A DNA stretch of 64,000 nucleotides from Sulfurovum sp. TSL6 (GCF_019972115.1 NZ_BPFJ01000002.1:62001-126000); one strand, 5' to 3'. Counted from the stretch's first letter, positions 1 to 64,000 are shown. The notes: generated by a model from the letters alone, not told the origin. Numbers and translations: made by a program.

Positions 1-543
1 TGTATTATCGACCAGGTTTCCGGCTATCACACCATACTTATGCGTCTGATCCATAGGTACTCCTTCTATGGCAATGATAGAGCATTGGTATTTTTCGTAG
101 ACTTCAATCATCTGCTTGAGTACACCCTCATTCCCATTGGTACAGAGATCATCTGCCAGGATCACAGCAAATGGTTCATTTCCTATAAGTGTTTCTCCTG
201 TGAGGATAGCATGTCCAAGACCTTTCATCTCTACTTGTCTTGTGTATGAGAAAGTACATTGATCTATCAGAGAACGGATCTCATCAAGAAGATGCTCTTT
301 GCTCGTACCCTTGATCTGCTGTTCCAGTTCATAAGAGATATCAAAATGGTCTTCTATGGCACGTTTACCACGACCTGTAATGATAGCCATTGTATTAAGA
401 CCCGCTTCCAGTGCTTCTTCCACACCATACTGGATGAGTGGTTTAGTGAGGACTGGTAGCATCTCTTTTGGTGTGGCTTTGGTCGCGGGAAGGAAACGGG
501 TACCGTATCCTGCAGCAGGGAATAGACATTTTCTGATTCTCAA
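1..543 (-). CDS. galU: UTP--glucose-1-phosphate uridylyltransferase, 3' end outside window
   Basis: This gene makes UDP-glucose from UTP and glucose-1-phosphate, the entry point for sugar-nucleotide synthesis in the cytoplasm. The 181 residues present start RKCLFPAAGYGTRFLPATKA, the nucleotide-binding G-x-G-T-R-F-L-P-A-T-K signature of bacterial GalU, followed by KEMLPVLTKPLIQYGVEEA and the AIITGRGKRAIEDHFD block. The start is a TTG at 543 whose last bases overlap the TGA stop of galE (TTGA), so translation is probably coupled. It is the last gene visible in the tviB-wbpP-galE-galU operon. The C-terminal part lies beyond base 1. Family assignment is firm; only the exact start codon is uncertain. 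Confidence 0.93.
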   Translation of the reverse strand, partial: MRIRKCLFPAAGYGTRFLPATKATPKEMLPVLTKPLIQYGVEEALEAGLNTMAIITGRGKRAIEDHFDISYELEQQIKGTSKEHLLDEIRSLIDQCTFSYTRQVEMKGLGHAILTGETLIGNEPFAVILADDLCTNGNEGVLKQMIEVYEKYQCSIIAIEGVPMDQTHKYGVIAGNLVDNT

Positions 544-1562
544 ATTTTTTTCTCCCAGTCTAACGTTGTTTGACAGATGACTTCTAGATCATCATATTTT
601 GGTTGCCAATGCATGGCATTTTTGATCTTTGTATTGTCAGAGATGAGGATGGCAGGATCTCCTGCACGTCTTTCTTTAATCTCCACAGTAAAATCAACGC
701 CGGAGACTTTTTTCATGGTATCAATAACTTCTTTGACTGAGAAGCCTCGACTATACCCTACATTGAACACATCGCTATCATGATCTTCAAGATACTCCAA
801 AGCTTCTATGTGTGCCTGAGCCAGATCTACAACATGGATGTAGTCACGTATACCTGTACCATCATGGGTAGGATAATCTTCTCCAAAAATATACATCTTT
901 TCACGCTTGCCTGTGGCAGCTTCTGCAGCTACCTTAATGAGCAGTGTGGCATTTTCAGTGGACTGACCGATATGACCATCAGGGTCAGAACCGGCAACAT
1001 TAAAATAACGTAGTGCTGCATACTTGAAATCATCATAAGCCAAGGCTGTGTCTTTGAGCACTCTTTCACTCATAAGTTTACTCATCCCATAAGGGTTGAT
1101 AGGATCTGTTGGATCACTCTCTTTAAGCCCTGTCTCCAAATTTACAACAGTAGCATCAGGCTCTCCATACGTGGCTGCTGTTGAAGAAAAGATAAATTTC
1201 TTTACTCCATTCTCTGTAGCACACTTTATGAGATTCGCAGTATTGGCAGTGTTATTAAGGTAATACTTTAAAGGGTTTTCAACACTTTCTGGTACCACAA
1301 GCGAAGCGGCAAAGTGGATAATGGCATCAAAACTATTTTCTCTCATGATACTTTCGATCTTATTGAAGTTAGAAAGGTCTTCTTTAATGAAATTCAAGTT
1401 TACACTGTTTTCTTTTGCGATAACCATTAATGTATCAATAGTCACTTGAAATCCTGTAACAAGATTATCAAGAATTGTAATTTGATGATCACCGTTTTCA
1501 AGTAACAACTTTACCACATGAGAACCTATGTAGCCCGCACCACCTGTAACAAGAATATGCAC
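540..1562 (-). CDS. galE: UDP-glucose 4-epimerase
   Basis: A 340-residue extended short-chain dehydrogenase that interconverts UDP-glucose and UDP-galactose with bound NAD. The N-terminus has the Rossmann motif GGAGYIGSH (residues 7-15), then HFAAS, FSSTAATYG and the catalytic Tyr-x-x-x-Lys as YGMSK near residue 156. RYFNVAG and the substrate-binding GTGIRDYIHVVDLA block are typical of GalE rather than of other epimerases. Length matches the family. The start is GTG at 1562, overlapping the TAG stop of the upstream epimerase by one base, so it is co-translated within the nucleotide-sugar operon. It may feed galactose residues into lipooligosaccharide or capsule. Confidence 0.93.
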   Translation of the reverse strand: MHILVTGGAGYIGSHVVKLLLENGDHQITILDNLVTGFQVTIDTLMVIAKENSVNLNFIKEDLSNFNKIESIMRENSFDAIIHFAASLVVPESVENPLKYYLNNTANTANLIKCATENGVKKFIFSSTAATYGEPDATVVNLETGLKESDPTDPINPYGMSKLMSERVLKDTALAYDDFKYAALRYFNVAGSDPDGHIGQSTENATLLIKVAAEAATGKREKMYIFGEDYPTHDGTGIRDYIHVVDLAQAHIEALEYLEDHDSDVFNVGYSRGFSVKEVIDTMKKVSGVDFTVEIKERRAGDPAILISDNTKIKNAMHWQPKYDDLEVICQTTLDWEKKI

Positions 1563-2605
1563 TACTTATCTTCCTTCTTACCAATATTCTCAATATACCA
1601 CTCAATAGCTTCTTCCATACCCTGGTAAATGTCATGTGTTGGAGAATAACCCACAAAGTTCTGTGCTTTTGAAATGTTTGCATTGGAATGACGAATGTCC
1701 CCTGCTCGAAAATCTCTATAGATAGCCTCTTTTTCCGAGAAAGAACTTATATGGGTACTTAACTCTTTATTGATCAGTGCATAGAGTTCATTCAGTGTGT
1801 TTCTCCCACCTACTGCTACGTTGAATGCTTCACCAAATGCTTCTACATTATTTGTAGTTCCAGCTAGAAGGTTCATCTGGATAACATTGTCTATGTAAGT
1901 AAAGTCACGGCTCGTTTCACCATCACCGTTGATGTAGACTTCTTCACCTTCAAGAAGTGATCCAACCCATTTAGGAATAACCGCTGCATAAGCACCATTA
2001 GGGTCCTGTCGACGACCAAAAACGTTAAAATAACGTAAACCTAATGTTTCCATGTCATACGTACGTTTAAATACACCGGCATAGAGTTCATTTGTCATTT
2101 TCGTAGCTGCATAAGGAGAAAGAAGATTACCTGTACGTTCTTCTACTTTAGGAAGCTCTGATGAGTCACCATAAACGGAACTTGAACTTGCATAGACAAA
2201 TCGTTTGATCCCTGCATCTTTAGCTGCTGTAAGCATATTTAAAAAACCAGTGACGTTGGAACGATTGGAAGTTACAGGATCTGCTATAGAACGTGGTACT
2301 GAACCAAGTGCTGCTTGATGCAGTACAATGTCCACACCTTCACATGCTTTGACACAGGTGTCAAAATCAGCTATGTCACCTTCTATGAAAGTAAAGTTCT
2401 TCGCAGCCTCTTCATCTACCTGAGCCAATACATCATCGATGTTATGCTGATAGCCTGTAGAAAAGTTATCTAACCCAACTACCTTTTGGTTATGTGAAAG
2501 TAAGAACTCTGTTAAATTAGACCCGATAAATCCAGCATTCCCTGTTACTAACCACGTTTTCTGTTCCGTTTTAAAATGTTCTAAAAGGTCTTCAAAAGCT
2601 GTCAT
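1562..2605 (-). CDS. wbpP: UDP-N-acetylglucosamine 4-epimerase (WbpP/TviC type)
   Basis: A 347-residue SDR epimerase. It has the NAD motif GNAGFIGSNL (near residue 23), the SSSSVYGD serine block and the YAATK catalytic pair near residue 163. The roughly 20-residue N-terminal extension before the Rossmann fold (the EDLLEHFKTEQKTWLVTG stretch) and GSVPRSIADP are features of WbpP/TviC enzymes that convert UDP-GlcNAc to UDP-GalNAc. The gene directly upstream encodes a TviB/WbpO dehydrogenase; the pair makes UDP-GalNAcA in the Vi-antigen and Pseudomonas O6 pathways. ATG overlaps the upstream TAA (TAATG). Substrate preference (N-acetylated versus plain sugar) is inferred from similarity and context. 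Confidence 0.85.
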   Translation of the reverse strand: MTAFEDLLEHFKTEQKTWLVTGNAGFIGSNLTEFLLSHNQKVVGLDNFSTGYQHNIDDVLAQVDEEAAKNFTFIEGDIADFDTCVKACEGVDIVLHQAALGSVPRSIADPVTSNRSNVTGFLNMLTAAKDAGIKRFVYASSSSVYGDSSELPKVEERTGNLLSPYAATKMTNELYAGVFKRTYDMETLGLRYFNVFGRRQDPNGAYAAVIPKWVGSLLEGEEVYINGDGETSRDFTYIDNVIQMNLLAGTTNNVEAFGEAFNVAVGGRNTLNELYALINKELSTHISSFSEKEAIYRDFRAGDIRHSNANISKAQNFVGYSPTHDIYQGMEEAIEWYIENIGKKEDK

Positions 2606-3861
2606 TAAAGTTTCCCATCACTCTCTTCAAGCTTTGACTTGATATCGTAAATAACAGTATTATTCCCATGTTTAAGTTTATCGATATCTAATCCGTTAAA
2701 CTTATCATGTGCAACAGCTAGTACAACAACATCATACCCTGAATCTGGTGATTTAAGAAGATCAATTCCATATTCACGTTTCACTTCAGCAGGATCTGCC
2801 CAAGGGTCATAGACCTCAACGTCAGTTCCAAACTCTTGAAGCTCTTTAATAACATCAATCACACGAGAGTTTCTAATGTCTGGACAATTTTCTTTAAAGG
2901 TAATACCCAATACTAAAACTTTTGAACCTTCAATCTTATGACCTTTTTTGATCATCAGTTTAATCACTTGATTTGCCACATAGATACCCATGTTGTCATT
3001 AAGACGACGACCGGCAAGGATGATCTCAGGGTTATACCCTACTTCCTGTGCTTTATGTGTCAAGTAATATGGATCAACACCGATACAATGTCCTCCTACA
3101 AGACCCGGACGGAAAGGAAGAAAATTCCACTTCGTTCCTGCTGCTTCAAGTACAGCTTCAGTATCTATGCCAAGTTTATTGAAGATGATCGCAAGTTCAT
3201 TGACAAAAGCAATGTTAATATCTCTTTGAGAGTTTTCGATGACCTTTGCTGCTTCAGCCACTTTAAGAGAAGGAGCCAAATGTGTTCCTGCAGTGATCAC
3301 ACTTGCATAAAGCTCATCTACTTTTTTACCTATCTCAGGAGTAGAGCCTGAAGTCACTTTTAAGATCTTTGTCACCGTATGCTCTTTATCTCCCGGGTTG
3401 ATACGTTCTGGTGAGTATCCACAAAAGAAATCTTCGTTGAATTTAAGTCCAGAGAACTTTTCAAGTACAGGTACACAATCTTCTTCCGTTGCTCCAGGAT
3501 ATACAGTTGACTCATAGATGACAATATCATCTTTTTTAAGTACTTTACCGATGGATTCACTGGCTTTAAGCAGTGGTGTTAGGTCTGGACGTTTATGATC
3601 ATCTATTGGCGTAGGTACAGTGACCACATATATATTACAATCAGCTATCTCATCTAAAACATTGGTGAATTTCATACCGTTAGACAACGCCTCATTCACT
3701 TGATCTTCACTTAGTTCCAATGTACGGTCCACACCAGAATTAAGCTCATCAACACGCCACTGAGCGATATCAAACCCAACTACTTGGTACTTCTCCGAAA
3801 ATGCATGTGCCAAAGGCAAACCAACATATCCAAGTCCGATTATTGCTATCTTATGTGCCAT
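2605..3861 (-). CDS. tviB: UDP-N-acetyl sugar 6-dehydrogenase (TviB/WbpO type)
   Basis: A 418-residue NAD-dependent nucleotide-sugar dehydrogenase that oxidises C6 of a UDP-sugar twice to give the uronic acid. The N-terminal Rossmann motif is [33 protein letters not shown] marks the UDP-GlcNAc/GalNAc dehydrogenase branch. The catalytic cysteine is in [12 protein letters not shown] near residue 258, and the C-terminal UDP-binding domain carries [15 protein letters not shown]. It is the first gene of the operon with wbpP, galE and galU, so the likely product is UDP-GalNAcA or UDP-GlcNAcA for surface polysaccharide. The promoter should lie in the AT-rich stretch upstream of 3861. Confidence 0.88.
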
Positions 3862-4143
3862 ATAAAAATCCTGCTCTTAAATTACTAGTATTATATCTAA
3901 ATGAGGGTTAGAACATAATGTGATACGACGCCTAACACCTTATAAGGATCTCAGTGAAATCTCACCTCAAACTTATTTTGATGGGATTATAGTATAAAGA
4001 TGTCATATTTATGTAATATTTGTATCTAATATAAAAATCTAAACATCCATATAACTCATTTAATATAAACCTTCAGTGATTTTTCTAGTATTAAAAAGTC
4101 ATTCTGTTTGGTTATAAGTAATAGGAGTATTAATTAATATTTA

Positions 4144-4159
4144 TCCGATATAAGGATTC
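4144..4159 (+). other. possible decayed attL
   Basis: TCCGATATAAGGATTC matches 12 of 16 bases of the tRNA-Asn 3' region at 9350-9365 (TCCGGCACGAGGATTC), in the same orientation. All four differences are transitions (G to A or C to T). It lies about 45 bases outside the left arm-type repeats, where an attL core is expected. The match is short and the region AT-rich, so chance similarity is possible. Confidence 0.3.
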
Positions 4160-4204
4160 ATATTAATAATAAAATAGTCTACTTAATGATATAAGTAATC
4201 AATA

Positions 4205-4223
4205 TACCCCTTAAGGTACCCCT
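4205..4223. repeat. left arm-type integrase repeats (paired TACCCC)
   Basis: Two copies of TACCCC, at 4205-4210 and 4217-4222, separated by six bases. The reverse complement GGGGTA recurs at 9141-9146, 9164-9169 and 9186-9191 beside the integrase. G-rich repeats of this kind at both ends of an element are typical arm-type binding sites of DUF4102/P4-type tyrosine integrases. Binding is inferred. Confidence 0.5.
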
Positions 4224-4255
4224 ATTTTTCAATGGAGCAATTTAAATCACTATTT

Positions 4256-4477
4256 TTATTCGAAATGTTTAATTGTTTTGCATATCTCTTTTTGCTGTGC
4301 TATTAACTGCTTATACTCTTTCATTAGAGTATAAAGTTCAGGACTGACTTTTAAAGCATTCATCTTTGATCTTTCTTTACCTTCAGGTGTTATAGGCCCC
4401 TTTGTTTTTAACCAAGGTTTTGTTTTCATTATACGTTCACGCTGCATTTGTCTAAACTCTCGACTACTTGTTTTCAT
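4256..4477 (-). CDS. small basic protein with TPEGKxRSxxNALK motif
   Basis: A 73-residue protein of unknown function. It contains GPITPEGKERSKMNALK, which resembles a short motif (G-x-x-TPEGKARSxxNAL) in small basic proteins scattered through proteobacterial genomes and mobile elements; that family has no assigned function that I know of. The ATG at 4477 is preceded on the minus strand by a strong ribosome site (AAAGGAGA, eight bases before). An ATG seven codons upstream exists but lacks this site. It overlaps the end of the upstream gene by 14 bases, so the two are probably translated together and may work together. Confidence 0.6.
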   Translation of the reverse strand: MKTSSREFRQMQRERIMKTKPWLKTKGPITPEGKERSKMNALKVSPELYTLMKEYKQLIAQQKEICKTIKHFE

Positions 4478-5135
4478 GTACCGTCTCCTTTGCTTCATAT
4501 ACCTCTGCTTCGGTCACTTCTTTATATTCAATCCGTTTTTCGTTTTCATTTTCATCTTTTTTTTCTGAGTTTTGGTGAAGATGGTTATGCTGATTTGCCT
4601 CCTTAATGAAAGTAGTTCGCTTTGGGTTAGTTATCTCATTGATAGCCATAATACTTTTACGGGTCTCCTGCATGACTTTTAATTGCATATTAGAGAGCTT
4701 AGTGAAGTTATCCAACTGCTTACCTGCCTCACCCATTAAGTTACGTGTTACAGTGCCATTAAAGAGCTGTAATTGCATGATGTTGGTAGTCAGCATAGTT
4801 AGAAGTGCTTTTGAATCACCACTTTGAACCTCATTTATTATCTTCACAATATCATCATGTAAAACTTGCTGTGAGATAGGAGGCATATCTTTCCCATTTT
4901 GTTCAAGTATATTTACCATTCCCCTGTGCATAGGACTACTGAATTGTTTTGTTGCAAGTTCTTCAGCATCTTTTCTTCTATTCAGCCCTTTTTCAAATGC
5001 TTGTATCACTTGTTCATCTTTCATCAGCTTACTCGATATATTTAGTTCATCAAACAACTCTTCAAGCGTATAATGATCTTCTGCATACACCTCTATATTT
5101 TCAAGTATCTCTGATGTTAGTTTCCATCTTGCCAT
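4464..5135 (-). CDS. unknown protein with N-terminal helix-turn-helix-like segment
   Basis: A 223-residue protein I cannot assign. The N-terminus (WKLTSEILENIEVYAEDHYTLEELFDEL) looks like a terminase-small-subunit or transposase-type helix-turn-helix that asks which step follows. The middle is helical with repeated Met/Gln/Leu, and SIMAINEITNPKRTTFIKEANQ resembles an AIKNP-x-x-x-x-x-KQAN pattern I associate with small proteobacterial proteins next to TPEGKxRS proteins; that pairing is seen here too. The C-terminal 40 residues are acidic and low-complexity. A good ribosome site (AAAGGA) precedes the ATG. A DNA-binding role is a guess. Confidence 0.55.
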   Translation of the reverse strand: MARWKLTSEILENIEVYAEDHYTLEELFDELNISSKLMKDEQVIQAFEKGLNRRKDAEELATKQFSSPMHRGMVNILEQNGKDMPPISQQVLHDDIVKIINEVQSGDSKALLTMLTTNIMQLQLFNGTVTRNLMGEAGKQLDNFTKLSNMQLKVMQETRKSIMAINEITNPKRTTFIKEANQHNHLHQNSEKKDENENEKRIEYKEVTEAEVYEAKETVHENK

Positions 5136-5323
5136 TTAGTTTCCTTTTAAATCTGGTAGAGAAGAACTGAGTACTACATCTCAATTAGGAGTGTGGTACC
5201 TTTGTATTTAGTTTTGAGTTTGTGAGTAGTTTTTACTTTGTGTATAGTTATAACTTTGTTGTCTATCATTTCTAAGAGTGTTAAATCTAAGCCTCTTAAA
5301 ATAAGACTCTTAAATCTGATAGG

Positions 5324-5716
5324 CTATAAGTCATAGCCATTCTCCTCTTTTATCTCTAGCCATCTATCCGAAACTATGAATATAAGTTCATCAGACAATG
5401 AAAACTGGTGATATTTAAGAGTACTGTCACTTCGTCCACCTGATGACCTCTCTACATCTATAAGTCCTTTGGCTTCAAGTTGAGTGATGGTTCGTCTAAG
5501 TTTTGATTGGCATATCCCTACTAACTGAGAAAAGTTGTATATAGCCAAACGATCATTCCATTTGTCAAAGTGGATGGTTTTTCTAAATACTACAAGAAGT
5601 ACATCTCTTTCATCTCTATTGAAATTACCATCCATAATACGTTGGAACAATAGAGATTTGTAAAACTCATCAAGCTTAATACTCTCTCCGTGGTACTTTA
5701 CAGATAAGTTACTCAT
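5324..5716 (-). CDS. winged-helix protein, phage replication protein O-like
   Basis: A 130-residue protein. Residues 15-80 (DEFYKSLLFQRIMDGNFNRDERDVLLVVFRKTI, then LSQ-type recognition helix QLVGICQSKLRRTITQLEAKGLI) follow the N-terminal domain of lambda-type replication protein O: a short helix bundle, a conserved R-K-T, then a winged helix followed by KGLI. In phages this domain binds the origin and loads helicase; here it stands alone without the helicase-binding half. ATG at 5716 is preferred over an upstream TTG and overlaps the Rha-like gene by eight bases. It suggests the element can, or once could, replicate. Confidence 0.6.
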   Translation of the reverse strand: MSNLSVKYHGESIKLDEFYKSLLFQRIMDGNFNRDERDVLLVVFRKTIHFDKWNDRLAIYNFSQLVGICQSKLRRTITQLEAKGLIDVERSSGGRSDSTLKYHQFSLSDELIFIVSDRWLEIKEENGYDL

Positions 5717-6425
5717 TCGCAAGTCTTTCCAAGATCAATGGCTTAATCCCTTTTCGACTTCCATTCGTAGCCATTACCTCATCAAGTAACTCTATTACTT
5801 CTAATTCTGAAGATTCAATAGCTTCTACTATATCACCTGAATATATATCTCGAAGTGTTTTCCCACACTTTGGTGCAACTACTCCAATATAAGAGTAAAT
5901 AGCATCGGTTACGAGCTTGTAATAAGGACATACCTTATATGGTCTACCTCTTTGTAACTCTGCATATTGACAAAACTCTTTTATCTTATCCTGAAGAAGT
6001 TTTCGAGTATCTTTTCCCTGATCCCTTGCTTCAAGCCATTCTTGATTTAACCTATTGGTCTGACTTGCTACCCTTGCAGATATTGCTTCTGTAGCTGCAA
6101 CTTTATATGCTTGTATAAAGCCCCACTTAAATTCTTCTGCTTGTTTACCCGTGATACTCATACAAATAAAAGTAAAAGCATCTGCATCAAGTTCAAAATA
6201 CGGATATTCTCGTCCTTTTACCACTCTAGTTTGATTGCGCAATTTTCCGCCACCAATCATTGCTTCAAAACTGTGAAAGTCTCTTATTTTCCTTAATAAA
6301 TCTTTATGGTTTATTTCGAAATATTTAGAGATTTGTATTGATGATGCAAAAGGTTCCCCTGAGTGAAATAACATTGCTTTTGTTATATGCTCAATTGTTG
6401 GATTATCTACTTTAACTAACATCAT
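5709..6425 (-). CDS. Rha-family phage regulatory protein
   Basis: A 238-residue protein. The first 110 residues match the Rha domain: SSIQISKYFEINHKDLLRKIRDF (DNA-binding helix pair), a charged linker ending KGREYPYFELDADAFTFICMSITGKQAEEFKWGFIQAY. The last stretch corresponds to the family hallmark Y-x-x-x-x-D-x-F-x-x-x-x-x-x-x-G-K-x-A-x-x-F-K. Rha proteins of phages such as phi-80 and P22 affect infection in IHF-deficient hosts and act as regulators. The C-terminal half (including QRGRPYKVCPYYKLVTDAIY) is unassigned. ATGA overlap with the AlpA-like gene indicates an operon. Confidence 0.75.
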   Translation of the reverse strand: MMLVKVDNPTIEHITKAMLFHSGEPFASSIQISKYFEINHKDLLRKIRDFHSFEAMIGGGKLRNQTRVVKGREYPYFELDADAFTFICMSITGKQAEEFKWGFIQAYKVAATEAISARVASQTNRLNQEWLEARDQGKDTRKLLQDKIKEFCQYAELQRGRPYKVCPYYKLVTDAIYSYIGVVAPKCGKTLRDIYSGDIVEAIESSELEVIELLDEVMATNGSRKGIKPLILERLANE

Positions 6426-6604
6426 GCTGTTGCTCCCAAGTTATCCAACTCTTCTTTTTTGAATATTGTGATGCGTGGTGAAAGTTTGATAGGTGTAAGC
6501 CGTCCTTGTTTAGCATATAGCCATATCGTTGAGAGGGCTATCCCAAGATATTCCGCGGCTTCTTTTGCTCTGTAGTTTTGTTTGTAGTATTGTGCTTCTC
6601 TCAT
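6422..6604 (-). CDS. AlpA/MerR-like helix-turn-helix protein (excisionase or regulator)
   Basis: A 60-residue protein made almost wholly of one MerR-like winged helix-turn-helix: RAKEAAEYLGIALSTIWLYAKQGRLTPIKLSPRITIFKKEELDNL. This is the AlpA/excisionase arrangement (helix-turn-helix, then the wing with the R-x-T-x-F-x-x-x-E-L ending). AlpA activates the integrase in P4-like elements, and related proteins act as directionality factors. It is the first gene of the alpA-rha-repO block, so the roughly 135 bases upstream should contain that block's promoter. Confidence 0.75.
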   Translation of the reverse strand: MREAQYYKQNYRAKEAAEYLGIALSTIWLYAKQGRLTPIKLSPRITIFKKEELDNLGATA

Positions 6605-6739
6605 AGTATTAACCTTTGTTATATGGTGTTGTTTTGTATAAGCTTATGAGAGAAGTATATTAAAGTTGAAGATAGGTTAACAAGGTTGTATAGAGGGCCA
6701 TTGACAACTATGTTATGAATACTGCATTTGAGAACATGG

Positions 6740-7918
6740 TTATTTTTCTGTTATGTTATAACCGCTAAAGTAGCATTGATACTTTTTATTATCAATTTGT
6801 TCCTTTACAAATTTATGATATGTTCCTACGGTTTTAGATTCAAACTTCTCAGGAAAGAGTTGCTTGGTATCTGTCCAGTAACGACTAATCTCATCAGCAA
6901 TAAAAGCATTATCAAAACCAGCTTTTTTACAATCATATACAAAGAGTGCATCTGCAAAACGTCCTCCAATTGGTTTTCTTTTATCTTTCTTGTAAATCTC
7001 ACACTCTCCAAAATCGCATTTAAAGATATTATTTTCATCGCCTAATAGATCATAAATATTGAGTATTCTTGTTGAATCTTCTTCAAAGTCATTTTTAATT
7101 TTTGTAATATATTCTTTTAATTCATCCAAGGGCTTTGTAAGGTCTAGTTCCACATATGTAGATGTACTTTTAGTCACACCATAATCAATGAAAAAGTCAT
7201 TTTCATCATTATCAGATAATGCATAAGGATTATTATATAAAGGAATACTACTTGTAATATAATCTCTTTTTATAAGGGTACTATGAGGAGTTATTCTGAA
7301 TTCATCTTGATTAACAGTAAAATAAAATTTACGAACTAGTTCTAGTTCTTCTTCAGTTAAAACCCATTGTCTATCTTTATCAAAATATTCAGTAGATGTA
7401 TTAATGTTTGTTGGAAGTATTTGTTTTATGTTAATTGTTTTGTAATTGCCAAATAAAGCATTGGCTCGTTCCTCGCCTAAAATATTGACAAAGTCATGAC
7501 GATATACAAGGTTGATTATTTTGTAGTTAAAAGGTTTTTCATTAGAAAATGTTAAAAATTTAGCATGTTTGATTAAGTTGTAGTATAAAGCAAAGACTTC
7601 TAAATCTATACTGTGTAGTTTTTTTATGCGTTCAATATAGGTGTCAAAAAATCCTTGAAATGTTTGTCTATCTAGCATTTTTATAAGCCCAGAAATATTG
7701 TTATATATTTCATTTAACTTTTTAGTATTGAAAATGTATAGGTTGCAGTGTATATCCCGGTAGCCACATTCAGCATTGAAAACATGAGATGCTTCAAAAA
7801 CACTCATATCTTTTGTTTCATTTTCAAAAATAGTGTATATATCACTATCCCTTACAAATAGATCAAGCTCTTTTATTTTTTCACGTTTTTCACGTTCTAC
7901 TTTAGTTGGTGCTGCCAT
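6740..7918 (-). CDS. unknown 392-residue protein of the integrated element
   Basis: I do not recognise this protein. It starts MAAPTKVEREKREKIKELDL, is rich in Lys, Asp, Asn and Tyr, and has no signal peptide or membrane segment. The C-terminal 80 residues (KPIGGRFADALFVYDCKKAGFDNAFIADEIS followed by YWTD) contain alternating hydrophobic and charged residues typical of a folded soluble domain. An ATG eight codons further upstream is possible, but this start has the more protein-like N-terminus. It overlaps the end of the integrase gene by 17 bases, so it may be the cargo expressed with the integrase. Cargo genes in this position of small islands are often defence or interference genes; nothing in the sequence shows that here. 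Confidence 0.6.
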   Translation of the reverse strand: MAAPTKVEREKREKIKELDLFVRDSDIYTIFENETKDMSVFEASHVFNAECGYRDIHCNLYIFNTKKLNEIYNNISGLIKMLDRQTFQGFFDTYIERIKKLHSIDLEVFALYYNLIKHAKFLTFSNEKPFNYKIINLVYRHDFVNILGEERANALFGNYKTINIKQILPTNINTSTEYFDKDRQWVLTEEELELVRKFYFTVNQDEFRITPHSTLIKRDYITSSIPLYNNPYALSDNDENDFFIDYGVTKSTSTYVELDLTKPLDELKEYITKIKNDFEEDSTRILNIYDLLGDENNIFKCDFGECEIYKKDKRKPIGGRFADALFVYDCKKAGFDNAFIADEISRYWTDTKQLFPEKFESKTVGTYHKFVKEQIDNKKYQCYFSGYNITEK

Positions 7919-9162
7919 TTTTAACCTTATCCAAATAATCACTCCACCATTGCATCATCTTTTTTCTCTGCGGCAGATACTGAGCATGATTATATGCTGC
8001 TTTAACTCTATTACTTTCTTTGTGAGCTAACTGTCTCTCAATAATATCACTATGATAACCATGTTTTTCAATTTTACCATGTAATATAGTCGAAAACATA
8101 GCTCTGAAAGAGTGAGGATTCATCTTATCTTTATAGCCAAGTCTTTTCATTGCAGATGAAAGTGTATTATCAGACATAGGTCTATCTTTATGTAATGGAC
8201 TAGGAAATAGATATGAGCCATCCCCAGTGAACTTTTTTAGTTCTTTAATAATTTTCATTGTCTGTTTTGTGAGAGGTACAATATGAGGCTGTAATTCATT
8301 AGTACCTTTATATGTAACTTTAATTTTCATCTTTTTCCCAGGTATGATCCACTCAGAATTTTCAAAGTCTATCTCCTTCCATTCTGCTACTCTTATATTT
8401 CCTGGTCTAGATGCAAGATGAGGAAGTAGTCTTAAAGCATATTTTGTAGAAATATCACCTTTGTAATCATCAATCACATCTAATAGAATCTTTATCTCTT
8501 TTTCATCAAGTATAACAGGATAATGTTTTTCATCTGGTTGTTTAAAAACACTCTTCTTATCAATATCCTGTAAAATATTATAGGGAATTTTATCATTTGC
8601 TGCAGCATATCTGAATACTTCATTGCAAAGTGAAAATACTCTCTTTGAAATTTCAAGTGTACCATTTGCTTCTATTAATCTAATAAGTTCAATAATATCA
8701 GCTCTAGCAATACTTTTTATAGGAACGTTTTTTAAAGATGGATATATGCCTTTCCAGCCTACGTCTCTGCATATCTTTATAATCATCTGAGATTTTTGTT
8801 TTATGCTCAAGAAAGTCTTCGGCTATTTTACTAAAGGTATCTGCTTTGTTAATCTCTTTTGTAATACGTACTTTTTTATTTTCTTGTTTTTCTTGCGAGG
8901 GATCTATTCCACTTTTAATAAGTTGACGCAAACGTTCACGTTCTGTTCTTGCTTTTGCAAGTGTTATATCTGGATACTTGCCTATAGAATATGTTTTTTC
9001 TTTTTGGGAAACTGGTGAAATATACTTAAGTCTCCAAAGTTTACCACCAGCGGTATTTATCCAAAGGAATAGACCTTCTCCGTCAAATAGCTTGTATCCC
9101 TTCTCTTTAGGCTTTGCTTTCTTTATCTCAGTATCTGTTAGGGGTAATGTTCTTCTTGCCAT
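7902..9162 (-). pseudogene. P4-type tyrosine integrase, interrupted by a frameshift
   Basis: The N-terminal part (9162 down to about 8745) is the DUF4102 arm-binding domain: LPLTDTEIKKAKPKEKGYKLFDGEGL, then YSIGKYPDITLAKARTERERLRQLIKSGIDP. Reading then runs into a stop 14 codons later. The rest continues in another frame as YPSLKNVPIKSIARADIIELI and the catalytic domain, with RLLPHLASRPGNIRVAEW (first Arg), HSFRAMFSTIL (His-x-x-Arg) and AAYNHAQYL (Tyr). The join falls at a CATATATCC run near 8744-8750, where one base gained or lost restores a normal integrase of about 420 residues. This is either an inactivating mutation or a sequence error. An AAAGGA site precedes the ATG at 9162. Confidence 0.8.
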
Positions 9163-9226
9163 AGGGGTATTTCCTTTCATACTTGGGGGTACTTTTCTTA
9201 TTTAAGCCCCAAAAATGCCCCTAAAA
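9140..9226. repeat. right arm-type integrase repeats (GGGGTA)
   Basis: GGGGTA occurs at 9141-9146, 9164-9169 and 9186-9191, the last two 22 bases apart, followed by two GCCCC copies (9206-9210, 9217-9221) in the other orientation. The set lies across the start of the integrase and between it and the tRNA, where arm-type sites are expected. The pair at 4205-4222 is the matching left set in opposite orientation. Their position across the integrase start also suggests autoregulation by integrase binding (inference). Confidence 0.5.
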
Positions 9227-9345
9227 GTCCTAGATTCTATTAAATTACATTAGACTGTATTAGACAAAATAATGGGGATATAGTGTACATTGTATCGTAT
9301 TTTAGGGCTTTATTAGATTATATGAGATTATTTTATATTGAAGAA

Positions 9346-9420
9346 TGGCTCCGGCACGAGGATTCGAACCTCGGACCAAATGATTAACAGTCATCTACTC
9401 TACCGCTGAGCTATGCCGGA
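9346..9420 (-). tRNA. tRNA-Asn(GTT)
   Basis: Read on the minus strand the gene begins TCCGGCATAGCTCAG, has the anticodon loop CTGTTAATC (anticodon GTT), the T arm GAGGTTCGAATCCTC and ends TGCCGGAGCCA. The seven-base acceptor stem pairs perfectly and the CCA end is encoded. Its 3' end faces the integrase, and it served as the integration target of the element to its left; the tRNA itself is intact. Confidence 0.97.
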
Positions 9421-9496
9421 ACAATGATTGAAATAAGCGAGTGCTTGTTTCGTGGGTGAGATTATAGTAAAAAAGTTTTTTAAAGTCAAGGATATT

Positions 9497-10408
9497 TTAG
9501 GCTTTTTTGTAAAATTCTACGCCATTTGTTGAAACACGCTTTATTTTGTCTTTTCGTAGAAGATTTTGTACCCTGTTTTGACTCTCTTCATCAAAAAGTG
9601 CTTCGATGTCTTCTGCGGTCAAAGGACGTTTCGATAAAGTCTCCAATATTTCTTCATCACTGTAGCTGGAAGCCGATATCTCTGCTTTTTTTCGCGAGGC
9701 TATGTAGACAGGTAACGAACTGTCAAAAAGATGGCTGATCTCCAGCAGTTTTTCATAGCTTACAGGCTTTACATCAAATGCAGGCGGTCTGTCTATGGTG
9801 CCTATGTCTATACGTGTGGGTTGCAGTTTCAGCAGGTATTCGTCGAGTTTGGCTATCTCTTCTTCGGAGTCATTGAGTGTTTTGACGATGAGTATCTCTA
9901 TGACAAGGGGACCATCATATCTGCTTTTGAACGCTAACATCCCTGCTTTGATCTTCTCAACCTCTATACCCTTATGGGAACGGTCAAGTTTTTGCAAGCA
10001 TTTTTGGGTGGCACAGTCTAGAGATAGTTTCACTTCATCCAGTTTCAAAAGCGCATCCTGTACCTTCACATCATCGATGTTGGCTGCATTGGAAAGGATG
10101 AGCGTCTTGGTGGGACCTTTAAAACTGTTGATCTCATCTATGAGTTCTGAGAGATACGGGTAGAGTGTGGGTTCACCGTTGGCCGTGAGCGTGATAAAGT
10201 CTATATCGCTATGCTCTTTCAGTGCAGTTATTAGTGCAGTGGTTACCTCTTCCACACTGACTACATCATCATAGGACTCCATCGTTTTAGCTGGGTCCAG
10301 TTCACAGTAGAGACAGTCAAAGTTGCACTGCTTTTTACCAGGACTCAAGTCAACCCCTAAGGATTTTCCAAAACGTCTGGAATGTATGGGACCAAATATA
10401 ATATTCAC
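9497..10408 (-). CDS. radical SAM protein of the COG0731 type with C-terminal winged helix
   Basis: A 303-residue radical S-adenosylmethionine enzyme. The [4Fe-4S] motif is C-N-F-D-C-L-Y-C near residue 28, followed by the SAM-binding TLTANGEPTLYP (GGE-like) strand and SLDCATQKCLQKLDR. The opening GPIHSRRFGKSLGVDLSP is characteristic of the COG0731 group, related to the TYW1 tRNA-modifying enzymes but shorter; the bacterial members have no established substrate that I know of. The last 60 residues (RPLTAEDIEALF to LLRKDKIKRV) form a winged-helix-like tail. It starts two bases after the HD hydrolase gene and ends the gyrA-asd-hemE operon. Confidence 0.82.
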   Translation of the reverse strand: MNIIFGPIHSRRFGKSLGVDLSPGKKQCNFDCLYCELDPAKTMESYDDVVSVEEVTTALITALKEHSDIDFITLTANGEPTLYPYLSELIDEINSFKGPTKTLILSNAANIDDVKVQDALLKLDEVKLSLDCATQKCLQKLDRSHKGIEVEKIKAGMLAFKSRYDGPLVIEILIVKTLNDSEEEIAKLDEYLLKLQPTRIDIGTIDRPPAFDVKPVSYEKLLEISHLFDSSLPVYIASRKKAEISASSYSDEEILETLSKRPLTAEDIEALFDEESQNRVQNLLRKDKIKRVSTNGVEFYKKA

Positions 10409-10410
10409 TG

Positions 10411-11778
10411 CTACCTCTTTCCCAGTAATCTTTCACTCTGTTTTTTCAACTTCTTTTCTAAAGAGGCTACGGTGTTCTTATCGACCAGTTTATCACGGTT
10501 TTCCAGTTTATACCCCAATGTTGCTTCAAACTTCAAGAGGGCGATCTTTTTATAGAGTTCAATGATCTTCAGGTTGGTCAATCCACCCAGAAAATTCCGC
10601 ATGAGACTCAACTTCTCTCTTTGATAAACTTCCTTGCTTAACTCACTGTTACGTAACGCTGTCAGCTTCTCTTTGTAGGTATTGCTGTCGATCAGCTCCA
10701 TGTCAAACTCTTTATTGATGAAGTAGTCTGCCACAGTCGTAAAATAATGGCTGAAAGGCTTTTTGATCTTTTGCACTTTTTTGGAACCCCAGAGATACTT
10801 TGCCGCGACTTTTTGGAACTCTTTTCTTAAAGCTTCTATCTCTGCATCCACAGGTACAAGTTTTCCGTCTTCTCGTAGTCTAAAGTTCCTGTTAAAAGCC
10901 ATGGAGATAGCGTTCATAGTATTTTGGAATTCCGTTTTAGCATTGCTTGAACGGTTCAGCAGTGCTATCAGCAGCTCTTTGATCTTCATCTTGTCATAGT
11001 GCACTCTCTCATAGCCGGGCACAGTGAGTGTTTTCAAATACACCAGTTTACGTATATCTTTCACCCGCACTTCACTCTTGATGGAACGCAGCAGTATCTC
11101 CTGCAGTTTTTCTTTGGTGTAAATGTTGAGCGAATCGATGATATCTGTCACGCGGTACCTGTTCTCATCCGCCAGGTCCATCGCTTGGCACAGGATTGTT
11201 TTGCCAGTAATATTTTGAATCGTGATGCCTTTGGATCCAAGATACTTCTCTTCCAAAGTAATGGCATCCAGCACATACTGTTTTAAATAAAGATACTCAG
11301 GATACTCTTCCAGTTCATGCACACGCTTGACCAAAGAAGCCAAAGCATACGCTCTTACATCTTCTGGAAGGTTATCATAAAATTCATACTTGAAGATACG
11401 TCTGAAGTTATTGAGGTTAGCGTTGAATCTGAGGGGTGTTGCAAAGGATTCAGAAGCTTTTTGCAGCATGCCGTCCAAGATAGTTTCTCCATCATGGCTG
11501 AATGCCGTATGACCGATGTCATGCAAAAGCCCTACGATCTTTCCTATCTTGAAAAAATTCAGGTCCACATTATTACCGAGTTGTCTACTCACATGACTCA
11601 GTATATACTCTGTGCTTAAGCCTACTTCAACAGAGTGGCTGTAGCGGTTTCGAATGCTGTCTTTGGTACGTTTAGAGAGATACATCGGGATATCTTTTAG
11701 ACGCACAAATACTTTGTGTCCTACGATCCCGAGTTCACATTCCTCAACTCCAATGTGATAATGTTCTCTCTTCATCAT
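10411..11778 (-). CDS. HD-domain dNTP triphosphohydrolase-like protein (dGTPase family)
   Basis: A 455-residue protein of the Dgt/SAMHD1 class. The metal-binding HD signature is complete: R-N-R-Y-S-H-S (His), GLLHDIGHTAFSHDGE (His-Asp), and ILCQAMDLADENRY, whose AMDLADE segment supplies the last Asp. Dgt enzymes split dNTPs to nucleosides and tripolyphosphate and control nucleotide pools; the substrate cannot be read from sequence. The C-terminal 200 residues are helical and charged. The start is one of two adjacent ATGs. It lies 13 bases downstream of hemE in the same operon. Confidence 0.8.
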   Translation of the reverse strand: MMKREHYHIGVEECELGIVGHKVFVRLKDIPMYLSKRTKDSIRNRYSHSVEVGLSTEYILSHVSRQLGNNVDLNFFKIGKIVGLLHDIGHTAFSHDGETILDGMLQKASESFATPLRFNANLNNFRRIFKYEFYDNLPEDVRAYALASLVKRVHELEEYPEYLYLKQYVLDAITLEEKYLGSKGITIQNITGKTILCQAMDLADENRYRVTDIIDSLNIYTKEKLQEILLRSIKSEVRVKDIRKLVYLKTLTVPGYERVHYDKMKIKELLIALLNRSSNAKTEFQNTMNAISMAFNRNFRLREDGKLVPVDAEIEALRKEFQKVAAKYLWGSKKVQKIKKPFSHYFTTVADYFINKEFDMELIDSNTYKEKLTALRNSELSKEVYQREKLSLMRNFLGGLTNLKIIELYKKIALLKFEATLGYKLENRDKLVDKNTVASLEKKLKKQSERLLGKR

Positions 11779-11791
11779 GCCCTTTCAGGGA

Positions 11792-12838
11792 TTACTTTTT
11801 ACTCACTCTCTGGCATTCACTGACAAAGTGTTTTGCATTTTCTACCGGAACGTCCGGAAGGATACCGTGTCCAAGATTAAAGATATGTCTTTTACCGTCC
11901 ATAGTCTCCTGGATCGATTCAACACACTTCGTTGTTGCCTCTTTAGAGTAGAGTCTGCATGGCTCCATATTTCCTTGAAGCACATACTTGTCACCCAGTT
12001 TCTCTTTAGCCAATGCCATAGGTGTTCCCCAGTCTACACCGAAGACATCAAAGTTTCCATACACCAGGCCACGCTCGATAAAGGCTGCCACACCTTTAGG
12101 GAACATGATCACAGGAATATGCGGATACTTCTCTTTCAGATACTCGGCGATCTCTACCATATATTTCCATGAGAACTCATCATAGTTACCAGGTTCGATA
12201 GCTGCTGCCCAGGAATCGAAGATCTGTACGACATCTACACCCGCTTGGATCTGTTTTTCCATATAGAGTTTGACGACATCCGTGACTTTTCTAAGGATAT
12301 TATGGAGAAGTTCAGGGTTTGAGTACATCATCTTCTTACAGATATTATAGGTTTTGGTTCCCTGTCCTTCTATCATATAGGTTGCCAAGGTCCAAGGCGC
12401 ACCGGTAAACCCGATCAGTGCTTTCTCATCGCCTCTTGCATCCAGCTGCTCTCTGAGCAGTGCAATCGTATCATAAACATAGGTCAACTTACTTGCCGCT
12501 TCTTCACCACCGATGAGTCTGTCCAGATCCTCTTGTGATGTAAGGGGGTCAGAGAATTTTGGTCCCTCTCCTTTTACAAAGCTCAAGTCCATTCCCATTT
12601 CGTCAGGAATCACCAGAATATCTGAAAATAAAATAGCCGCATCCACACCCACGATATCCAGTGGCTGGATCGTGACTTCTGCTGCTTTTTTAGGGTCATG
12701 ACACAAGTTAAGAAAGTTTCCTGCTTCCGCGCGTACTTTCATATACTCCGGCAAATAACGCCCTGCCTGTCTCATCATCCATACCGGTGTGTATGGTGTC
12801 TCTTTACCTAGACATGCGTCTACAAATATCTTTCCCAT
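11792..12838 (-). CDS. hemE: uroporphyrinogen decarboxylase
   Basis: A 348-residue enzyme that decarboxylates the four acetate side chains of uroporphyrinogen III to give coproporphyrinogen III. The N-terminal signature [15 protein letters not shown] contains the two substrate-binding arginines; [19 protein letters not shown] carries the essential Asp; [19 protein letters not shown] and the C-terminal [17 protein letters not shown] block are standard HemE. Its ATG overlaps the stop of the upstream membrane protein (TAATG). The uroporphyrinogen pool it draws on is also used by the cysG gene at 42570 for siroheme, and the pathway ends at hemH (56213). Confidence 0.95.
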
Positions 12839-13347
12839 TAATGTTTACCTACTTTTCCTAAAAAATATAATCCTACAGCAAGTGCTGCAATAGACAGTGC
12901 AAAATACAGCATCTCTAACGGTGTTGCAAAACTGGTGTGTAAAACCCTTTGAAAGAAGTTCACGACAAGTACCATCACGATGACTTTGGCTATCTTGTCT
13001 TTAAGTTGATCCAGAGAGTCTATAGCAAGTAATTTAGATCCGTTCTTCCCGCTTGCCTCATCAATATCTGAGATGAAGAGCTCATACAGACCAAACGCAA
13101 AGATGAACATCACCACAGCGATCAGGTAGAGGTCTACCGCACCGATGATCCCTGCTACGATATCTTCATGGAAAGTATCAGGATGTGCACCAGTTGTGAT
13201 CACATGAAAGGTATGGGTTGCCACATGCCAAATATCAAGTGAAGCTACAGCAAAAAGTATCACCGCTCCGACTAAACCAAAAATAACAGCCAAAAGTACG
13301 ATAAATCTACTTCTCCAGATCACCCCTTCAAATAGTTTTTCCAACAT
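12838..13347 (-). CDS. YqhA/UPF0114 family membrane protein
   Basis: A 169-residue integral membrane protein, [25 protein letters not shown] at the start, with about four transmembrane helices and a cytoplasmic loop [27 protein letters not shown] before the third. The F-E-x-x-x-W-x-S-R-x-x-V-L-L-A-V opening and the L-x-I-x-S-L-D-Q-L-K-x-K motif are family hallmarks. Function is unknown in general. The ATG at 13347 is chosen because it overlaps the asd TAA by one base; longer upstream reading would enter asd. It bridges asd and hemE in an overlapping operon. Confidence 0.85.
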
Positions 13348-14384
13348 TAGGCATTTTCCTCTAGTTTTATCCATTTTTGTGCGATTCTTACTGCATTGGT
13401 CGCAGCACCTACTCTGACCTGGTCTGCTACACCCCAAAGGTGTAAAATATTCTTCGCATAGATATCTTTTCTGATACGTCCTACATAGGTCTCATCTGTA
13501 TCTGTCGCAGTCAGAGGCATAGGATATTCATTTTTAGACATGTCATCTACTACGGTCACATTTTCAAAATCACCCAAAACTTCTCTTGCTTTCTCTACAT
13601 TCACATCGACACTCTCATCAAAAGTGATCGTGATGGATTCAGAGTGGCTTCTTAAAACCGGTACACGTACACATGTTGCAGAGACTGCAAAGTTGCTGTG
13701 CATGATCTTATTGGTCTCGTTGACCATTTTCATCTCTTCTTTCGTGTAACCGTTTTCCTGCGGTACATCAATATGAGGAATGACATTTAAGGCTATACGG
13801 TGGGCAAATGCTTCTACTTTTGCATCATCCAGTGTAAAGTTGAAGAAAGCCTGCATTTGTCGCACTAGCTCTTCCATCCCTGCTTTACCTGCTCCACTTA
13901 CTGCCTGATAGGTACTTACATCCACTCTTTTTATACCGTAAAAGTCATGAAGAGGCTTAAGAAGCTGTACCATTTGGATGGTAGAACAGTTAGGGTTAGC
14001 AATAATCCCTGATTGTTTCCAAAGTGCGATGTCTTCAGGATTGACTTCAGGCACCACAAGTGGTATATTTGGATCCATTCTGAAGTGAGAGGTATTGTCA
14101 ATGACCACTGCACCTGCTTCTACTGCATACTGTGCATAGTGTGCAGAAATACTCCCACCCGCTGAGAAGAACGCGATATCTATATCACGTCCATCAAATA
14201 CTTCTTCCGTCAACTCTTCTATCTTGTACTCATTCCCTTGAAACTCAATAGTGTCGCCTGCAGATTTAGCACTTGCCAAAGGCAATAGGTTTCCTACAGG
14301 AAATTTTACCTCTTCCAAGACTCTAAAAAGCTCTTCACCTACGGCACCGCTTGCACCGACTACTGCTACGTTATACTTTCTCAC
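13347..14384 (-). CDS. asd: aspartate-semialdehyde dehydrogenase
   Basis: A 345-residue NADPH enzyme that reduces aspartyl phosphate to aspartate semialdehyde for lysine/diaminopimelate, methionine and threonine synthesis. Visible motifs are the NADP loop VVGASGAVGEELFRVL, the catalytic cysteine in ANPNCSTIQMV (about residue 132), YQAVSGAGKAGMEEL, and the active-site His in VPVLRSHSESI. Length is normal for the Gram-positive/epsilon type of Asd. It begins one base after the gyrA stop, so it is transcribed with gyrA. Confidence 0.95.
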   Translation of the reverse strand: MRKYNVAVVGASGAVGEELFRVLEEVKFPVGNLLPLASAKSAGDTIEFQGNEYKIEELTEEVFDGRDIDIAFFSAGGSISAHYAQYAVEAGAVVIDNTSHFRMDPNIPLVVPEVNPEDIALWKQSGIIANPNCSTIQMVQLLKPLHDFYGIKRVDVSTYQAVSGAGKAGMEELVRQMQAFFNFTLDDAKVEAFAHRIALNVIPHIDVPQENGYTKEEMKMVNETNKIMHSNFAVSATCVRVPVLRSHSESITITFDESVDVNVEKAREVLGDFENVTVVDDMSKNEYPMPLTATDTDETYVGRIRKDIYAKNILHLWGVADQVRVGAATNAVRIAQKWIKLEENA

Positions 14385-14385
14385 G

Positions 14386-16878
14386 TTATTCTAATCCTAG
14401 TGTATTATCTGTTTCTTCACCATTGTCTTCATCTGGTGTCTCTGCTTTTTGACATTTTGCAATGCTTACCACTCTATCTTTTGCATCTACGTTGACGATC
14501 TTCACACCTGAAGTATTACGTCCTGCTTTACGGATGGTTTCCATGTCCACACGTATCATCTTACCGATACTAGTGAGACACATCAGATCTTTGTCTTCTT
14601 CTACAAATACGACACCCACAACATCACCCGTCTTAGGTGTAAGCTTCATAGAGATAACGCCTTTACCTGCACGGTTCTGTTCACGATATTCACTTGCAGT
14701 GGTACGTTTACCAAGACCTTTTTCACTCATCATAAGCAATTCATCATTCTCATCTTCTATGGTCGTAGCACCACAAACGTAGTCACCTGCTATCTTAAAT
14801 TTAATTGCAGTCACACCACGTGCCACTCTACCGATCTCTCTTGCATCTTCTACTTTAAATCTGATACAGAGACCTTTTTTCGTTGCAACAAAAAGCCATT
14901 TTGTATCTGGTTTGACGATCTTCGCTTCTACTAAAGCATCATCTTCATCCAAGTTGATCGCTCTTACACCGTTGCTTCTGATGTTCGAATACTCTGAGAG
15001 GTTTGTTCTCTTCACGATACCATTTTGGGTAAAGAATACCAATCCTTTATCCGCTTCAAAATCAGTGGTAGGGATGATCGCCATGATCTTCTCATCCTGC
15101 TGAAGATTGATAAGGTTCACTACTGCTTTACCTTTAGCTGTACGAGACCCCTCTGGGATACGATAGACTTTGAGCCAGTAGAGCTGCCCTCTGTCTGTTA
15201 CGAACATGAGTGTATCATGTGTATTTGACGTAAAGAACTTCTCGATAAAGTCATCATCATACGTAGTAACGGCGATCTTGCCTTTACCACCACGATGTTG
15301 CTTCTCATACTGCTTCACTGGTACACGTTTGATGTACCCACGGTGTGTGATGGTCACAACCATTGGCTCATTTGGAATAAGGTCTTCGATGTCTATATCA
15401 TCATAATCATCTACGATCTCTGTACGGCGTGGTGTTGTGTATTTATCACCTATCTCTACAAGCTCTTCACGGATGATCGCATTGATCTTCTCTTCACTCT
15501 TCAAGATCGCTTCAAGTTCTGCAATGAGTTTGAGCAATTCATTTAACTCATTCTCGATCTTCTCTATCTCAAGACCTGTAAGACGTCTAAGTCTCATCTC
15601 CAAGATAGCTTTTGCCTGAATCTCTGAAAGTTTGAAACGAGACATGAGGTTTTCTCTGGCTTCTACATCATCTGCAGAGGCACGGATGATCTTGATCACT
15701 TCATCGATGTTGTCCACAGCGATCTTGAGACCTTCCAAGATGTGTGCTCTTGCTCTTGCTTTTTCAAGATCAAAGATCGTTCTTCTGATCACCACTGTTT
15801 TTCTGTGTTTCAAGAAAAGGTCGAACAGTTCCATAAGATTAAAGACTTTTGGCTCTTTGTTCGCGATCGCTAGCATGATAATACCGAACGTCACTTGCAT
15901 CTGTGTACTTTTGAAAAGGTTGTTAAGAACGATCTCACTCATCGCATCACGCTTAAGCTCGATCACCACACGGATACCTTCTCTGTCAGATTCATCACGA
16001 AGTTCAGAGATACCTTCTATCTGTTTGTCACGCACAAGCTGTGCAATGTTTTCTATGAGTCTTGATTTATTGACCTGGAAAGGAAGTTCATCGATGATAA
16101 TGATCTCTTTAGAACCTTTTTGCTCTATATGCGTCTTCGCACGTACTTTGATACGTCCACGTCCTGTCGTATAAGCATCTGTAATACCTTTACGTCCAAA
16201 AATGATACCACCTGTTGGGAAGTCAGGCCCCTGTACGATCTTCATCATATCTTCTACTGTACAAGCCGGATTGTCTATACGTGATACAAGGGCATTGACA
16301 AGTTCATCCAATCTATGCGGAGGAATATTCGTAGCCATACCAACCGCGATACCGCTTGAACCGTTAAGAAGCAGGTTTGGTACACGTGAAGGGAGTACAT
16401 CAGGCTCTTGCATAGAGTCATCGTAGTTTGGTACAAAGTCAACCGTGTCTTTGTCAAGATCAGATAAAAGCTCTTCAGCGATCTTTGTCATACGTGCTTC
16501 AGTATATCTCATCGCTGCAGCGTTATCACCATCAACTGAACCGAAGTTTCCCTGGCCATCCACAAGCGGTGCCTGCATAGAGAAGTCTTGTGCCATACGT
16601 ACAAGTGCATCATACACTGAGGAGTCACCGTGCGGGTGATACTTACCGATTACATCACCGACGATACGTGCGGATTTTTTATAAGGACTTCTATGTGCAA
16701 GATGAAGATCATTCATCGCATAGAGGATCCTTCTATGTACAGGTTTCAACCCGTCTCTTGCATCTGGTAATGCTCTACCAATGATAACACTCATAGAGTA
16801 GTCAAGGTAACTTGACTTCATACTATCTTCGATTAACACTTGCCCGGTATTATTTTGCTCTTCAAACAGATCGCTCAT
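14386..16878 (-). CDS. gyrA: DNA gyrase subunit A
   Basis: An 830-residue type II topoisomerase subunit that cuts and rejoins DNA during negative supercoiling. The quinolone region reads [17 protein letters not shown] with Ser and Asp at the positions of E. coli Ser83 and Asp87, the susceptible state. The catalytic tyrosine is in AMRYTEARM near residue 125. The C-terminal beta-pinwheel has a GyrA box spelled QHRGGKG instead of the usual QRRGGKG. The start MSDLFEEQ at 16878 has a clear AAGGA ribosome site; 15 extra upstream codons do not look coding. The C-terminal tail is acidic. It is the first gene of a five- or six-gene minus-strand operon. Confidence 0.96.
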
Positions 16879-17046
16879 GCATTTCCTTATTGTGTAAAAA
16901 ATTGTTTTGATTGTATCCAACATCGGCTTAAATAAAAAGGCTAAAAAGCGCTTAAAATCGACGCTAGGTGTCTTAAAATGGATTTAACATAGTTTTAACA
17001 CTATATTCTATATAATGCAGGCTAAATTAACAGATGAGGAAAAATA

Positions 17047-17490
17047 GTGCCAATTGAACAACTAAAAGATATCGTAGATTATGGGATCATAGGATTACTC
17101 TTTTTCTTGAGTTTTATTACCTTTGCATTTGCGATCGAGAGAGTACTTTTCTACCGTGGGATCAAACTGACAGACTATAAAAATAAAACCGCTTTGGAAC
17201 TTGACATTTCAAAACGTTTGGCAACCATTGCCTCTATCGGTTCGAATGCACCCTATATAGGACTGCTTGGTACGGTACTTGCTATTATACTTACTTTTTA
17301 TATTATAGGTGATCAACAAGATACGATCAACCCTGGTGAGATCATGAAGCACTTGGCCCTCGCACTTAAAGCTACCGCAGCCGGCCTGGTTGTAGCGATC
17401 CCTGCAACTGTCATTTACAATGCACTGCTTACAAGAGTAGATACGATCTTGGCCCGATGGGAAATAGCACAGGATACGAACGCAGTATGA
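17047..17490 (+). CDS. exbB: TonB-system energiser ExbB (short form)
   Basis: A 147-residue inner-membrane proton-channel subunit with three transmembrane helices (residues about 12-32, 70-92 and 108-130). The conserved core SIGSNAPYIGLLGTVLAIILTFYIIG and HLALALKATAAGLVVAIPA are the two pore-lining segments of the ExbB/TolQ/MotA family. At under 150 residues it is the compact ExbB found in Campylobacterota, lacking the N-terminal extension of E. coli ExbB. The start is GTG with a GATGAGG ribosome site seven bases upstream. exbD follows with an ATGA overlap. TonB itself is not in the window. Confidence 0.9.
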   Translation: MPIEQLKDIVDYGIIGLLFFLSFITFAFAIERVLFYRGIKLTDYKNKTALELDISKRLATIASIGSNAPYIGLLGTVLAIILTFYIIGDQQDTINPGEIMKHLALALKATAAGLVVAIPATVIYNALLTRVDTILARWEIAQDTNAV

Positions 17491-17864
17491 GACGTGAACG
17501 CTTTGACAAAATGAATGTCGTTCCCTTCATCGACATTGTACTGGTACTGCTGGTCATCGTACTTGCCACAGCTACGTTTGTCACCAATCAAACGATCAAG
17601 GTAGATCTGCCAAGTGCCAGTTCTAAGAAAAGTGAAGAGAAAAAAAGCATCCATATCGCTGTAGATAAAGATGGAAAATACTTTTATGACAAAGAGGCTC
17701 TGAGCATTGAACTCATCGAAGAGAGACTGATGAAACTCGATCCTAAAAAAGACTTGGTCTCTTTGCATATGGACAAAGAGAGTGCATTCCAATACTTTGT
17801 GAGCATCATAGATATTCTCAAAAACAAAGGGTTTGAGAATATCTCTATTATTACGAAAAAATAA
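17487..17864 (+). CDS. exbD: biopolymer transport protein ExbD
   Basis: A 125-residue protein with one N-terminal transmembrane helix (IDIVLVLLVIVLATATFV) and a periplasmic domain. The FDKMNVVPFIDIVLVLLVI segment holds the membrane aspartate that couples proton flow in ExbD/TolR. The ATG at 17487 overlaps the exbB TGA by the ATGA arrangement; an upstream start inside exbB is less likely. With ExbB it energises TonB-dependent outer-membrane uptake. Confidence 0.9.
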   Translation: MRRERFDKMNVVPFIDIVLVLLVIVLATATFVTNQTIKVDLPSASSKKSEEKKSIHIAVDKDGKYFYDKEALSIELIEERLMKLDPKKDLVSLHMDKESAFQYFVSIIDILKNKGFENISIITKK

Positions 17865-17877
17865 TCAGGCCTATACC

Positions 17878-18081
17878 CGTCATTCCAGTGACAGGCACGG
17901 GGATCTATTTCTGACATTTTAACTGAACTTCCTATTCATCTAGACTGTGGCGTTGTTTCTCTCATCATTTTTTCTAGAAAAGTAAAGAGAAGAACACCAC
18001 CGCAGTTTGAATATTTAGGAAGCGTTCAAAAATCTTGAATTGCTTAGCAGGAGAATCCACACATCAAGTACGAGGATGACG
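17878..18081. repeat. 204-bp miniature repeat element with imperfect terminal inverted repeats
   Basis: The stretch begins CGTCATTCCAGTGAC and ends GTACGAGGATGACG, so the ends match as inverted repeats (CGTCATNC plus a few further positions). Inside, 17943-18005 holds an imperfect palindrome: CTGTGGCGTTGTTTCTCTC pairs with GAGAAGAACACCACCGCAG around a TCTAGA centre. There is no open reading frame. CGTCAT-type ends and long internal hairpins are typical of MITE- or REP-like sequences. It fills the gap between the convergent exbD and thioredoxin genes and may also act as a terminator. Confidence 0.5.
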
Positions 18082-18091
18082 CACTTTTGAA

Positions 18092-18409
18092 TTACTCCGT
18101 CATCATCCCGTAAGGACGTTTCAGTTTCTCCGTTAACTGATGCATACTGACAGAGCGTCCTTCTCTGGCAAACTCTCGTCCATCCATAAATACGATCATT
18201 GTAGGTACAGAAAAGACTTGAAAATGTGCAGAGATCTCCGGGTTTTCGTGTGCATCAAGATATATCTGTTTAAGCAGAGGAAAGTTCGCATCAAACACTT
18301 CTTTGAACTTGGGTCTTAATGCATGACATACATTGCAGTGCTCTCCGGAGAAGTAAAGTAAAACGCCTACTTCACTTCTTATCGTATTTTGCAGTTCTTC
18401 CAGTGTCAT
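18092..18409 (-). CDS. thioredoxin-fold protein with CNVC active site
   Basis: A 105-residue cytoplasmic protein with the thioredoxin layout: VGVLLYFSGEHCNVCHALRPKFKEVF (active site C-N-V-C), LDAHENPEISAHFQVFSVPTMIVFMDGRE with the cis-proline after V. The CNVC in place of CGPC suggests a different redox potential and partner from housekeeping thioredoxin. No signal peptide. It lies 35 bases downstream of selO on the same strand. Since SelO targets redox proteins in E. coli, the neighbourhood fits a redox role (inference). Confidence 0.82.
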   Translation of the reverse strand: MTLEELQNTIRSEVGVLLYFSGEHCNVCHALRPKFKEVFDANFPLLKQIYLDAHENPEISAHFQVFSVPTMIVFMDGREFAREGRSVSMHQLTEKLKRPYGMMTE

Positions 18410-18444
18410 ATATGATCCTTGAATGATTTTTAAAATTATAACGC

Positions 18445-19881
18445 TTAGGAGCTACAACTCAGCTTCTGATTTTTAAATTCATCCGGTGTCGCACCGGCCC
18501 ATCTTTCATGTGCCTCATGTTCGGCATACGGATCTTGAGCGATCTCGAATAATGCGTCAACTACGTCAAAGTCACCATTTTCTGCTGCAGTAATGGCTTC
18601 TTGCAGCATATAGTTTTTAAGTACGAACTTTGGGTTTGTCTGTAACATAACGCTGTGTCTCTTCTCTGTAGTGGAGATATTTGCTTTAAGTCTCTCATCA
18701 TAGCTGTCTAACCACTCATTCATCGGCTTGTGATAAAGACCCAGGCCCAACAGTGCCGTTCTCTCTCCGTCATAACAACTCAGTGTTCTGAAGAATAGTG
18801 TGTAGTCTATCTGAAGTCCCTGCATCATTCCCAGTAATTGTTTGATAAGTTCCAAGTCCTCATCTCTCAATACATCCAAACCTAACTTTTGACGCATCAG
18901 TTGAAGGTATCGGTTGGTGTAGTGCTCTGCATACTCTGCCAATGCTTTTTCCAACTTAAATATCTGTACCATCGGTGACAAAGCATGCATGAGCGCCTGC
19001 AAGTTCCACTCGCCTATATTGGGCTGGTTTCCAAAGCTGTAACGTCCGCCTTGGTCTGTATGATTACAGATGTACTGAAAGTCATAGTCATCCAGGAATG
19101 CATAGGGGCCATAATCTATGGTAAGCCCTGCGATGGACATGTTGTCTGTATTCATCACTCCATGGTTAAACCCTACTGCCTGCCATTCGGCCATGAGTAT
19201 GGCTGTTTTGCTTACGACTTCTGTAAAAAAAAGCAGATATTTGTTCGGTTTATCTACCAAGTGCGGATAACTCTCTGCGATAGCATAGTCAGCCAATGCT
19301 TCCAACTCTTCATATCTTTTTTTGTGTGCAAAGTATTCAAAGGTACCAAAACGTATCCATGAAGGAGAGACACGAAGCACGATGGCCCCGGTTTCCCACG
19401 ATTCCCTGAAGACTTTGTGTTCTGAACCTATGAGCGCCAATGCTCTTGTGCTTTCTATACCAAGCCCATGCATCGCTTCACTCATAAGATACTCACGAAT
19501 GGAAGAGCGAAGTACTGCACGTCCATCACCTGAACGAGAATAACGTGTCTGACCTGCACCTTTAAGCTGTAGATGCCAATGTTTTATCGTACCTATATTG
19601 ATAGCCCGTCCGTCTCCCAAACGGGGTACAAAATGACCGAACTGATGTCCGGCATAACACATTGCAAAAGGATCTGACCCTTTAAGTTCCCATGCACCAT
19701 TGACAAATTCTACAAAAGCATCACTGTAAAGTTCTTCAATATCTATATCCAATAGCTTTGCTACTTCTTCATTGGCATGGATCAGAAAAACATTCTCCAG
19801 TGGTGTGGGCTTTACTCTTGTATAACACTCTTCTGGTAATTCCAAATAGGGATTGGTCAGTTTTATTTCATTTAGTTTCAT
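18445..19881 (-). CDS. selO: protein adenylyltransferase SelO (YdiU family)
   Basis: A 478-residue pseudokinase-fold enzyme that transfers AMP from ATP to Ser, Thr or Tyr of target proteins. Recognisable blocks are YAGHQFGHFVPRLGDGRAINIG, LQLKGAGQTRYSRSGDGRAVLRSSIREYL (nucleotide-binding Lys and Arg), NHGVMNTDNMSIAGLTIDYGPYAFLD (the metal-binding N and D) and the extreme C-terminus KLSCSS, whose cysteine replaces the selenocysteine of eukaryotic SelO. Length equals E. coli SelO. No SECIS-like need arises because the codon is Cys. It is a two-gene unit with the thioredoxin. Confidence 0.93.
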   Translation of the reverse strand: MKLNEIKLTNPYLELPEECYTRVKPTPLENVFLIHANEEVAKLLDIDIEELYSDAFVEFVNGAWELKGSDPFAMCYAGHQFGHFVPRLGDGRAINIGTIKHWHLQLKGAGQTRYSRSGDGRAVLRSSIREYLMSEAMHGLGIESTRALALIGSEHKVFRESWETGAIVLRVSPSWIRFGTFEYFAHKKRYEELEALADYAIAESYPHLVDKPNKYLLFFTEVVSKTAILMAEWQAVGFNHGVMNTDNMSIAGLTIDYGPYAFLDDYDFQYICNHTDQGGRYSFGNQPNIGEWNLQALMHALSPMVQIFKLEKALAEYAEHYTNRYLQLMRQKLGLDVLRDEDLELIKQLLGMMQGLQIDYTLFFRTLSCYDGERTALLGLGLYHKPMNEWLDSYDERLKANISTTEKRHSVMLQTNPKFVLKNYMLQEAITAAENGDFDVVDALFEIAQDPYAEHEAHERWAGATPDEFKNQKLSCSS

Positions 19882-19965
19882 AGTTAAATTCTACACAGCA
19901 TGGCTTTGATGCGACTTAAGCCAAATAGAGTATAATCACATAATTAAATTTGTAAGGAATCACTA

Positions 19966-20703
19966 ATGGGTAGAGCGTTTGAATACCGTAAAGCAGCGAA
20001 AATGAAAAGATGGGGAACCATGTCTAGACTTTTCCCTAAATTAGGAAAGATCATCACTATGGCAGCCAAAGAAGGCGGTCAAGATCCTGATATGAACCCT
20101 AAACTTCGTACCGCTATTCTCAATGCCAAAGCGCAAAATATGCCTAAAGACAACATCGATGCAGCGATCAAAAGAGCATCTGCAAAAGATGCTGCAGACA
20201 TCAAAGAGCTGACTTACGATGTCAAGGCTGTACATGGTGTGCAGATGATCGTAGAGTGTGCTACAGACAACAATACAAGAACGGTTGCCAATGTCAAAGC
20301 CATACTTGCCAGAAACGGTGGAGAGATGCTTACATCCGGTTCTCTAAACTTTATGTTTACACGTAAATGTGTTTTTGTATTTAACAAAACCGATGAGATG
20401 GACTTGGAAGAGTTAGAATTAGAACTCATTGACTTTGGTTTAGAAGAAATAGAAGAAGATGTAGAGCCTCAAGAGGTAGGTGATGATATCAATATCGTGA
20501 GAGTATATGGTGATTTTACTGCATTTGGCGAACTGAGTAAAGCATTGGAAGACATGCAGATAGAAGTGAAAAAAGCGACACTAGAGTATATTGCCAATAC
20601 ACCTATAGAGCTCAATGACGAGCAGATGGAAGAGATAGATACACTGATCGATAAACTCGAAGAAGATGAAGATGTTCAATCTGTCTTTACAAACATCGCC
20701 TAA
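19966..20703 (+). CDS. yebC: YebC/PmpR family regulatory or translation factor
   Basis: A 245-residue TACO1/YebC protein. The N-terminus [30 protein letters not shown] differs from the MAGHSKWANIKHRK of most bacteria but is the usual version in Campylobacterota. [37 protein letters not shown] is the family signature. YebC proteins have been described as DNA-binding regulators, and more recently as helpers for translating polyproline stretches; sequence alone does not separate these. A strong hairpin follows at 20739. Confidence 0.92.
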
Positions 20704-20738
20704 AAAGTACGTTAGAGAATAGTCTTGTATTATAGGGA

Positions 20739-20770
20739 AAGAGCATATCCTCAATGTAGGATATGCTCTT
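20739..20770. terminator. bidirectional hairpin between yebC and the peptide genes
   Basis: AAGAGCATATCCT pairs perfectly with AGGATATGCTCTT over 13 bp around the six-base loop CAATGT. It lies 35 bases after the yebC stop (plus) and 17 bases after the stop of the first small peptide gene (minus), so it can end both convergent transcripts. Runs of T after the stem are short on both strands. Confidence 0.7.
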
Positions 20771-20787
20771 GGAGAATACTTTATTTA

Positions 20788-20925
20788 TTAATAAAATGTC
20801 ATTAAAAGATGCGGTGAGTCCTCATCTATATAGATACCTGCTGTATCTGACTGCGCCATGTGATGTGCTGATGCACTTGATGCTAAACCGATAGCCAATA
20901 GTAATAGTGTTAGTAATTTTTTCAT
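20788..20925 (-). CDS. tiny secreted peptide, copy 1
   Basis: A 45-codon gene. The product starts MKKLLTLLLLAIGLASSASA, a textbook signal peptide with an A-x-A-like cleavage site, leaving a 25-residue mature peptide HHMAQSDTAGIYIDEDSP and then HLLMTFY. An AAAGGA ribosome site lies five bases before the ATG. The neighbouring gene at 20947 encodes almost the same mature peptide with a more diverged leader, which is strong evidence that both are real genes. The N-terminal His-His-Met and the acidic D-E-D suggest metal binding, but no function can be assigned. Confidence 0.8.
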   Translation of the reverse strand: MKKLLTLLLLAIGLASSASAHHMAQSDTAGIYIDEDSPHLLMTFY

Positions 20926-20946
20926 ATTAATCCTTTCTTCTTTTAA

Positions 20947-21081
20947 TTAAAATGTCATCAAAAGATGTGGAGAATCTTCATCGATATAGATACCTGCCGT
21001 ATCTGATTGTGCCATGTGATGCGCTGATACATTTGATACCAAAGCAGCCGCTAAAAGTAAAATTGCTGTTAATTTTTTCAT
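20947..21081 (-). CDS. tiny secreted peptide, copy 2
   Basis: A 44-codon gene, tandem paralogue of the gene at 20788. The signal peptide MKKLTAILLLAAALVSNVSA differs at about half of its positions from copy 1, while the 24-residue mature part (HHMAQSDTAGIYIDEDSP, then HLLMTF) is identical except that the final Tyr is missing. This pattern of free leader and fixed mature sequence indicates selection on the secreted peptide. AAAGGA ribosome site six bases upstream. It is transcribed first, 21 bases ahead of copy 1; the promoter should be in 21082-21170. Confidence 0.8.
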   Translation of the reverse strand: MKKLTAILLLAAALVSNVSAHHMAQSDTAGIYIDEDSPHLLMTF

Positions 21082-21170
21082 TTGAATCCTTTCTTTTTTA
21101 AAGATGAGGAAGTATAAAATAAAAGTATGAAGAAAGTGTGAAGTTATATTGAGTAGATTTTACTGGAATA

Positions 21171-21194
21171 ATTACGGCTACGAAAAGCCGTAAT
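21171..21194. terminator. hairpin downstream of the ABC-F gene
   Basis: ATTACGGCT pairs with AGCCGTAAT over nine bases with a six-base loop, 19 bases beyond the stop of the ABC-F gene on the minus strand. It separates that transcript from the peptide genes. No long T run follows, so strength is uncertain. Confidence 0.55.
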
Positions 21195-21212
21195 CAGTTT
21201 AGAAAAGAATGG

Positions 21213-22811
21213 TTAATGCGCTCCGTGCTGCTCCACGAATTCCTCATATCCACCTTCAAAATCGATCACAGTTCCATCTTCATTGAGTTTGATGATGCGG
21301 TTTGCAAATGCATCGATGAGTTCTCTATCGTGAGAAACACAGATCACACCGCCTTGGTAATTATGTAAAGCTTCACCTAAAGCAACGATTGCTTCAAGGT
21401 CAAGGTGGTTGTTTGGCTCATCCATCACCAAGAAGTTTGAAGCATCCATCATGATCTTAGAAAGCATAACACGGTGTTTTTCACCACCTGAACATGCATT
21501 CACTTTCTTTTTCTGCTCTTCACCGGAGAAAAGCATACGACCCAATGTTTTTCTAATATCATCAATGTGCCATTTTGGATCAAATCCTTGAATCCACTGT
21601 GGCAACTCTTCATCACCTGTAACTAGATCTGTCGTATTCTGAGGAAAGTAGCTATGAGTGATGGTCTGTCCCCATTTAAAAGTTCCGCTATCTGCCTCTA
21701 TCTCTTCCATAAGAATTTTAAGGAGTGTTGTTTTACCTACACCATTTGTACCAAGAAGGGCAACTTTGTCACCTTTATTTATCTTGAAAGTAAGATTTTC
21801 AAATACTGTTTCTCCATCAAAGCTTTTAGAAAGACCCTCTACTTCAAGTACTTCATTACCGATCTCTCTGTGTGCCTTAAACATAATGGAAGGGTCACGT
21901 CTTGAAGAAAGTTTTATCTCACTGACATCCAGTTTGTCCAATTGCTTTTGACGGCTTGTCGCTTGTTTCGCTTTAGAGGCATTCGCAGAAAATCTGGCGA
22001 TGAACTTTTCAAGCTCATCTTTCTCTTTCAGTGCCTTACCTCTATCTGCTTCTGCCTGTCTAGCTATAAGGTTAGCAGCAATATACCACTCATCATAATT
22101 CCCTGTGAATTCACGGATGTTTTGGAAGTCAAGGTCAAGAATGTGTGTCACGACACCATTAAGGAAGTGTCTATCATGAGAAATAACAAGCAATGTACCT
22201 TCATGACGTTTCAGTTCATTTTCCAACCAAGCGATCGTTTCCATATCAAGGTTGTTCGTAGGCTCATCAAGTAACAATACATCTGGCTTCAAGAAAAGTA
22301 CCTGTGCCAATAATATCTTGAATTTGTCACCACCTGTAAGCGAAGACATAAGGTCATCATGTTGTGATGCAGGAAAACCTAGAGATTCAAGCAGTTTTTC
22401 TATCTTGACATCAGATTCATAGGTAGGATCTTCATCTGCACAGATCATTTCAAGTTCAGCTAAACGGTTATTGACCTCATCACTCTCAAAGTCACCTTCC
22501 ATATAGAGCTTCTCTTTCTCTTTTTGTGCATCAAAAAGTTTTTTGTTTCCATACAGTACGGCATCTTTAAGTGTATAATCTTCAAAGGCATACTGGTTTT
22601 GACTAAGCATACCCAGTTTTAGTCCCGGCTGAAGCTGTACTTCACCATCACTTTGTTCTATCTCACCTGCAAGTATCTTCATAAATGTTGATTTCCCTGC
22701 TCCGTTTGCCCCGATCAGGCCATAACGTTTCCCTGCATCTAAAGTGATATTGATCTTATCAAAAAGCACTCTTTTTCCATAGCGCTGTGTTAAATTTACT
22801 GTACTAAGCAT
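21213..22811 (-). CDS. ABC-F ATPase, YbiT-like
   Basis: A 532-residue soluble protein with two ABC ATPase domains and no membrane segments. Walker A motifs are GANGAGKSTF (about residue 37) and GTNGVGKTTL (about 355); signatures are SLTGGDKFKILLA and ACSGGEKHRVMLS; Walker B strands end LLLDEPTNNLDM and LVMDEPNNHLDL. The linker between them (ARQAEADRGKALKEKDELEKFI) is the ribosomal P-site tRNA-interacting motif of ABC-F translation factors. The second Walker B has N-N-H-L-D, and the ending resembles E. coli YbiT. Such proteins act on stalled or paused ribosomes. The nearby hairpin at 21171 ends the transcript. Confidence 0.88.
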   Translation of the reverse strand: MLSTVNLTQRYGKRVLFDKINITLDAGKRYGLIGANGAGKSTFMKILAGEIEQSDGEVQLQPGLKLGMLSQNQYAFEDYTLKDAVLYGNKKLFDAQKEKEKLYMEGDFESDEVNNRLAELEMICADEDPTYESDVKIEKLLESLGFPASQHDDLMSSLTGGDKFKILLAQVLFLKPDVLLLDEPTNNLDMETIAWLENELKRHEGTLLVISHDRHFLNGVVTHILDLDFQNIREFTGNYDEWYIAANLIARQAEADRGKALKEKDELEKFIARFSANASKAKQATSRQKQLDKLDVSEIKLSSRRDPSIMFKAHREIGNEVLEVEGLSKSFDGETVFENLTFKINKGDKVALLGTNGVGKTTLLKILMEEIEADSGTFKWGQTITHSYFPQNTTDLVTGDEELPQWIQGFDPKWHIDDIRKTLGRMLFSGEEQKKKVNACSGGEKHRVMLSKIMMDASNFLVMDEPNNHLDLEAIVALGEALHNYQGGVICVSHDRELIDAFANRIIKLNEDGTVIDFEGGYEEFVEQHGAH

Positions 22812-23004
22812 CTGTAATCCTTGTATCTATATTATTGAATGAGATTCTAGCATAATGTACTGAAAGTGGGAAATTTATAATTAAGAAAGTTTTACTCATA
22901 ATCCTATGCTACTTCTACCAATAAGTACAATCAATTATTACCTATTTTTAGGGATGAATCTCTAATGTTATTTGTCCACTCATTATAATGATTCTTTTAA
23001 ATAT

Positions 23005-24597
23005 CTATTTAGGTCTTTTTGTATCTTTATAATAATTAAGTGTATTGTAATTAAATATATTGTTGGGTTCTACCGAGAATACTTCACTTGAATAAGATAT
23101 ATTTACATCATCATTAATGCCAGTTATATACTTAATCATATGATTTAAATTTTCTAAATTAAAAAAACTTTTTTGATTTTTTTTATAAAGTTTATTAATT
23201 CTATTGTTTTTTATATTACTGTATATAACAAAAGGTACATCATATTCATCTTTAAAAGCTGGGAAAAATCCATGCCCATATTTCTCTTCACTTACCACCT
23301 GCCCATGATCAGAAGTATAAACAAAAAGTATTTTTTTATCTATAAAGTTTTTTTCAAAATGATTAAAGAGATTTTTTAAAATATAATCAGTATGGTAAAT
23401 AGTATTATCATATTGTTCTTGAACATTTTTAGTATTTTTAAAGAGTGCTACATCTTGTGTATATCTTTTTTCGTATGTAAAATGTGAACCAATAAAATGA
23501 ATAAAATACATTTGAGGGCGGGAAATATTTATATCTTTACAAGAACTAAGATAATCTACCAATAATTTATCAGTTTTTGTACTAGATTCAATAGTTTTTA
23601 CATCATATCCATCATTGACAAAAAATTTCGTATTTGCTTCTGCACTCATAGAAGCAGTAGTGGAATCATATAGTCCAGACGTTGCTTGTGATGAGAGCCA
23701 ATGAGTATCATAGCCACGTATTCTAAAATCTCCGATAATGGATCTTGATTGCATATAGGCATTAAAAAAGTTATCTACAGTTGCATTTGTATAAAGGATT
23801 GGTACTGAAAATCTGGTTTCATTAACAGGGGATATAGCATTAAATATATAAAAATCATTACTTTTTTGTAAAGATGTGAAAAAAGGTGTTGTATTTTTAT
23901 CATATCCATATATTGACATATGATGCTTATTAACAGCTTCCCCTTGGATCACTACAACTATATCATATATTTTATTTTTATCATCTATAGAATCATTTGG
24001 TAAAGTCTTTAAATACTCTAGTCTCAGTCTAGGATATAAGAAAAATTCTTTAGCTTTTTCAGCTTCATATGGTATCGAAAATGGTTCAATATTTTCTATC
24101 GGATTTTTATAAAAATTTACAGGCAACAAAATAGCAATAGACAGTGTAAATCCTAAAAACTTAATAACCTTAAATGAATGCTTGACGTGAACTAAAAATT
24201 TATATAGAAGCACTAGAATGAATATCGTATATAATACTAAAAATATATCTCTATAGTCTATATAAGTCTTTAAATATTCTAAACTTTCATAATTTGGTGA
24301 TGCAAAAGCAACCTCAATTCTGGATTGGATATCACCACTATATCCCCAGTGTATAAAAATATGACCAATAATAATATTTGTTAAATTTATATAAATAATA
24401 AATATAGAAAATAATAATTTACTAAATTTTGAAATAAATAAAAGTGTAAATAGAACTAAAAATAGAAAAGCAAGATGTGTAAAACTTAATGGAAAAGAAG
24501 CAATAAGCTGTGGAATCATTGTTAAAATGCTTATTAGATAACTTAAATATATATATTTTCTATTTTCATTTATTTCATTTTTAATTTTTTTTAACAC
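23005..24597 (-). CDS. phosphoethanolamine transferase-like membrane sulfatase-fold protein
   Basis: A 530-residue protein with five N-terminal transmembrane helices (about residues 15-180) and a periplasmic alkaline-phosphatase-fold domain, as in EptA/CptA enzymes that move phosphoethanolamine from phosphatidylethanolamine to lipid A, core sugar or protein. Zinc-site and nucleophile residues are present: VVIQGEAVNKHHMSIYGY (Glu about 218), NETRFSVP (Thr about 259), YTSDHGQVVSEEKYGHG (Asp-His about 431). KNTTPFF follows the first motif as in the family. Its DNA is much richer in A+T than its neighbours, shared with the next gene, which suggests acquisition by transfer. The acceptor cannot be predicted. 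Confidence 0.82.
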   Translation of the reverse strand: MLKKIKNEINENRKYIYLSYLISILTMIPQLIASFPLSFTHLAFLFLVLFTLLFISKFSKLLFSIFIIYINLTNIIIGHIFIHWGYSGDIQSRIEVAFASPNYESLEYLKTYIDYRDIFLVLYTIFILVLLYKFLVHVKHSFKVIKFLGFTLSIAILLPVNFYKNPIENIEPFSIPYEAEKAKEFFLYPRLRLEYLKTLPNDSIDDKNKIYDIVVVIQGEAVNKHHMSIYGYDKNTTPFFTSLQKSNDFYIFNAISPVNETRFSVPILYTNATVDNFFNAYMQSRSIIGDFRIRGYDTHWLSSQATSGLYDSTTASMSAEANTKFFVNDGYDVKTIESSTKTDKLLVDYLSSCKDINISRPQMYFIHFIGSHFTYEKRYTQDVALFKNTKNVQEQYDNTIYHTDYILKNLFNHFEKNFIDKKILFVYTSDHGQVVSEEKYGHGFFPAFKDEYDVPFVIYSNIKNNRINKLYKKNQKSFFNLENLNHMIKYITGINDDVNISYSSEVFSVEPNNIFNYNTLNYYKDTKRPK

Positions 24598-24650
24598 TAT
24601 GGTACTCCTTTTCAGAAAATGAGTCCAATCAGAATAACTCTGTTTTAAAA

Positions 24651-27146
24651 TTATAAATCAAATTCTGATTTATAATTAGGCAAGATTGTTTTAACTCTGC
24701 TATCTAAATATAGCTTATTCTTTAGTAGCCGCTCCTTAAAATCCACATGATAAAGAGCTGGTGCTTCCCACCAAGTATGATATACTATGTCATTTGAAAG
24801 ACTTGATTCCAAATAGTTTTTAACAAAGGGATATAGCCCATTGTCAAATGAAACAGCAGATAGATTTTGTATTTTAGTTTGATTAGCTATTTTTATAGCT
24901 AATTTTTGCATTTCATCTTTATTATCTTCTTTTAAAAGTTTTAGAATTTTTTTAGTAGGCATATAGTAAGAAGTATGCCAACCAGCTTTTCCAATTTCTT
25001 TAAAAAATGATGATGTTGTAGGAGATTCCACAATGAACTTTCTCTTAATGTTATATTTTTTATCTAAATACTCCAATCTCTCAAGAGCTTGCTTATAATT
25101 ATTTTGATTAAGGTTTTTAAAATCCAACCACACTTTTTTAATCTTTTGGAAATCAGAAGACGATAAAAAATCTTCTATCGTTAGTCCCATAAAATCTTCA
25201 TCATGTCCTATCTGAAAAAATGTAGTATTATTATCCCCAAAACGAGCATCTAATTCAAATGATCTAAACCCATCATTCCATACATCTTTTAATTTTCCAA
25301 GAGAGTCAACTCTATGAGGAATAATCCGGTTTGATTGGTTACTATCTACAAGATATTGTGTATTGACTGTCTGCCAATAGATATAATTACTTTTATCTGT
25401 ATAGTATTTTTTTCCATAAAGAACCAAAGCATCTTTCGGATCAAGCTTATAATCTTTGGAGGTGAAATCATATTTGGAGTTATATTTATCTGTCTTGATA
25501 TCCAATAATCCTATCATTGTATCATAGAACATATCATTTGAGAAAAGTGTGTTCTTATGTCTTGCAAATATATTATATTTGTCGCTATACACTTTTTTAT
25601 AATCATCACTGAACCAAGCTATCATTGGAATTTGTGTCATTTCATAGGTAAACTCTCTAGAGAGATGGCCTAGATCCCTTATTGTGTCATTTGAATGATC
25701 CGGCATGTATATAAAACCACCTACACCTTTTTCTTTTTGAAGCTCTTCAAGAATAGAGTTAATAACATAATCATAGTAATGTACACTATTATCATAATTA
25801 TTAATATTGCTATTTTTAGAAGCTTTTCTTCCGAATTCACCAAGTTTTAACTTTTCTTTGTAGATTGTATATTCATCTTTGGGATACTTTGAAGAATAGC
25901 TCCAATGATTTCCAATAAGATGAATAAAAACCACTCTATTTTTATTTGTTTTTTGAGCTAAAACTTTTTTGACTTCATCTATGAGCACACCATCATGTTT
26001 TTGTATATTTCTTTTTTTACCTGCAGTATGATTGAGAACTACAAGATTATCTGTTTCATGTGCAATAATAGAGACTGGATTATTCAAGGTTTTATCAATA
26101 GCCTGATTAGTGATCCAGTGTGTCTCAATTTCAGACCTATTTAAAATATCAACAATAGAAAGAGAGTTATAATAACTTTTATTATTATATTGATTTGCTT
26201 CTGTTAGAGAAAAAGAAATCGCAGGCATCGTATGTGTGTGATTAGAATAAATATTTGTAAATAATAATAATTCACCACTTTTAGTTTTTTCAGACAAAAG
26301 TGGAGTTGTGTTCCGCATATAACCATAAATACCCATATGCTTTTTGTTGAGTGCTTCTCCTATGATGACAATATAAGTTTCTCCTTTTTTATCTTTTCTG
26401 GCTTCAAATTTTATTGCTCCTGTTTTTCTTTTGAGCTGAGTCTTCCGAAAAAGATTTAACTCTTCCGCGTAATGCTTTGCACTATCTTTAAGAAAAATTA
26501 CAGAGGAAAGAAGCCTAATATCACGACGCTGTACTCCTGTTGCACCCAAAATCATAATAATAATAAAAAGCAGTAATGATCTTTCTATTCTGGGTGTCTC
26601 TTTTTCTTCCTGTCTAAAGAGTAGATAACCCATGAAAATGGCAGTAAACAAAACTGTCATTATCCACAGAAATGATAATGAATCCGTAATAAATTCTATA
26701 GATTTCTTTAAATTTGTTTGTGAAATAGAATAAAGTATCTCCTCTATGCTTATGGTATTAAAACTGATGGCATAGATAATATATGAAATTGAAATAGCAT
26801 ATAAAGCTAGAGTAATAGTATAACTAAAAACAGTCGCTATCTTGAGCCGTTTAGTAGCCAACTCTTGATAGACAAATACAAAAAGAAATGTAATGAAGAG
26901 CACTAATGAAGAGTAGGCAAATTCATGTCTAACATCAATAGGGCCAAAATTTAGGTAATCAGCAGCAAATATTAATATTAATAACAGAAATGAATTAATA
27001 GCTATATTTAAATAATTTTTTCCATACAAATAAATAAAAAGAAAAGACCATAGAAATGGAACCAACAATAAGTAATGAGAAAAAAATAAAATATGTATTC
27101 CAAAAATAATTACAACCGTAATAAGACTAAAAATAAAAATTTTCAT
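24651..27146 (-). CDS. phosphoethanolamine transferase-like protein fused to a GDPD-like domain
   Basis: An 831-residue protein. Residues 1-190 hold about five transmembrane helices; 250-555 are a sulfatase-fold transferase domain with IGEALNKKHMGIYGYMRNTTP (Glu about 263), SNHTHTMPAI (Thr about 302) and YMPDHSNDT (Asp-His about 482). Residues about 600-831 are extra and look like a glycerophosphodiester phosphodiesterase barrel: IPHRVDSL (His-Arg about 609), FRSFELDARF (Glu-x-Asp about 630), IGHDEDF (His-Asp about 646), then KKVWLDFKNL and RKFIVES. The PENT motif after His-Arg is not conserved, so activity is uncertain. Genes for the two parts are normally separate. It is AT-rich and 53 bases upstream of the single-domain paralogue. 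Confidence 0.75.
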   Translation of the reverse strand: MKIFIFSLITVVIIFGIHILFFSHYLLLVPFLWSFLFIYLYGKNYLNIAINSFLLLILIFAADYLNFGPIDVRHEFAYSSLVLFITFLFVFVYQELATKRLKIATVFSYTITLALYAISISYIIYAISFNTISIEEILYSISQTNLKKSIEFITDSLSFLWIMTVLFTAIFMGYLLFRQEEKETPRIERSLLLFIIIMILGATGVQRRDIRLLSSVIFLKDSAKHYAEELNLFRKTQLKRKTGAIKFEARKDKKGETYIVIIGEALNKKHMGIYGYMRNTTPLLSEKTKSGELLLFTNIYSNHTHTMPAISFSLTEANQYNNKSYYNSLSIVDILNRSEIETHWITNQAIDKTLNNPVSIIAHETDNLVVLNHTAGKKRNIQKHDGVLIDEVKKVLAQKTNKNRVVFIHLIGNHWSYSSKYPKDEYTIYKEKLKLGEFGRKASKNSNINNYDNSVHYYDYVINSILEELQKEKGVGGFIYMPDHSNDTIRDLGHLSREFTYEMTQIPMIAWFSDDYKKVYSDKYNIFARHKNTLFSNDMFYDTMIGLLDIKTDKYNSKYDFTSKDYKLDPKDALVLYGKKYYTDKSNYIYWQTVNTQYLVDSNQSNRIIPHRVDSLGKLKDVWNDGFRSFELDARFGDNNTTFFQIGHDEDFMGLTIEDFLSSSDFQKIKKVWLDFKNLNQNNYKQALERLEYLDKKYNIKRKFIVESPTTSSFFKEIGKAGWHTSYYMPTKKILKLLKEDNKDEMQKLAIKIANQTKIQNLSAVSFDNGLYPFVKNYLESSLSNDIVYHTWWEAPALYHVDFKERLLKNKLYLDSRVKTILPNYKSEFDL

Positions 27147-27397
27147 TACTAAGCTATCCCTATTTTTAATAATTTTTTATTAATTCAAAGAATAACATAG
27201 ATTACTTATAATTAAGTTCATTTTAAGCTATTGTACATATACACGATAAAATCTTGACTCTATCATCCGAATAAATTTGCAACAACTGCTTTTAGTTTTA
27301 TACTGTTTTCTGATGCTAGTGCTTAGAAATATTATATCCGACTTCTATATCTGAAAAAAATTCTAAATATAATTCAATAAATAGATAAACTCTATGG

Positions 27398-27748
27398 TCA
27401 AACAAGCAGATCGATAATATTCTCGATAGGACGACCAATGGCAGCTTTGCCGTCTTTGATGACAACAGGTCTCTCTATGAGCTTGGGATTTTGTACCATT
27501 GCATCTATAAGTTTATCTTCATCAGTTTCTTCTTTAAGATTCAATTCTTTATAGATGGATTCTTTGGTTCTCATAAGTTCTCTAGCAGAGATACCCAGCA
27601 TTTTAAGCACTGCAACAAGTTCTTCTTTGGTTGGGGGCGTATCCAGGTATTTCACTACGTCTGCTTCAACACCTTTTTCTTCTAAAAGTGTCACTGCATT
27701 TCTTGATTTAGAGCATCTTGGGTTATGCCATATGGTTACATTTGCCAT
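27398..27748 (-). CDS. arsC: arsenate reductase, ArsC/Spx-like (glutaredoxin type)
   Basis: A 116-residue protein with the ArsC fold: VTIWHNPRCSKSRNAVTLLEEKG (catalytic Cys about residue 12), VVKYLDTPPTKEEL, LLGI-type helix, then LIERPVVIKDGKAAIGRPIENI, which includes the R-P-V and G-R-P motifs that bind arsenate in the thiol-glutaredoxin enzymes. Length fits. No arsenic efflux genes are near, so this could be one of the many housekeeping ArsC/YffB-like proteins. Its ATG lies 26 bases inside the end of ppk2, so it is the last gene of lolA-rmuC-ppk2-arsC. Confidence 0.82.
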   Translation of the reverse strand: MANVTIWHNPRCSKSRNAVTLLEEKGVEADVVKYLDTPPTKEELVAVLKMLGISARELMRTKESIYKELNLKEETDEDKLIDAMVQNPKLIERPVVIKDGKAAIGRPIENIIDLLV

Positions 27749-28571
27749 AGTATTTTCCTTTATTATGTAATTTAGTTACTTTTTTATCTACACCGGTAAT
27801 GAGACTGGTATCTTTACCATCATATTCTATGTTTGAGAGTAAGTATCGGACAGCATTGATGCGTGCTCTTTTTTTATCGTTGGCATCAAGCTCACACCAA
27901 GGTGCATGGTCTGTACCGGAGAGTTTAAACATTTTATCACGCAGCATTGCATAGGTATCATAGGCATCCAGTGACAGGTAGTCCAATTTAGAGAGTTTCC
28001 AACTTTTCAAAGGATCATTTTCTCTGTCTTTGAGACGCTTTTTTTCTGTTTCATGTGTAATGTTCAAATAAAACTTGAAAATGAGCACACCGTCATCTAT
28101 CAGCATCTCTTCTACACCGTTCACCTGTGCGTAAAAGTGATCATGCTGTTCTTGTGTACAGAAACCAAAAACCTGTTCTATACCGGCTCTGTTGTACCAG
28201 CTTCTATCAAAGAATACGATCTCACCGGCATTGGGTATCTGCTTTAAGTGACGCTGGAAATACCACTGTCCCAACTCTTTTGAGTTGGGTTTGGGCAGAG
28301 CGACCGAGCGAGCCTCTCTTGGGTTGAGATAGTTGTTAAACTCTTTAATGGTTGAACTTTTGCCTGCCGTGTCCATACCTTCAAAGATCACTAAAAGCCT
28401 TTTCTTGTTATCGATCACCCATTTTTGAAGTTTGACCAGTTCATACTGCAGTTTAAGAGACTCTTTTTCATAAAACTCACGTTCAATCTTTCCAGATTTT
28501 TTGAAGACTTTAGAAGGCTTCTTTTGATACTCTGCAAGGTCTTTTGTATAGTTGATCTTTTGTTTAGTCAT
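27723..28571 (-). CDS. ppk2: polyphosphate kinase 2
   Basis: A 282-residue PPK2 enzyme, which uses polyphosphate to phosphorylate nucleotides or the reverse. The P-loop is VIFEGMDTAGKSSTIKEF (about residue 64), followed by ALPKPNSKELGQWYFQRHLKQIP, EIVFFDRSWYNRAGIEQVFGF (Walker B and lid) and DPLKSWKLSKLDY, all PPK2 hallmarks of the single-domain class. ATG at 28571 is taken as start; a GTG three codons earlier is an alternative. It overlaps rmuC by eight bases and arsC by 26. Confidence 0.9.
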   Translation of the reverse strand: MTKQKINYTKDLAEYQKKPSKVFKKSGKIEREFYEKESLKLQYELVKLQKWVIDNKKRLLVIFEGMDTAGKSSTIKEFNNYLNPREARSVALPKPNSKELGQWYFQRHLKQIPNAGEIVFFDRSWYNRAGIEQVFGFCTQEQHDHFYAQVNGVEEMLIDDGVLIFKFYLNITHETEKKRLKDRENDPLKSWKLSKLDYLSLDAYDTYAMLRDKMFKLSGTDHAPWCELDANDKKRARINAVRYLLSNIEYDGKDTSLITGVDKKVTKLHNKGKYYGKCNHMA

Positions 28572-30114
28572 CTTTATCACCGCTCAAGCCTTTCGGGATA
28601 TTCTTGTTTGTCTGTGCACCCAGTTCTTTGAGTTGCTCTACCTGTCTTACAAGGTTTCCTTTACCGTCACTCAATTTGTTTCGTGCTGCAGAAAAACTGC
28701 CCTGAATGCCGTCGATCTGCTTGGATATCTTCATCAGATCTTCAGAAAAACCGACAAACTTGTCATACATGGCACCTGCTCTTCTGGCTATCTCTTGGGC
28801 ATTTTGATTTTGACGTTCATATTTCCAAACATTTTCAACGGCTCTCATCGCTACAAGCAGTGTTGTAGGTCCGACAAGAAGTATCTTATTTTTAAAGGCA
28901 TTGTCATAAATGCTGCTGTCGTGTTCCAATGCCACAGCCAATGCACCTTCGATAGGCATGAACATAAAGATAAAATCCAGGGTATTGACCTCTTTGAGAC
29001 GTTCATAGTTCTTGTTTGCGAGTCCCTCTACATGTGTCCTGATGGAATTTAAGTGTGTAGTAAGATGCAGTGCTCTTGCATCATCATCCCCTGCATTCAC
29101 AAAACGTTCATAGGCTACAAGCGATGTTTTAGCATCAATGATCACATCTCTATTGTCAGGTAAATGGACCACTACATCAGGTCGTAAAATTTCATTTTCG
29201 TCTGTACGCAGACTGACTTCACGTTCAAATTCATACCCTTTACGGAGTCCTGAAGCTTCCAATACATTTTCAAGTACCATTTCACCCCAAACTCCCTGTT
29301 GTTTGCTGTCACCTTTAAGTGCATTGGTCAGATTGATCGCATCTTTACTGATCTTTTTATTGAGCTCTTTGAGTGAATTGATCTCATTTTTCAACACTGC
29401 CCGGTCTTGACTTTCAGTGTTGTAGGTATCAGCTACTTGTTTTTTAAACTCTGTGATCTGTGTTTGAAGCGGTTTTATCATGTTGTCCAGGTTTTCTTTT
29501 GAGAATTCTGCAAACTTTTGAGAATTTCCTTCAAACACTTTTTTAGCCAGAGCTTCCAACTCATCTTTAATCTCTTTTTTATGGTTGAGCATCATCTCTT
29601 TTTGTGAAGACACATGCCGCTCTTCACTCTCAAGCTTCATCAGTAAACGTGCATTGTTTGTACGGTATCTGCTGTTGTCTTCGAGTATACTGTCCTGGCG
29701 TGCTTTAAGCGTGTTATGTTCTTCTAAGAGTGCTGCATGTATCTCTTCTGCACTCTCAAGTTTAGCCTTGACCTGGCTGAGCTCTTTTTCTAATTCATTA
29801 TATTTACCCTGCAGGGAAAGAAGTGCTTCATTGGTGGATATCAGTCTTTCTTTTGTCTCTGCAAACTGTTGCAATTCCTGTTCATTACTTGCATTTTTGA
29901 TCTTATAGGCTTGGAGCTCTTGCTCCAATGTAGAGATATATTCTGCTTTCTCTTTATTATCAATCTTAGTGTTCCAAAATCTGTCTTTATAGATCTTGAC
30001 TTTCATAGCAGAAACCACTACGACAAGCACAATGACCAAGAGTACGACCAATGCCAAACCTACCATCAGCATTAACGTAGAATCATTCTGTATTTTCATC
30101 AATAACGCTTGCAT
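28564..30114 (-). CDS. rmuC: DNA recombination protein RmuC
   Basis: A 516-residue protein. One N-terminal transmembrane helix (residues 14-37), then about 150 residues of coiled coil (EYISTLEQELQAYK, LEKELSQVKAKLESAEE), then the RmuC domain: KGDSKQQGVWGEMVLENVLEASGLRKGYEFERE and RPDVVVHLPDNRDVIIDAKTSLVAYERF. The D-x-K pair in VIIDAKTS is the PD-(D/E)XK nuclease-like core. RmuC limits inversions at short repeats and has recently been tied to anti-phage effects in some species. It follows lolA by two bases. Confidence 0.9.
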   Translation of the reverse strand: MQALLMKIQNDSTLMLMVGLALVVLLVIVLVVVVSAMKVKIYKDRFWNTKIDNKEKAEYISTLEQELQAYKIKNASNEQELQQFAETKERLISTNEALLSLQGKYNELEKELSQVKAKLESAEEIHAALLEEHNTLKARQDSILEDNSRYRTNNARLLMKLESEERHVSSQKEMMLNHKKEIKDELEALAKKVFEGNSQKFAEFSKENLDNMIKPLQTQITEFKKQVADTYNTESQDRAVLKNEINSLKELNKKISKDAINLTNALKGDSKQQGVWGEMVLENVLEASGLRKGYEFEREVSLRTDENEILRPDVVVHLPDNRDVIIDAKTSLVAYERFVNAGDDDARALHLTTHLNSIRTHVEGLANKNYERLKEVNTLDFIFMFMPIEGALAVALEHDSSIYDNAFKNKILLVGPTTLLVAMRAVENVWKYERQNQNAQEIARRAGAMYDKFVGFSEDLMKISKQIDGIQGSFSAARNKLSDGKGNLVRQVEQLKELGAQTNKNIPKGLSGDKDD

Positions 30115-30116
30115 AC

Positions 30117-30638
30117 TTATCCTTGTATCATGTCATAGTGTATAGGGTAATTACATTTCATACTTTGTGCAGGTAAATTTCCTTTTCCATATTTCATCTG
30201 TTTAAAGAGTATCTGGACTTTGTTATCCAAGTCATCAAAATAGGCGATACTGTGAAGTTTTTGTTTCTTATCTACTTGTATCGTGTACGTTTTATTGTCA
30301 TACTCAGCTACATAGATATTTTTACTATACAACACTGCTTTATTTAATATTTTAGCGATATTGATACCGTTTGATATACGATAGGCAGAAACCTGTTCCA
30401 GATCATGATCTACCACCAGCAGTTCCGAACCATCGGTACATACCTCTTTTTGTGTAGGTTCTTTATAACTCCATTTAAAAAGTGTTTCATTAGTAAAACG
30501 TACTTTGCCGCTGTATGTGATCACTTTGTTTTTTGTATTGGTTATTTTCTGTATAAAATCTGCTTGGAAATTTCCTGGTAGTTCTATGCTCGCAGATAGC
30601 AGGGAAGATGCCAATAACAGTAACGATAATAGTCTCAT
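30117..30638 (-). CDS. lolA: outer-membrane lipoprotein carrier LolA
   Basis: A 173-residue periplasmic chaperone carrying lipoproteins from the LolCDE complex to the outer membrane. Signal peptide residues 1-16 (MRLLSLLLLASSLLSA). The mature start ELPGNFQADFIQKITN and the VITYSGKVRFTNETLFKWSYKEPTQKEVC segment match the LolA pattern of F-x-Q-x-x-x-x-x plus a W-x-Y-x-x-P strand. It is divergent from secA, and a LolC/E-type permease lies just beyond secA, so envelope transport genes cluster here. First gene of lolA-rmuC-ppk2-arsC. Confidence 0.85.
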   Translation of the reverse strand: MRLLSLLLLASSLLSASIELPGNFQADFIQKITNTKNKVITYSGKVRFTNETLFKWSYKEPTQKEVCTDGSELLVVDHDLEQVSAYRISNGINIAKILNKAVLYSKNIYVAEYDNKTYTIQVDKKQKLHSIAYFDDLDNKVQILFKQMKYGKGNLPAQSMKCNYPIHYDMIQG

Positions 30639-30812
30639 TCTTTTTCCTTTAATAACTTGAAATATACCAAAATAGCACTTGCAGTGTGTTAATATCTGTC
30701 ATATTGTCATAAAATTGTGAAACAAGCGTGTGAAGCACTCACCCTTTCCTAACGGAATATTAATGTCTATTTGGATAAAATAATTCCAATTTATGCAAAG
30801 GCAAAACCTACA

Positions 30813-33452
30813 ATGATAAAAAGCGTACTCAAACTCTTTGGCACACAAAATGACAAGATCGTAAAAAACTATCTCAAAAAAGTAAAAAATATCAATCAAC
30901 TTGAACCAAAATATGAAGCTTTGGATGATGAAGCACTCAAAGCTGCATTTGAAACACTTAAAAGTGAAGTACAAAGTGGTACAAAAACTTTAAATGATGT
31001 ACTTGATGACTCTTTTGCAATCACAAGGGAAGCTGCGAAACGTGCTTTAGGCATGAGACATTATGATGTACAGATGGTCGGAGGGCTGGTACTCAACGAC
31101 GGTAACATCGCAGAGATGAAAACAGGTGAAGGTAAAACACTTGTAGCGACACTTGCTGTAGTCCTCAATGCTATGACAGGCAAAGGTGTACATGTTGTGA
31201 CAGTCAATGACTACCTTGCAAAAAGAGACTCAGAGGAGATGGGTAAACTCTATGAATTTCTAGGCTACACTGTAGGATGTATCACAGCGGATATCCATGA
31301 TGATATGGGGAGAAAAGCACAATACGATGCTGATATCACCTATGGAACTAACAATGAATACGGTTTTGACTACCTTCGTGACAATATGAAAGTAAGAGCT
31401 GAAGAGAAAGTCCAGCGTGAACACCATTATGCCATCGTGGATGAAGTAGACTCCATCCTCATTGACGAAGCCAGAACACCGCTCATCATCTCAGGACCAA
31501 CACAGCGTGACCACAACCATTATGCCCAAGCTGATGCGATCGCTAAACAGATGCAACGTGGAGAAAAGATAGAAACAAAACCGGGTGAACCGGAGCAAAC
31601 GACTGGTGACTTCATCGTTGATGAGAAAAATAGAACCATTGTCATGACAGAAGATGGACTTCAAAAAGCACAAGACCTCTTTGAGGTGGAAAATCTTTAC
31701 AGTCTTGAAAATGCTGTACTTTCTCATCACCTTGACCAAGCACTCAAAGCACACTATATCTTTGAAAAAGATGTTGACTATGTCGTACAAAACAATGAGA
31801 TCATTATCGTTGATGAATTTACGGGAAGACTCTCCGAAGGCCGCAGATATTCAGAAGGGTTGCACCAGGCACTTGAATCCAAAGAAGGTGTAGAAGTGCA
31901 GGAAGAGTCACAAACGCTTGCAGAGATCACGTACCAAAACTACTTCAGACTCTACGATAAGCTTGCCGGTATGACAGGTACAGCACAAACCGAAGCCACG
32001 GAATTCTCACAGATCTATAACCTTGATGTTATCTCTATCCCTACGAACGTACCTGTCGCCAGAATAGATAAAAATGACCTCATCTACAACACAGAACGTG
32101 AAAAAATGGATGCTGTGGTACGAAGAGTAAAAGAACTCAATGGAAAAGGACAGCCGGTACTCATAGGTACGGCTTCCATCGAAAAATCTGAAATGATCCA
32201 TGAACGACTGAAAAAAGAGAAGATCGCTCATAATATTCTCAATGCGAAAAATCACGCACAAGAAGCAGAGATCATCATCAATGCCGGACAAAAAGGTGCG
32301 GTAACAGTTGCTACGAATATGGCAGGACGTGGGGTTGACATCAAGATAGATGATGAAGTAAGAAGCCTTGGAGGACTGATGATACTTGGTACAGAGCGTC
32401 ATGAGAGTAGACGTATAGACAATCAGCTCAGAGGCCGTTCAGGACGTCAGGGTGATCCGGGAGAGAGTCAATTCTTCCTCAGCCTTGATGATAACCTGCT
32501 TCGTATCTTTGGCGGAGAGAAGATCAGAAACATCATGAACAGACTTGGGGTTGAGGATGGTGAATACATTGACTCTAAGATCGTGACACGTTCTGTAGAG
32601 AAAGCACAGAAAAAAGTAGAGAACCAACACTATGAGTCAAGAAAACATATCTTAGAGTATGATGATGTGGCCAATCACCAAAGAAAAGCGATCTATGCAT
32701 TTAGAAATCAACTCCTTGACCCGGAGTTTGACATTGCTGCCAAGATCAAAGAGAATCGTGCTGAGTATGTAGACCATCTTTTAGCAGAAGCCGAGATCTT
32801 TGCAGGTATGCCGACAGAAGATTATGATGTAGAGAGACTTGCTGCCTTGATCAAAGAAGAGCTGCGTATTGAAGTGCAAAGTGAACAGTTCAAAGACAAA
32901 GAGGTAGAAGAGATACATTCTATGATCACAGAAATGATGGAGGATCTTTACGAAAGAAAAATGTCCCAGATCGATCCGGAACAAAGACAAGAGATAGAAC
33001 GTATCTTATACCTTCAAGTGCTAGACCCTCAGTGGAGAGACCATCTGTATGAAATGGATGTACTTAAAACAGGTATCGGACTTAGAGGATATAATCAAAA
33101 AGATCCATTGACTGAGTACAAACAAGACAGTTATAAACTCTTTACCGATCTTGTAAGCCGTATCAAACTGGAAGCCGTGAAGGTACTTCAGCTTGTACAG
33201 TTTGACTTTGAATCTCCGGAGGAAGAGGAAGCTGCAGTTGAGCACATCAGAGAAGAGTTAGAGAGCGATGTTGCAAATACGACACTTAATCAGTCTTTTG
33301 AAGAAGGTGTTATTGCTGAAGATTCATCAAAGCTTAGTCCTATCACAGGAACGAAAAAACCTAAAAGAAATGATCCGTGTCCATGCGGTTCGGGTAAAAA
33401 ATATAAAAACTGTTGTGGACAGAGCGGGCCTAAAAAAGGTCTCTTGGCATAA
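30813..33452 (+). CDS. secA: preprotein translocase ATPase SecA
   Basis: An 879-residue motor that drives proteins through SecYEG. It starts [24 protein letters not shown]; a TTG 14 codons upstream is less likely. Motifs: [16 protein letters not shown] (Walker A, about residue 103), [36 protein letters not shown] (Walker B), [12 protein letters not shown] and [19 protein letters not shown] in the second ATPase half, and a complete zinc-binding tail [13 protein letters not shown] near residue 855. The next gene starts on its stop codon (TAATG). Confidence 0.97.
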
Positions 33453-34678
33453 TGTCCACACCTGCCAGAATCACCTCGCCTAATAAAAAGTTTATTAGGC
33501 ATATCATAAAACACTATCTTAAGTACGATAAAGAAAACCCTTTTATCTTTATCTCTGCAATGTTAGCTTTCTTGGGTATTGCTGCAGGTGTGATGGTACT
33601 GATGATCGCCATGGGGATCATGAACGGGACACAAAAAGAGTTTACCAAAAAACTTTTTGTGATGAATTATCCTCTTACCGTACTTCCATTGGAAGAAAAT
33701 GCCGTCAATGATGCACTGATCACTTCATTGGGAGAAAAATTTCCTCATCTTCAATTCAGTCCTTATTACACCACTCAGGTCATCACGAAAAATGATGGTG
33801 CCGTGCAAGGCTCTTTGGTCTATGGTGTTAATTTTGATAAAGAGAGCAAGATCAACTCGATCTTTAAAGAAGCAACAGGCGATGAAACAAGTAAGTTCAG
33901 GGTGGTGATCGGTGAAGGACTCTCTTTTGAAATGAATGCCCCTAAAGGTGAAAAGGTCACACTTTACTTTTCAGAACAACAGGCTATCGGTTTTGGGACG
34001 ATGCCGCTTCAAAAACGTTTTATCGTAGACGGTATTTTCAAATCTGGTCTTAAAGCCTATGACAAAGCGATCATGTACACCTCTTTAGAGGCATTTGAAA
34101 AACTGCTTGGACGTGAACATGGAAGTTATGATGGTCTGCATATCTATACTGAAAATCCTCTTGATGAAATAGCCGAAATCAAAAGTGCTTTGCCTGAAAT
34201 GGTCGTCATAGAGGGTTGGTGGCAGCAAAATGGGAATTTCTTTGCAGCCATGGAAATGGAGAAAAAAGCACTCTTCCTGGTTTTACTGCTCATCATCCTT
34301 GTAGCTTCACTTAATATCATCTCTTCTTTGCTTATGACAGTGATGAGCCGAAGAAGAGAGATAGCCCTTATGCGCACACTGGGTGCCACAAAGATAGAGA
34401 TCAAAGCGATCTTCTTTAGATTAGGTTTGATCATAGGAAGTGCCGGCATCCTAGCGGGTACACTGCTTGGTGGACTTGGTATCTGGATACTCACCACGTT
34501 TGACATTATCTCTATGCCTGCAGATGTTTACGGTACTTCAAAATTGCCTGTGGATCTCACGTTCAGTGATTTTGGATTAATCATTTTAGGTACAAGTATC
34601 ATTATACTTCTTTCCTCCCTCTATCCTGCGAAAAAAGCATCTCAGACGGATCCTTTAACTGTACTCAGAAATGAGTAA
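33452..34678 (+). CDS. LolC/LolE-type lipoprotein-release ABC permease
   Basis: A 408-residue inner-membrane permease of the MacB/LolC family. One transmembrane helix near residue 40 (FISAMLAFLGIAAGVMVLMIAMGIMNG), a large periplasmic domain, then three C-terminal helices (about 270-295, 320-345, 370-395) with VMSRRREIALMRTLGATKIEIKAIF between them, the coupling segment to the ATPase LolD. Campylobacterota usually have a single such subunit, which would form a homodimer. The ATG overlaps the secA TAA. LolD is not in the window; LolA is at 30117. Confidence 0.88.
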   Translation: MSTPARITSPNKKFIRHIIKHYLKYDKENPFIFISAMLAFLGIAAGVMVLMIAMGIMNGTQKEFTKKLFVMNYPLTVLPLEENAVNDALITSLGEKFPHLQFSPYYTTQVITKNDGAVQGSLVYGVNFDKESKINSIFKEATGDETSKFRVVIGEGLSFEMNAPKGEKVTLYFSEQQAIGFGTMPLQKRFIVDGIFKSGLKAYDKAIMYTSLEAFEKLLGREHGSYDGLHIYTENPLDEIAEIKSALPEMVVIEGWWQQNGNFFAAMEMEKKALFLVLLLIILVASLNIISSLLMTVMSRRREIALMRTLGATKIEIKAIFFRLGLIIGSAGILAGTLLGGLGIWILTTFDIISMPADVYGTSKLPVDLTFSDFGLIILGTSIIILLSSLYPAKKASQTDPLTVLRNE

Positions 34679-34691
34679 GTAGAGAGTACAG

Positions 34692-35666
34692 CTAATCAAA
34701 CATATCCATCACCGAGTTTCCATGTTCAAACACATCAAAAAGAGAGGCTTCCTCTTCCTTTTCAAAAATATTAAAAGGCGAGTCATCAAACACACCGAAC
34801 ATGGTGTTATACATTTTAGAAGAGTTATACATCATCCCTGACATCAATTGTGCGGATTGGCCGGAATATTTGGCTCCTTGATAGAATTTAGTGCTTGTAT
34901 CCATCATAGTCCCCAGTGGGGTCGATGCCAAAAAGCTATCATCATTTTTCTCAGTAGAACCAAAGAAGCTAGGCAGTTCCAAATCCATACCTATGGTATC
35001 TTCAAAGGAGCTCAGGCTCTTATTGAAAGAAAAACCTTCATCCCTTTTTGGTTTATCTTCCAAACGTAATGTTTGTTTGACAGTTAAAAGTGCATTGCCT
35101 ATGTCTAGACCATCCTCTAAGCCAAGTTTTTCCTTTACATCATTCACTCTTTTATCCAGCACACTTTCATATTTTGGGACCTGGTAGTCGATGTTTAATT
35201 CATCTCTTATTTTGTCTAATTTTTTCACTGCAGCACGGGGTTCTTTAATATGTAATTCTTCTTTTATTTTTTTTAATTTCTTCTCTTTTGCACTAAGTTT
35301 AGGTGCCTGTATATGTAACTCTCTACGTATTTTTTCTATTTCACTCTCTTGATGTGTCATTTGATGGCTTTTTATAGATTCTATCTTCTTTTCACTATGT
35401 TTTGGATCTACATTTTGAGGTTTTTTCTCTGCTTTATCTTCTATAATATCAACGTTCTTCATCTTGTGAAGAACATCTTCTTCAGGGGCCGTCAATGCTT
35501 TTTCTATGGGTATGAGTTCACTGTCCAACTCAGAAGAACTTGCTGGACTTTCCTCTTGTATCGTATAGGGAATCTTCATATCTTCTAAAGCGCTATCTTC
35601 ATGCTTCTTCAAATCAGCCCAAATATATACACTCAATCCCAGTGTGAGTAAAAGAATTTTTTTCAT
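34692..35666 (-). CDS. secreted protein with repeated KIRxELxI helices, unknown function
   Basis: A 324-residue protein I do not recognise. The start MKKILLLTLGLSVYIWADLKK is a signal peptide; an upstream in-frame ATG gives a poor leader. Residues about 105-225 carry a repeat roughly every 20-27 residues: IEKIRRELHIQAP, LKKIKEELHIKEP, LDKIRDELNIDY, VNDVKEKLGLEDG and LLTVKQTLRLED, each an amphipathic helix ending at an L-x-I/L. The C-terminal 120 residues are Met-, Ser- and Phe-rich with TPLGTMMDTSTKFYQGAKYS. It lies six codons from the AsmA-like gene on the same strand, so an envelope role is plausible. Confidence 0.65.
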   Translation of the reverse strand: MKKILLLTLGLSVYIWADLKKHEDSALEDMKIPYTIQEESPASSSELDSELIPIEKALTAPEEDVLHKMKNVDIIEDKAEKKPQNVDPKHSEKKIESIKSHQMTHQESEIEKIRRELHIQAPKLSAKEKKLKKIKEELHIKEPRAAVKKLDKIRDELNIDYQVPKYESVLDKRVNDVKEKLGLEDGLDIGNALLTVKQTLRLEDKPKRDEGFSFNKSLSSFEDTIGMDLELPSFFGSTEKNDDSFLASTPLGTMMDTSTKFYQGAKYSGQSAQLMSGMMYNSSKMYNTMFGVFDDSPFNIFEKEEEASLFDVFEHGNSVMDMFD

Positions 35667-35716
35667 CGTTTCATTCTTCCTTATGATCTGACTCATATTT
35701 TCATTATACACTATTC

Positions 35717-38308
35717 TTATTCGTTTATAATATGCCCTGGTGATTCAAGTGCTCTTTTGAGTATTTTTAGAGGTAATGAGAGGATATCTCCTCCGGCGGA
35801 GGTACTGACTTTAGGATCATCCAACGTGCCTGTAATTTGGAGTCCAAAAGTCATACTCTTGTCTTTTCCCATAATGATATAACCCACAAGAGGTAAACTG
35901 CCTACCAGCTTACCCAACTCTCTTGCTGATTGGATAGCAAGATTGATATCGATGGTTTTTTTCTGAAGATCAATTTCTCCTGTACCTGCGATCGTTGCTG
36001 ATCTTCCTTTAATATAAATAGAATCGAATATGATTTTTTCCTGTTTTATCACTCTATATTCGGCCAGCCCTTTTTCTATCGTAAAACCTTTGTCGGAATA
36101 ACCGGGATTCTGTAATGAGGCTAAAGCGGGTATGGTATTGATAAAGGCCAAAGTGTTATTATAAGCCTTAAAATCTTTCATCACCCCACCTTCAACAATG
36201 ATCTCACCCTTCATTGTCTTTTCAGGATCACCTGAGACTTTTAACGTATACCGACCATGCTGTAACCCCTTAAAATCAATAAGAGGATGGAGTGCTTTAT
36301 CTTGTATACGTAATGCCTGTATAGCCAAGATCTTCTTCTTTTTAGAAAATTTTATAATGTCTCCGGATGAACTTCCTATGGCTTGAATGTCTCCATTGGG
36401 TTTCACTTCCACATCATAACTGTCAGTTACTAAACTATAATCACCATATCTTAATTGACTGTTTTTACCCAAAATGATCAAACTTTTAGCTTCTTTCGAT
36501 TCACCTTTCTTCTTACCTTCTACACTTTTTGCTTTTTGCTTTTCAATCGTTAAAAATTTTTCAAGATCAAAGTTTAGATTGGTAAGTTTAATACGTGAAT
36601 TGGATTTATTATAATAAAAACGTTTATCAAAGGCATAAAAATTCAAATCTTTATCCGTTACCTCTCCTTCAAAAGGAACTCTTGTTTTACATTGATCATC
36701 TTTTTCATAGAAAAAACATGATTTTCTTTTCAACATGCCTTGAAATGTATAGGTTTTAAAATCTTTCGTTTTCATCGTAACCTTGCCTCCATCTTCAAGA
36801 GGGCCTGGGTCAGGTAAATATGTTTTTATTTTATTTAGATCATTGATTTGGATGGTGGTTTCATTTCCATCATTTGTAAGTTTCATAGAGAGTTTAGGTA
36901 TCTTGATATTGATATTTTTTTCATAGTTTAATGTAAAAGGCAATGTTTCATTTGTTAAAATAAAAAACTTCTCTTTTTCATCCCCAAGTGTGATACGCTT
37001 AGCATTAACTATGAAACCTGCCTTTTTCTTTTGCACATCCAACTTACCATTTAAATACCCTTCATAGAACGTATCTTTTAGAGTGATATCTTTTAAAGTG
37101 ATCCGTCCCTTTTTATACTGTACATTCCCTTTTTCAATAGGAAGTTTGATTTTTCCCAGGGACACATCTCCTTTGCTAAAGTCAACATTCACAAAGAAAT
37201 CCTGATAACTCTTTTTCAAACTGATATCTGCCATGAACAGCACATTGACTTTCCCACTTTTTTGATCGAGTGGTAAAACAATATCATAGCCTTTGAGTAA
37301 ATGCTGCATGGTACTCTCAAAGCGATTATTCGCTTTGATCTTAAGTTTTAAATTCGTGTCAGTATTGAGCAGATTGAGTATCTTAACATTGCTGCCATTT
37401 AAACTTATCCCTTCATAGGTCGGTTCTTTCAGATCAAAATAAAGCCCTCCATTGTGATAGCTCAAGATAAAACTTGGGGCCAAAACCGGTGGCAGATTTT
37501 CTTTAAAATGTATTTGCGTATCCGAAAAGAGAATTTCTCCGTTCAGTGCATCAAAATCCATTTTAAATGTATTATTCTCTATGGTGCCTTTACCCGTTAA
37601 AGAGAGGAGTTTATAATGCTTCGCTTTGACCTTTTCCACCACCCAACTTCGCACACCTTCATCAAGATCAAACATATCAATGATGCTTTTCAAGTCCGAA
37701 AAAGTATCACTAGTGAATCCAAAATCTATTTGGCTGCCTTTTTTACTTGCATTAAATTGTCCCGATGCGTTATATAAAGTGAAATAACCTTTTGTAGACA
37801 AACTAGCCTCATGCAGATCATACCTTAACGTTCCACTCAACATCAGATTATGTTCTTTCAGATTCAGTAAGGGTATGTCTGCTTTTAACATTTTCCCTTC
37901 ACGTCTTACTGCCCCTATAATCTCATAATCTTTACTCGATAATTTTAAAAAATCATTACGAAACTCAATGCCCATGATGTTATTGTCAAACACAATATGT
38001 TTCAGTTCAATAGATTGAAAAAATGTAAGTATATATTTGATACGTTCAAATGTATCATGTACACTGTTAAAAGAGGGGTCGGCTTTACGTTTGGGGAGAA
38101 TGACATGGTCTGCTTTTACTATAAGCTTTTTATCGAGTTTAATGTATAATCCCTCTACATTGTAGTCAGCAACTTTAACGGTATCCAATTTGATACCTGC
38201 CATAAGCCATATAAAAAAAGCGATAAAAAGGACAACCAAGAAGATGAGTGTATTACGTAAAAGCACATGGATAGCATGGGCAGAAAATATTACACTGGTT
38301 TTGATCAT
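35717..38308 (-). CDS. AsmA/YhdP-like intermembrane lipid-transport protein
   Basis: An 863-residue protein with one N-terminal transmembrane helix (LRNTLIFLVVLFIAFFIWLMAGI) and a long beta-rich periplasmic body, as in YhdP/TamB/AsmA proteins that bridge the envelope and move phospholipids. FNASGQF-type strands, EGVRSWVVEKVKAKHYKLL near residue 220 and the C-terminal IDLQKKTIDINLAIQSARELGKLVGSLPLVGYIIMGKDKSMTFGLQITGTLDDPKV, followed by LSLPLKILKR, are typical of the DUF3971/AsmA_2 C-terminus. It is shorter than E. coli YhdP (about 1270). Its 5' end overlaps the divergent mltG by about 65 bases. Confidence 0.78.
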   Translation of the reverse strand: MIKTSVIFSAHAIHVLLRNTLIFLVVLFIAFFIWLMAGIKLDTVKVADYNVEGLYIKLDKKLIVKADHVILPKRKADPSFNSVHDTFERIKYILTFFQSIELKHIVFDNNIMGIEFRNDFLKLSSKDYEIIGAVRREGKMLKADIPLLNLKEHNLMLSGTLRYDLHEASLSTKGYFTLYNASGQFNASKKGSQIDFGFTSDTFSDLKSIIDMFDLDEGVRSWVVEKVKAKHYKLLSLTGKGTIENNTFKMDFDALNGEILFSDTQIHFKENLPPVLAPSFILSYHNGGLYFDLKEPTYEGISLNGSNVKILNLLNTDTNLKLKIKANNRFESTMQHLLKGYDIVLPLDQKSGKVNVLFMADISLKKSYQDFFVNVDFSKGDVSLGKIKLPIEKGNVQYKKGRITLKDITLKDTFYEGYLNGKLDVQKKKAGFIVNAKRITLGDEKEKFFILTNETLPFTLNYEKNINIKIPKLSMKLTNDGNETTIQINDLNKIKTYLPDPGPLEDGGKVTMKTKDFKTYTFQGMLKRKSCFFYEKDDQCKTRVPFEGEVTDKDLNFYAFDKRFYYNKSNSRIKLTNLNFDLEKFLTIEKQKAKSVEGKKKGESKEAKSLIILGKNSQLRYGDYSLVTDSYDVEVKPNGDIQAIGSSSGDIIKFSKKKKILAIQALRIQDKALHPLIDFKGLQHGRYTLKVSGDPEKTMKGEIIVEGGVMKDFKAYNNTLAFINTIPALASLQNPGYSDKGFTIEKGLAEYRVIKQEKIIFDSIYIKGRSATIAGTGEIDLQKKTIDINLAIQSARELGKLVGSLPLVGYIIMGKDKSMTFGLQITGTLDDPKVSTSAGGDILSLPLKILKRALESPGHIINE

Positions 38309-39188
38309 CTCTTTTGCCTTTTATACAACACTACCCATTCATACAACGCGTACACTTTTAGTACCACAGGGCTCTATTACTCATATTATATCACAGCTGA
38401 CACAAAAAGGGTATGCTTTAAGCCCTATTGATAAATATATATTAGTCTTTCTTGGAAAACCTCAAAGTGGATGGGTAGATATAGGAGGAACACGTTTAAA
38501 TCGTATCGATTTTTTATATAGACTTACTACGGCAAAAGCTAAAATGGAAGAGATCACACTCATCCCCGGTGAAACTACAGAACTCTTCTTCACTTCAGTA
38601 GCCACAGACTTGGAACTTGATAAAACTAAATTAGAAACCTATTATAAAGAATTTTCGAACTATCCTGAGGCTGGCATCTATGCAGATACCTATTATGTAC
38701 CTTATGGTATCAGTGAAAAACATTTCATCCATTTTCTGCTTACGGAGTCTGAGAACAAATATAAAGAGATCTCTGAAAAGATCTATGGAAACTATAGCAA
38801 AAAACAGTGGTTAAATATACTCATCATTGCTTCTATCATCCAAAAAGAAGCGGCCAATACAAAAGAGATGCCCCTTGTTTCATCTGTGATTTACAATCGA
38901 CTTAAAAAAGATATGCGTCTGCAAATGGATGGCACACTGAATTATGGTAAATATTCACATATGAAAGTGACCCCTGAACGTATCAAAAATGACACAAGCA
39001 GGTTTAATACCTACAAATACAAAGGTTTACCGGATTCGCCCATAGGTGCTGTCTCTTTTGATGCGATCATTGCAGCGATCAAACCGGCAAAAACGAACTA
39101 CCTCTACTTCATGAAAAATGCACAAGGGGTACATGATTTTACGCACAGCTATAGAACGCATCGTAAAAATATTCGAAAAGCGCGTTGA
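38244..39188 (+). CDS. mltG: endolytic murein transglycosylase MltG
   Basis: A 314-residue membrane-anchored lytic transglycosylase that cuts nascent glycan strands. N-terminal helix ENITLVLIISFAFYTTLPIH, a LysM-like segment around LVPQGSITHIISQLTQKGY, then the catalytic YceG domain: LNILIIASIIQKEAANTKEMPLVSSVIYNRL with the conserved Glu of the K-E-A triplet, LQMDGTLNYG, YKGLPDSPIGAVSFDAIIAAIKPAKTNYLYFMKNAQGVHDFTHSY. The ATG at 38244 with AAAGGA ahead is preferred over one 18 codons upstream. The gene begins inside the divergent AsmA-like gene. Confidence 0.9.
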   Translation: MSVLRKSTWIAWAENITLVLIISFAFYTTLPIHTTRTLLVPQGSITHIISQLTQKGYALSPIDKYILVFLGKPQSGWVDIGGTRLNRIDFLYRLTTAKAKMEEITLIPGETTELFFTSVATDLELDKTKLETYYKEFSNYPEAGIYADTYYVPYGISEKHFIHFLLTESENKYKEISEKIYGNYSKKQWLNILIIASIIQKEAANTKEMPLVSSVIYNRLKKDMRLQMDGTLNYGKYSHMKVTPERIKNDTSRFNTYKYKGLPDSPIGAVSFDAIIAAIKPAKTNYLYFMKNAQGVHDFTHSYRTHRKNIRKAR

Positions 39189-39189
39189 T

Positions 39190-40833
39190 CTAGAACCAAA
39201 AAAGCTGTACTATGTTTAACACCAGCATCCCTACAAAACCTACGCGGCATACAAGAAGCGGATTTCTCTCTATAATAGATTTACTTTTATCAAAGTACGG
39301 TTGTACTTTCAAAGGATTACTGACTTCATACTGCATTTCTGAGTAGTTTCTGTAACGTTGGTCTGTATCAGTCTCAAGAGCTCTTAAAATAATACTCTCA
39401 AACCATGCAGGTATTTTAGGGTTTAATTTACAGGGTGCTTTGATACTTTTTTCAAAAGATGGGTTTTGAAAAGGTTCTATCTCTCCAAATGGATACTTTT
39501 GTGTCAGTACTTCATAGAGTGTCACACCTATGGCATAGATCTCTGTCTGTTCATTGACCGGTGCCTGTTTAAAACGTTCTGGTGCCAGATATGAAGGTGT
39601 TCCTGCGCGTGTCACATTGGAGTAAGCTTCAGTAATACTTCCAAAATCCACCATTTTAAATACCAACTTACCTTTACGTTCTGTCAGCATGATATTTTCT
39701 GGCTTGATATCACCATGCACTAAGTCATATTTCATCAAAAAATGTGACATCTTGAGCAAAAAACAAGCCAATTCAACACTCAAGTCCACAGAGAGCGGTT
39801 TTTTTGCACAGTACTCTTTGAGTGTTTGACCTTCTATGAAACTCATAATGTAGTAACGATGTGTACGGTTTTTAGGGATCACTGCTTTAGGGAAAAAACC
39901 TGCCTTCAGTCTCTTTGCCATCCACACTTCTTTGACAAACAGGTCAATCATGATCTCATCATACATCGCTTCATATGGTATGAACTTCATCACATAATTA
40001 AATCCCCGTTTTTCACAAAGCCAAGTACGTTCATTTTGGATCAAAGGTTTAAGCAGTGTATAGCCATCAATAACTTCACCCGCTTTATAATGCTCACGTA
40101 CGATGAGATCACTTTGCTTCAACTTAAGCCGAGGATCTACCTCTTTAATTTCAAGGACAATGGCTGTGGTATCATCAGGAAGATCAGCATGATGTAATTT
40201 ACTTGCTTTTTTTACTAAAAAAGAAGCACCCATTTTCATATCTGATCTAAGTTCATCATCTGAAAGTTCATTATAAAGTCCATCACTACAAAGAAGTATC
40301 AAGTCACCCGCCAAAAGGTTATTTTCAAAATAATATGGTGAAACATTCTCCTCTAGTCCCATAGCTGCCATCAGTACATTTTCCATACCCTCTTCATCCA
40401 TAGTATGATCTTCAGAGAGTTGGGTGAGTTTCGTATCACCATCAATATTTCTATGTAAATAGATGCGGCTATCCCCTACATTCGCACCGTACAGTCTGTC
40501 GCCTTCTATCACGACCAATGCCAGAGTAGTAACCAGTTCTTCACGATCATATTCTGCCATCGAATCAAGATAAAGTACTCTGTTGATATTTTCTATAAAA
40601 TGTTTTATGGACTTTTCCATGGTCCAGCTTTTTGGTCTATTTTTGAGCGCATTGATCAAAAAATTAGTTGTGTGTTTGGCGGCCTGTGCCCCTTGTAGAG
40701 CAGATCCTACTCCATCACAGACAACAGCGACAGTAATGTTCTCCATCACCTTCACTTCAAAAAAATCATCCCCTTTGAGCTGTGTACCTTTAGCAAGTGT
40801 GAGTCCTGATGTTTCGATACTTTGTTTTGACAT
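39190..40833 (-). CDS. PP2C phosphatase - Ser/Thr protein kinase fusion
   Basis: A 547-residue bifunctional signalling protein. Residues 1-235 are a PP2C phosphatase: GDDFFEV, VVCDGVGSALQGAQAAK, LYGANVGDSRIYLHR, LLCSDGLYNELSDDEL and DDTTAIVLE give the metal-binding aspartates. Residues 255-520 are a protein kinase: catalytic Lys in NYVMKFIPYE, VHGDIKPENIML (HxD loop), MVDFGSI (DFG), GTPSYLAPERF (APE), with a poorly conserved glycine loop. A C-terminal transmembrane helix (LLVCRVGFVGMLVLNIVQLFWF) anchors it. The same fusion sits in the nitrate-assimilation cluster of Pseudomonas (PA1782 group), matching its place after the nitrate transporter here. Confidence 0.88.
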   Translation of the reverse strand: MSKQSIETSGLTLAKGTQLKGDDFFEVKVMENITVAVVCDGVGSALQGAQAAKHTTNFLINALKNRPKSWTMEKSIKHFIENINRVLYLDSMAEYDREELVTTLALVVIEGDRLYGANVGDSRIYLHRNIDGDTKLTQLSEDHTMDEEGMENVLMAAMGLEENVSPYYFENNLLAGDLILLCSDGLYNELSDDELRSDMKMGASFLVKKASKLHHADLPDDTTAIVLEIKEVDPRLKLKQSDLIVREHYKAGEVIDGYTLLKPLIQNERTWLCEKRGFNYVMKFIPYEAMYDEIMIDLFVKEVWMAKRLKAGFFPKAVIPKNRTHRYYIMSFIEGQTLKEYCAKKPLSVDLSVELACFLLKMSHFLMKYDLVHGDIKPENIMLTERKGKLVFKMVDFGSITEAYSNVTRAGTPSYLAPERFKQAPVNEQTEIYAIGVTLYEVLTQKYPFGEIEPFQNPSFEKSIKAPCKLNPKIPAWFESIILRALETDTDQRYRNYSEMQYEVSNPLKVQPYFDKSKSIIERNPLLVCRVGFVGMLVLNIVQLFWF

Positions 40834-40927
40834 ACGTTGCCTTTGTGATTATCTTAAATTATAGGATAAAAATTATCACATAATTTAAAATAATAGCGAA
40901 AAGGTAATCTCGCTTGATGTGATAGAT

Positions 40928-41067
40928 GCATGAACGTAATGTTCATGCTTGAGTTTAGCATGTTTGCTAAAAATTTGAGGTTAGCTGTAGCTAATCGATG
41001 ATCTTTAGTGAATGCTCTCGACTCAATGATGTATATTAATTTTGTGATTTCTATTACATCAATCGAG
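40928..41067. other. cluster of four hairpins between nitrate transporter and kinase genes
   Basis: Three perfect short inverted repeats follow each other: GCATGAAC/GTTCATGC with a five-base loop (40928-40948), TTTAGCA/TGCTAAA with a four-base loop (40954-40971), and TTAGC/GCTAA with a four-base loop (40981-40994). A fourth, CTCGA plus TGATGTA pairing with TACATCA plus TCGAG, spans 41017-41067, directly after the transporter stop on the minus strand. No T run follows any stem. This is a structured intercistronic RNA candidate that could attenuate or stabilise the mRNA between transporter and kinase. Confidence 0.5.
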
Positions 41068-41069
41068 AT

Positions 41070-42350
41070 TTAGATCATACCACCTGCTTTGACTCCCCAA
41101 GTTGTTCTCCATCTGGTCTTCACAAGTGAGATACCTGCGATCGCTACTAAAACAACGGCTGCAAATATCATAAACCCTGTGGTATACCCATCAAAAGCAC
41201 CTTTTGACCAACCCAGTGTCTTGATCAATGCGGTACCACCAAGACCACCGGCTGCACCGATGATTCCTGTCATAATACCAATGTCTTTACCAAATCTTTG
41301 CGGAACCAGTTGGAATACTGCTCCATTGGCCATACCCAGGTTTGCCATGATAAGGAAAAGCACCACTATGGCTAGTCCAAACGGTAATGCTATTGTAGCA
41401 TTCACTACAGCCAGTGTTGCAACAGTACCGAAGAAAATATAAAGAGATTTTACACCACCCATTTTATCTGCAATGGCACCCCCTACAGGTCGAAGTACTG
41501 CACCGGCAAAAATACACACTGCGCCAAAATAACCTGCAACCACTTTTACATTGCTTTCATCCAATATATCAAGTCCGAAGGCACTCATGTCTACTTGATA
41601 AGTGTTCATTAAATAGACTTTCATATATCCTGCAAAACCTACAAACCCACCAAAACTCACTGCATAGAAAAGGTTAAACCACCATGTATCTTTATCTTTA
41701 AGAAGTTTTCCATAATCAGAGAGTTTTTTAGGTCTCGCTTTATAGACGGATTCTGGTGCATTTTTAGCGAGAAATACATAGGCTATCCACACCACTATAG
41801 CCATGACTGCACCTACTAGGAATACTGTTTCCCAGCCCCATTTTTCTGCGATCTTTGGAGCAAATAAGAAGTCAATGACCACACCGATGTTACCTGCCCC
41901 TGCAAGGCCAAGTACAATACCTTGAGACTTAGGCGGATACCATTGACCTGCCTGCGGAAGTGCCACAGCAAACGATGCTCCGGCAAAACCAAGTCCTAGA
42001 GCGACAATAAGTAAAGCATTATAAGTAATGCTCTCACCCATAAAATATGCCATAAGCAATGCTGCTATTACCACTGACTGTGCAATCAAAGCTGTGAGTT
42101 TCGCACCGAGTTTATCAACCCCAAAACCAAGTAAAATTCTTAACAATGCTCCAGATAAAATAGGAAGTGAAAGTAAAGTAGCTTTTTCACCTGCTGTGAT
42201 CATATAACCTGTAGCGGCTAATGCCTCACTTATTTCTGTAGAAAGTGGACCCAACATGGTCCAAACCATAAAACTCATATCAAAATATAAAAAGGCCATG
42301 AACAACGTTGGTGTGTGTCCCTGCCCTTTTAATGCCTTGAATCCTGCCAT
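41070..42350 (-). CDS. nasA: NarK/NasA-type MFS nitrate/nitrite transporter
   Basis: A 426-residue major-facilitator transporter with about 12 membrane helices. FMAFLYFDMSFMVWTMLGPLSTEIS at the start holds the conserved substrate Arg-region helix pattern of the NarK family; GFAGASFAVALPQAGQWYPPKSQGIVLGLAGAGNIG and AVCIFAGAVLRPVGGAIADKMGG are the two nitrate-signature regions rich in Gly. ATG at 42350 has an AAAGGAG ribosome site. It is transcribed divergently from cysG and the nitrate/nitrite reductase genes, with a palindromic operator candidate 69 bases upstream. It likely imports nitrate for assimilation. Confidence 0.88.
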   Translation of the reverse strand: MAGFKALKGQGHTPTLFMAFLYFDMSFMVWTMLGPLSTEISEALAATGYMITAGEKATLLSLPILSGALLRILLGFGVDKLGAKLTALIAQSVVIAALLMAYFMGESITYNALLIVALGLGFAGASFAVALPQAGQWYPPKSQGIVLGLAGAGNIGVVIDFLFAPKIAEKWGWETVFLVGAVMAIVVWIAYVFLAKNAPESVYKARPKKLSDYGKLLKDKDTWWFNLFYAVSFGGFVGFAGYMKVYLMNTYQVDMSAFGLDILDESNVKVVAGYFGAVCIFAGAVLRPVGGAIADKMGGVKSLYIFFGTVATLAVVNATIALPFGLAIVVLFLIMANLGMANGAVFQLVPQRFGKDIGIMTGIIGAAGGLGGTALIKTLGWSKGAFDGYTTGFMIFAAVVLVAIAGISLVKTRWRTTWGVKAGGMI

Positions 42351-42380
42351 TTTTTCTCCTTTAAGATAAATATTTGCTGA

Positions 42381-42435
42381 AGTATACAATGATAAGAGAG
42401 CCAACATTAATGACTTAATGATTAATTTTTAATCA
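42381..42435 (-). promoter_or_regulatory. nasA promoter with 17-bp palindromic operator
   Basis: TGATTAATTTTTAATCA at 42419-42435 is a near-perfect palindrome, 69 bases upstream of the transporter ATG. Exactly 43.5 bases from its centre, on the minus strand, is TATACT (42386-42381), a 5/6 match to a sigma70 -10. The position of the -35 shows no TTGACA-like sequence, so an activator bound at the palindrome would be needed. The same palindrome precedes amt1 and amt2. Confidence 0.65.
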
Positions 42436-42495
42436 ATTATATTTTGCCTAAAAATGGGATGAAATCGATGTTAAAATTTTAGTTTTAAAACACAT

Positions 42496-42550
42496 TGATT
42501 AAAAAATATACAATCTAATGGATACGTATCTATCCTTTTGGAGATATAAT
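42496..42550 (+). promoter_or_regulatory. cysG-nir-nas promoter with imperfect operator
   Basis: TGATTAAAAAATATACA at 42496-42512 matches the palindrome (in its reverse-complement form) at 14 of 17 positions. A perfect TATAAT -10 lies at 42545-42550, again centred 43.5 bases downstream of the operator centre. No good -35 is present. It should drive the siroheme synthase, nitrite reductase and nitrate reductase genes. Confidence 0.6.
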
Positions 42551-42569
42551 CCTTACAATCATAAAGAGG

Positions 42570-43844
42570 ATGAACAGAGAGATGAAAGAAAGACAAACTT
42601 TACCCATACTACTGAAGGAACAGCATATCCTTTTGATCGGTGGCGGGAATGTAGCATTACAAAAAGCAGAAGTATTGGCAGAGAATAATATCTCTTTTTC
42701 TGTCATATCTAAAGAAGCGCATCCTAAGATCCAAGCATTGTGTTCTGACATACAAATCAAAAATTTCAAAACCAAAGATATTCAGAATAACCTCATCGTG
42801 ATAGATGCAACAGGAAATGAAAAAGTCACACAAAAGCTTTTGAAATATAAACGCAAACATCCTCTTTTACTCAACGTGGTAGATAAACCTAAAGTATGTG
42901 ATTTCTACTTTATGGCATTGACAAAAAATGCACCTCTGCAGATAGCCGTGTCAAGTTCGGGTGCAAGCCCTACTGTGGCTAAATACTTCAGAGATAGGTG
43001 TCAGGCACTCATACCTGATAACATGGAAACATTTTTAGACATACTGCAAGCACAAAGAAACAAAGGTATCATAGAGATACAAAAAACGCTTGAAGAAATC
43101 GAAAAAATGACAGCGAAAGCGTATCTGGTAGGGTGTGGTCTAGGAGATCCTGAACTGCTTACACTCAAAGCCTATAATATTATAAAAGAGGTTGATGTTG
43201 TCCTGTATGACCACCTCATCTCTGATGAGATCATGGCTATCGTACCGGAGCGTACAAAAAAAGTCTTTGTAGGTAAAGAAAAAGGATTTCATACCAAACC
43301 TCAAGAAGAGATCAATAAACTCATACGCAAATATATCAAAAAAGGCTACTCGGTTGCACGATTAAAAAGCGGTGATCCTTTCATCTTTGGTCGTGGAGCT
43401 GAAGAGTTACTCTACCTTGCACAAAAAGGAATAAAAGCTGAAGTGATACCAGGTATTTCTTCTGCAGTATCCGGACCATTGATGGCAGATATTCCAATCA
43501 CAGCAAGGGATTACAGCAATGCCTTTACGGTAGTATCAGCCCACTTAAAAGGGAATTCCATCAATCTTGACTGGGTACCGATGCTGGAAAACAGAGACCA
43601 TACGGTCATCGTACTTATGGGGCTTACACGTATCAAAGAGATCGTGCAGCAGGCAAAAACATTAAATATAGAGATGAACACACCTTGTGCCATTGTCTCC
43701 AATGCAAGCAGAAAAAACCAGACTGTACTCACCACGACACTTGAGAATCTTGAAGAAGCTTCTCTTTGGGCTTCAAGACCTTCTATATTGGTCTTTGGAG
43801 ATGTCATACACTATACAAACACACTAAAAGAGAGTCAAAAATGA
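42570..43844 (+). CDS. cysG: siroheme synthase CysG (two-domain)
   Basis: A 424-residue fusion making siroheme from uroporphyrinogen III. Residues 1-180 are the precorrin-2 dehydrogenase/ferrochelatase domain (LLIGGGNVALQKAEVL, VVDKPKVCDFYF, VSSSGASPTVAKYFRD). Residues 182-420 are the SAM methyltransferase: AYLVGCGLGDPELLTLKAYNII, VLYDHLISDEIM, RLKSGDPFIFGRGAEEL, EVIPGISSAVSGP, PITARDYSNAFTVVSAH. ATG at 42570 sits right after AAAGAGG; the ATG four codons later is a fair alternative. It overlaps nirA (ATGA) and supplies siroheme to that enzyme. Confidence 0.93.
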   Translation: MNREMKERQTLPILLKEQHILLIGGGNVALQKAEVLAENNISFSVISKEAHPKIQALCSDIQIKNFKTKDIQNNLIVIDATGNEKVTQKLLKYKRKHPLLLNVVDKPKVCDFYFMALTKNAPLQIAVSSSGASPTVAKYFRDRCQALIPDNMETFLDILQAQRNKGIIEIQKTLEEIEKMTAKAYLVGCGLGDPELLTLKAYNIIKEVDVVLYDHLISDEIMAIVPERTKKVFVGKEKGFHTKPQEEINKLIRKYIKKGYSVARLKSGDPFIFGRGAEELLYLAQKGIKAEVIPGISSAVSGPLMADIPITARDYSNAFTVVSAHLKGNSINLDWVPMLENRDHTVIVLMGLTRIKEIVQQAKTLNIEMNTPCAIVSNASRKNQTVLTTTLENLEEASLWASRPSILVFGDVIHYTNTLKESQK

Positions 43845-45760
43845 GCATTTTAGAAAAAGCCTTTAAGGCAAGAAATAATAAAGTCAATAAAGTAGAGACA
43901 ACCAAAGCACTAAAGATGCCGATGGATGTCTACAATAAGTTAGAAGAGATCGCTGCAGCCGGATATGAAGGTTTAGCCAAAGAAGACAGTGCATATTTTT
44001 TAAAATGTTTTGGACTCTTTGATAAAGGTGACGACTTTATGCTTCGCATTCGTGTACCTGCAGGACAATTAAACTACGAACAAACTTTACGTATCGGTGA
44101 ATTGGCTCAAAAGTATGGTAATGACTATATAGATCTCACGACACGTATGCAGATCGAACTGCGTTACTTGCAGATAGCAGACATTGCCAAAGTACTGGCC
44201 GAGCTCCATGAAGTAGGTATCTCTACTTTTCAGACCGGTGTGGACAATCCTCGTAACATCGTAGCCGATCCATTAGATGGTATCGCTTACGATAACATCA
44301 TCAAGACAAAACCTATTATCGACGAACTGCAAGCGGTATTTGCTGAAGATCCGGATTGGATCTCTGTCTTGCCTCGTAAATTCAATACAGGAATACTAGG
44401 TTCACTTTCCAACTCCTGTAATATCTTTGGGCATGACTGCTGTTTCGTCTTGGCTCAAAAAGACGGGCTGTTTGGGTTCAATGTCTATTTAGGCGCACGT
44501 GTAGGTGTGCAGGCACAAGATGCAAACTTATTTGTACAGATCGATGAAGTCCCTCTCTTTTACAAATCACTTCTCACGCTTTTCAAAACCTATGGATACA
44601 GAGATAACCGAAATAAAAACCGTTTGGTTTTCCTTCTTAATGATGTAGGTATGGAAAACTTTGTAGAAGCACTGCAAAAAGAAGCAGGCTGCCTATTTAG
44701 TACTGCCGGTACAACGATGGTACAGTCTCAGTCTATTGCCCTGGGTTCGGACAAGGTACTGGGGCGTAACGGGAAATATGCCTATAAACTCATCGTACCT
44801 TCTGGTATATTCACGGGTACCGATATGATAGAAGTAGCAAAAACAGCTCAGAGATTTGGATCAGGAGATGTCAGATTGACCTATGATCAAAACATCTATA
44901 TAGTCAACATCGACACAACAGATATTGAAGATCTTGAGTCTGAAGATGTCATCAAAGCGTATGCAAAATTCAACAACCTTTATTTTCATGATATGATCGC
45001 CTGTGCAGGAACCAAGACATGCAGTTTTGGTGTCATCCCTAATAAACCCGATGCCATAGAGATGGCACACTTTCTCAATTCTGAAATACCTATAGAAAAT
45101 GCAACCGTACGCATGAACTGGTCTGCCTGTCCTAAGGGGTGTGGAGTACATGGTATTGCTGATATAGGATTTGAAGGGTGTAAGGCTAAAGATGATGAAG
45201 GTAACCGTGTAGACGGTGTACACATTTTTCTCGGTGGTAAGATCACACGTGTGGCAAAAGAAGCACATACCTTACATAAAGCCCTACCGTTAACGGAAGC
45301 TAAATACCATGTGAAATATCTACTTAAAACCTATGCTGCATTTAAACAAAGAGGCGAAACCTATGAAGCCTTTGATGATAGATTTTTATCGGCGAATTAC
45401 TCGTTTCAAGCCCTTGGCTTTTACACAAAGATAAACTATATCCTGAATGAAAAACTGGGATTGGATCTTTGGTTTGAACTTGAAAATGAACCCAAAACAT
45501 TTAGAAAAGAAGAGTTTGAACTGTTTACTTTCGGGTTGAAACTCTTTAAACTGCTTACTGGTGAAAAGCGTTATGAATCGGTAGAAAACTTTGAACCTGT
45601 ACTGACCAAACCTAGAAGCATCACAAGAAATGAAGTCACTAAACTAAATCCAAAAATCCCAGAAAAACTCTCAGAGGTCATCTACACTATGACCCATCAA
45701 GAGAAAAGAGAACGCGCACAGGTCTTCTCTGAACTGATTGTAGCACTCAAAGAGATCTAA
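43841..45760 (+). CDS. nirA: siroheme nitrite reductase (assimilatory, ferredoxin-type)
   Basis: A 639-residue nitrite/sulfite reductase hemoprotein that reduces nitrite to ammonium. Two ferredoxin-like halves with YGNDYIDLTTRMQIELRYLQ and FGSGDVRLTYDQNIYIVNI precede siroheme-[4Fe-4S] cysteines at CAGTKTCSFG (about residue 387) and SACPKGCG (about 429). The SSN-type motif GSLSNSCNIFGHDC is in the first half. Its place between siroheme synthase and nitrate reductase argues for nitrite rather than sulfite. ATG at 43841 overlaps the cysG TGA. The C-terminal 150 residues are longer than in plant NirA. Confidence 0.9.
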   Translation: MSILEKAFKARNNKVNKVETTKALKMPMDVYNKLEEIAAAGYEGLAKEDSAYFLKCFGLFDKGDDFMLRIRVPAGQLNYEQTLRIGELAQKYGNDYIDLTTRMQIELRYLQIADIAKVLAELHEVGISTFQTGVDNPRNIVADPLDGIAYDNIIKTKPIIDELQAVFAEDPDWISVLPRKFNTGILGSLSNSCNIFGHDCCFVLAQKDGLFGFNVYLGARVGVQAQDANLFVQIDEVPLFYKSLLTLFKTYGYRDNRNKNRLVFLLNDVGMENFVEALQKEAGCLFSTAGTTMVQSQSIALGSDKVLGRNGKYAYKLIVPSGIFTGTDMIEVAKTAQRFGSGDVRLTYDQNIYIVNIDTTDIEDLESEDVIKAYAKFNNLYFHDMIACAGTKTCSFGVIPNKPDAIEMAHFLNSEIPIENATVRMNWSACPKGCGVHGIADIGFEGCKAKDDEGNRVDGVHIFLGGKITRVAKEAHTLHKALPLTEAKYHVKYLLKTYAAFKQRGETYEAFDDRFLSANYSFQALGFYTKINYILNEKLGLDLWFELENEPKTFRKEEFELFTFGLKLFKLLTGEKRYESVENFEPVLTKPRSITRNEVTKLNPKIPEKLSEVIYTMTHQEKRERAQVFSELIVALKEI

Positions 45761-47364
45761 TGGTAGAAGCACTCAGTAAGCATACCCCTTTAGAGAATTT
45801 CATCGAGCATAAAACCAATGCCGGTATGCAGTGTGGTAACTACAGTATCGATCTGCCAGAACTTGGTGCGGGGGAACAGTACCGTTTTCACTTTGACGCC
45901 ACGGCCTGTGTGGGCTGTCACTGCTGTGAAGTTGCCTGTAATGAACAAAATGCAAATCCCGATGAGATCAAATGGAGAAGGGTCGGAGAGATGGAAATGG
46001 GTACATTCCCTGACACACTTCAGCTTTTCAACTCTATGAGTTGTAATCACTGTATAGAACCGGAATGTCTCATAGGCTGTCCTACAAACTCATATATAAA
46101 ATTTGACAATGGTATCGTTTGGCATGATGATCCTTCATGCATTGGATGTCAATATTGTACATGGAACTGTCCCTACGAAGTACCTACCTTTAATGCAGAC
46201 AGAGGCATCGTAACCAAGTGTCATATGTGTGCGGATAAACTTGAAGCAGGCCAAAGTCCTGCCTGTGTACAAGCCTGTCCGAGTAATGCCATAGAGATAG
46301 AGGCTTTTAATGTCAAACAATGGCTTGAAGAGGATATGGAAAAAGAAGGCATAGCCCCTCACCTCCCGGATATAGAGATCACCAAACCCACTACAAGATA
46401 CACACTGCCTGTACTCAAAGAGGAAGAGGAACTACGTGTGGCTGATGAACATTTACTCAAACCTGCACATGCTGAACTTCCTCTTGTTTTTATGACCGTA
46501 CTCACGCAAGTCTCTTTAGGCGCATTCCTAGCACTCTTTTTGGGACAACTGCTCTTCTCTTTAGGCTTTAATCTTCCAGAACCGACATTGGTCATGGCGT
46601 TACTTGCCTTTTTACCATCCGCTCTAGGTTTACCGCTTTCTGCCTTGCACTTGGGACGTCCCATTAAGGCAATGTCAGCGATGAAGAACTGGAGAACTTC
46701 CTGGCTTTCGCGTGAAGCCATTGCTCTGGGTGCATTTACAGGACTGGCTACGATGGTCTCTGCGCTTTATTATTTCGAAGTAAAAGGTTTCATTTTGCTT
46801 CTTCTTGAAGCCATCACGCTGGCTGTAGGGATTTACGGTATCTATGCGCAGTCGATGATATACCGTATCAAAGCGCGTCCTGCATGGAACAGAAAATCTA
46901 CGACCAAACGTTTTTTTGGTTCAAGCTATATAGGTTTTTTACTTATTTCCACTGCTTTACTTGTTTCAAACGGGGAAGAAGGAGCGATAGTACTCTTGTC
47001 TATCACCCTTCTTGCCGGTATGGGTCAGGCTTTAGTGATACTTGAAGAAATAATGTTCTACCGTCACTTAAATCAAGAGGATCCACTCTATTACCAATAC
47101 AACAGAAGCCGTATACTGCTTCAAGAACATTTTGGTTCGATAAAAACATTCAGGGTCTACTCTTTGGCACTCTTTGCACTGAGTTTACCTCTTTTGTCCA
47201 TTTTGTTTACTGCAAGTGGTTTAATAAGTTTGGCGATCACAACACTCATGGTCGCAACACTCGGTGCATTGACAAGTGAATTAGCAGGAAGATACCTCTT
47301 TTATAGAACAGTGGTGCCTTTAGGTTTAGCAGGAAATTTCTTTGCCGGTAACCAGAGACACTAG
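45760..47364 (+). CDS. fused DmsB-like iron-sulfur and DmsC-like membrane subunit
   Basis: A 534-residue fusion. Residues 40-215 carry four [4Fe-4S] cysteine groups as in DmsB/NarH-like proteins: CVGCHCCEVAC, CNHCIEPECLIGC, CIGCQYCTWNC and CHMCADKLEAGQSPACVQAC. Residues 240-530 have eight hydrophobic helices of the DmsC type, which oxidise quinol in the membrane (LPLSALHLGRPIKAMSAMKNWRTSWLSREA). The usual arrangement is two separate genes. The TAATG junctions on either side place it between nitrite and nitrate reductase genes, so it probably carries electrons from menaquinol to the adjacent nitrate reductase. Confidence 0.85.
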   Translation: MVEALSKHTPLENFIEHKTNAGMQCGNYSIDLPELGAGEQYRFHFDATACVGCHCCEVACNEQNANPDEIKWRRVGEMEMGTFPDTLQLFNSMSCNHCIEPECLIGCPTNSYIKFDNGIVWHDDPSCIGCQYCTWNCPYEVPTFNADRGIVTKCHMCADKLEAGQSPACVQACPSNAIEIEAFNVKQWLEEDMEKEGIAPHLPDIEITKPTTRYTLPVLKEEEELRVADEHLLKPAHAELPLVFMTVLTQVSLGAFLALFLGQLLFSLGFNLPEPTLVMALLAFLPSALGLPLSALHLGRPIKAMSAMKNWRTSWLSREAIALGAFTGLATMVSALYYFEVKGFILLLLEAITLAVGIYGIYAQSMIYRIKARPAWNRKSTTKRFFGSSYIGFLLISTALLVSNGEEGAIVLLSITLLAGMGQALVILEEIMFYRHLNQEDPLYYQYNRSRILLQEHFGSIKTFRVYSLALFALSLPLLSILFTASGLISLAITTLMVATLGALTSELAGRYLFYRTVVPLGLAGNFFAGNQRH

Positions 47365-47377
47365 AAAGGAATACACA

Positions 47378-49693
47378 ATGAGCATCATAAAAAAGATAAA
47401 AGATTTTCTGGGTACAGATATCAAAGAGGATAAATATGCCTTGGTCGATGATCCTATCTTTGGGAAAGTAGCCAAAAACAAAGCCCCGGATAAATGGGTA
47501 CGTTCAACCTGTGGATATTGTGGTGTAGGCTGTGGTATGTACATCGGTGTAAAAAACGGTAAAGCCGTTTACTCAAAAGGTGATCCGCTGCATCCTGTGA
47601 ATATGGGTACACTTTGTCCTAAAGGTCTCAGTGAGCACAAGATGGTCGGAGCGGACTCTCGTGTACATGCTCCCCTCATCAGAAAAAATGGAATGCTTAC
47701 ACCAGCAACATGGGAAGAGACTTTTCAAAAAACCTCTGAGACGTTCAAGCGTATACAAGCAGAGCATGGAAAAGGTGCTGTAGCGGTCATCTCCACTGGT
47801 CAATTACTTACCGAAGAGTTCTATACGTTAGGTAAATTTGTTCAACTCGGACTCGAAACCAATAATTACGATGGAAATACCACACTTTGTATGGCTTCTG
47901 CCGTCATGGGGTATAAACAGACCTTTGGATCTGATGGCCCGACCGGCTGTTATGAAGACTTTGAAAAAGCAGATGTCATACTGCTTATAGGTGCAAATAT
48001 CGCAGACAATCATCCCATCTTGAAACTTCATATCGCAAAAAATGAATCAGTCACTGGGAAAAAACCAACCATCATTGTTGTGGATCCGCGTAAATCCAAA
48101 ACATCCCAGATGGCAGATATCTTTGTCCCTTTGGCGCCAAGGAGTGATCTGGCACTGATCAATGGTTTATGTTACATCATTATGGAACAAGGTTGGGAAG
48201 ATGAGAAGTTCATTCACTCACGTACCAACGGATATAATGAATTTAAAAAACATATACTGGCGAACTACCCTCCTCAGGAAGTTTCCCAGATCACCGGTAT
48301 CGAGGTCAAGGAACTCTATCACCTGGCAAAGGTTTACGCTACGGTTGACAAAGCAATGAGTGCATGGACCATGGGCGTCAATCAAAGCAGTATTGGTACA
48401 GATACAGTATCTGCTATTTGTAATCTTGCTTTGATCACCGGGAATCTAGGTCGTGAAGGTGCTACACCCATGTCCATTACAGGTCAATGTAATGCTATGG
48501 GTACAAGGGAATTCGGATTTACCTCTTCTATCCCTGGGTATAGGAATTATGCGAGTCAAAGTGATAGGAAAGCCTTTGCAGATATTATCAATGTACCTGA
48601 AGATCTTATACCTACAGCTAGAGGCTATGCGTATCCTCAAATCATAGATGCCATCAATCGCGGTGAGATCAAAGCTTTATGGGTGGTTGCAACCAATCCT
48701 TTAGTCTCTTATCCTGACCAAAATGCTTTACGTTCAGCACTAAAAAAACTGGATATTCTTGTCGTTCAAGATGCCTTTATGTCAGACACTGCCCAAATCG
48801 CTGATGTGTTTTTTGCTGCGGCCACCTGGAGCGAAAAAGAGGGGTGTTATACCAACTCTGAAAGACGTTGTAACTATGCTAAAAAAGCTGTAGAACCTTT
48901 GGCTGAAAGTAAAGCCGATCTTGACATCGTCAAAGAATTTTCAAAATACTTTGACGGCAAGTACGATCTTCTTTTTAAAGATCTTCATACACCTAGAGAT
49001 GTATTTAATGAGATTAAAGAAGTGAGTAAGGGTCAACTTTGTGACTATAGCGGTATGGACTACGAACGTATAGAAGAGTTAGGCGGTATACAATGGCCTT
49101 GTAATGATAAAGCACCCGATGGGACCAAACGTCTTTATTCTGAAGAGATGGCCTGTAACACAGCTGATGGGAAAGCAAACCTTCTGGCTGTAGACTGGAA
49201 ACCACTCTCAGAAATGGCATGTGAGGGCTTACCTTTTATGCTCAACACAGGAAGAACCGTAGAACAGTTCCATACAAGAACAAAAACAGGAACCGTAGGT
49301 ATACTTGATGCTCTAGCGCCCGAAGCATGGGTAGAATTGAGTCCAAAAGATGCACATAAGCTCCAAGTCAACAGCGGTGACCGCATCGCACTTTCAGGGT
49401 CACGCGGCCGTGTCGAAGATGTCATCGTAAAAGTAAGTGAAACAGTCAAAGAAGGCCATGTCTTTGTTCCTTTTCATTTCAACGAACAGCTTATTAACAA
49501 CGTTACCATCCCGGAATTTGATGCCAAATCCTTTGAACCCAATTATAAACAGTGTGCGGTACAACTACACTCAGAAGCCGTACCTGAGGGTATAGTCTAT
49601 AAAGAGCCCGAAATAACAGGTTACCTAGAAGGCGTGAAAGTCTATAATGAAGAGGTCATAAGTGAGGAAAAAGTTGAGAGTACTAAGACGTAA
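47378..49693 (+). CDS. nasC: molybdopterin nitrate reductase catalytic subunit (assimilatory type)
   Basis: A 771-residue member of the DMSO-reductase family. N-terminal [4Fe-4S] ligands CGYCGVGC (about residue 44) and CPKG (about 78); molybdenum ligand Cys in NTTLCMASAVMGYKQ (about 170), as in NarB/NasC/NapA; GANIADNHPILKLHI, VVDPRKSKTSQMADI, NLALITGNLGREGATPMSITGQCNAMG, and the C-terminal NTGRTVEQFHTRTKTG cofactor motif. No Tat signal, so cytoplasmic, fitting assimilation. The last 30 residues are an acidic tail. ATG at 47378 follows AAAGGA. It overlaps the convergent gene at 49683 by 11 bases. Confidence 0.9.
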   Translation: MSIIKKIKDFLGTDIKEDKYALVDDPIFGKVAKNKAPDKWVRSTCGYCGVGCGMYIGVKNGKAVYSKGDPLHPVNMGTLCPKGLSEHKMVGADSRVHAPLIRKNGMLTPATWEETFQKTSETFKRIQAEHGKGAVAVISTGQLLTEEFYTLGKFVQLGLETNNYDGNTTLCMASAVMGYKQTFGSDGPTGCYEDFEKADVILLIGANIADNHPILKLHIAKNESVTGKKPTIIVVDPRKSKTSQMADIFVPLAPRSDLALINGLCYIIMEQGWEDEKFIHSRTNGYNEFKKHILANYPPQEVSQITGIEVKELYHLAKVYATVDKAMSAWTMGVNQSSIGTDTVSAICNLALITGNLGREGATPMSITGQCNAMGTREFGFTSSIPGYRNYASQSDRKAFADIINVPEDLIPTARGYAYPQIIDAINRGEIKALWVVATNPLVSYPDQNALRSALKKLDILVVQDAFMSDTAQIADVFFAAATWSEKEGCYTNSERRCNYAKKAVEPLAESKADLDIVKEFSKYFDGKYDLLFKDLHTPRDVFNEIKEVSKGQLCDYSGMDYERIEELGGIQWPCNDKAPDGTKRLYSEEMACNTADGKANLLAVDWKPLSEMACEGLPFMLNTGRTVEQFHTRTKTGTVGILDALAPEAWVELSPKDAHKLQVNSGDRIALSGSRGRVEDVIVKVSETVKEGHVFVPFHFNEQLINNVTIPEFDAKSFEPNYKQCAVQLHSEAVPEGIVYKEPEITGYLEGVKVYNEEVISEEKVESTKT

Positions 49694-50534
49694 GTGCTTT
49701 CAGATCATTCAGATCAAACAACAGCAGATCATTGTCCTGTGTTTGTAACAGTTCATTTGAAAACCCGCTCTTGGAAAACAGTGCATAGACATCTACGTTT
49801 ATACCAGATTCCAAGGCTTTGGCTTTGAGCTTGGTCAATTCGTTCTTACACACTTTACGCTCTTTATACTTACACTCTCCCAAGATGATCTTTTTATCCT
49901 GACTGACTGCCAGAATGTCAAATTCACTGTGAATATTCCAAAAACTTCCACTATCCACTATCGTATTATGCTCTGCATAATGCTGTATTAAAAGTGCATC
50001 ACAAAGTTGTTCATAGACCAAAGAACGTAAACGCTCATAGTGTTTCTCAAAGTTCTTTAAAAATGCATCACCTTTCCCTACAGCCAAGTCTTTTTTATAA
50101 TACATCACAAAACCGAACCAGAAACGCATAAATGGCTGTACAAAACGCAGTTTATCCTGTACACGGTAAGAACGCTGCTCTTTTTTGAGTTTATGTTTGG
50201 GATGGTTACGCAACGGAGATTCTCTTGAGGCTTCGATTCTCAGCACATTTAAATCGACCAACTCTTGGACGATCTTCTCTCCCAAAGCCTCACTTACTTT
50301 TGCTTTTCTCAGTACAGAATATAGTTTTCCATCCCCTCTGGCCACTGCCATAAGTATTTCACGATACGGACTTTCTAAAAGGTATGAGGGAGAAACAAGT
50401 GCTTGAAATTTTGAGAAATTTTGCACAAAATTTGACTCTACCATGGAAAAAACATCATCAAAATAGTCTAGTTCTATATTTTTACCAATACCGCCCAAAA
50501 TAGAAAAATACTCAACAGCCTGTTCCAGCTCCAA
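49683..50534 (-). CDS. DUF234-like protein without its usual ATPase half
   Basis: A 283-residue protein. The middle (LLESPYREILMAVARGDGKLYSVLRKAKV, then IVQELVDLNVLRIEAS) is a winged helix and the C-terminal half (RFVQPFMRFWFGFVM, FDILAVSQDKKIILGECKYKERKVCKNEL) is the nuclease-like DUF234 domain with the D...E-x-K pattern. In most proteins these follow an AAA-type ATPase of about 200 residues; here nothing of that is seen, so it is a stand-alone or trimmed form. It is flanked by nitrogen genes on both sides but shows no obvious link to them. Confidence 0.7.
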   Translation of the reverse strand: MELEQAVEYFSILGGIGKNIELDYFDDVFSMVESNFVQNFSKFQALVSPSYLLESPYREILMAVARGDGKLYSVLRKAKVSEALGEKIVQELVDLNVLRIEASRESPLRNHPKHKLKKEQRSYRVQDKLRFVQPFMRFWFGFVMYYKKDLAVGKGDAFLKNFEKHYERLRSLVYEQLCDALLIQHYAEHNTIVDSGSFWNIHSEFDILAVSQDKKIILGECKYKERKVCKNELTKLKAKALESGINVDVYALFSKSGFSNELLQTQDNDLLLFDLNDLKALTS

Positions 50535-50634
50535 GTAAGAAAAATGTCGGTAAAACCTTTGAAATGATGCTTTGATGAAGTCCCTTTGTACATAAATTAA
50601 ATTATTTTAACATACTTTTATTTGAATTTTTGTA

Positions 50635-50651
50635 TGATTAATAATTAAACA
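50635..50651 (+). promoter_or_regulatory. imperfect operator at the ntrC-like promoter
   Basis: TGATTAATAATTAAACA matches the 17-bp palindrome at 14 of 17 positions. It overlaps a possible -10, TATGAT at 50633-50638, and ends 15 bases before the ATG of the NtrC-like gene. Unlike the other sites it is on, not upstream of, the promoter, which would fit autorepression. Confidence 0.45.
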
Positions 50652-50666
50652 ACACCAAAGAGTATT

Positions 50667-51401
50667 ATGGAAACATTTTTTAGCAAATCAGATAAGATAC
50701 AACATATCATCAAGAGTTTTACCCTCACAAAGACACTTTTTGTTTCATCCATCATCATCGGTGAAGCGCATACTGGTAAAAAATCACTTGCACGATACCT
50801 TTTCCCAGACACCCCTGTAGTTTCGGGTAATGATCAAAAAGAAGTTGAAGATGCACTTGAACATAATGATGAGCTTATCATCACAAATTTTGAAAAGCTC
50901 AGTAATCAAAACTCTCTTGATTTTACCAATAAACGTATTATTGCTACAGCAGATTATATGGGTAACTCAGAGCTCATTGATGATCTTTTTGCTTTTATTT
51001 ATGCTATGCCATCACTGCAAGAGCGTCCTGAAGACATCGAGTATTTAAAAGAGCTGTTCATTAAAGAGGCATGTTCTACTTTAATGATAGAAGAGAATAC
51101 ATTTGAACCTGAGTACATCCCACTAAACCTCACAAAAAATACTAAAAGTCTCAAAAGATCTGTCTATATACACCTGATGAAACAAAGTATGGATACCCAA
51201 GACATAGAAGAGATACTTTACCACTATTTACTGAAACACCTTGATGGTAATGATGCATACAGGGAACATCTTGGCTTGTATGAGAGGCCTCTTATAGAAG
51301 CGGGGCTTCAAAAATTTGGTTCACAACTGCAACTTTCACAGGTTTTAGGTATAAACAGAAACACACTTAGAAAGAAGATACATGAGCACAACATCGATTG
51401 A
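50667..51401 (+). CDS. reduced NtrC-like regulator (no receiver domain, no GAFTGA)
   Basis: A 244-residue protein resembling the AAA+ and DNA-binding parts of NtrC. Walker A is SIIIGEAHTGKKSLARYLF (about residues 28-46); ELIITNFEKL stands where the Walker B strand should be; KRIIATADYMG matches the sensor I strand (RIIAATN); MPSLQERPEDIEYLKELFI matches the PPLRERxEDI block. Between Walker A and B about 45 residues that normally include the GAFTGA loop are missing, and there is no N-terminal receiver domain. The C-terminus (EAGLQKFGSQLQLSQVLGINRNTLRKKI) is a Fis-type helix-turn-helix. Without GAFTGA it should not activate sigma54. It overlaps the PAS gene by 20 bases. Confidence 0.72.
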   Translation: METFFSKSDKIQHIIKSFTLTKTLFVSSIIIGEAHTGKKSLARYLFPDTPVVSGNDQKEVEDALEHNDELIITNFEKLSNQNSLDFTNKRIIATADYMGNSELIDDLFAFIYAMPSLQERPEDIEYLKELFIKEACSTLMIEENTFEPEYIPLNLTKNTKSLKRSVYIHLMKQSMDTQDIEEILYHYLLKHLDGNDAYREHLGLYERPLIEAGLQKFGSQLQLSQVLGINRNTLRKKIHEHNID

Positions 51402-52083
51402 TTTTAAATCTTTTATAGAATGGGACAGCAATCCTTTCATACTTTTCAGTGATCAGGGGAAAATACTCTACCTCAATAACGCTGCAGAGATCTTGTTTGG
51501 ATATGTCACTAAAAAAGAGCTTTATGATATTGCTTTATCTTATGCGCCTCAGACTTTTGGTTATAAGACTACTGCACTGGCACTGAATTATGATACTTAC
51601 ATATTTCACGCTATTACAGTAGGATATGAGAATGAAGAGCAAATTTCCTTACGCTTATACAACACTCCGCGTATTAAATCAGCGCGTAAAATAGAAAAAG
51701 ACAAACTCATAACCACAGATATCAACACCTTACTTGAAGCGAACATAGCACTTTTTAGAACAAAGAATTCCAATCCCATTAAGCTTTTAACCGATCAGGA
51801 TTTACCTGCATTTAAAATAGACCAAAATAATTTTTCCAAACTTATAAGAAAAACACTGAATGCATTTAGAGCTTCTGACTCCATTGATATTTCTCTTAAA
51901 CTACTCTTTGGTCAGCATGTCATGATAGAAGATAATAAAGTAGCCATCGCACAACTTGCCATACTTGCCAATGGACGTTACGCAGATACAGATGAGGAGA
52001 TATGTACGCATGCAGAAATAAGTCAGATCAAATGTATTCTTAAAGAACACTCTATTAAACTTGAAATACCTCTTGTTCAATAA
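51382..52083 (+). CDS. NtrB-like PAS protein with degenerate kinase region
   Basis: A 233-residue protein. Residues 8-95 form a PAS domain in NtrB style (FIEWDSNPFILFSDQGKILYLNNAAEILFGYV). No His-containing phosphotransfer helix follows. Residues 120-233 look like a decayed HATPase domain: DQNNFSKLIRKTLNAFRASDSIDISLKL resembles the N box, and SQIKCILKEHSIKLEIPLV the closing strand, but G boxes are absent. It could still sense PII or a small molecule and act through binding. Co-transcribed with the NtrC-like gene. Followed directly by a 17-bp stem hairpin that contains the operator. Confidence 0.65.
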   Translation: MSTTSIDFKSFIEWDSNPFILFSDQGKILYLNNAAEILFGYVTKKELYDIALSYAPQTFGYKTTALALNYDTYIFHAITVGYENEEQISLRLYNTPRIKSARKIEKDKLITTDINTLLEANIALFRTKNSNPIKLLTDQDLPAFKIDQNNFSKLIRKTLNAFRASDSIDISLKLLFGQHVMIEDNKVAIAQLAILANGRYADTDEEICTHAEISQIKCILKEHSIKLEIPLVQ

Positions 52084-52148
52084 GCAACCGGATTGATTAA
52101 AAATTAATCAATCCGGTTGCGATAAAAAAAACCCAATCATGTTACTAT
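52084..52148 (+). promoter_or_regulatory. amt1 operator inside a 17-bp perfect hairpin, with -10
   Basis: GCAACCGGATTGATTAA (52084-52100) pairs perfectly with its inverted repeat at 52104-52120 around a three-base AAA loop. It begins on the base after the stop of the PAS gene. The centre is TGATTAAAAATTAATCA (52094-52110), the exact reverse complement of the nasA site. TACTAT at 52143-52148 (4/6 to TATAAT) lies 43.5 bases downstream of the centre. The hairpin lacks a T run on either strand, so it is more likely an operator that also folds in RNA than a classical terminator. Confidence 0.6.
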
Positions 52149-52182
52149 TGTCTTGTAAAAAATTAATTTAAAAGGAAATAGC

Positions 52183-53490
52183 ATGAAATTAAAACTTTCA
52201 GCTCTAATGGCAATGTTTTTGCCAATCTTCGCTTTCGCAGAAGATAAACTGGACACAGGTGATACAGCATGGATGATGGTATCAACAGCATTTGTACTTC
52301 TTATGACACCAGCAGGATTGGCACTTTTCTATGGTGGTATGACAAGAAGTAAAAACGTATTGAATACCTATGCAATGGTAATGGGTGCATTTGTACTTGC
52401 ATTTGTAGTATGGGTCATCGCAGGTTACTCTATCGCATTTGGAACCAATGAAAGCGCTATGCTTCAAAATGTATTTGGTGGATTTGGTGATGTGATGCTT
52501 AGTGGTATTAAGTGGACTGATCTTTCTGGTACATACCCTACTTATGTATTTATAGCATTCCAAGGTACATTTGCTGCTATTACTGTAGCTATCGCTTCAG
52601 GTTCTGTTATCGGACGTATGAAGTTCTCAACATGGATGGTGATAGTTGCTCTATGGGGTCTTCTTGTTTATGCACCAATAACACACATGGTATGGGGTGG
52701 TGACGGTGCACTTCTTTTTGATGCGGGTGCACTTGATTTTGCCGGTGGTACTGTTGTGCATATGAATGGTGGTTTAGCTGGTCTCGTACTTGCGATCTTA
52801 GTAGGTAAAAGAGCTGGTTACCCTAAAGTAGCTATGAAACCATATAGTATCCTTCTTACTGCTGTAGGTGCAGCATTATTATGGTTCGGTTGGTATGGAT
52901 TTAATGGTGGTTCTGCATTTGGTGCAAACGCTATCGCTGGTCTTGCTGTAATGACAACAACGGTTGCAACTGCTGCAGCTGCTGTAACTTGGATGCTACT
53001 TGAGTGGTTTGTCTTTAAAAAGCCAACACTTCTTGGTATTGCTTCAGGTATCATTGCCGGTCTTGTTGCGATTACACCTGCTGCTGGTTTTGTAAGCGTT
53101 GGTGGAGCATTTATTGTAGGTATCGTTGGTGCTATCATTGCATTCTTCGGTGTTGTAACACTTAAGAAAAAACTTGGTTATGATGATTCTCTTGATGCAT
53201 TTGGTATCCACTTCTTAGCAGGTCTCTGGGGTGCTCTTGCAACTGGTCTTCTTGCACTTGATGACAAAGATCTTCTCTGGGATGGTCCACTTAAAGAGAG
53301 TGGTGACAGAATGGGACAATTCATGGTACAACTTGAATCAGTAGCCGTTGTTGGTCTCTTTACACTTATCGGAACTGTTATTGTTTACTATATCGCTTCA
53401 GCGATCACAGGTGGGGCAAGAGTAGATGAAGAAACTGAGTCAACTGGTCTTGATGAAACAATTCACGGTGAAAATGTAGTGAATGCTTAA
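52183..53490 (+). CDS. amt: ammonium transporter Amt (with signal peptide)
   Basis: A 435-residue ammonium channel with a cleavable signal peptide (MKLKLSALMAMFLPIFAFA) and 11 membrane helices. The twin-histidine pore residues are in TVVHMNGGLAGL and DAFGIHFLAGLWG; AFYGGMTRSKNVLN-type start (ALFYGGMTRSKNVLN) and GWYGFNGGSAF are family hallmarks. The C-terminal tail contains GGARVDEETE, the PII-contacting region. AAAGGA ribosome site. A glnB gene follows 37 bases on, the usual amt-glnK pair, so uptake is probably blocked by PII when nitrogen is plentiful. Confidence 0.94.
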   Translation: MKLKLSALMAMFLPIFAFAEDKLDTGDTAWMMVSTAFVLLMTPAGLALFYGGMTRSKNVLNTYAMVMGAFVLAFVVWVIAGYSIAFGTNESAMLQNVFGGFGDVMLSGIKWTDLSGTYPTYVFIAFQGTFAAITVAIASGSVIGRMKFSTWMVIVALWGLLVYAPITHMVWGGDGALLFDAGALDFAGGTVVHMNGGLAGLVLAILVGKRAGYPKVAMKPYSILLTAVGAALLWFGWYGFNGGSAFGANAIAGLAVMTTTVATAAAAVTWMLLEWFVFKKPTLLGIASGIIAGLVAITPAAGFVSVGGAFIVGIVGAIIAFFGVVTLKKKLGYDDSLDAFGIHFLAGLWGALATGLLALDDKDLLWDGPLKESGDRMGQFMVQLESVAVVGLFTLIGTVIVYYIASAITGGARVDEETESTGLDETIHGENVVNA

Positions 53491-53524
53491 GGCATTGACT
53501 ACACTATAATTTATAAAGGATTAA

Positions 53525-53924
<400 letters not shown>

Positions 53925-53946
53925 CATTGTCTTCTCTCTTACCTTA

Positions 53947-53998
53947 TGATTAATTTTTAATCACTTTTATCCTAATTTACTCATCATCATTCTATAAA
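53947..53998 (+). promoter_or_regulatory. amt2 promoter with perfect copy of the 17-bp palindrome
   Basis: TGATTAATTTTTAATCA at 53947-53963, identical to the nasA site. A TATAAA (-10 match 5/6) follows at 53993-53998, centred 40.5 bases downstream, three bases closer than in the other three promoters. The amt2 ATG is 119 bases from the site. Confidence 0.55.
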
Positions 53999-54081
53999 CT
54001 GCTTTATTTTCGAACAACAGACACTTTCAATCCCTTCCAATACCCGATACAATACTAGCACTAGAATATAAGGAACTAAAT

Positions 54082-55254
54082 ATGGAAATAAATTACGTCC
54101 TAGATACCTTCTTCGCGATCTTTGCCATGACCCTCATCATCTTCATGGTGCCAGGCTTTGCAATGCTCGAAGCAGGATTGGTACGAACAAAAAATGTCAC
54201 TTCTGTTCTGACAGTAAATGTGATGATCTATGCAATAGCTTCTCTGGCTTTTTTACTTATAGGCTATGAACTTGCATTTGGAAGCTGGGATCATCAGGAT
54301 GGTATGAGCAAATGGGCATTTTTTATGTTTCAAATGGCATTTGTAGGTAAAGTAGTCAATATTATGAGTGGTGGAGTGAGTGAACGTTCTCGTATACTGC
54401 CTTTGGCCATATTTACGGTTCTTGTCGGAGCCTTAATCTATCCTATTATTGTAAACCTTACATGGGGAGCAAACTTTTTAGCTGGAACAGCCTTGGATAT
54501 TTCATCGCTTTCTGACCTTGCAGGGTCAACCGTGATCCATTCTACCGGAGGCTGGGCACTGCTTGCAGCTATCCTCATTATGGGACCTAGACGTGGAAGA
54601 TACAAAGATAATATAGTCCGTGTTATCCCAGCATCCAACATTCCTTTAGTCACATTGGGAGCTTTATTGCTCTGGATCGGTTGGTTTGGATTTAACGGTG
54701 GTTCTGTTGGATCGATCTCATCCAAAGAGAATGCTGATGCCGTTGCACTCACAATCATGAACACCAATACAGCGGGTCTTGCAGGAGCTATCGCAGGCTG
54801 GCTGCTGACTTACTTCAGATATAAGAAATTCGATATCACCGTGATACTCAATGGTGCATTAGGCGGGCTTGTCGCAGTCACAGCCGGCCCTGACCAATAT
54901 GACATTTATACACCTATACTCATTGGTGCAATTGGTGGCGCTTTGGTTGTCTTATTTGTACCTATTTTCGATAAGTTGAGAATGGATGATCCTGTAGGTG
55001 CCTTATCTGTGCACTTAGTGAATGGTATCTGGGGTACACTTGCAGTAGGTATTTTTGTAGCAGATGTAAGCATCTGGACACAATTAAAAGGTATACTTGT
55101 TGTAGGTATTATTGTTTTTCCACTTTCATGGGTTACAATATATATTATTAACAAAATCTTTGTACTTCGTGCAAATGATGAAGAACAACTAGAGGGAATC
55201 GATGCGACAGAATGTGGTATAGAGTCATACCCTGAATTTAAACGTAGTATATAA
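54082..55254 (+). CDS. ammonium transporter Amt, second type (no signal peptide)
   Basis: A 390-residue ammonium transporter that starts directly in the first helix (NYVLDTFFAIFAMTLIIFMVPGFAMLEAGLVRTKNV), unlike amt1. Pore histidines are in TVIHSTGGWALLA and LSVHLVNGIWGTLAVG. It is diverged from amt1 and has a different selectivity-filter surrounding. A PII gene follows 11 bases on. Ends with a tail (EEQLEGIDATECGIESYPEF), the segment that binds PII in related proteins. Two amt-glnB pairs in tandem suggest use at different ammonium levels (inference). Confidence 0.92.
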   Translation: MEINYVLDTFFAIFAMTLIIFMVPGFAMLEAGLVRTKNVTSVLTVNVMIYAIASLAFLLIGYELAFGSWDHQDGMSKWAFFMFQMAFVGKVVNIMSGGVSERSRILPLAIFTVLVGALIYPIIVNLTWGANFLAGTALDISSLSDLAGSTVIHSTGGWALLAAILIMGPRRGRYKDNIVRVIPASNIPLVTLGALLLWIGWFGFNGGSVGSISSKENADAVALTIMNTNTAGLAGAIAGWLLTYFRYKKFDITVILNGALGGLVAVTAGPDQYDIYTPILIGAIGGALVVLFVPIFDKLRMDDPVGALSVHLVNGIWGTLAVGIFVADVSIWTQLKGILVVGIIVFPLSWVTIYIINKIFVLRANDEEQLEGIDATECGIESYPEFKRSI

Positions 55255-55262
55255 GGAGATAA

Positions 55263-55607
<345 letters not shown>

Positions 55608-55642
55608 GTACTCAATGCATCCATAATGCGGTCGAAAAGGCT

Positions 55643-56200
55643 TTATAGGCCTTCTTCTTTCAGCTGTTCAATCTTTGCTTCACTCCCAACTAACTTCCAA
55701 ACCACTTTATCCACACCAAAATCACGTTCATAATTCGCTAGATCTAATTGTTTAAGTCTATAGAGGGTTTTATCCACTTCATTATAGTTTGTCGAAAATA
55801 CATAGGTAATTTCTTTTTCGTAAGGGACCATCCTGGCTTCTTTCAGTACATTTTTCACTGCCAAGGCATAGGCTCTTGCCATACCGCCTGTTCCAAGCTT
55901 TATACCGCCAAAGTAACGTACTATGAGTACTGCACAGTTGATAAATGCTTCACCACGCAAAACATTCAGTGCCGGTACACCTGCACATCCTTTGGGTTCC
56001 CCATCATCAGAAGCATTTTCAACGACTTGATCAAATTCATTGAAATAACGTAAGGCATAGACCACATGATTTGCTTTGGGATGTTCAGCTTTCAGTTCAG
56101 CTTGTAAACCTTCATACGCTGAAATAGGTACAAGATGCGTAATGAATTTTGAACGATTTACTTCAGTAGTATATACAGTAGGTGAAGTAACTGTAACCAT
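55643..56200 (-). CDS. yigZ: YigZ/IMPACT family protein
   Basis: A 185-residue protein. The N-terminal UPF0029/IMPACT domain shows the motifs NRSKFITHLVPIS, ANHVVYALRYF, ASDDGEPKGCAGVPALNVL and VLIVRYFGGIKLGTGGMARAYA. The exact role of YigZ is not settled; the related eukaryotic IMPACT affects translation control. ATG at 56200; a TTG one codon earlier is possible. It is just downstream of hemH on the same strand. Confidence 0.88.
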   Translation of the reverse strand: MVTVTSPTVYTTEVNRSKFITHLVPISAYEGLQAELKAEHPKANHVVYALRYFNEFDQVVENASDDGEPKGCAGVPALNVLRGEAFINCAVLIVRYFGGIKLGTGGMARAYALAVKNVLKEARMVPYEKEITYVFSTNYNEVDKTLYRLKQLDLANYERDFGVDKVVWKLVGSEAKIEQLKEEGL

Positions 56201-56212
56201 CAATTGATCATA

Positions 56213-57241
56213 CTATGATGTGATACTTGTATCATCATTGTCTCCCGCTCCACAGCAAAGACAGATACTACAATCAGCACAAGGATACATTGGAGTTGGT
56301 TCTTTTGAAACATATTTCACAATTAAATTTACAAATGCATCACTGTCATTCATACATTCAGCTACTCTATAATCATCATATTTAATTTTTTCAGCAATTT
56401 CACGATGTTCTATATCCAATTCAAAAAGTGTTTCTGAGTTATCGATGGTGAAGGCTAAAGGATAAATAAGTACTTTACGATTTACTGGATTACGTAACAC
56501 ATCCACCAGGTTAGGTTCTAACCAGGCTGCTGACCCCACTTTAGATTGATAGACTAACTTAACGTCTTTAAAGAAAATACCTTTCACTTCTAAGAGCGTT
56601 TTAATGGCACTCACATTAGATTCAACTTGACGTTGATAAGGATCTCCCGCTTTAATAATACTCATAGGTAATCCATGTGCAGACAGGAGTAGATCATATT
56701 CACTGCTCTCCCTGTCCCCTATTGCCTTTTCTATCTGAGCTACATTTGCTTGAATGTAATCTATATCATCAAAATATTGACATGTCGACATGGTGATCTT
56801 TGGATAATAATCTAAGGCTTTGCATCTTTTGATTATATCTTCATAAGAAGAGAGTGTTGTAGTGGTCGAGTATTGCGGATACATAGGAAATAATATAAGT
56901 TCTTCTACCCCATCCTCTTTGCACTGCTTTAAAGCATCTCCGGCAAAAGGAGGGACATAACGCATGGCAGCATAAATTGGCATATCCAATTTACATTTTA
57001 GTTTATCAATAAGTTTTTGTGTCAAATCAGATAAAGGGGATTTTCCTCCTAAATGCGTATAGCTCTCTTTGGCATCATCTAGACGTTTAGTTATAATAAT
57101 TTTACGAACCAATGCACGTGTCACAGGATTTGTTGGTAAAATGTTTTTATCTGAAAACATATTATGTAAAAAAAGTTCTACTTCATCTAAATCATTTGGT
57201 CCACCCATGTTGAGAAGAAAGAGTGCTTTGTTCATTGACAT
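56213..57241 (-). CDS. hemH: ferrochelatase with C-terminal cysteine cluster
   Basis: A 342-residue enzyme inserting iron into protoporphyrin IX. LLNMGGPNDLDEVELFLHNMF, LFPMYPQYSTTTT, LLSAHGLPMSII (metal-binding His), YQSKVGSAAWLEP and PLAFTIDNSETLFELD (second His replaced by Asp-rich motif, SETLxEL) are standard HemH blocks. The C-terminus ends YPCADCSICLCCGAGDNDD, with five clustered cysteines (C-x2-C-x2-C-x-C-C), suggesting an iron-sulfur cluster or metal site there. Confidence 0.9.
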   Translation of the reverse strand: MSMNKALFLLNMGGPNDLDEVELFLHNMFSDKNILPTNPVTRALVRKIIITKRLDDAKESYTHLGGKSPLSDLTQKLIDKLKCKLDMPIYAAMRYVPPFAGDALKQCKEDGVEELILFPMYPQYSTTTTLSSYEDIIKRCKALDYYPKITMSTCQYFDDIDYIQANVAQIEKAIGDRESSEYDLLLSAHGLPMSIIKAGDPYQRQVESNVSAIKTLLEVKGIFFKDVKLVYQSKVGSAAWLEPNLVDVLRNPVNRKVLIYPLAFTIDNSETLFELDIEHREIAEKIKYDDYRVAECMNDSDAFVNLIVKYVSKEPTPMYPCADCSICLCCGAGDNDDTSITS

Positions 57242-57312
57242 CCTTTAAAGTCTTGTATCTTAGCATATAAAGTGTAAAATTCATTAAAGTTATAACATAT
57301 AAAGGTTAAATT

Positions 57313-58032
57313 ATGATTATTATCCCTGCCCGTATAGGATCGAGCCGCTTCCCCAATAAAGTCTTAGCAGATATTGGAGGATTGCCGATGGTTGTCAGAA
57401 CAGCTAAGGCTGTCGAAGATATCGATAATGTTGTCATTGCTACAGACTCAAAGGAAGTTATAGACATAGCACGTACACATGGCGTTCAAGCCGTACTCAC
57501 CTCGGATACACATCAAAGTGGCACCGACCGTATCTACGAAGCAGCACAAAAATTGGAATTGGATGAAAATGAGATCATTATCAATGTACAGGGAGATGAA
57601 CCTTTTATCGAAACGAATGTCGTTCAAGCCATCTATGATCTGACCAGAAAAAATAAAGAAAATGCACGTATCATGATGAACTCCTGTTACAAAACCATTT
57701 CTAATCCGGAAGCGGATGATCCAAATATCGTCAAGGTTGTTACAGATGCCAATGACGTAGCACTCTATTTTTCAAGAGCAAAAGTACCTTACCCAAGAGA
57801 CCATCATTTTGATGCATACAAGGGACATTTGGGTATCTATGGTTTTACTGTCAAATCATTACGTCAATTTTGTATGCTTGAGCCTGCACCATTGGAGGAT
57901 ATAGAAAAACTAGAACAACTCAGAGCCCTCTATCATGGCTATGAAGTTGCTATGATAGAGGTAAATACAGAAAGTTTTGGTATAGACACGATGGAAGATC
58001 TAGAAAAAGCGATTAAGCACCATCGATTATAA
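57313..58032 (+). CDS. kdsB: 3-deoxy-manno-octulosonate cytidylyltransferase
   Basis: A 239-residue enzyme making CMP-Kdo, the activated sugar that joins lipid A to core. PARIGSSRFPNKVLADIGGLPMV is the nucleotide-binding start, followed by HQSGTDRIYEAA, INVQGDEPFI, FSRAKVPYPRD, GHLGIYGF and LEQLRALYHGYEV with the terminal FGIDTMEDLEKA. Length is normal. Divergent from hemH. Confidence 0.95.
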   Translation: MIIIPARIGSSRFPNKVLADIGGLPMVVRTAKAVEDIDNVVIATDSKEVIDIARTHGVQAVLTSDTHQSGTDRIYEAAQKLELDENEIIINVQGDEPFIETNVVQAIYDLTRKNKENARIMMNSCYKTISNPEADDPNIVKVVTDANDVALYFSRAKVPYPRDHHFDAYKGHLGIYGFTVKSLRQFCMLEPAPLEDIEKLEQLRALYHGYEVAMIEVNTESFGIDTMEDLEKAIKHHRL

Positions 58033-58040
58033 TAAGATAA

Positions 58041-58065
58041 ACAAAAGAGAAATTTTCTCTTTTGT
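58041..58065. terminator. bidirectional hairpin between kdsB and ctsF
   Basis: ACAAAAGAGA pairs perfectly with TCTCTTTTGT around AATTT, right between the convergent kdsB and ctsF stops. A-rich and T-rich arms could supply a T run in both directions. Confidence 0.65.
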
Positions 58066-58066
58066 C

Positions 58067-59311
58067 CTATTTCACCGCTTTTCCAAGATCCCACATCGGC
58101 ATAAAGATACCTAAAGCCATAAGTAATACCAACGCTGCTATGAAGAACATCATAATAGGCTCTATATAGGATGAAAGATTATCGATCAAATCCTGGAATC
58201 TCATATCATAATATTCAGTCACTTTATCCAGCATGGCATCTAATTGACCACCAGCTTCACCAGCTTTGATCATCTGAAGCAACATATTTTCGTATAGACC
58301 GGTCAATTGAAAAGCTTCAGCCAAACTCATACCACGGCCAATGTTTGCATTCACCGTTAACAACTTTTCTTTAATCGCAGCATTATCAACCATACCGACA
58401 GCTGTTTCTAACGCTTCAGAAACAGGAATACCTGATTTTACCAACTGACCAAATACCAAATTATATTTATGCATAGTGGAGAGAAAAATCGCTTTATTGA
58501 TCAGATAGAATCGTGGGTGTATCATCATCTTATCCATCTGATATTTGAAATCTGCATTGTTTTTATAGAAAAATTTCACTGCAAAGACGGAAGCAAGCAA
58601 CATCAAAAGGATCAGTATCCCATAATTACTGAATGCCCATTCCAGTTTAAGAAGTATTTGCGTTGGCACTGGAAGTTCTGTTTTAAATCTAGAAAAAATA
58701 TCTTTAAATTTTGGTACAACCACCATAATTAGAATAGTAAATGCAATCCCCATTGCAGCTAATGTAATTAAAGGTGTTCTAATAGCTTTTTTAAATTTTG
58801 CTGTATTATCTCTGATCGTTTCAAGTATATCTGCAAGTTTATGGTAAGACTCGGATATATTACCCGTTCTCTCTCCAAGATTTGTCATAGCTATAGCGAC
58901 ATGTCCAAACTCTTCAGTATAGGGCTCTATTGCATCTGAAATACTATTACCTGAATTAATATCTTTATTGATAGTTGCATAGATCTCTTTTAGCTGTTTA
59001 TTTTCAGTATTTTCTGAAACTTCTAACAAAGTATCATTGATCGGAATACCCGCATCCGTCATAACAGCTATTTGTCGTATCGTTGATATTTTATCATTCA
59101 ATGGTATCTTGGATTTAAATGATTTTTGAAATCCTGAAAAAAGTGCAGATAAGCTATCTTCAAGAGGAGCCGATGTTTCCATAGCCTTCATCACCATTGT
59201 CATAGGGAATTTTTGTTTAGCAAGGTTTATCGCTGCCATTTTATTGACAGCTTTCACTAGCTCTTGCCGCTTTTTACCCTTTTCCATTACTGTTACATTA
59301 AAATATTTCAT
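58067..59311 (-). CDS. ctsF: type II secretion/transformation inner-membrane platform protein (GspF/PilC type, CtsF)
   Basis: A 414-residue polytopic protein with two repeated GspF domains, each with a membrane helix region. TIRQIAVMTDAGIPINDTLLEV and LVFGQLVKSGIPVSEALETAV are the paired motifs; the protein ends IEPIMMFFIAALVLLMALGIFMPMWDL, the usual C-terminal membrane hairpin. It lies one base after the ATPase gene. The gene order matches Campylobacter jejuni ctsF-ctsE-ctsX-ctsP-ctsD, required for natural transformation there. Confidence 0.87.
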   Translation of the reverse strand: MKYFNVTVMEKGKKRQELVKAVNKMAAINLAKQKFPMTMVMKAMETSAPLEDSLSALFSGFQKSFKSKIPLNDKISTIRQIAVMTDAGIPINDTLLEVSENTENKQLKEIYATINKDINSGNSISDAIEPYTEEFGHVAIAMTNLGERTGNISESYHKLADILETIRDNTAKFKKAIRTPLITLAAMGIAFTILIMVVVPKFKDIFSRFKTELPVPTQILLKLEWAFSNYGILILLMLLASVFAVKFFYKNNADFKYQMDKMMIHPRFYLINKAIFLSTMHKYNLVFGQLVKSGIPVSEALETAVGMVDNAAIKEKLLTVNANIGRGMSLAEAFQLTGLYENMLLQMIKAGEAGGQLDAMLDKVTEYYDMRFQDLIDNLSSYIEPIMMFFIAALVLLMALGIFMPMWDLGKAVK

Positions 59312-59312
59312 C

Positions 59313-61052
59313 TTATAACCTCGCTACTCTATAAATTTCTGCAATAGTCGTTTTACCTTCTAATGCTTTATGAACACCATCTTCAAACATCGTAATAAAT
59401 CCTTCTTCCTCAGCTTGTTGTGTCAATTCCTCTTTAGATGCATTGCTTGCGATCATACGTGACATCGTTTCACTGACAGTCAAAACTTCAGATATCATCT
59501 CTCTTCCTGAATATCCGCTAAGTCCACACTCTTTACATCCTTCGCCTATATAAAAAGTAGGATTTTCGGGAAGATATTCTTCTACAGATTTTCTAAGTGC
59601 TACATCAAGTACAGCCTCTTTTTTGCAGTGAACACATATTTTACGCACAAGTCTTTGTGCTTGTATAGCAACCAAGGCTCCACTGACCAGATACTCTTCA
59701 ATACCCATATCTAAAATTCTGGTAACTGCAGAGATAGCATCATTCGTATGCAGTGTCGAGAGAACCAGGTGACCCGTAAGCGCTGCTTGAATGGCAATTC
59801 GTAATGTTTCCTTATCCCTAATCTCCCCGATCATAATTTTATCTGGATCCTGTCTGAGTATAGATCTCAGGGCATCTGCAAAACTCAATCCGATACTTGC
59901 ATTCACATGTACCTGTTGCAATCCACCCATTTGATATTCTACCGGGTCCTCAACGGTGATGATTTTATCTTTTACATCTTTGATCGCATTGAGTGCACCA
60001 TAAAGTGTGGTCGTTTTACCTGAACCTGTAGGTCCAGTAACAAGTACAATACCATAAGGTACTTTGATCGATTCAGAAAATCTATCATAACAAAATTTAC
60101 TCATCCCTGCGTCTTCAAGTCTGATCATCGCTTTAGACTTATCCAAGATACGAAGAACGATTGACTCACCAAATATCGTAGGTAATGTCGAAACCCTAAA
60201 ATCAAAATCTTTTTGTGATATTGTTGTAGAAAATCTACCATCCTGAGGTTTTCTTTTTTCTGCAATATCCAAATTTGAAAGCAATTTCATTCTAGAAGCC
60301 AACGGGTTGAAAATATCTCTATCAAATGTAAAGCTTTGACGCAATATACCATCAACACGTACTCTAACGATACAGCTTTTTTCAAGCGCTTCAATATGAA
60401 TATCACTTGCGCCAACAAAGATAGCTTGTTTTAAGATGACATCAATCATCTTTAGGACAGCAGGTGATTCATCTGCTTTTTCATCTGCTTTACCCTCTTG
60501 CGCCAAATCCTTACGAATATCAGCAACCAGTCCTTTAATACTCTCATTTATCTCTAGACGCTGTAAATGCTGATGGATCTGTGATGGTTTTGAAATAGCA
60601 ATACGTATAGGTTTCTTTGGGAAAAGTCTTTGAATTGCATCTTGGGCTGCCATATCAAGAGGATCATCAAATACAATAAGTACATGTAGATCATTCTCTT
60701 CTATAGGAATAACATTATATTTGAGTAATTGACTGTATGAGAGTTTTGAAAACAGTTTCATATCAATTTCAATATCATCCAAATCCACATATTCTACATG
60801 TAGTGTTTTTGCCACCTCTTCTATAATAGGAATAATGTTTATTCCCTCTATCTTTTCAAGATGTGACAAGGTGATCACACCTTGCCTTATCTTCTTTGCT
60901 AAAAAGATCTCAACCGTATGCAGATCGATCATATCTTCAGCTAAAAGGTTTGCAAAAGATATCTTTTTAGGAGGTCTGCTTTTGACCAGTGTTGAAATTG
61001 CATCTTTCGTGATAAGATTTTCTTTAAGCATGATTTCAATGAGTTTTACCAT
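59313..61052 (-). CDS. ctsE: GspE/PilB-type secretion ATPase (CtsE)
   Basis: A 579-residue hexameric ATPase. N-terminal MshEN-like domains, then GASDIHIEAL, LVTGPTGSGKTTTLYGAL (Walker A, about residue 340), ITVEDPVEYQMGGLQQVHVN (Asp box), DPDKIMIGEIRDKETLRIA (Walker B), TGHLVLSTLHTND (His box), and a four-cysteine zinc site C-V-H-C and C-K-E-C. In type II/IV systems it drives the pseudopilus. It is the counterpart of CtsE by gene order. Confidence 0.92.
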   Translation of the reverse strand: MVKLIEIMLKENLITKDAISTLVKSRPPKKISFANLLAEDMIDLHTVEIFLAKKIRQGVITLSHLEKIEGINIIPIIEEVAKTLHVEYVDLDDIEIDMKLFSKLSYSQLLKYNVIPIEENDLHVLIVFDDPLDMAAQDAIQRLFPKKPIRIAISKPSQIHQHLQRLEINESIKGLVADIRKDLAQEGKADEKADESPAVLKMIDVILKQAIFVGASDIHIEALEKSCIVRVRVDGILRQSFTFDRDIFNPLASRMKLLSNLDIAEKRKPQDGRFSTTISQKDFDFRVSTLPTIFGESIVLRILDKSKAMIRLEDAGMSKFCYDRFSESIKVPYGIVLVTGPTGSGKTTTLYGALNAIKDVKDKIITVEDPVEYQMGGLQQVHVNASIGLSFADALRSILRQDPDKIMIGEIRDKETLRIAIQAALTGHLVLSTLHTNDAISAVTRILDMGIEEYLVSGALVAIQAQRLVRKICVHCKKEAVLDVALRKSVEEYLPENPTFYIGEGCKECGLSGYSGREMISEVLTVSETMSRMIASNASKEELTQQAEEEGFITMFEDGVHKALEGKTTIAEIYRVARL

Positions 61053-61103
61053 TTACCACTCCCTCCTATACTCATGAAGTATAACATAATACTAAGTTTA
61101 GTT

Positions 61104-61841
61104 TTATAATTTATCATTTTCAATCCGATATAATAACTTTTTAGCCTCTTGAGAATCTGACTGTTTCAGATATGACGTCAAAATAGACAAGGCCTCATTT
61201 TTATGACCCAATTTTACCTTTGATTTGACAAAAATAAGTAAACTTTCTTCTTGATTATCATCGAGTTTATTGGCCTCTAATGCCCAAAATTCTGCTTTTT
61301 TATAATTACCGTTTTTATAATAACTTTTTGCTAAAAACAGAGCATCGTCAATATCATGGGATTCAAAAAAACGCTTTTCTACATCTTTATACCCTGAAAT
61401 GCTTGTAGAATCAATGATCTCTAGATGTATTTTCTTACTTATATCACTTTCTTCTTCAACAGGATATTCATTGGTATCATCGAGTATAGGTATATCAACT
61501 AGTATATTATCACGTGCTTTCACCACTTTATCCGCCATCTCTATCATATTGTCTTTTACTTCCAACTTATCTAAAGCATCATTAAGCAGTACAGTTTCTT
61601 TTACTTCCATTTTCTTAAGCGCTACAGTATCTTCAGACTTTTTATCATCTACAAGAGACTGGGTCTCTTTTGAAGTCTCAAAATATGTTTTCAATGCACT
61701 AAAATCTATTTTGAGATTTGTTTTAAACACAATAAGTGAGACAATTAAAACAAAAAGAATACCAGTGCCTATATACCAAGGTTTTAATTTTTTTTTCCTA
61801 TATTGTCTCCACTGGTCCTCTAATTGTTTGATATCATACAT
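61104..61841 (-). CDS. bitopic membrane protein with TPR-like tail (position of CtsX)
   Basis: A 245-residue protein: short cytosolic start, one transmembrane helix (WYIGTGILFVLIVSLIVF, about 22-39), an acidic, Lys-rich variable periplasmic linker, then tetratricopeptide-like helices (DDALFLAKSYYKNGNYKKAEFWALEANKLD, and HKNEALSILTSYLKQ). It occupies the ctsX position between the ATPase genes. In Campylobacter the product there is a membrane anchor that binds CtsP. Similarity also to MshN. Overlaps the upstream ATPase gene by eight bases. Confidence 0.7.
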   Translation of the reverse strand: MYDIKQLEDQWRQYRKKKLKPWYIGTGILFVLIVSLIVFKTNLKIDFSALKTYFETSKETQSLVDDKKSEDTVALKKMEVKETVLLNDALDKLEVKDNMIEMADKVVKARDNILVDIPILDDTNEYPVEEESDISKKIHLEIIDSTSISGYKDVEKRFFESHDIDDALFLAKSYYKNGNYKKAEFWALEANKLDDNQEESLLIFVKSKVKLGHKNEALSILTSYLKQSDSQEAKKLLYRIENDKL

Positions 61842-62646
61842 GTATATATCCTAACTTCAGTGCTGCCATTTCAATAATTCGGTCTGATATCTTCGCATAG
61901 TTCACTTTTGACGGTTCATGTTTATCATAATATTCACAAATTTCAAAAATTGTAAATAAGAGTTTATTACACTCTCGATAATTACCTTTTGTGTATCTAT
62001 GTATACGTTTTATATCCTTTGCTTTAATACTATTTGCAATTTCAAAAAGATTCTTTTTTAGAAGTTTTTTATGGATATATGCAGTTTGATCTTCTTTCGT
62101 TGCATTTTTAAGTTCGATCACTTCCCATATACGAGATTGAAAATGTTCTTTAGCTATCAGATCTTCATCTTCTGTTTTATGTAAAGAAACCACAAATTTA
62201 ACTGCACGGCTATCAGAAAGCAGCCGAATCTTTTCCATCATTTCAGGGCTATACATTTGCGCTTCATCCAGTAAAATAATGATCTCTCTTTTACCTCTAA
62301 GGTTTTTACAGAAATCAACCAAGGCTGCAAAATTCACTTCCGTGTTGCTGGGCAGATCTTTTTTTGTTAAAACTTTGAATAATTTATGAAAAAACTCTTT
62401 TTCATTGATCGCAGGAGTGTCAAAGTAGTGAATCTCTTTTTGGTGTTTCAGTTTTTCCTGGACACGAGTGAGTAAAATACTTTTCCCCGTACCAGGTCTT
62501 CCAAAAAGTAAGATCATCTTCAGTGGCTTATTCATGCTATGCTGTAGTTGTTGAAAAGCCGTTACTGAAGAATCTAGATCAATGTAATCGTCAATATCTA
62601 CCGAATCAACGAATACATTTTTAGCAGCTTCATATCTACTTTTCAT
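61834..62646 (-). CDS. ctsP: AAA ATPase of the ExeA/MshM type (CtsP-like)
   Basis: A 270-residue soluble ATPase. Walker A is LLFGRPGTGKSILLTRVQ (about residue 48), Walker B IIILLDEAQMYSPE; the sensor strand VKFVVSLHKTED and SRIWEVIELKN follow. No peptidoglycan-binding domain as in ExeA, so nearer MshM. CtsP of Campylobacter is a soluble ATPase needed for transformation. Overlaps secretin and TPR genes by 8-11 bases. Confidence 0.8.
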   Translation of the reverse strand: MKSRYEAAKNVFVDSVDIDDYIDLDSSVTAFQQLQHSMNKPLKMILLFGRPGTGKSILLTRVQEKLKHQKEIHYFDTPAINEKEFFHKLFKVLTKKDLPSNTEVNFAALVDFCKNLRGKREIIILLDEAQMYSPEMMEKIRLLSDSRAVKFVVSLHKTEDEDLIAKEHFQSRIWEVIELKNATKEDQTAYIHKKLLKKNLFEIANSIKAKDIKRIHRYTKGNYRECNKLLFTIFEICEYYDKHEPSKVNYAKISDRIIEMAALKLGYIHV

Positions 62647-64000
62647 TTAACTTTGAATATCCCAAATCTTTTAATGTAACAGACTTAGAATTTTTAACAA
62701 TATGTGGTGTAATAATAAATACCAACTCTTCTACTGTATTAATTTTCTCTTGACGTTTAAACAAAGCACCTAGCCCTGGAATATCCCCTAACAATGGTAT
62801 ATGATTATCTTTAAATCCTGTTTGACTCGATATGAGTCCTCCAAGTATAGCATGCTCTCCATCTTTGACCTTGATCACAGAAGCGATCTGTTGTTTAACT
62901 AAATCCGGCGGGATTGTTCTTGCACCGGCACCTGTTGTAACTGTATCTACCGTATCTGAGATAGATGGGTTGATCTTTAGGGTGATCATGCCGTTACTAT
63001 CAATTTCAGGTGTAATATCCAGTAAAACTCCAGCAAAGACAGAATCAACAATCTCGCCTTCTGCTGCAACAGCTCCACCACCGCTGCTCGCTGTACTCGA
63101 AGACTTTATTTTATAGAAGAGCTCTTGACCCACGCTGATCAGTGCTGGCTGATTGTTGAGTGCCATCACACGAGGACTCGATACAGATTTAACATCTCCC
63201 TGTGTTGATAAGAATTTTACAACTTCACTTACATCCGTACTTCCTGTAAGACTTAAGATCTTTGAAGTACTTGGGGCAATCCCAAGTGCATCAGGCGTAA
63301 ATTCGGTGATACCGGTCTCCGTGTCCCACGTATAACCATTCACGTTTTTTTGCGCTGAGAGCAATGAGTTCACTGTAAGGTTCTGCAGACTGTAAAGTTG
63401 AGACCAGTCAACGCCTGTTGTGGTACTGTCATCAAAAGATACACTGAGAATACGTATATCGATCAACACTTGTGATTTGATCTGTTTTGTAAGTTCATGC
63501 ACATATCTGGCTACCCTGTTGATCTGTCTATCAGTACCTGTCACTGTCACCATCCCAGCTTCAGGATTCACTATAGGGGCTAGAGGGTTGTATTCCCATA
63601 CCTTACCATCCGGTCCTGTCCATGTCTTACCTGATCTTGTATAATGTGTACTTCCATCAGCTGCACCGATCAATATACGCTGTATCTCTGCTTCAACTGT
63701 CTTCCAAAACTGGAACTCATCCGTACTTTCTATCTCTATACCTGTTTTAGACGATGATTGATTATCACCTCCACCACCTGTACCACTGGTAGAATCTTCA
63801 GTACCAGCGATCGTTACATTAGAAGTACTGACTCCCTTTCTATGTCCGGAGATATAATGGATTCGGAATGTACGTGTGATCAAGTATGATATCGTAAGCT
63901 TGTTTCCTTTTAATGTATAGTTTAAATCATTATCTTTGAGGACCGTATTTAAAAAACCTTTTAAGGTACTGTTTTTTAACTTTACATAATAAAGGTTTTT
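62636..64000 (-). CDS. ctsD: secretin (CtsD-like), 5' end outside window
   Basis: At least 454 residues of an outer-membrane secretin; the reading frame stays open to the right edge, beginning there with NSTLKGFLNTVLKDNDLNY, an STN-like domain. A Gly/Ser-rich linker follows (TSGTGGGGDNQSS), then N-domains (MVTVTGTDRQINRVARYVHELTKQIKSQVLIDIRIL) and the secretin core: SSPRVMALNNQPALISVG, GVLLDITPEID, HAILGGLISSQTG, IPLLGDIPGLGALF, ELVFIITPHIV. An insert rich in Gly/Ala (SSSTASSGGGAVAAEGE) precedes the gate strands. Internal TTG starts exist but would cut the STN domain. Confidence 0.88.
   Translation of the reverse strand, partial: KNLYYVKLKNSTLKGFLNTVLKDNDLNYTLKGNKLTISYLITRTFRIHYISGHRKGVSTSNVTIAGTEDSTSGTGGGGDNQSSSKTGIEIESTDEFQFWKTVEAEIQRILIGAADGSTHYTRSGKTWTGPDGKVWEYNPLAPIVNPEAGMVTVTGTDRQINRVARYVHELTKQIKSQVLIDIRILSVSFDDSTTTGVDWSQLYSLQNLTVNSLLSAQKNVNGYTWDTETGITEFTPDALGIAPSTSKILSLTGSTDVSEVVKFLSTQGDVKSVSSPRVMALNNQPALISVGQELFYKIKSSSTASSGGGAVAAEGEIVDSVFAGVLLDITPEIDSNGMITLKINPSISDTVDTVTTGAGARTIPPDLVKQQIASVIKVKDGEHAILGGLISSQTGFKDNHIPLLGDIPGLGALFKRQEKINTVEELVFIITPHIVKNSKSVTLKDLGYSKLNEK

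Follow-up and report, generated by a model that had tools for sequence, protein, structure and literature searches.

A palindrome 42-44 bp upstream of nitrogen-uptake promoter cores in Sulfurovum and its order, most likely the landing site of a shortened NtrC-like protein

Introduction

Proteins of NtrC type that work with sigma-70 rather than sigma-54 polymerase have been described in several bacteria. The NtrC proteins of R. capsulatus and Caulobacter lack the GAFTGA motif and are reported to act on sigma-70 promoters (PMC10274813), and for the R. capsulatus protein the same source cites a report that ATP binding, but not hydrolysis, is essential. VspR is likewise a GAFTGA-less NtrC-type protein at sigma-70 promoters (PMC10274813). 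TyrR, which activates sigma-70 polymerase as a class I factor, has its activating boxes 33-42 bp ahead of the -35 element (PMC4374768). The binding box of NtrC itself in E. coli, TGCACCAnnnTGGTGCA, is 17 bp long with TG...CA ends (PMC8743547).

The locus analysed here lies in a window, the whole stretch of 64,000 nucleotides that was examined, from a 2.25-Mb Sulfurovum-like genome. It encodes two proteins, P0001 and P0002, close to a set of palindromes upstream of nitrogen genes, and resembles each of these systems in part. It shares with the NtrCs of R. capsulatus and Caulobacter NtrC ancestry, the missing GAFTGA loop, a Walker A motif and an association with nitrogen genes; but those proteins retain the receiver and its aspartate and work with a true NtrB kinase, whereas P0001 has no receiver and lacks about 60 AAA+ residues, and its partner has no DHp domain. 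With TyrR it has in common NtrC type, sigma-70 polymerase, a palindromic TG...CA box and self-repression (the last predicted for P0001), together with a dependence of activation or repression on site position, but the TyrR box has an N6 centre and 18 bp, and its signal is aromatic amino acids (PMC4374768). VpsR/VspR of Vibrio cholerae is similar in being NtrC-type, GAFTGA-less and active at sigma-70 promoters, but is longer, has a receiver-type domain and is not described as a nitrogen regulator. With NtrB/NtrC of E. coli the pair shares PAS and CA domains, AAA+ and Fis-type HTH domains, a 17-bp box, nitrogen genes and nearby PII; it differs in having neither the phosphorelay parts nor sigma-54. 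P0001 is shorter than its GAFTGA-less precedents. We found no earlier description of this regulator or motif in the open-access literature.

Materials and methods

Distances between palindrome and -10 element were collected from 85 dereplicated promoters, comprising those of amt1, amt2, nasA, nirA/cysG, the NrtA-like gene and porins in Sulfurovum, together with amt promoters from other families in the order. All hexamers 25.5-64.5 bp downstream of a site were scored and the best -10 kept, using weights set from the general consensus and untrained on the source genome. The regulon of the source genome was compiled from pattern hits; of those with two mismatches it takes in the ones among the matches listed.

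Results

Palindromes upstream of nitrogen genes

The palindromes have the consensus half-site TG[AC][TC]TA in a 6-N5-6 layout of 17 bp, and lie at amt1, amt2, nasA, nirA/cysG, nrtA (NrtA-like), porins and, in one relative, glnA. Those of the window are set out in Table 1 with their promoters and genes. Exact sites are scarce, 2-7 per genome within the genus. The AT-rich composition of the genome raises the concern that they arose by coincidence in intergenic DNA, the more so as loose matches (three mismatches or fewer) show no enrichment across the window, with 59 found and 80 expected. Exact palindromes, however, number 7 in the source genome against 0 for the reversed pattern used as control, and both sites and spacing, the latter far above the level of shuffled sequence (below), are conserved between species; chance was accordingly rejected and deserves next to no credence. 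The only Rfam match in the window is one tRNA; known riboswitches and RNA leaders are hence absent. The inverted repeat at amt1 was considered as an intrinsic terminator and rejected, a T-run being absent after it on both strands.

Table 1. Candidate operators, -10 elements and genes of the window
Feature	Sequence	Position	Strand	Remarks
nasA-like MFS nitrate transporter		41070-42350	-	
nasA -10	TATACT	42381-42386	-	centre 42383.5; 43.5 bp from operator centre
nasA candidate operator	TGATTAATTTTTAATCA	42419-42435		centre 42427; exact palindrome; sites upstream of nasA in Sulfurovum orthologues
cysG/nirA-side candidate operator	TGATTAAAAAATATACA	42496-42512		centre 42504; degenerate, two mismatches
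cysG -10	TATAAT	42545-42550	+	43.5 bp from operator centre
cysG, nirA, Fe-S/DmsC-type protein, molybdopterin oxidoreductase		42570-49693	+	nitrate/nitrite assimilation operon
P0001 gene -10	TATGAT	50633-50638	+	TA...T there in 18/23 orthologous promoters
P0001 candidate operator	TGATTAATAATTAAACA	50635-50651		upstream of P0001 gene, overlaps its -10
P0001, mini-NtrC, 244 aa		50667-51401	+	proposed operator binder
P0002, NtrB remnant		51382-52083	+	gene next after P0001
amt1 candidate operator	TGATTAAAAATTAATCA	52094-52110		centre 52102; within 37-bp perfect inverted repeat 52084-52120
amt1 -10	TACTAT	52143-52148	+	extended -10 (TGT before it); 43.5 bp from operator centre
amt1		52183-53490	+	
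PII gene		53528-53869	+	
distal amt2 candidate operator	TGATTAATTTTTAATCA	53947-53963		centre 53955; perfect site
proximal amt2 candidate operator	TGCTTTATTTTCGAACA	54000-54016		centre 54008; degenerate; 53 bp from distal operator
amt2 -10	TACAAT	54048-54053	+	42.5 bp from proximal operator
amt2		54082-55254	+	
second PII gene		55266-55607	+	

The distance from site to -10 is constant to about 1 bp

A sequence-only reading of the window had proposed a fixed distance of 43.5 bp between palindrome centre and -10 box at nasA, cysG and amt1. Coordinates and distances at these three promoters proved correct on the sequence, and the spacing is non-random; as a universal value it did not hold, since orthologous promoters lie at 42-44 bp. 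In 56 of the 85 promoters the distance from the palindrome centre to the best -10 is 42.5 or 43.5 bp. In 300 dinucleotide shuffles this number averaged 4.2 and never exceeded 11, and any pair of adjacent offsets collected at most 14; the comparison of orthologous promoters that the reading had called for bears out the spacing. In about a third of the promoters the best-scoring -10 is elsewhere, some of these cases being second sites or sites of a divergent gene, and not every exact site fits the geometry (at L113 and L126 the spacing is 63.5). The spacing is 41.5 in some genomes of family f16. The distance is indeed fixed, to a band of 2 bp instead of a single value, and is held to about 1 bp in promoters as unrelated as those of amt1, amt2, nasA, nirA/cysG, nrtA, porins and one glnA, and across families.

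At nasA the orthologues keep TGTATAmT at 42.5/43.5 bp from the site; translation of nasA likely starts at 42350 (AAAGGAGAAAAAATGGCAGG) rather than at the ATG of the longest ORF, 42407. On the other side of the gap the degenerate site of the window is near-perfect in orthologues, 76-79 bp from the nasA site, and the spacing in orthologous nirA promoters is mostly 42.5/43.5. An extended -10 (TGn) is present in 28 of the 62 promoters with a spacing of 41.5-43.5. The claim that these promoters lack a -35 hexamer also stood: -35 matches in the spacers of the promoter set do not exceed the background of shuffled spacers. As promoters of this phylum normally have no -35, this is not diagnostic.

The sequence-only reading had set amt2 apart, at 40.5 bp. 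That figure depends on a TATAAA at 53993-53998, which is not the conserved -10, and was discarded: orthologues place the -10 at 54048-54053, with TGATACACT or TGCTACACT where the window has TACAAT. The conserved -10 is 95.5 bp from the perfect distal site; most relatives have another site between the two, exactly 53 bp beyond the first and 42.5 bp before the -10. The proximal site of the window, with 5 mismatches, would be unconvincing alone; relatives have as few as 1-2. Because the conserved -10 has this proximal site 42.5 bp upstream, amt2, judged by its alignment with orthologues, obeys the spacing rule with a strong distal and a weak proximal site, five helical turns apart.

Could a protein bound at these sites repress, blocking polymerase from -53 or looping between sites? 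The tandem sites at amt2 and in the nas gap would suit looping, and the site over the -10 of the P0001 gene is typical of repression. But a repressor has no need of an exact distance to the -10, and yet the distance varies by no more than about 1 bp among many promoters that are unrelated; moreover the targets are nitrogen-scavenging genes, expected to be turned on. We regard general repression as improbable. Activation from the -53 region remains our preferred reading, with the P0001 promoter as a special case: its operator, kept in most Sulfurovum 23-34 bp before the P0001 ATG, lies over the -10, and therefore P0001 is predicted to shut itself off.

P0001, a shortened NtrC-like protein

The C-terminus of P0001 is a Fis-type HTH (Pfam HTH_8, above cut-off). 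Among NCBIfam models its best is ntrC, at 39.8 bits, far below the cut-off of 558.6. The AF2 model (pLDDT 90.5) finds its best structural matches among sigma-54 activators, led by NtrC4 (Z 15.7, rmsd 2.5, 23% identity, 172 residues aligned across 235 of the target); it matches NtrX along nearly its full length, and the VpsR structure 7v2b is among the fold matches (Z 13.6). The sequence begins at the AAA+ domain, without an N-terminal receiver and its phosphorylatable aspartate, and the AAA+ domain is shortened by about 60 residues. Walker A is kept in 36 of 37 homologues; the GAFTGA loop is absent in all 37, and the acidic Asp-Glu pair of Walker B is not conserved among them, the matching strand reading IITNFE. 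P0001 thus has the AAA+ type and the HTH of NtrC, but no receiver, no GAFTGA, no conserved Walker B acids and a score beneath the family cut-off, and so lies outside NtrC proper: judged by sequence, it is an AAA+ bEBP fold without GAFTGA whose sites are at sigma-70 -10 promoters. By sequence and model it is a descendant of NtrC. The orthologue in Sulfurovum sp. AR, the nearest named relative, is 93% identical.

P0002, a remnant of NtrB

The model of P0002 consists of a PAS-like domain and a catalytic (CA) domain; residues 109-233 match NtrB (1r62) with Z 15.1, tied with other kinase catalytic domains. In the model PAS and CA stand too close together to accommodate a two-helix DHp. None of the 24 homologues' histidine columns is invariant, the sole one with His in at least 50% (column 181, 62.5%) being in CA, and the nucleotide-binding box DxGxG occurs in 0 of 24. 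Of the features of an NtrB kinase, then, the CA fold is found, and the DHp with its histidine and the DxGxG box are not. P0001 and P0002 are jointly present (35) or jointly missing (5) in all of 40 genomes, including those in which their genes are unlinked. These properties suggest that P0002 probably passes a nitrogen signal by protein contact instead of phosphate transfer. The signal may perhaps come from the neighbouring PII proteins, whose two genes in the window adjoin the amt genes.

No sigma-54 found in five genomes of the genus

No rpoN (Sigma54_CBD) was found in the source genome (completeness 99.98) or in four other members of the genus; the sigma-54 core-binding domain was also not found in two f18 genomes and several f8 genomes, and is kept in other families of the order. 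A. butzleri has been reported to be without RpoN and NtrB/NtrC (PMC2147049). The NtrC ancestry of P0001 might have suggested that the palindromes are classical enhancer sites of an NtrC-type activator of sigma-54 polymerase. Since both rpoN, in the five genomes of the genus, and GAFTGA, in all the homologues, are absent, such a mechanism is excluded here; in addition, the boxes found at the fixed spacing are -10 elements of the sigma-70 type. We give it virtually no weight.

Regulator and sites occur together

Of 299 genomes of the order, 214 carry a P0001 homologue. Counted in 83 P0001-bearing genomes from three families, exact sites come to a mean of 2.4 each; in 63 genomes belonging to four families that lack the protein the mean is 0.14. 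The reversed-pattern control is near 0. Within the genus, one genome (G242) has neither P0001 nor P0002 nor any exact site, and its remaining amt2 has no site upstream. Regulator and sites thus occur and vanish together; exact sites are absent from some P0001-bearing genomes (e.g. G063, G076, G239). In several families P0001 adjoins slyD, distant from amt, and its linkage to amt is therefore unhelpful there. This genomic co-inheritance supports a link between P0001 and the sites.

Family f8 provides a natural variant. Its operator is TGTATA-N5-TATACA, the spacing between promoter-proximal site and -10 stays at 42.5-43.5 bp at most of its amt promoters, and in its HTH residue N232 has become I, giving a recognition helix NRITLRKK in place of NRNTLRKK. 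The joint change fits P0001 as the binder, and because it represents one evolutionary event it is suggestive only.

Another transcription factor, encoded elsewhere and co-inherited, might nonetheless bind the palindromes, with P0001 and P0002 as mere members of its regulon, and the P0001 gene does lie within the regulon and bears a site of its own. Against this, no other HTH protein is encoded in the conserved cluster; the HTH of P0001 resembles that of NtrC, and the palindrome matches an NtrC box in length and in its TG...CA ends; and the site shifts in the family whose recognition helix changes, and is lost where P0001 is lost. We think a separate factor unlikely, if less so than repression, and P0001 the likely operator binder.

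Discussion

The absence of rpoN and the co-occurrence of regulator and sites make action on sigma-70 polymerase from near -53 the best reading, and the proposal of an activator bound upstream of that polymerase, made from the sequence of the window, is strengthened by the spacing constant to about 1 bp and by the frequent extended -10. We consider it probable that the palindromes are P0001 operators from which P0001, near -53, recruits sigma-70 polymerase to nitrogen genes; the palindrome 42-44 bp upstream of nitrogen-uptake promoter cores across the order is most likely the landing site of a P0001-type protein.

In the mechanism we propose, P0001 would bind the palindrome as a dimer centred at about -53, at a set distance upstream of the sigma-70 RNA polymerase, and would contact the enzyme directly and recruit it to promoters with a -10 or extended -10 and no -35 hexamer. 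Because recruitment would be direct and from a set distance, 1 bp of slack would be tolerated and no more. The targets would be genes of nitrogen acquisition: the two amt-PII pairs, nitrate transport and reduction, the NrtA-like binding protein, porins and the glnA of one relative. P0001 would act under nitrogen scarcity, and at its own gene an operator placed on the -10 would give self-repression. Nitrogen status would be relayed to it by P0002, perhaps from PII, without phosphate transfer. A role for nucleotide binding by P0001 is suggested by its retained Walker A and by the example of R. capsulatus NtrC.

Whether an NtrB/NtrC system has decayed, in most of the order, to a phosphate-free pair of a pseudo-kinase and a strict -53 sigma-70 activator seems to us evenly balanced. 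If it has, the pair would have been kept over most of the order, including where sigma-54 has been lost, and would form part of a natural series leading from a sigma-54 enhancer protein to an ordinary sigma-70 activator, in which the ATP-binding motif was retained, the sigma-54 contact and the phosphorelay were lost, and the site became pinned at one distance. With promoters from the whole order and one family with an altered operator, both the protein-DNA code and the contact with polymerase can be tested directly. If our reading is correct, it would give the free-living Campylobacterota a nitrogen regulator, none being described for them in the open-access papers searched.

Further sites and the spacing rule

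Two near-perfect copies of the palindromic site predicted to bind the mini-NtrC regulator P0001 lie 95 bp apart in the genome of the window (G000:C1:836521 and 836616; loci L014, L015 and L137), each followed by an identical stretch, ATAATGAAATTTCATGC; the nearer is 42.5 bp from a TATAAT that precedes a 93-aa ORF. In a relative (L109, G106:C1:478530), an exact site is found 43.5 bp upstream of the TATAAT preceding a glnA-like gene. Exact sites also precede a cytochrome-oxidase-subunit-like gene at L113 (G284) and L126 (G290), where the distance to the best -10 hexamer is about 63.5 bp and the spacing rule is not followed.

Inverted repeats at predicted amt operators

The predicted amt1 operator is enclosed by a perfect 37-bp inverted repeat (window 52084-52120; arms GCAACCGGATTGATTA..TAATCAATCCGGTTGC), and in the relative L054 (~5415) a long repeat of different sequence (arms GTGACCATCTTGATTA..TAAGCAAGATGGTCAC) likewise encloses the predicted amt2 operator. 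There is no T-run behind it, so this is no ordinary terminator.

Gene neighbourhoods

The DUF234-type gene in the window, whose longest ORF starts with TTG, is possibly a remnant.

Neighbouring genes in the window
Feature	Position	Strand	Context
PP2C phosphatase + protein kinase domain fusion	39190-40833	-	adjoins nitrate transporter gene
DUF234-type protein	49683-50534	-	between nas operon and regulator gene

In families f16, f20, f4 and f18 (L138-L147, L150, L151) the P0001 homologue lies directly 3' of a slyD-like gene, apart from both amt and P0002, the NtrB remnant. Genome G233 has neither P0001 nor P0002; its amt gene (L186) is interrupted by a stop and retains the upstream site, as if the system had been lost recently.
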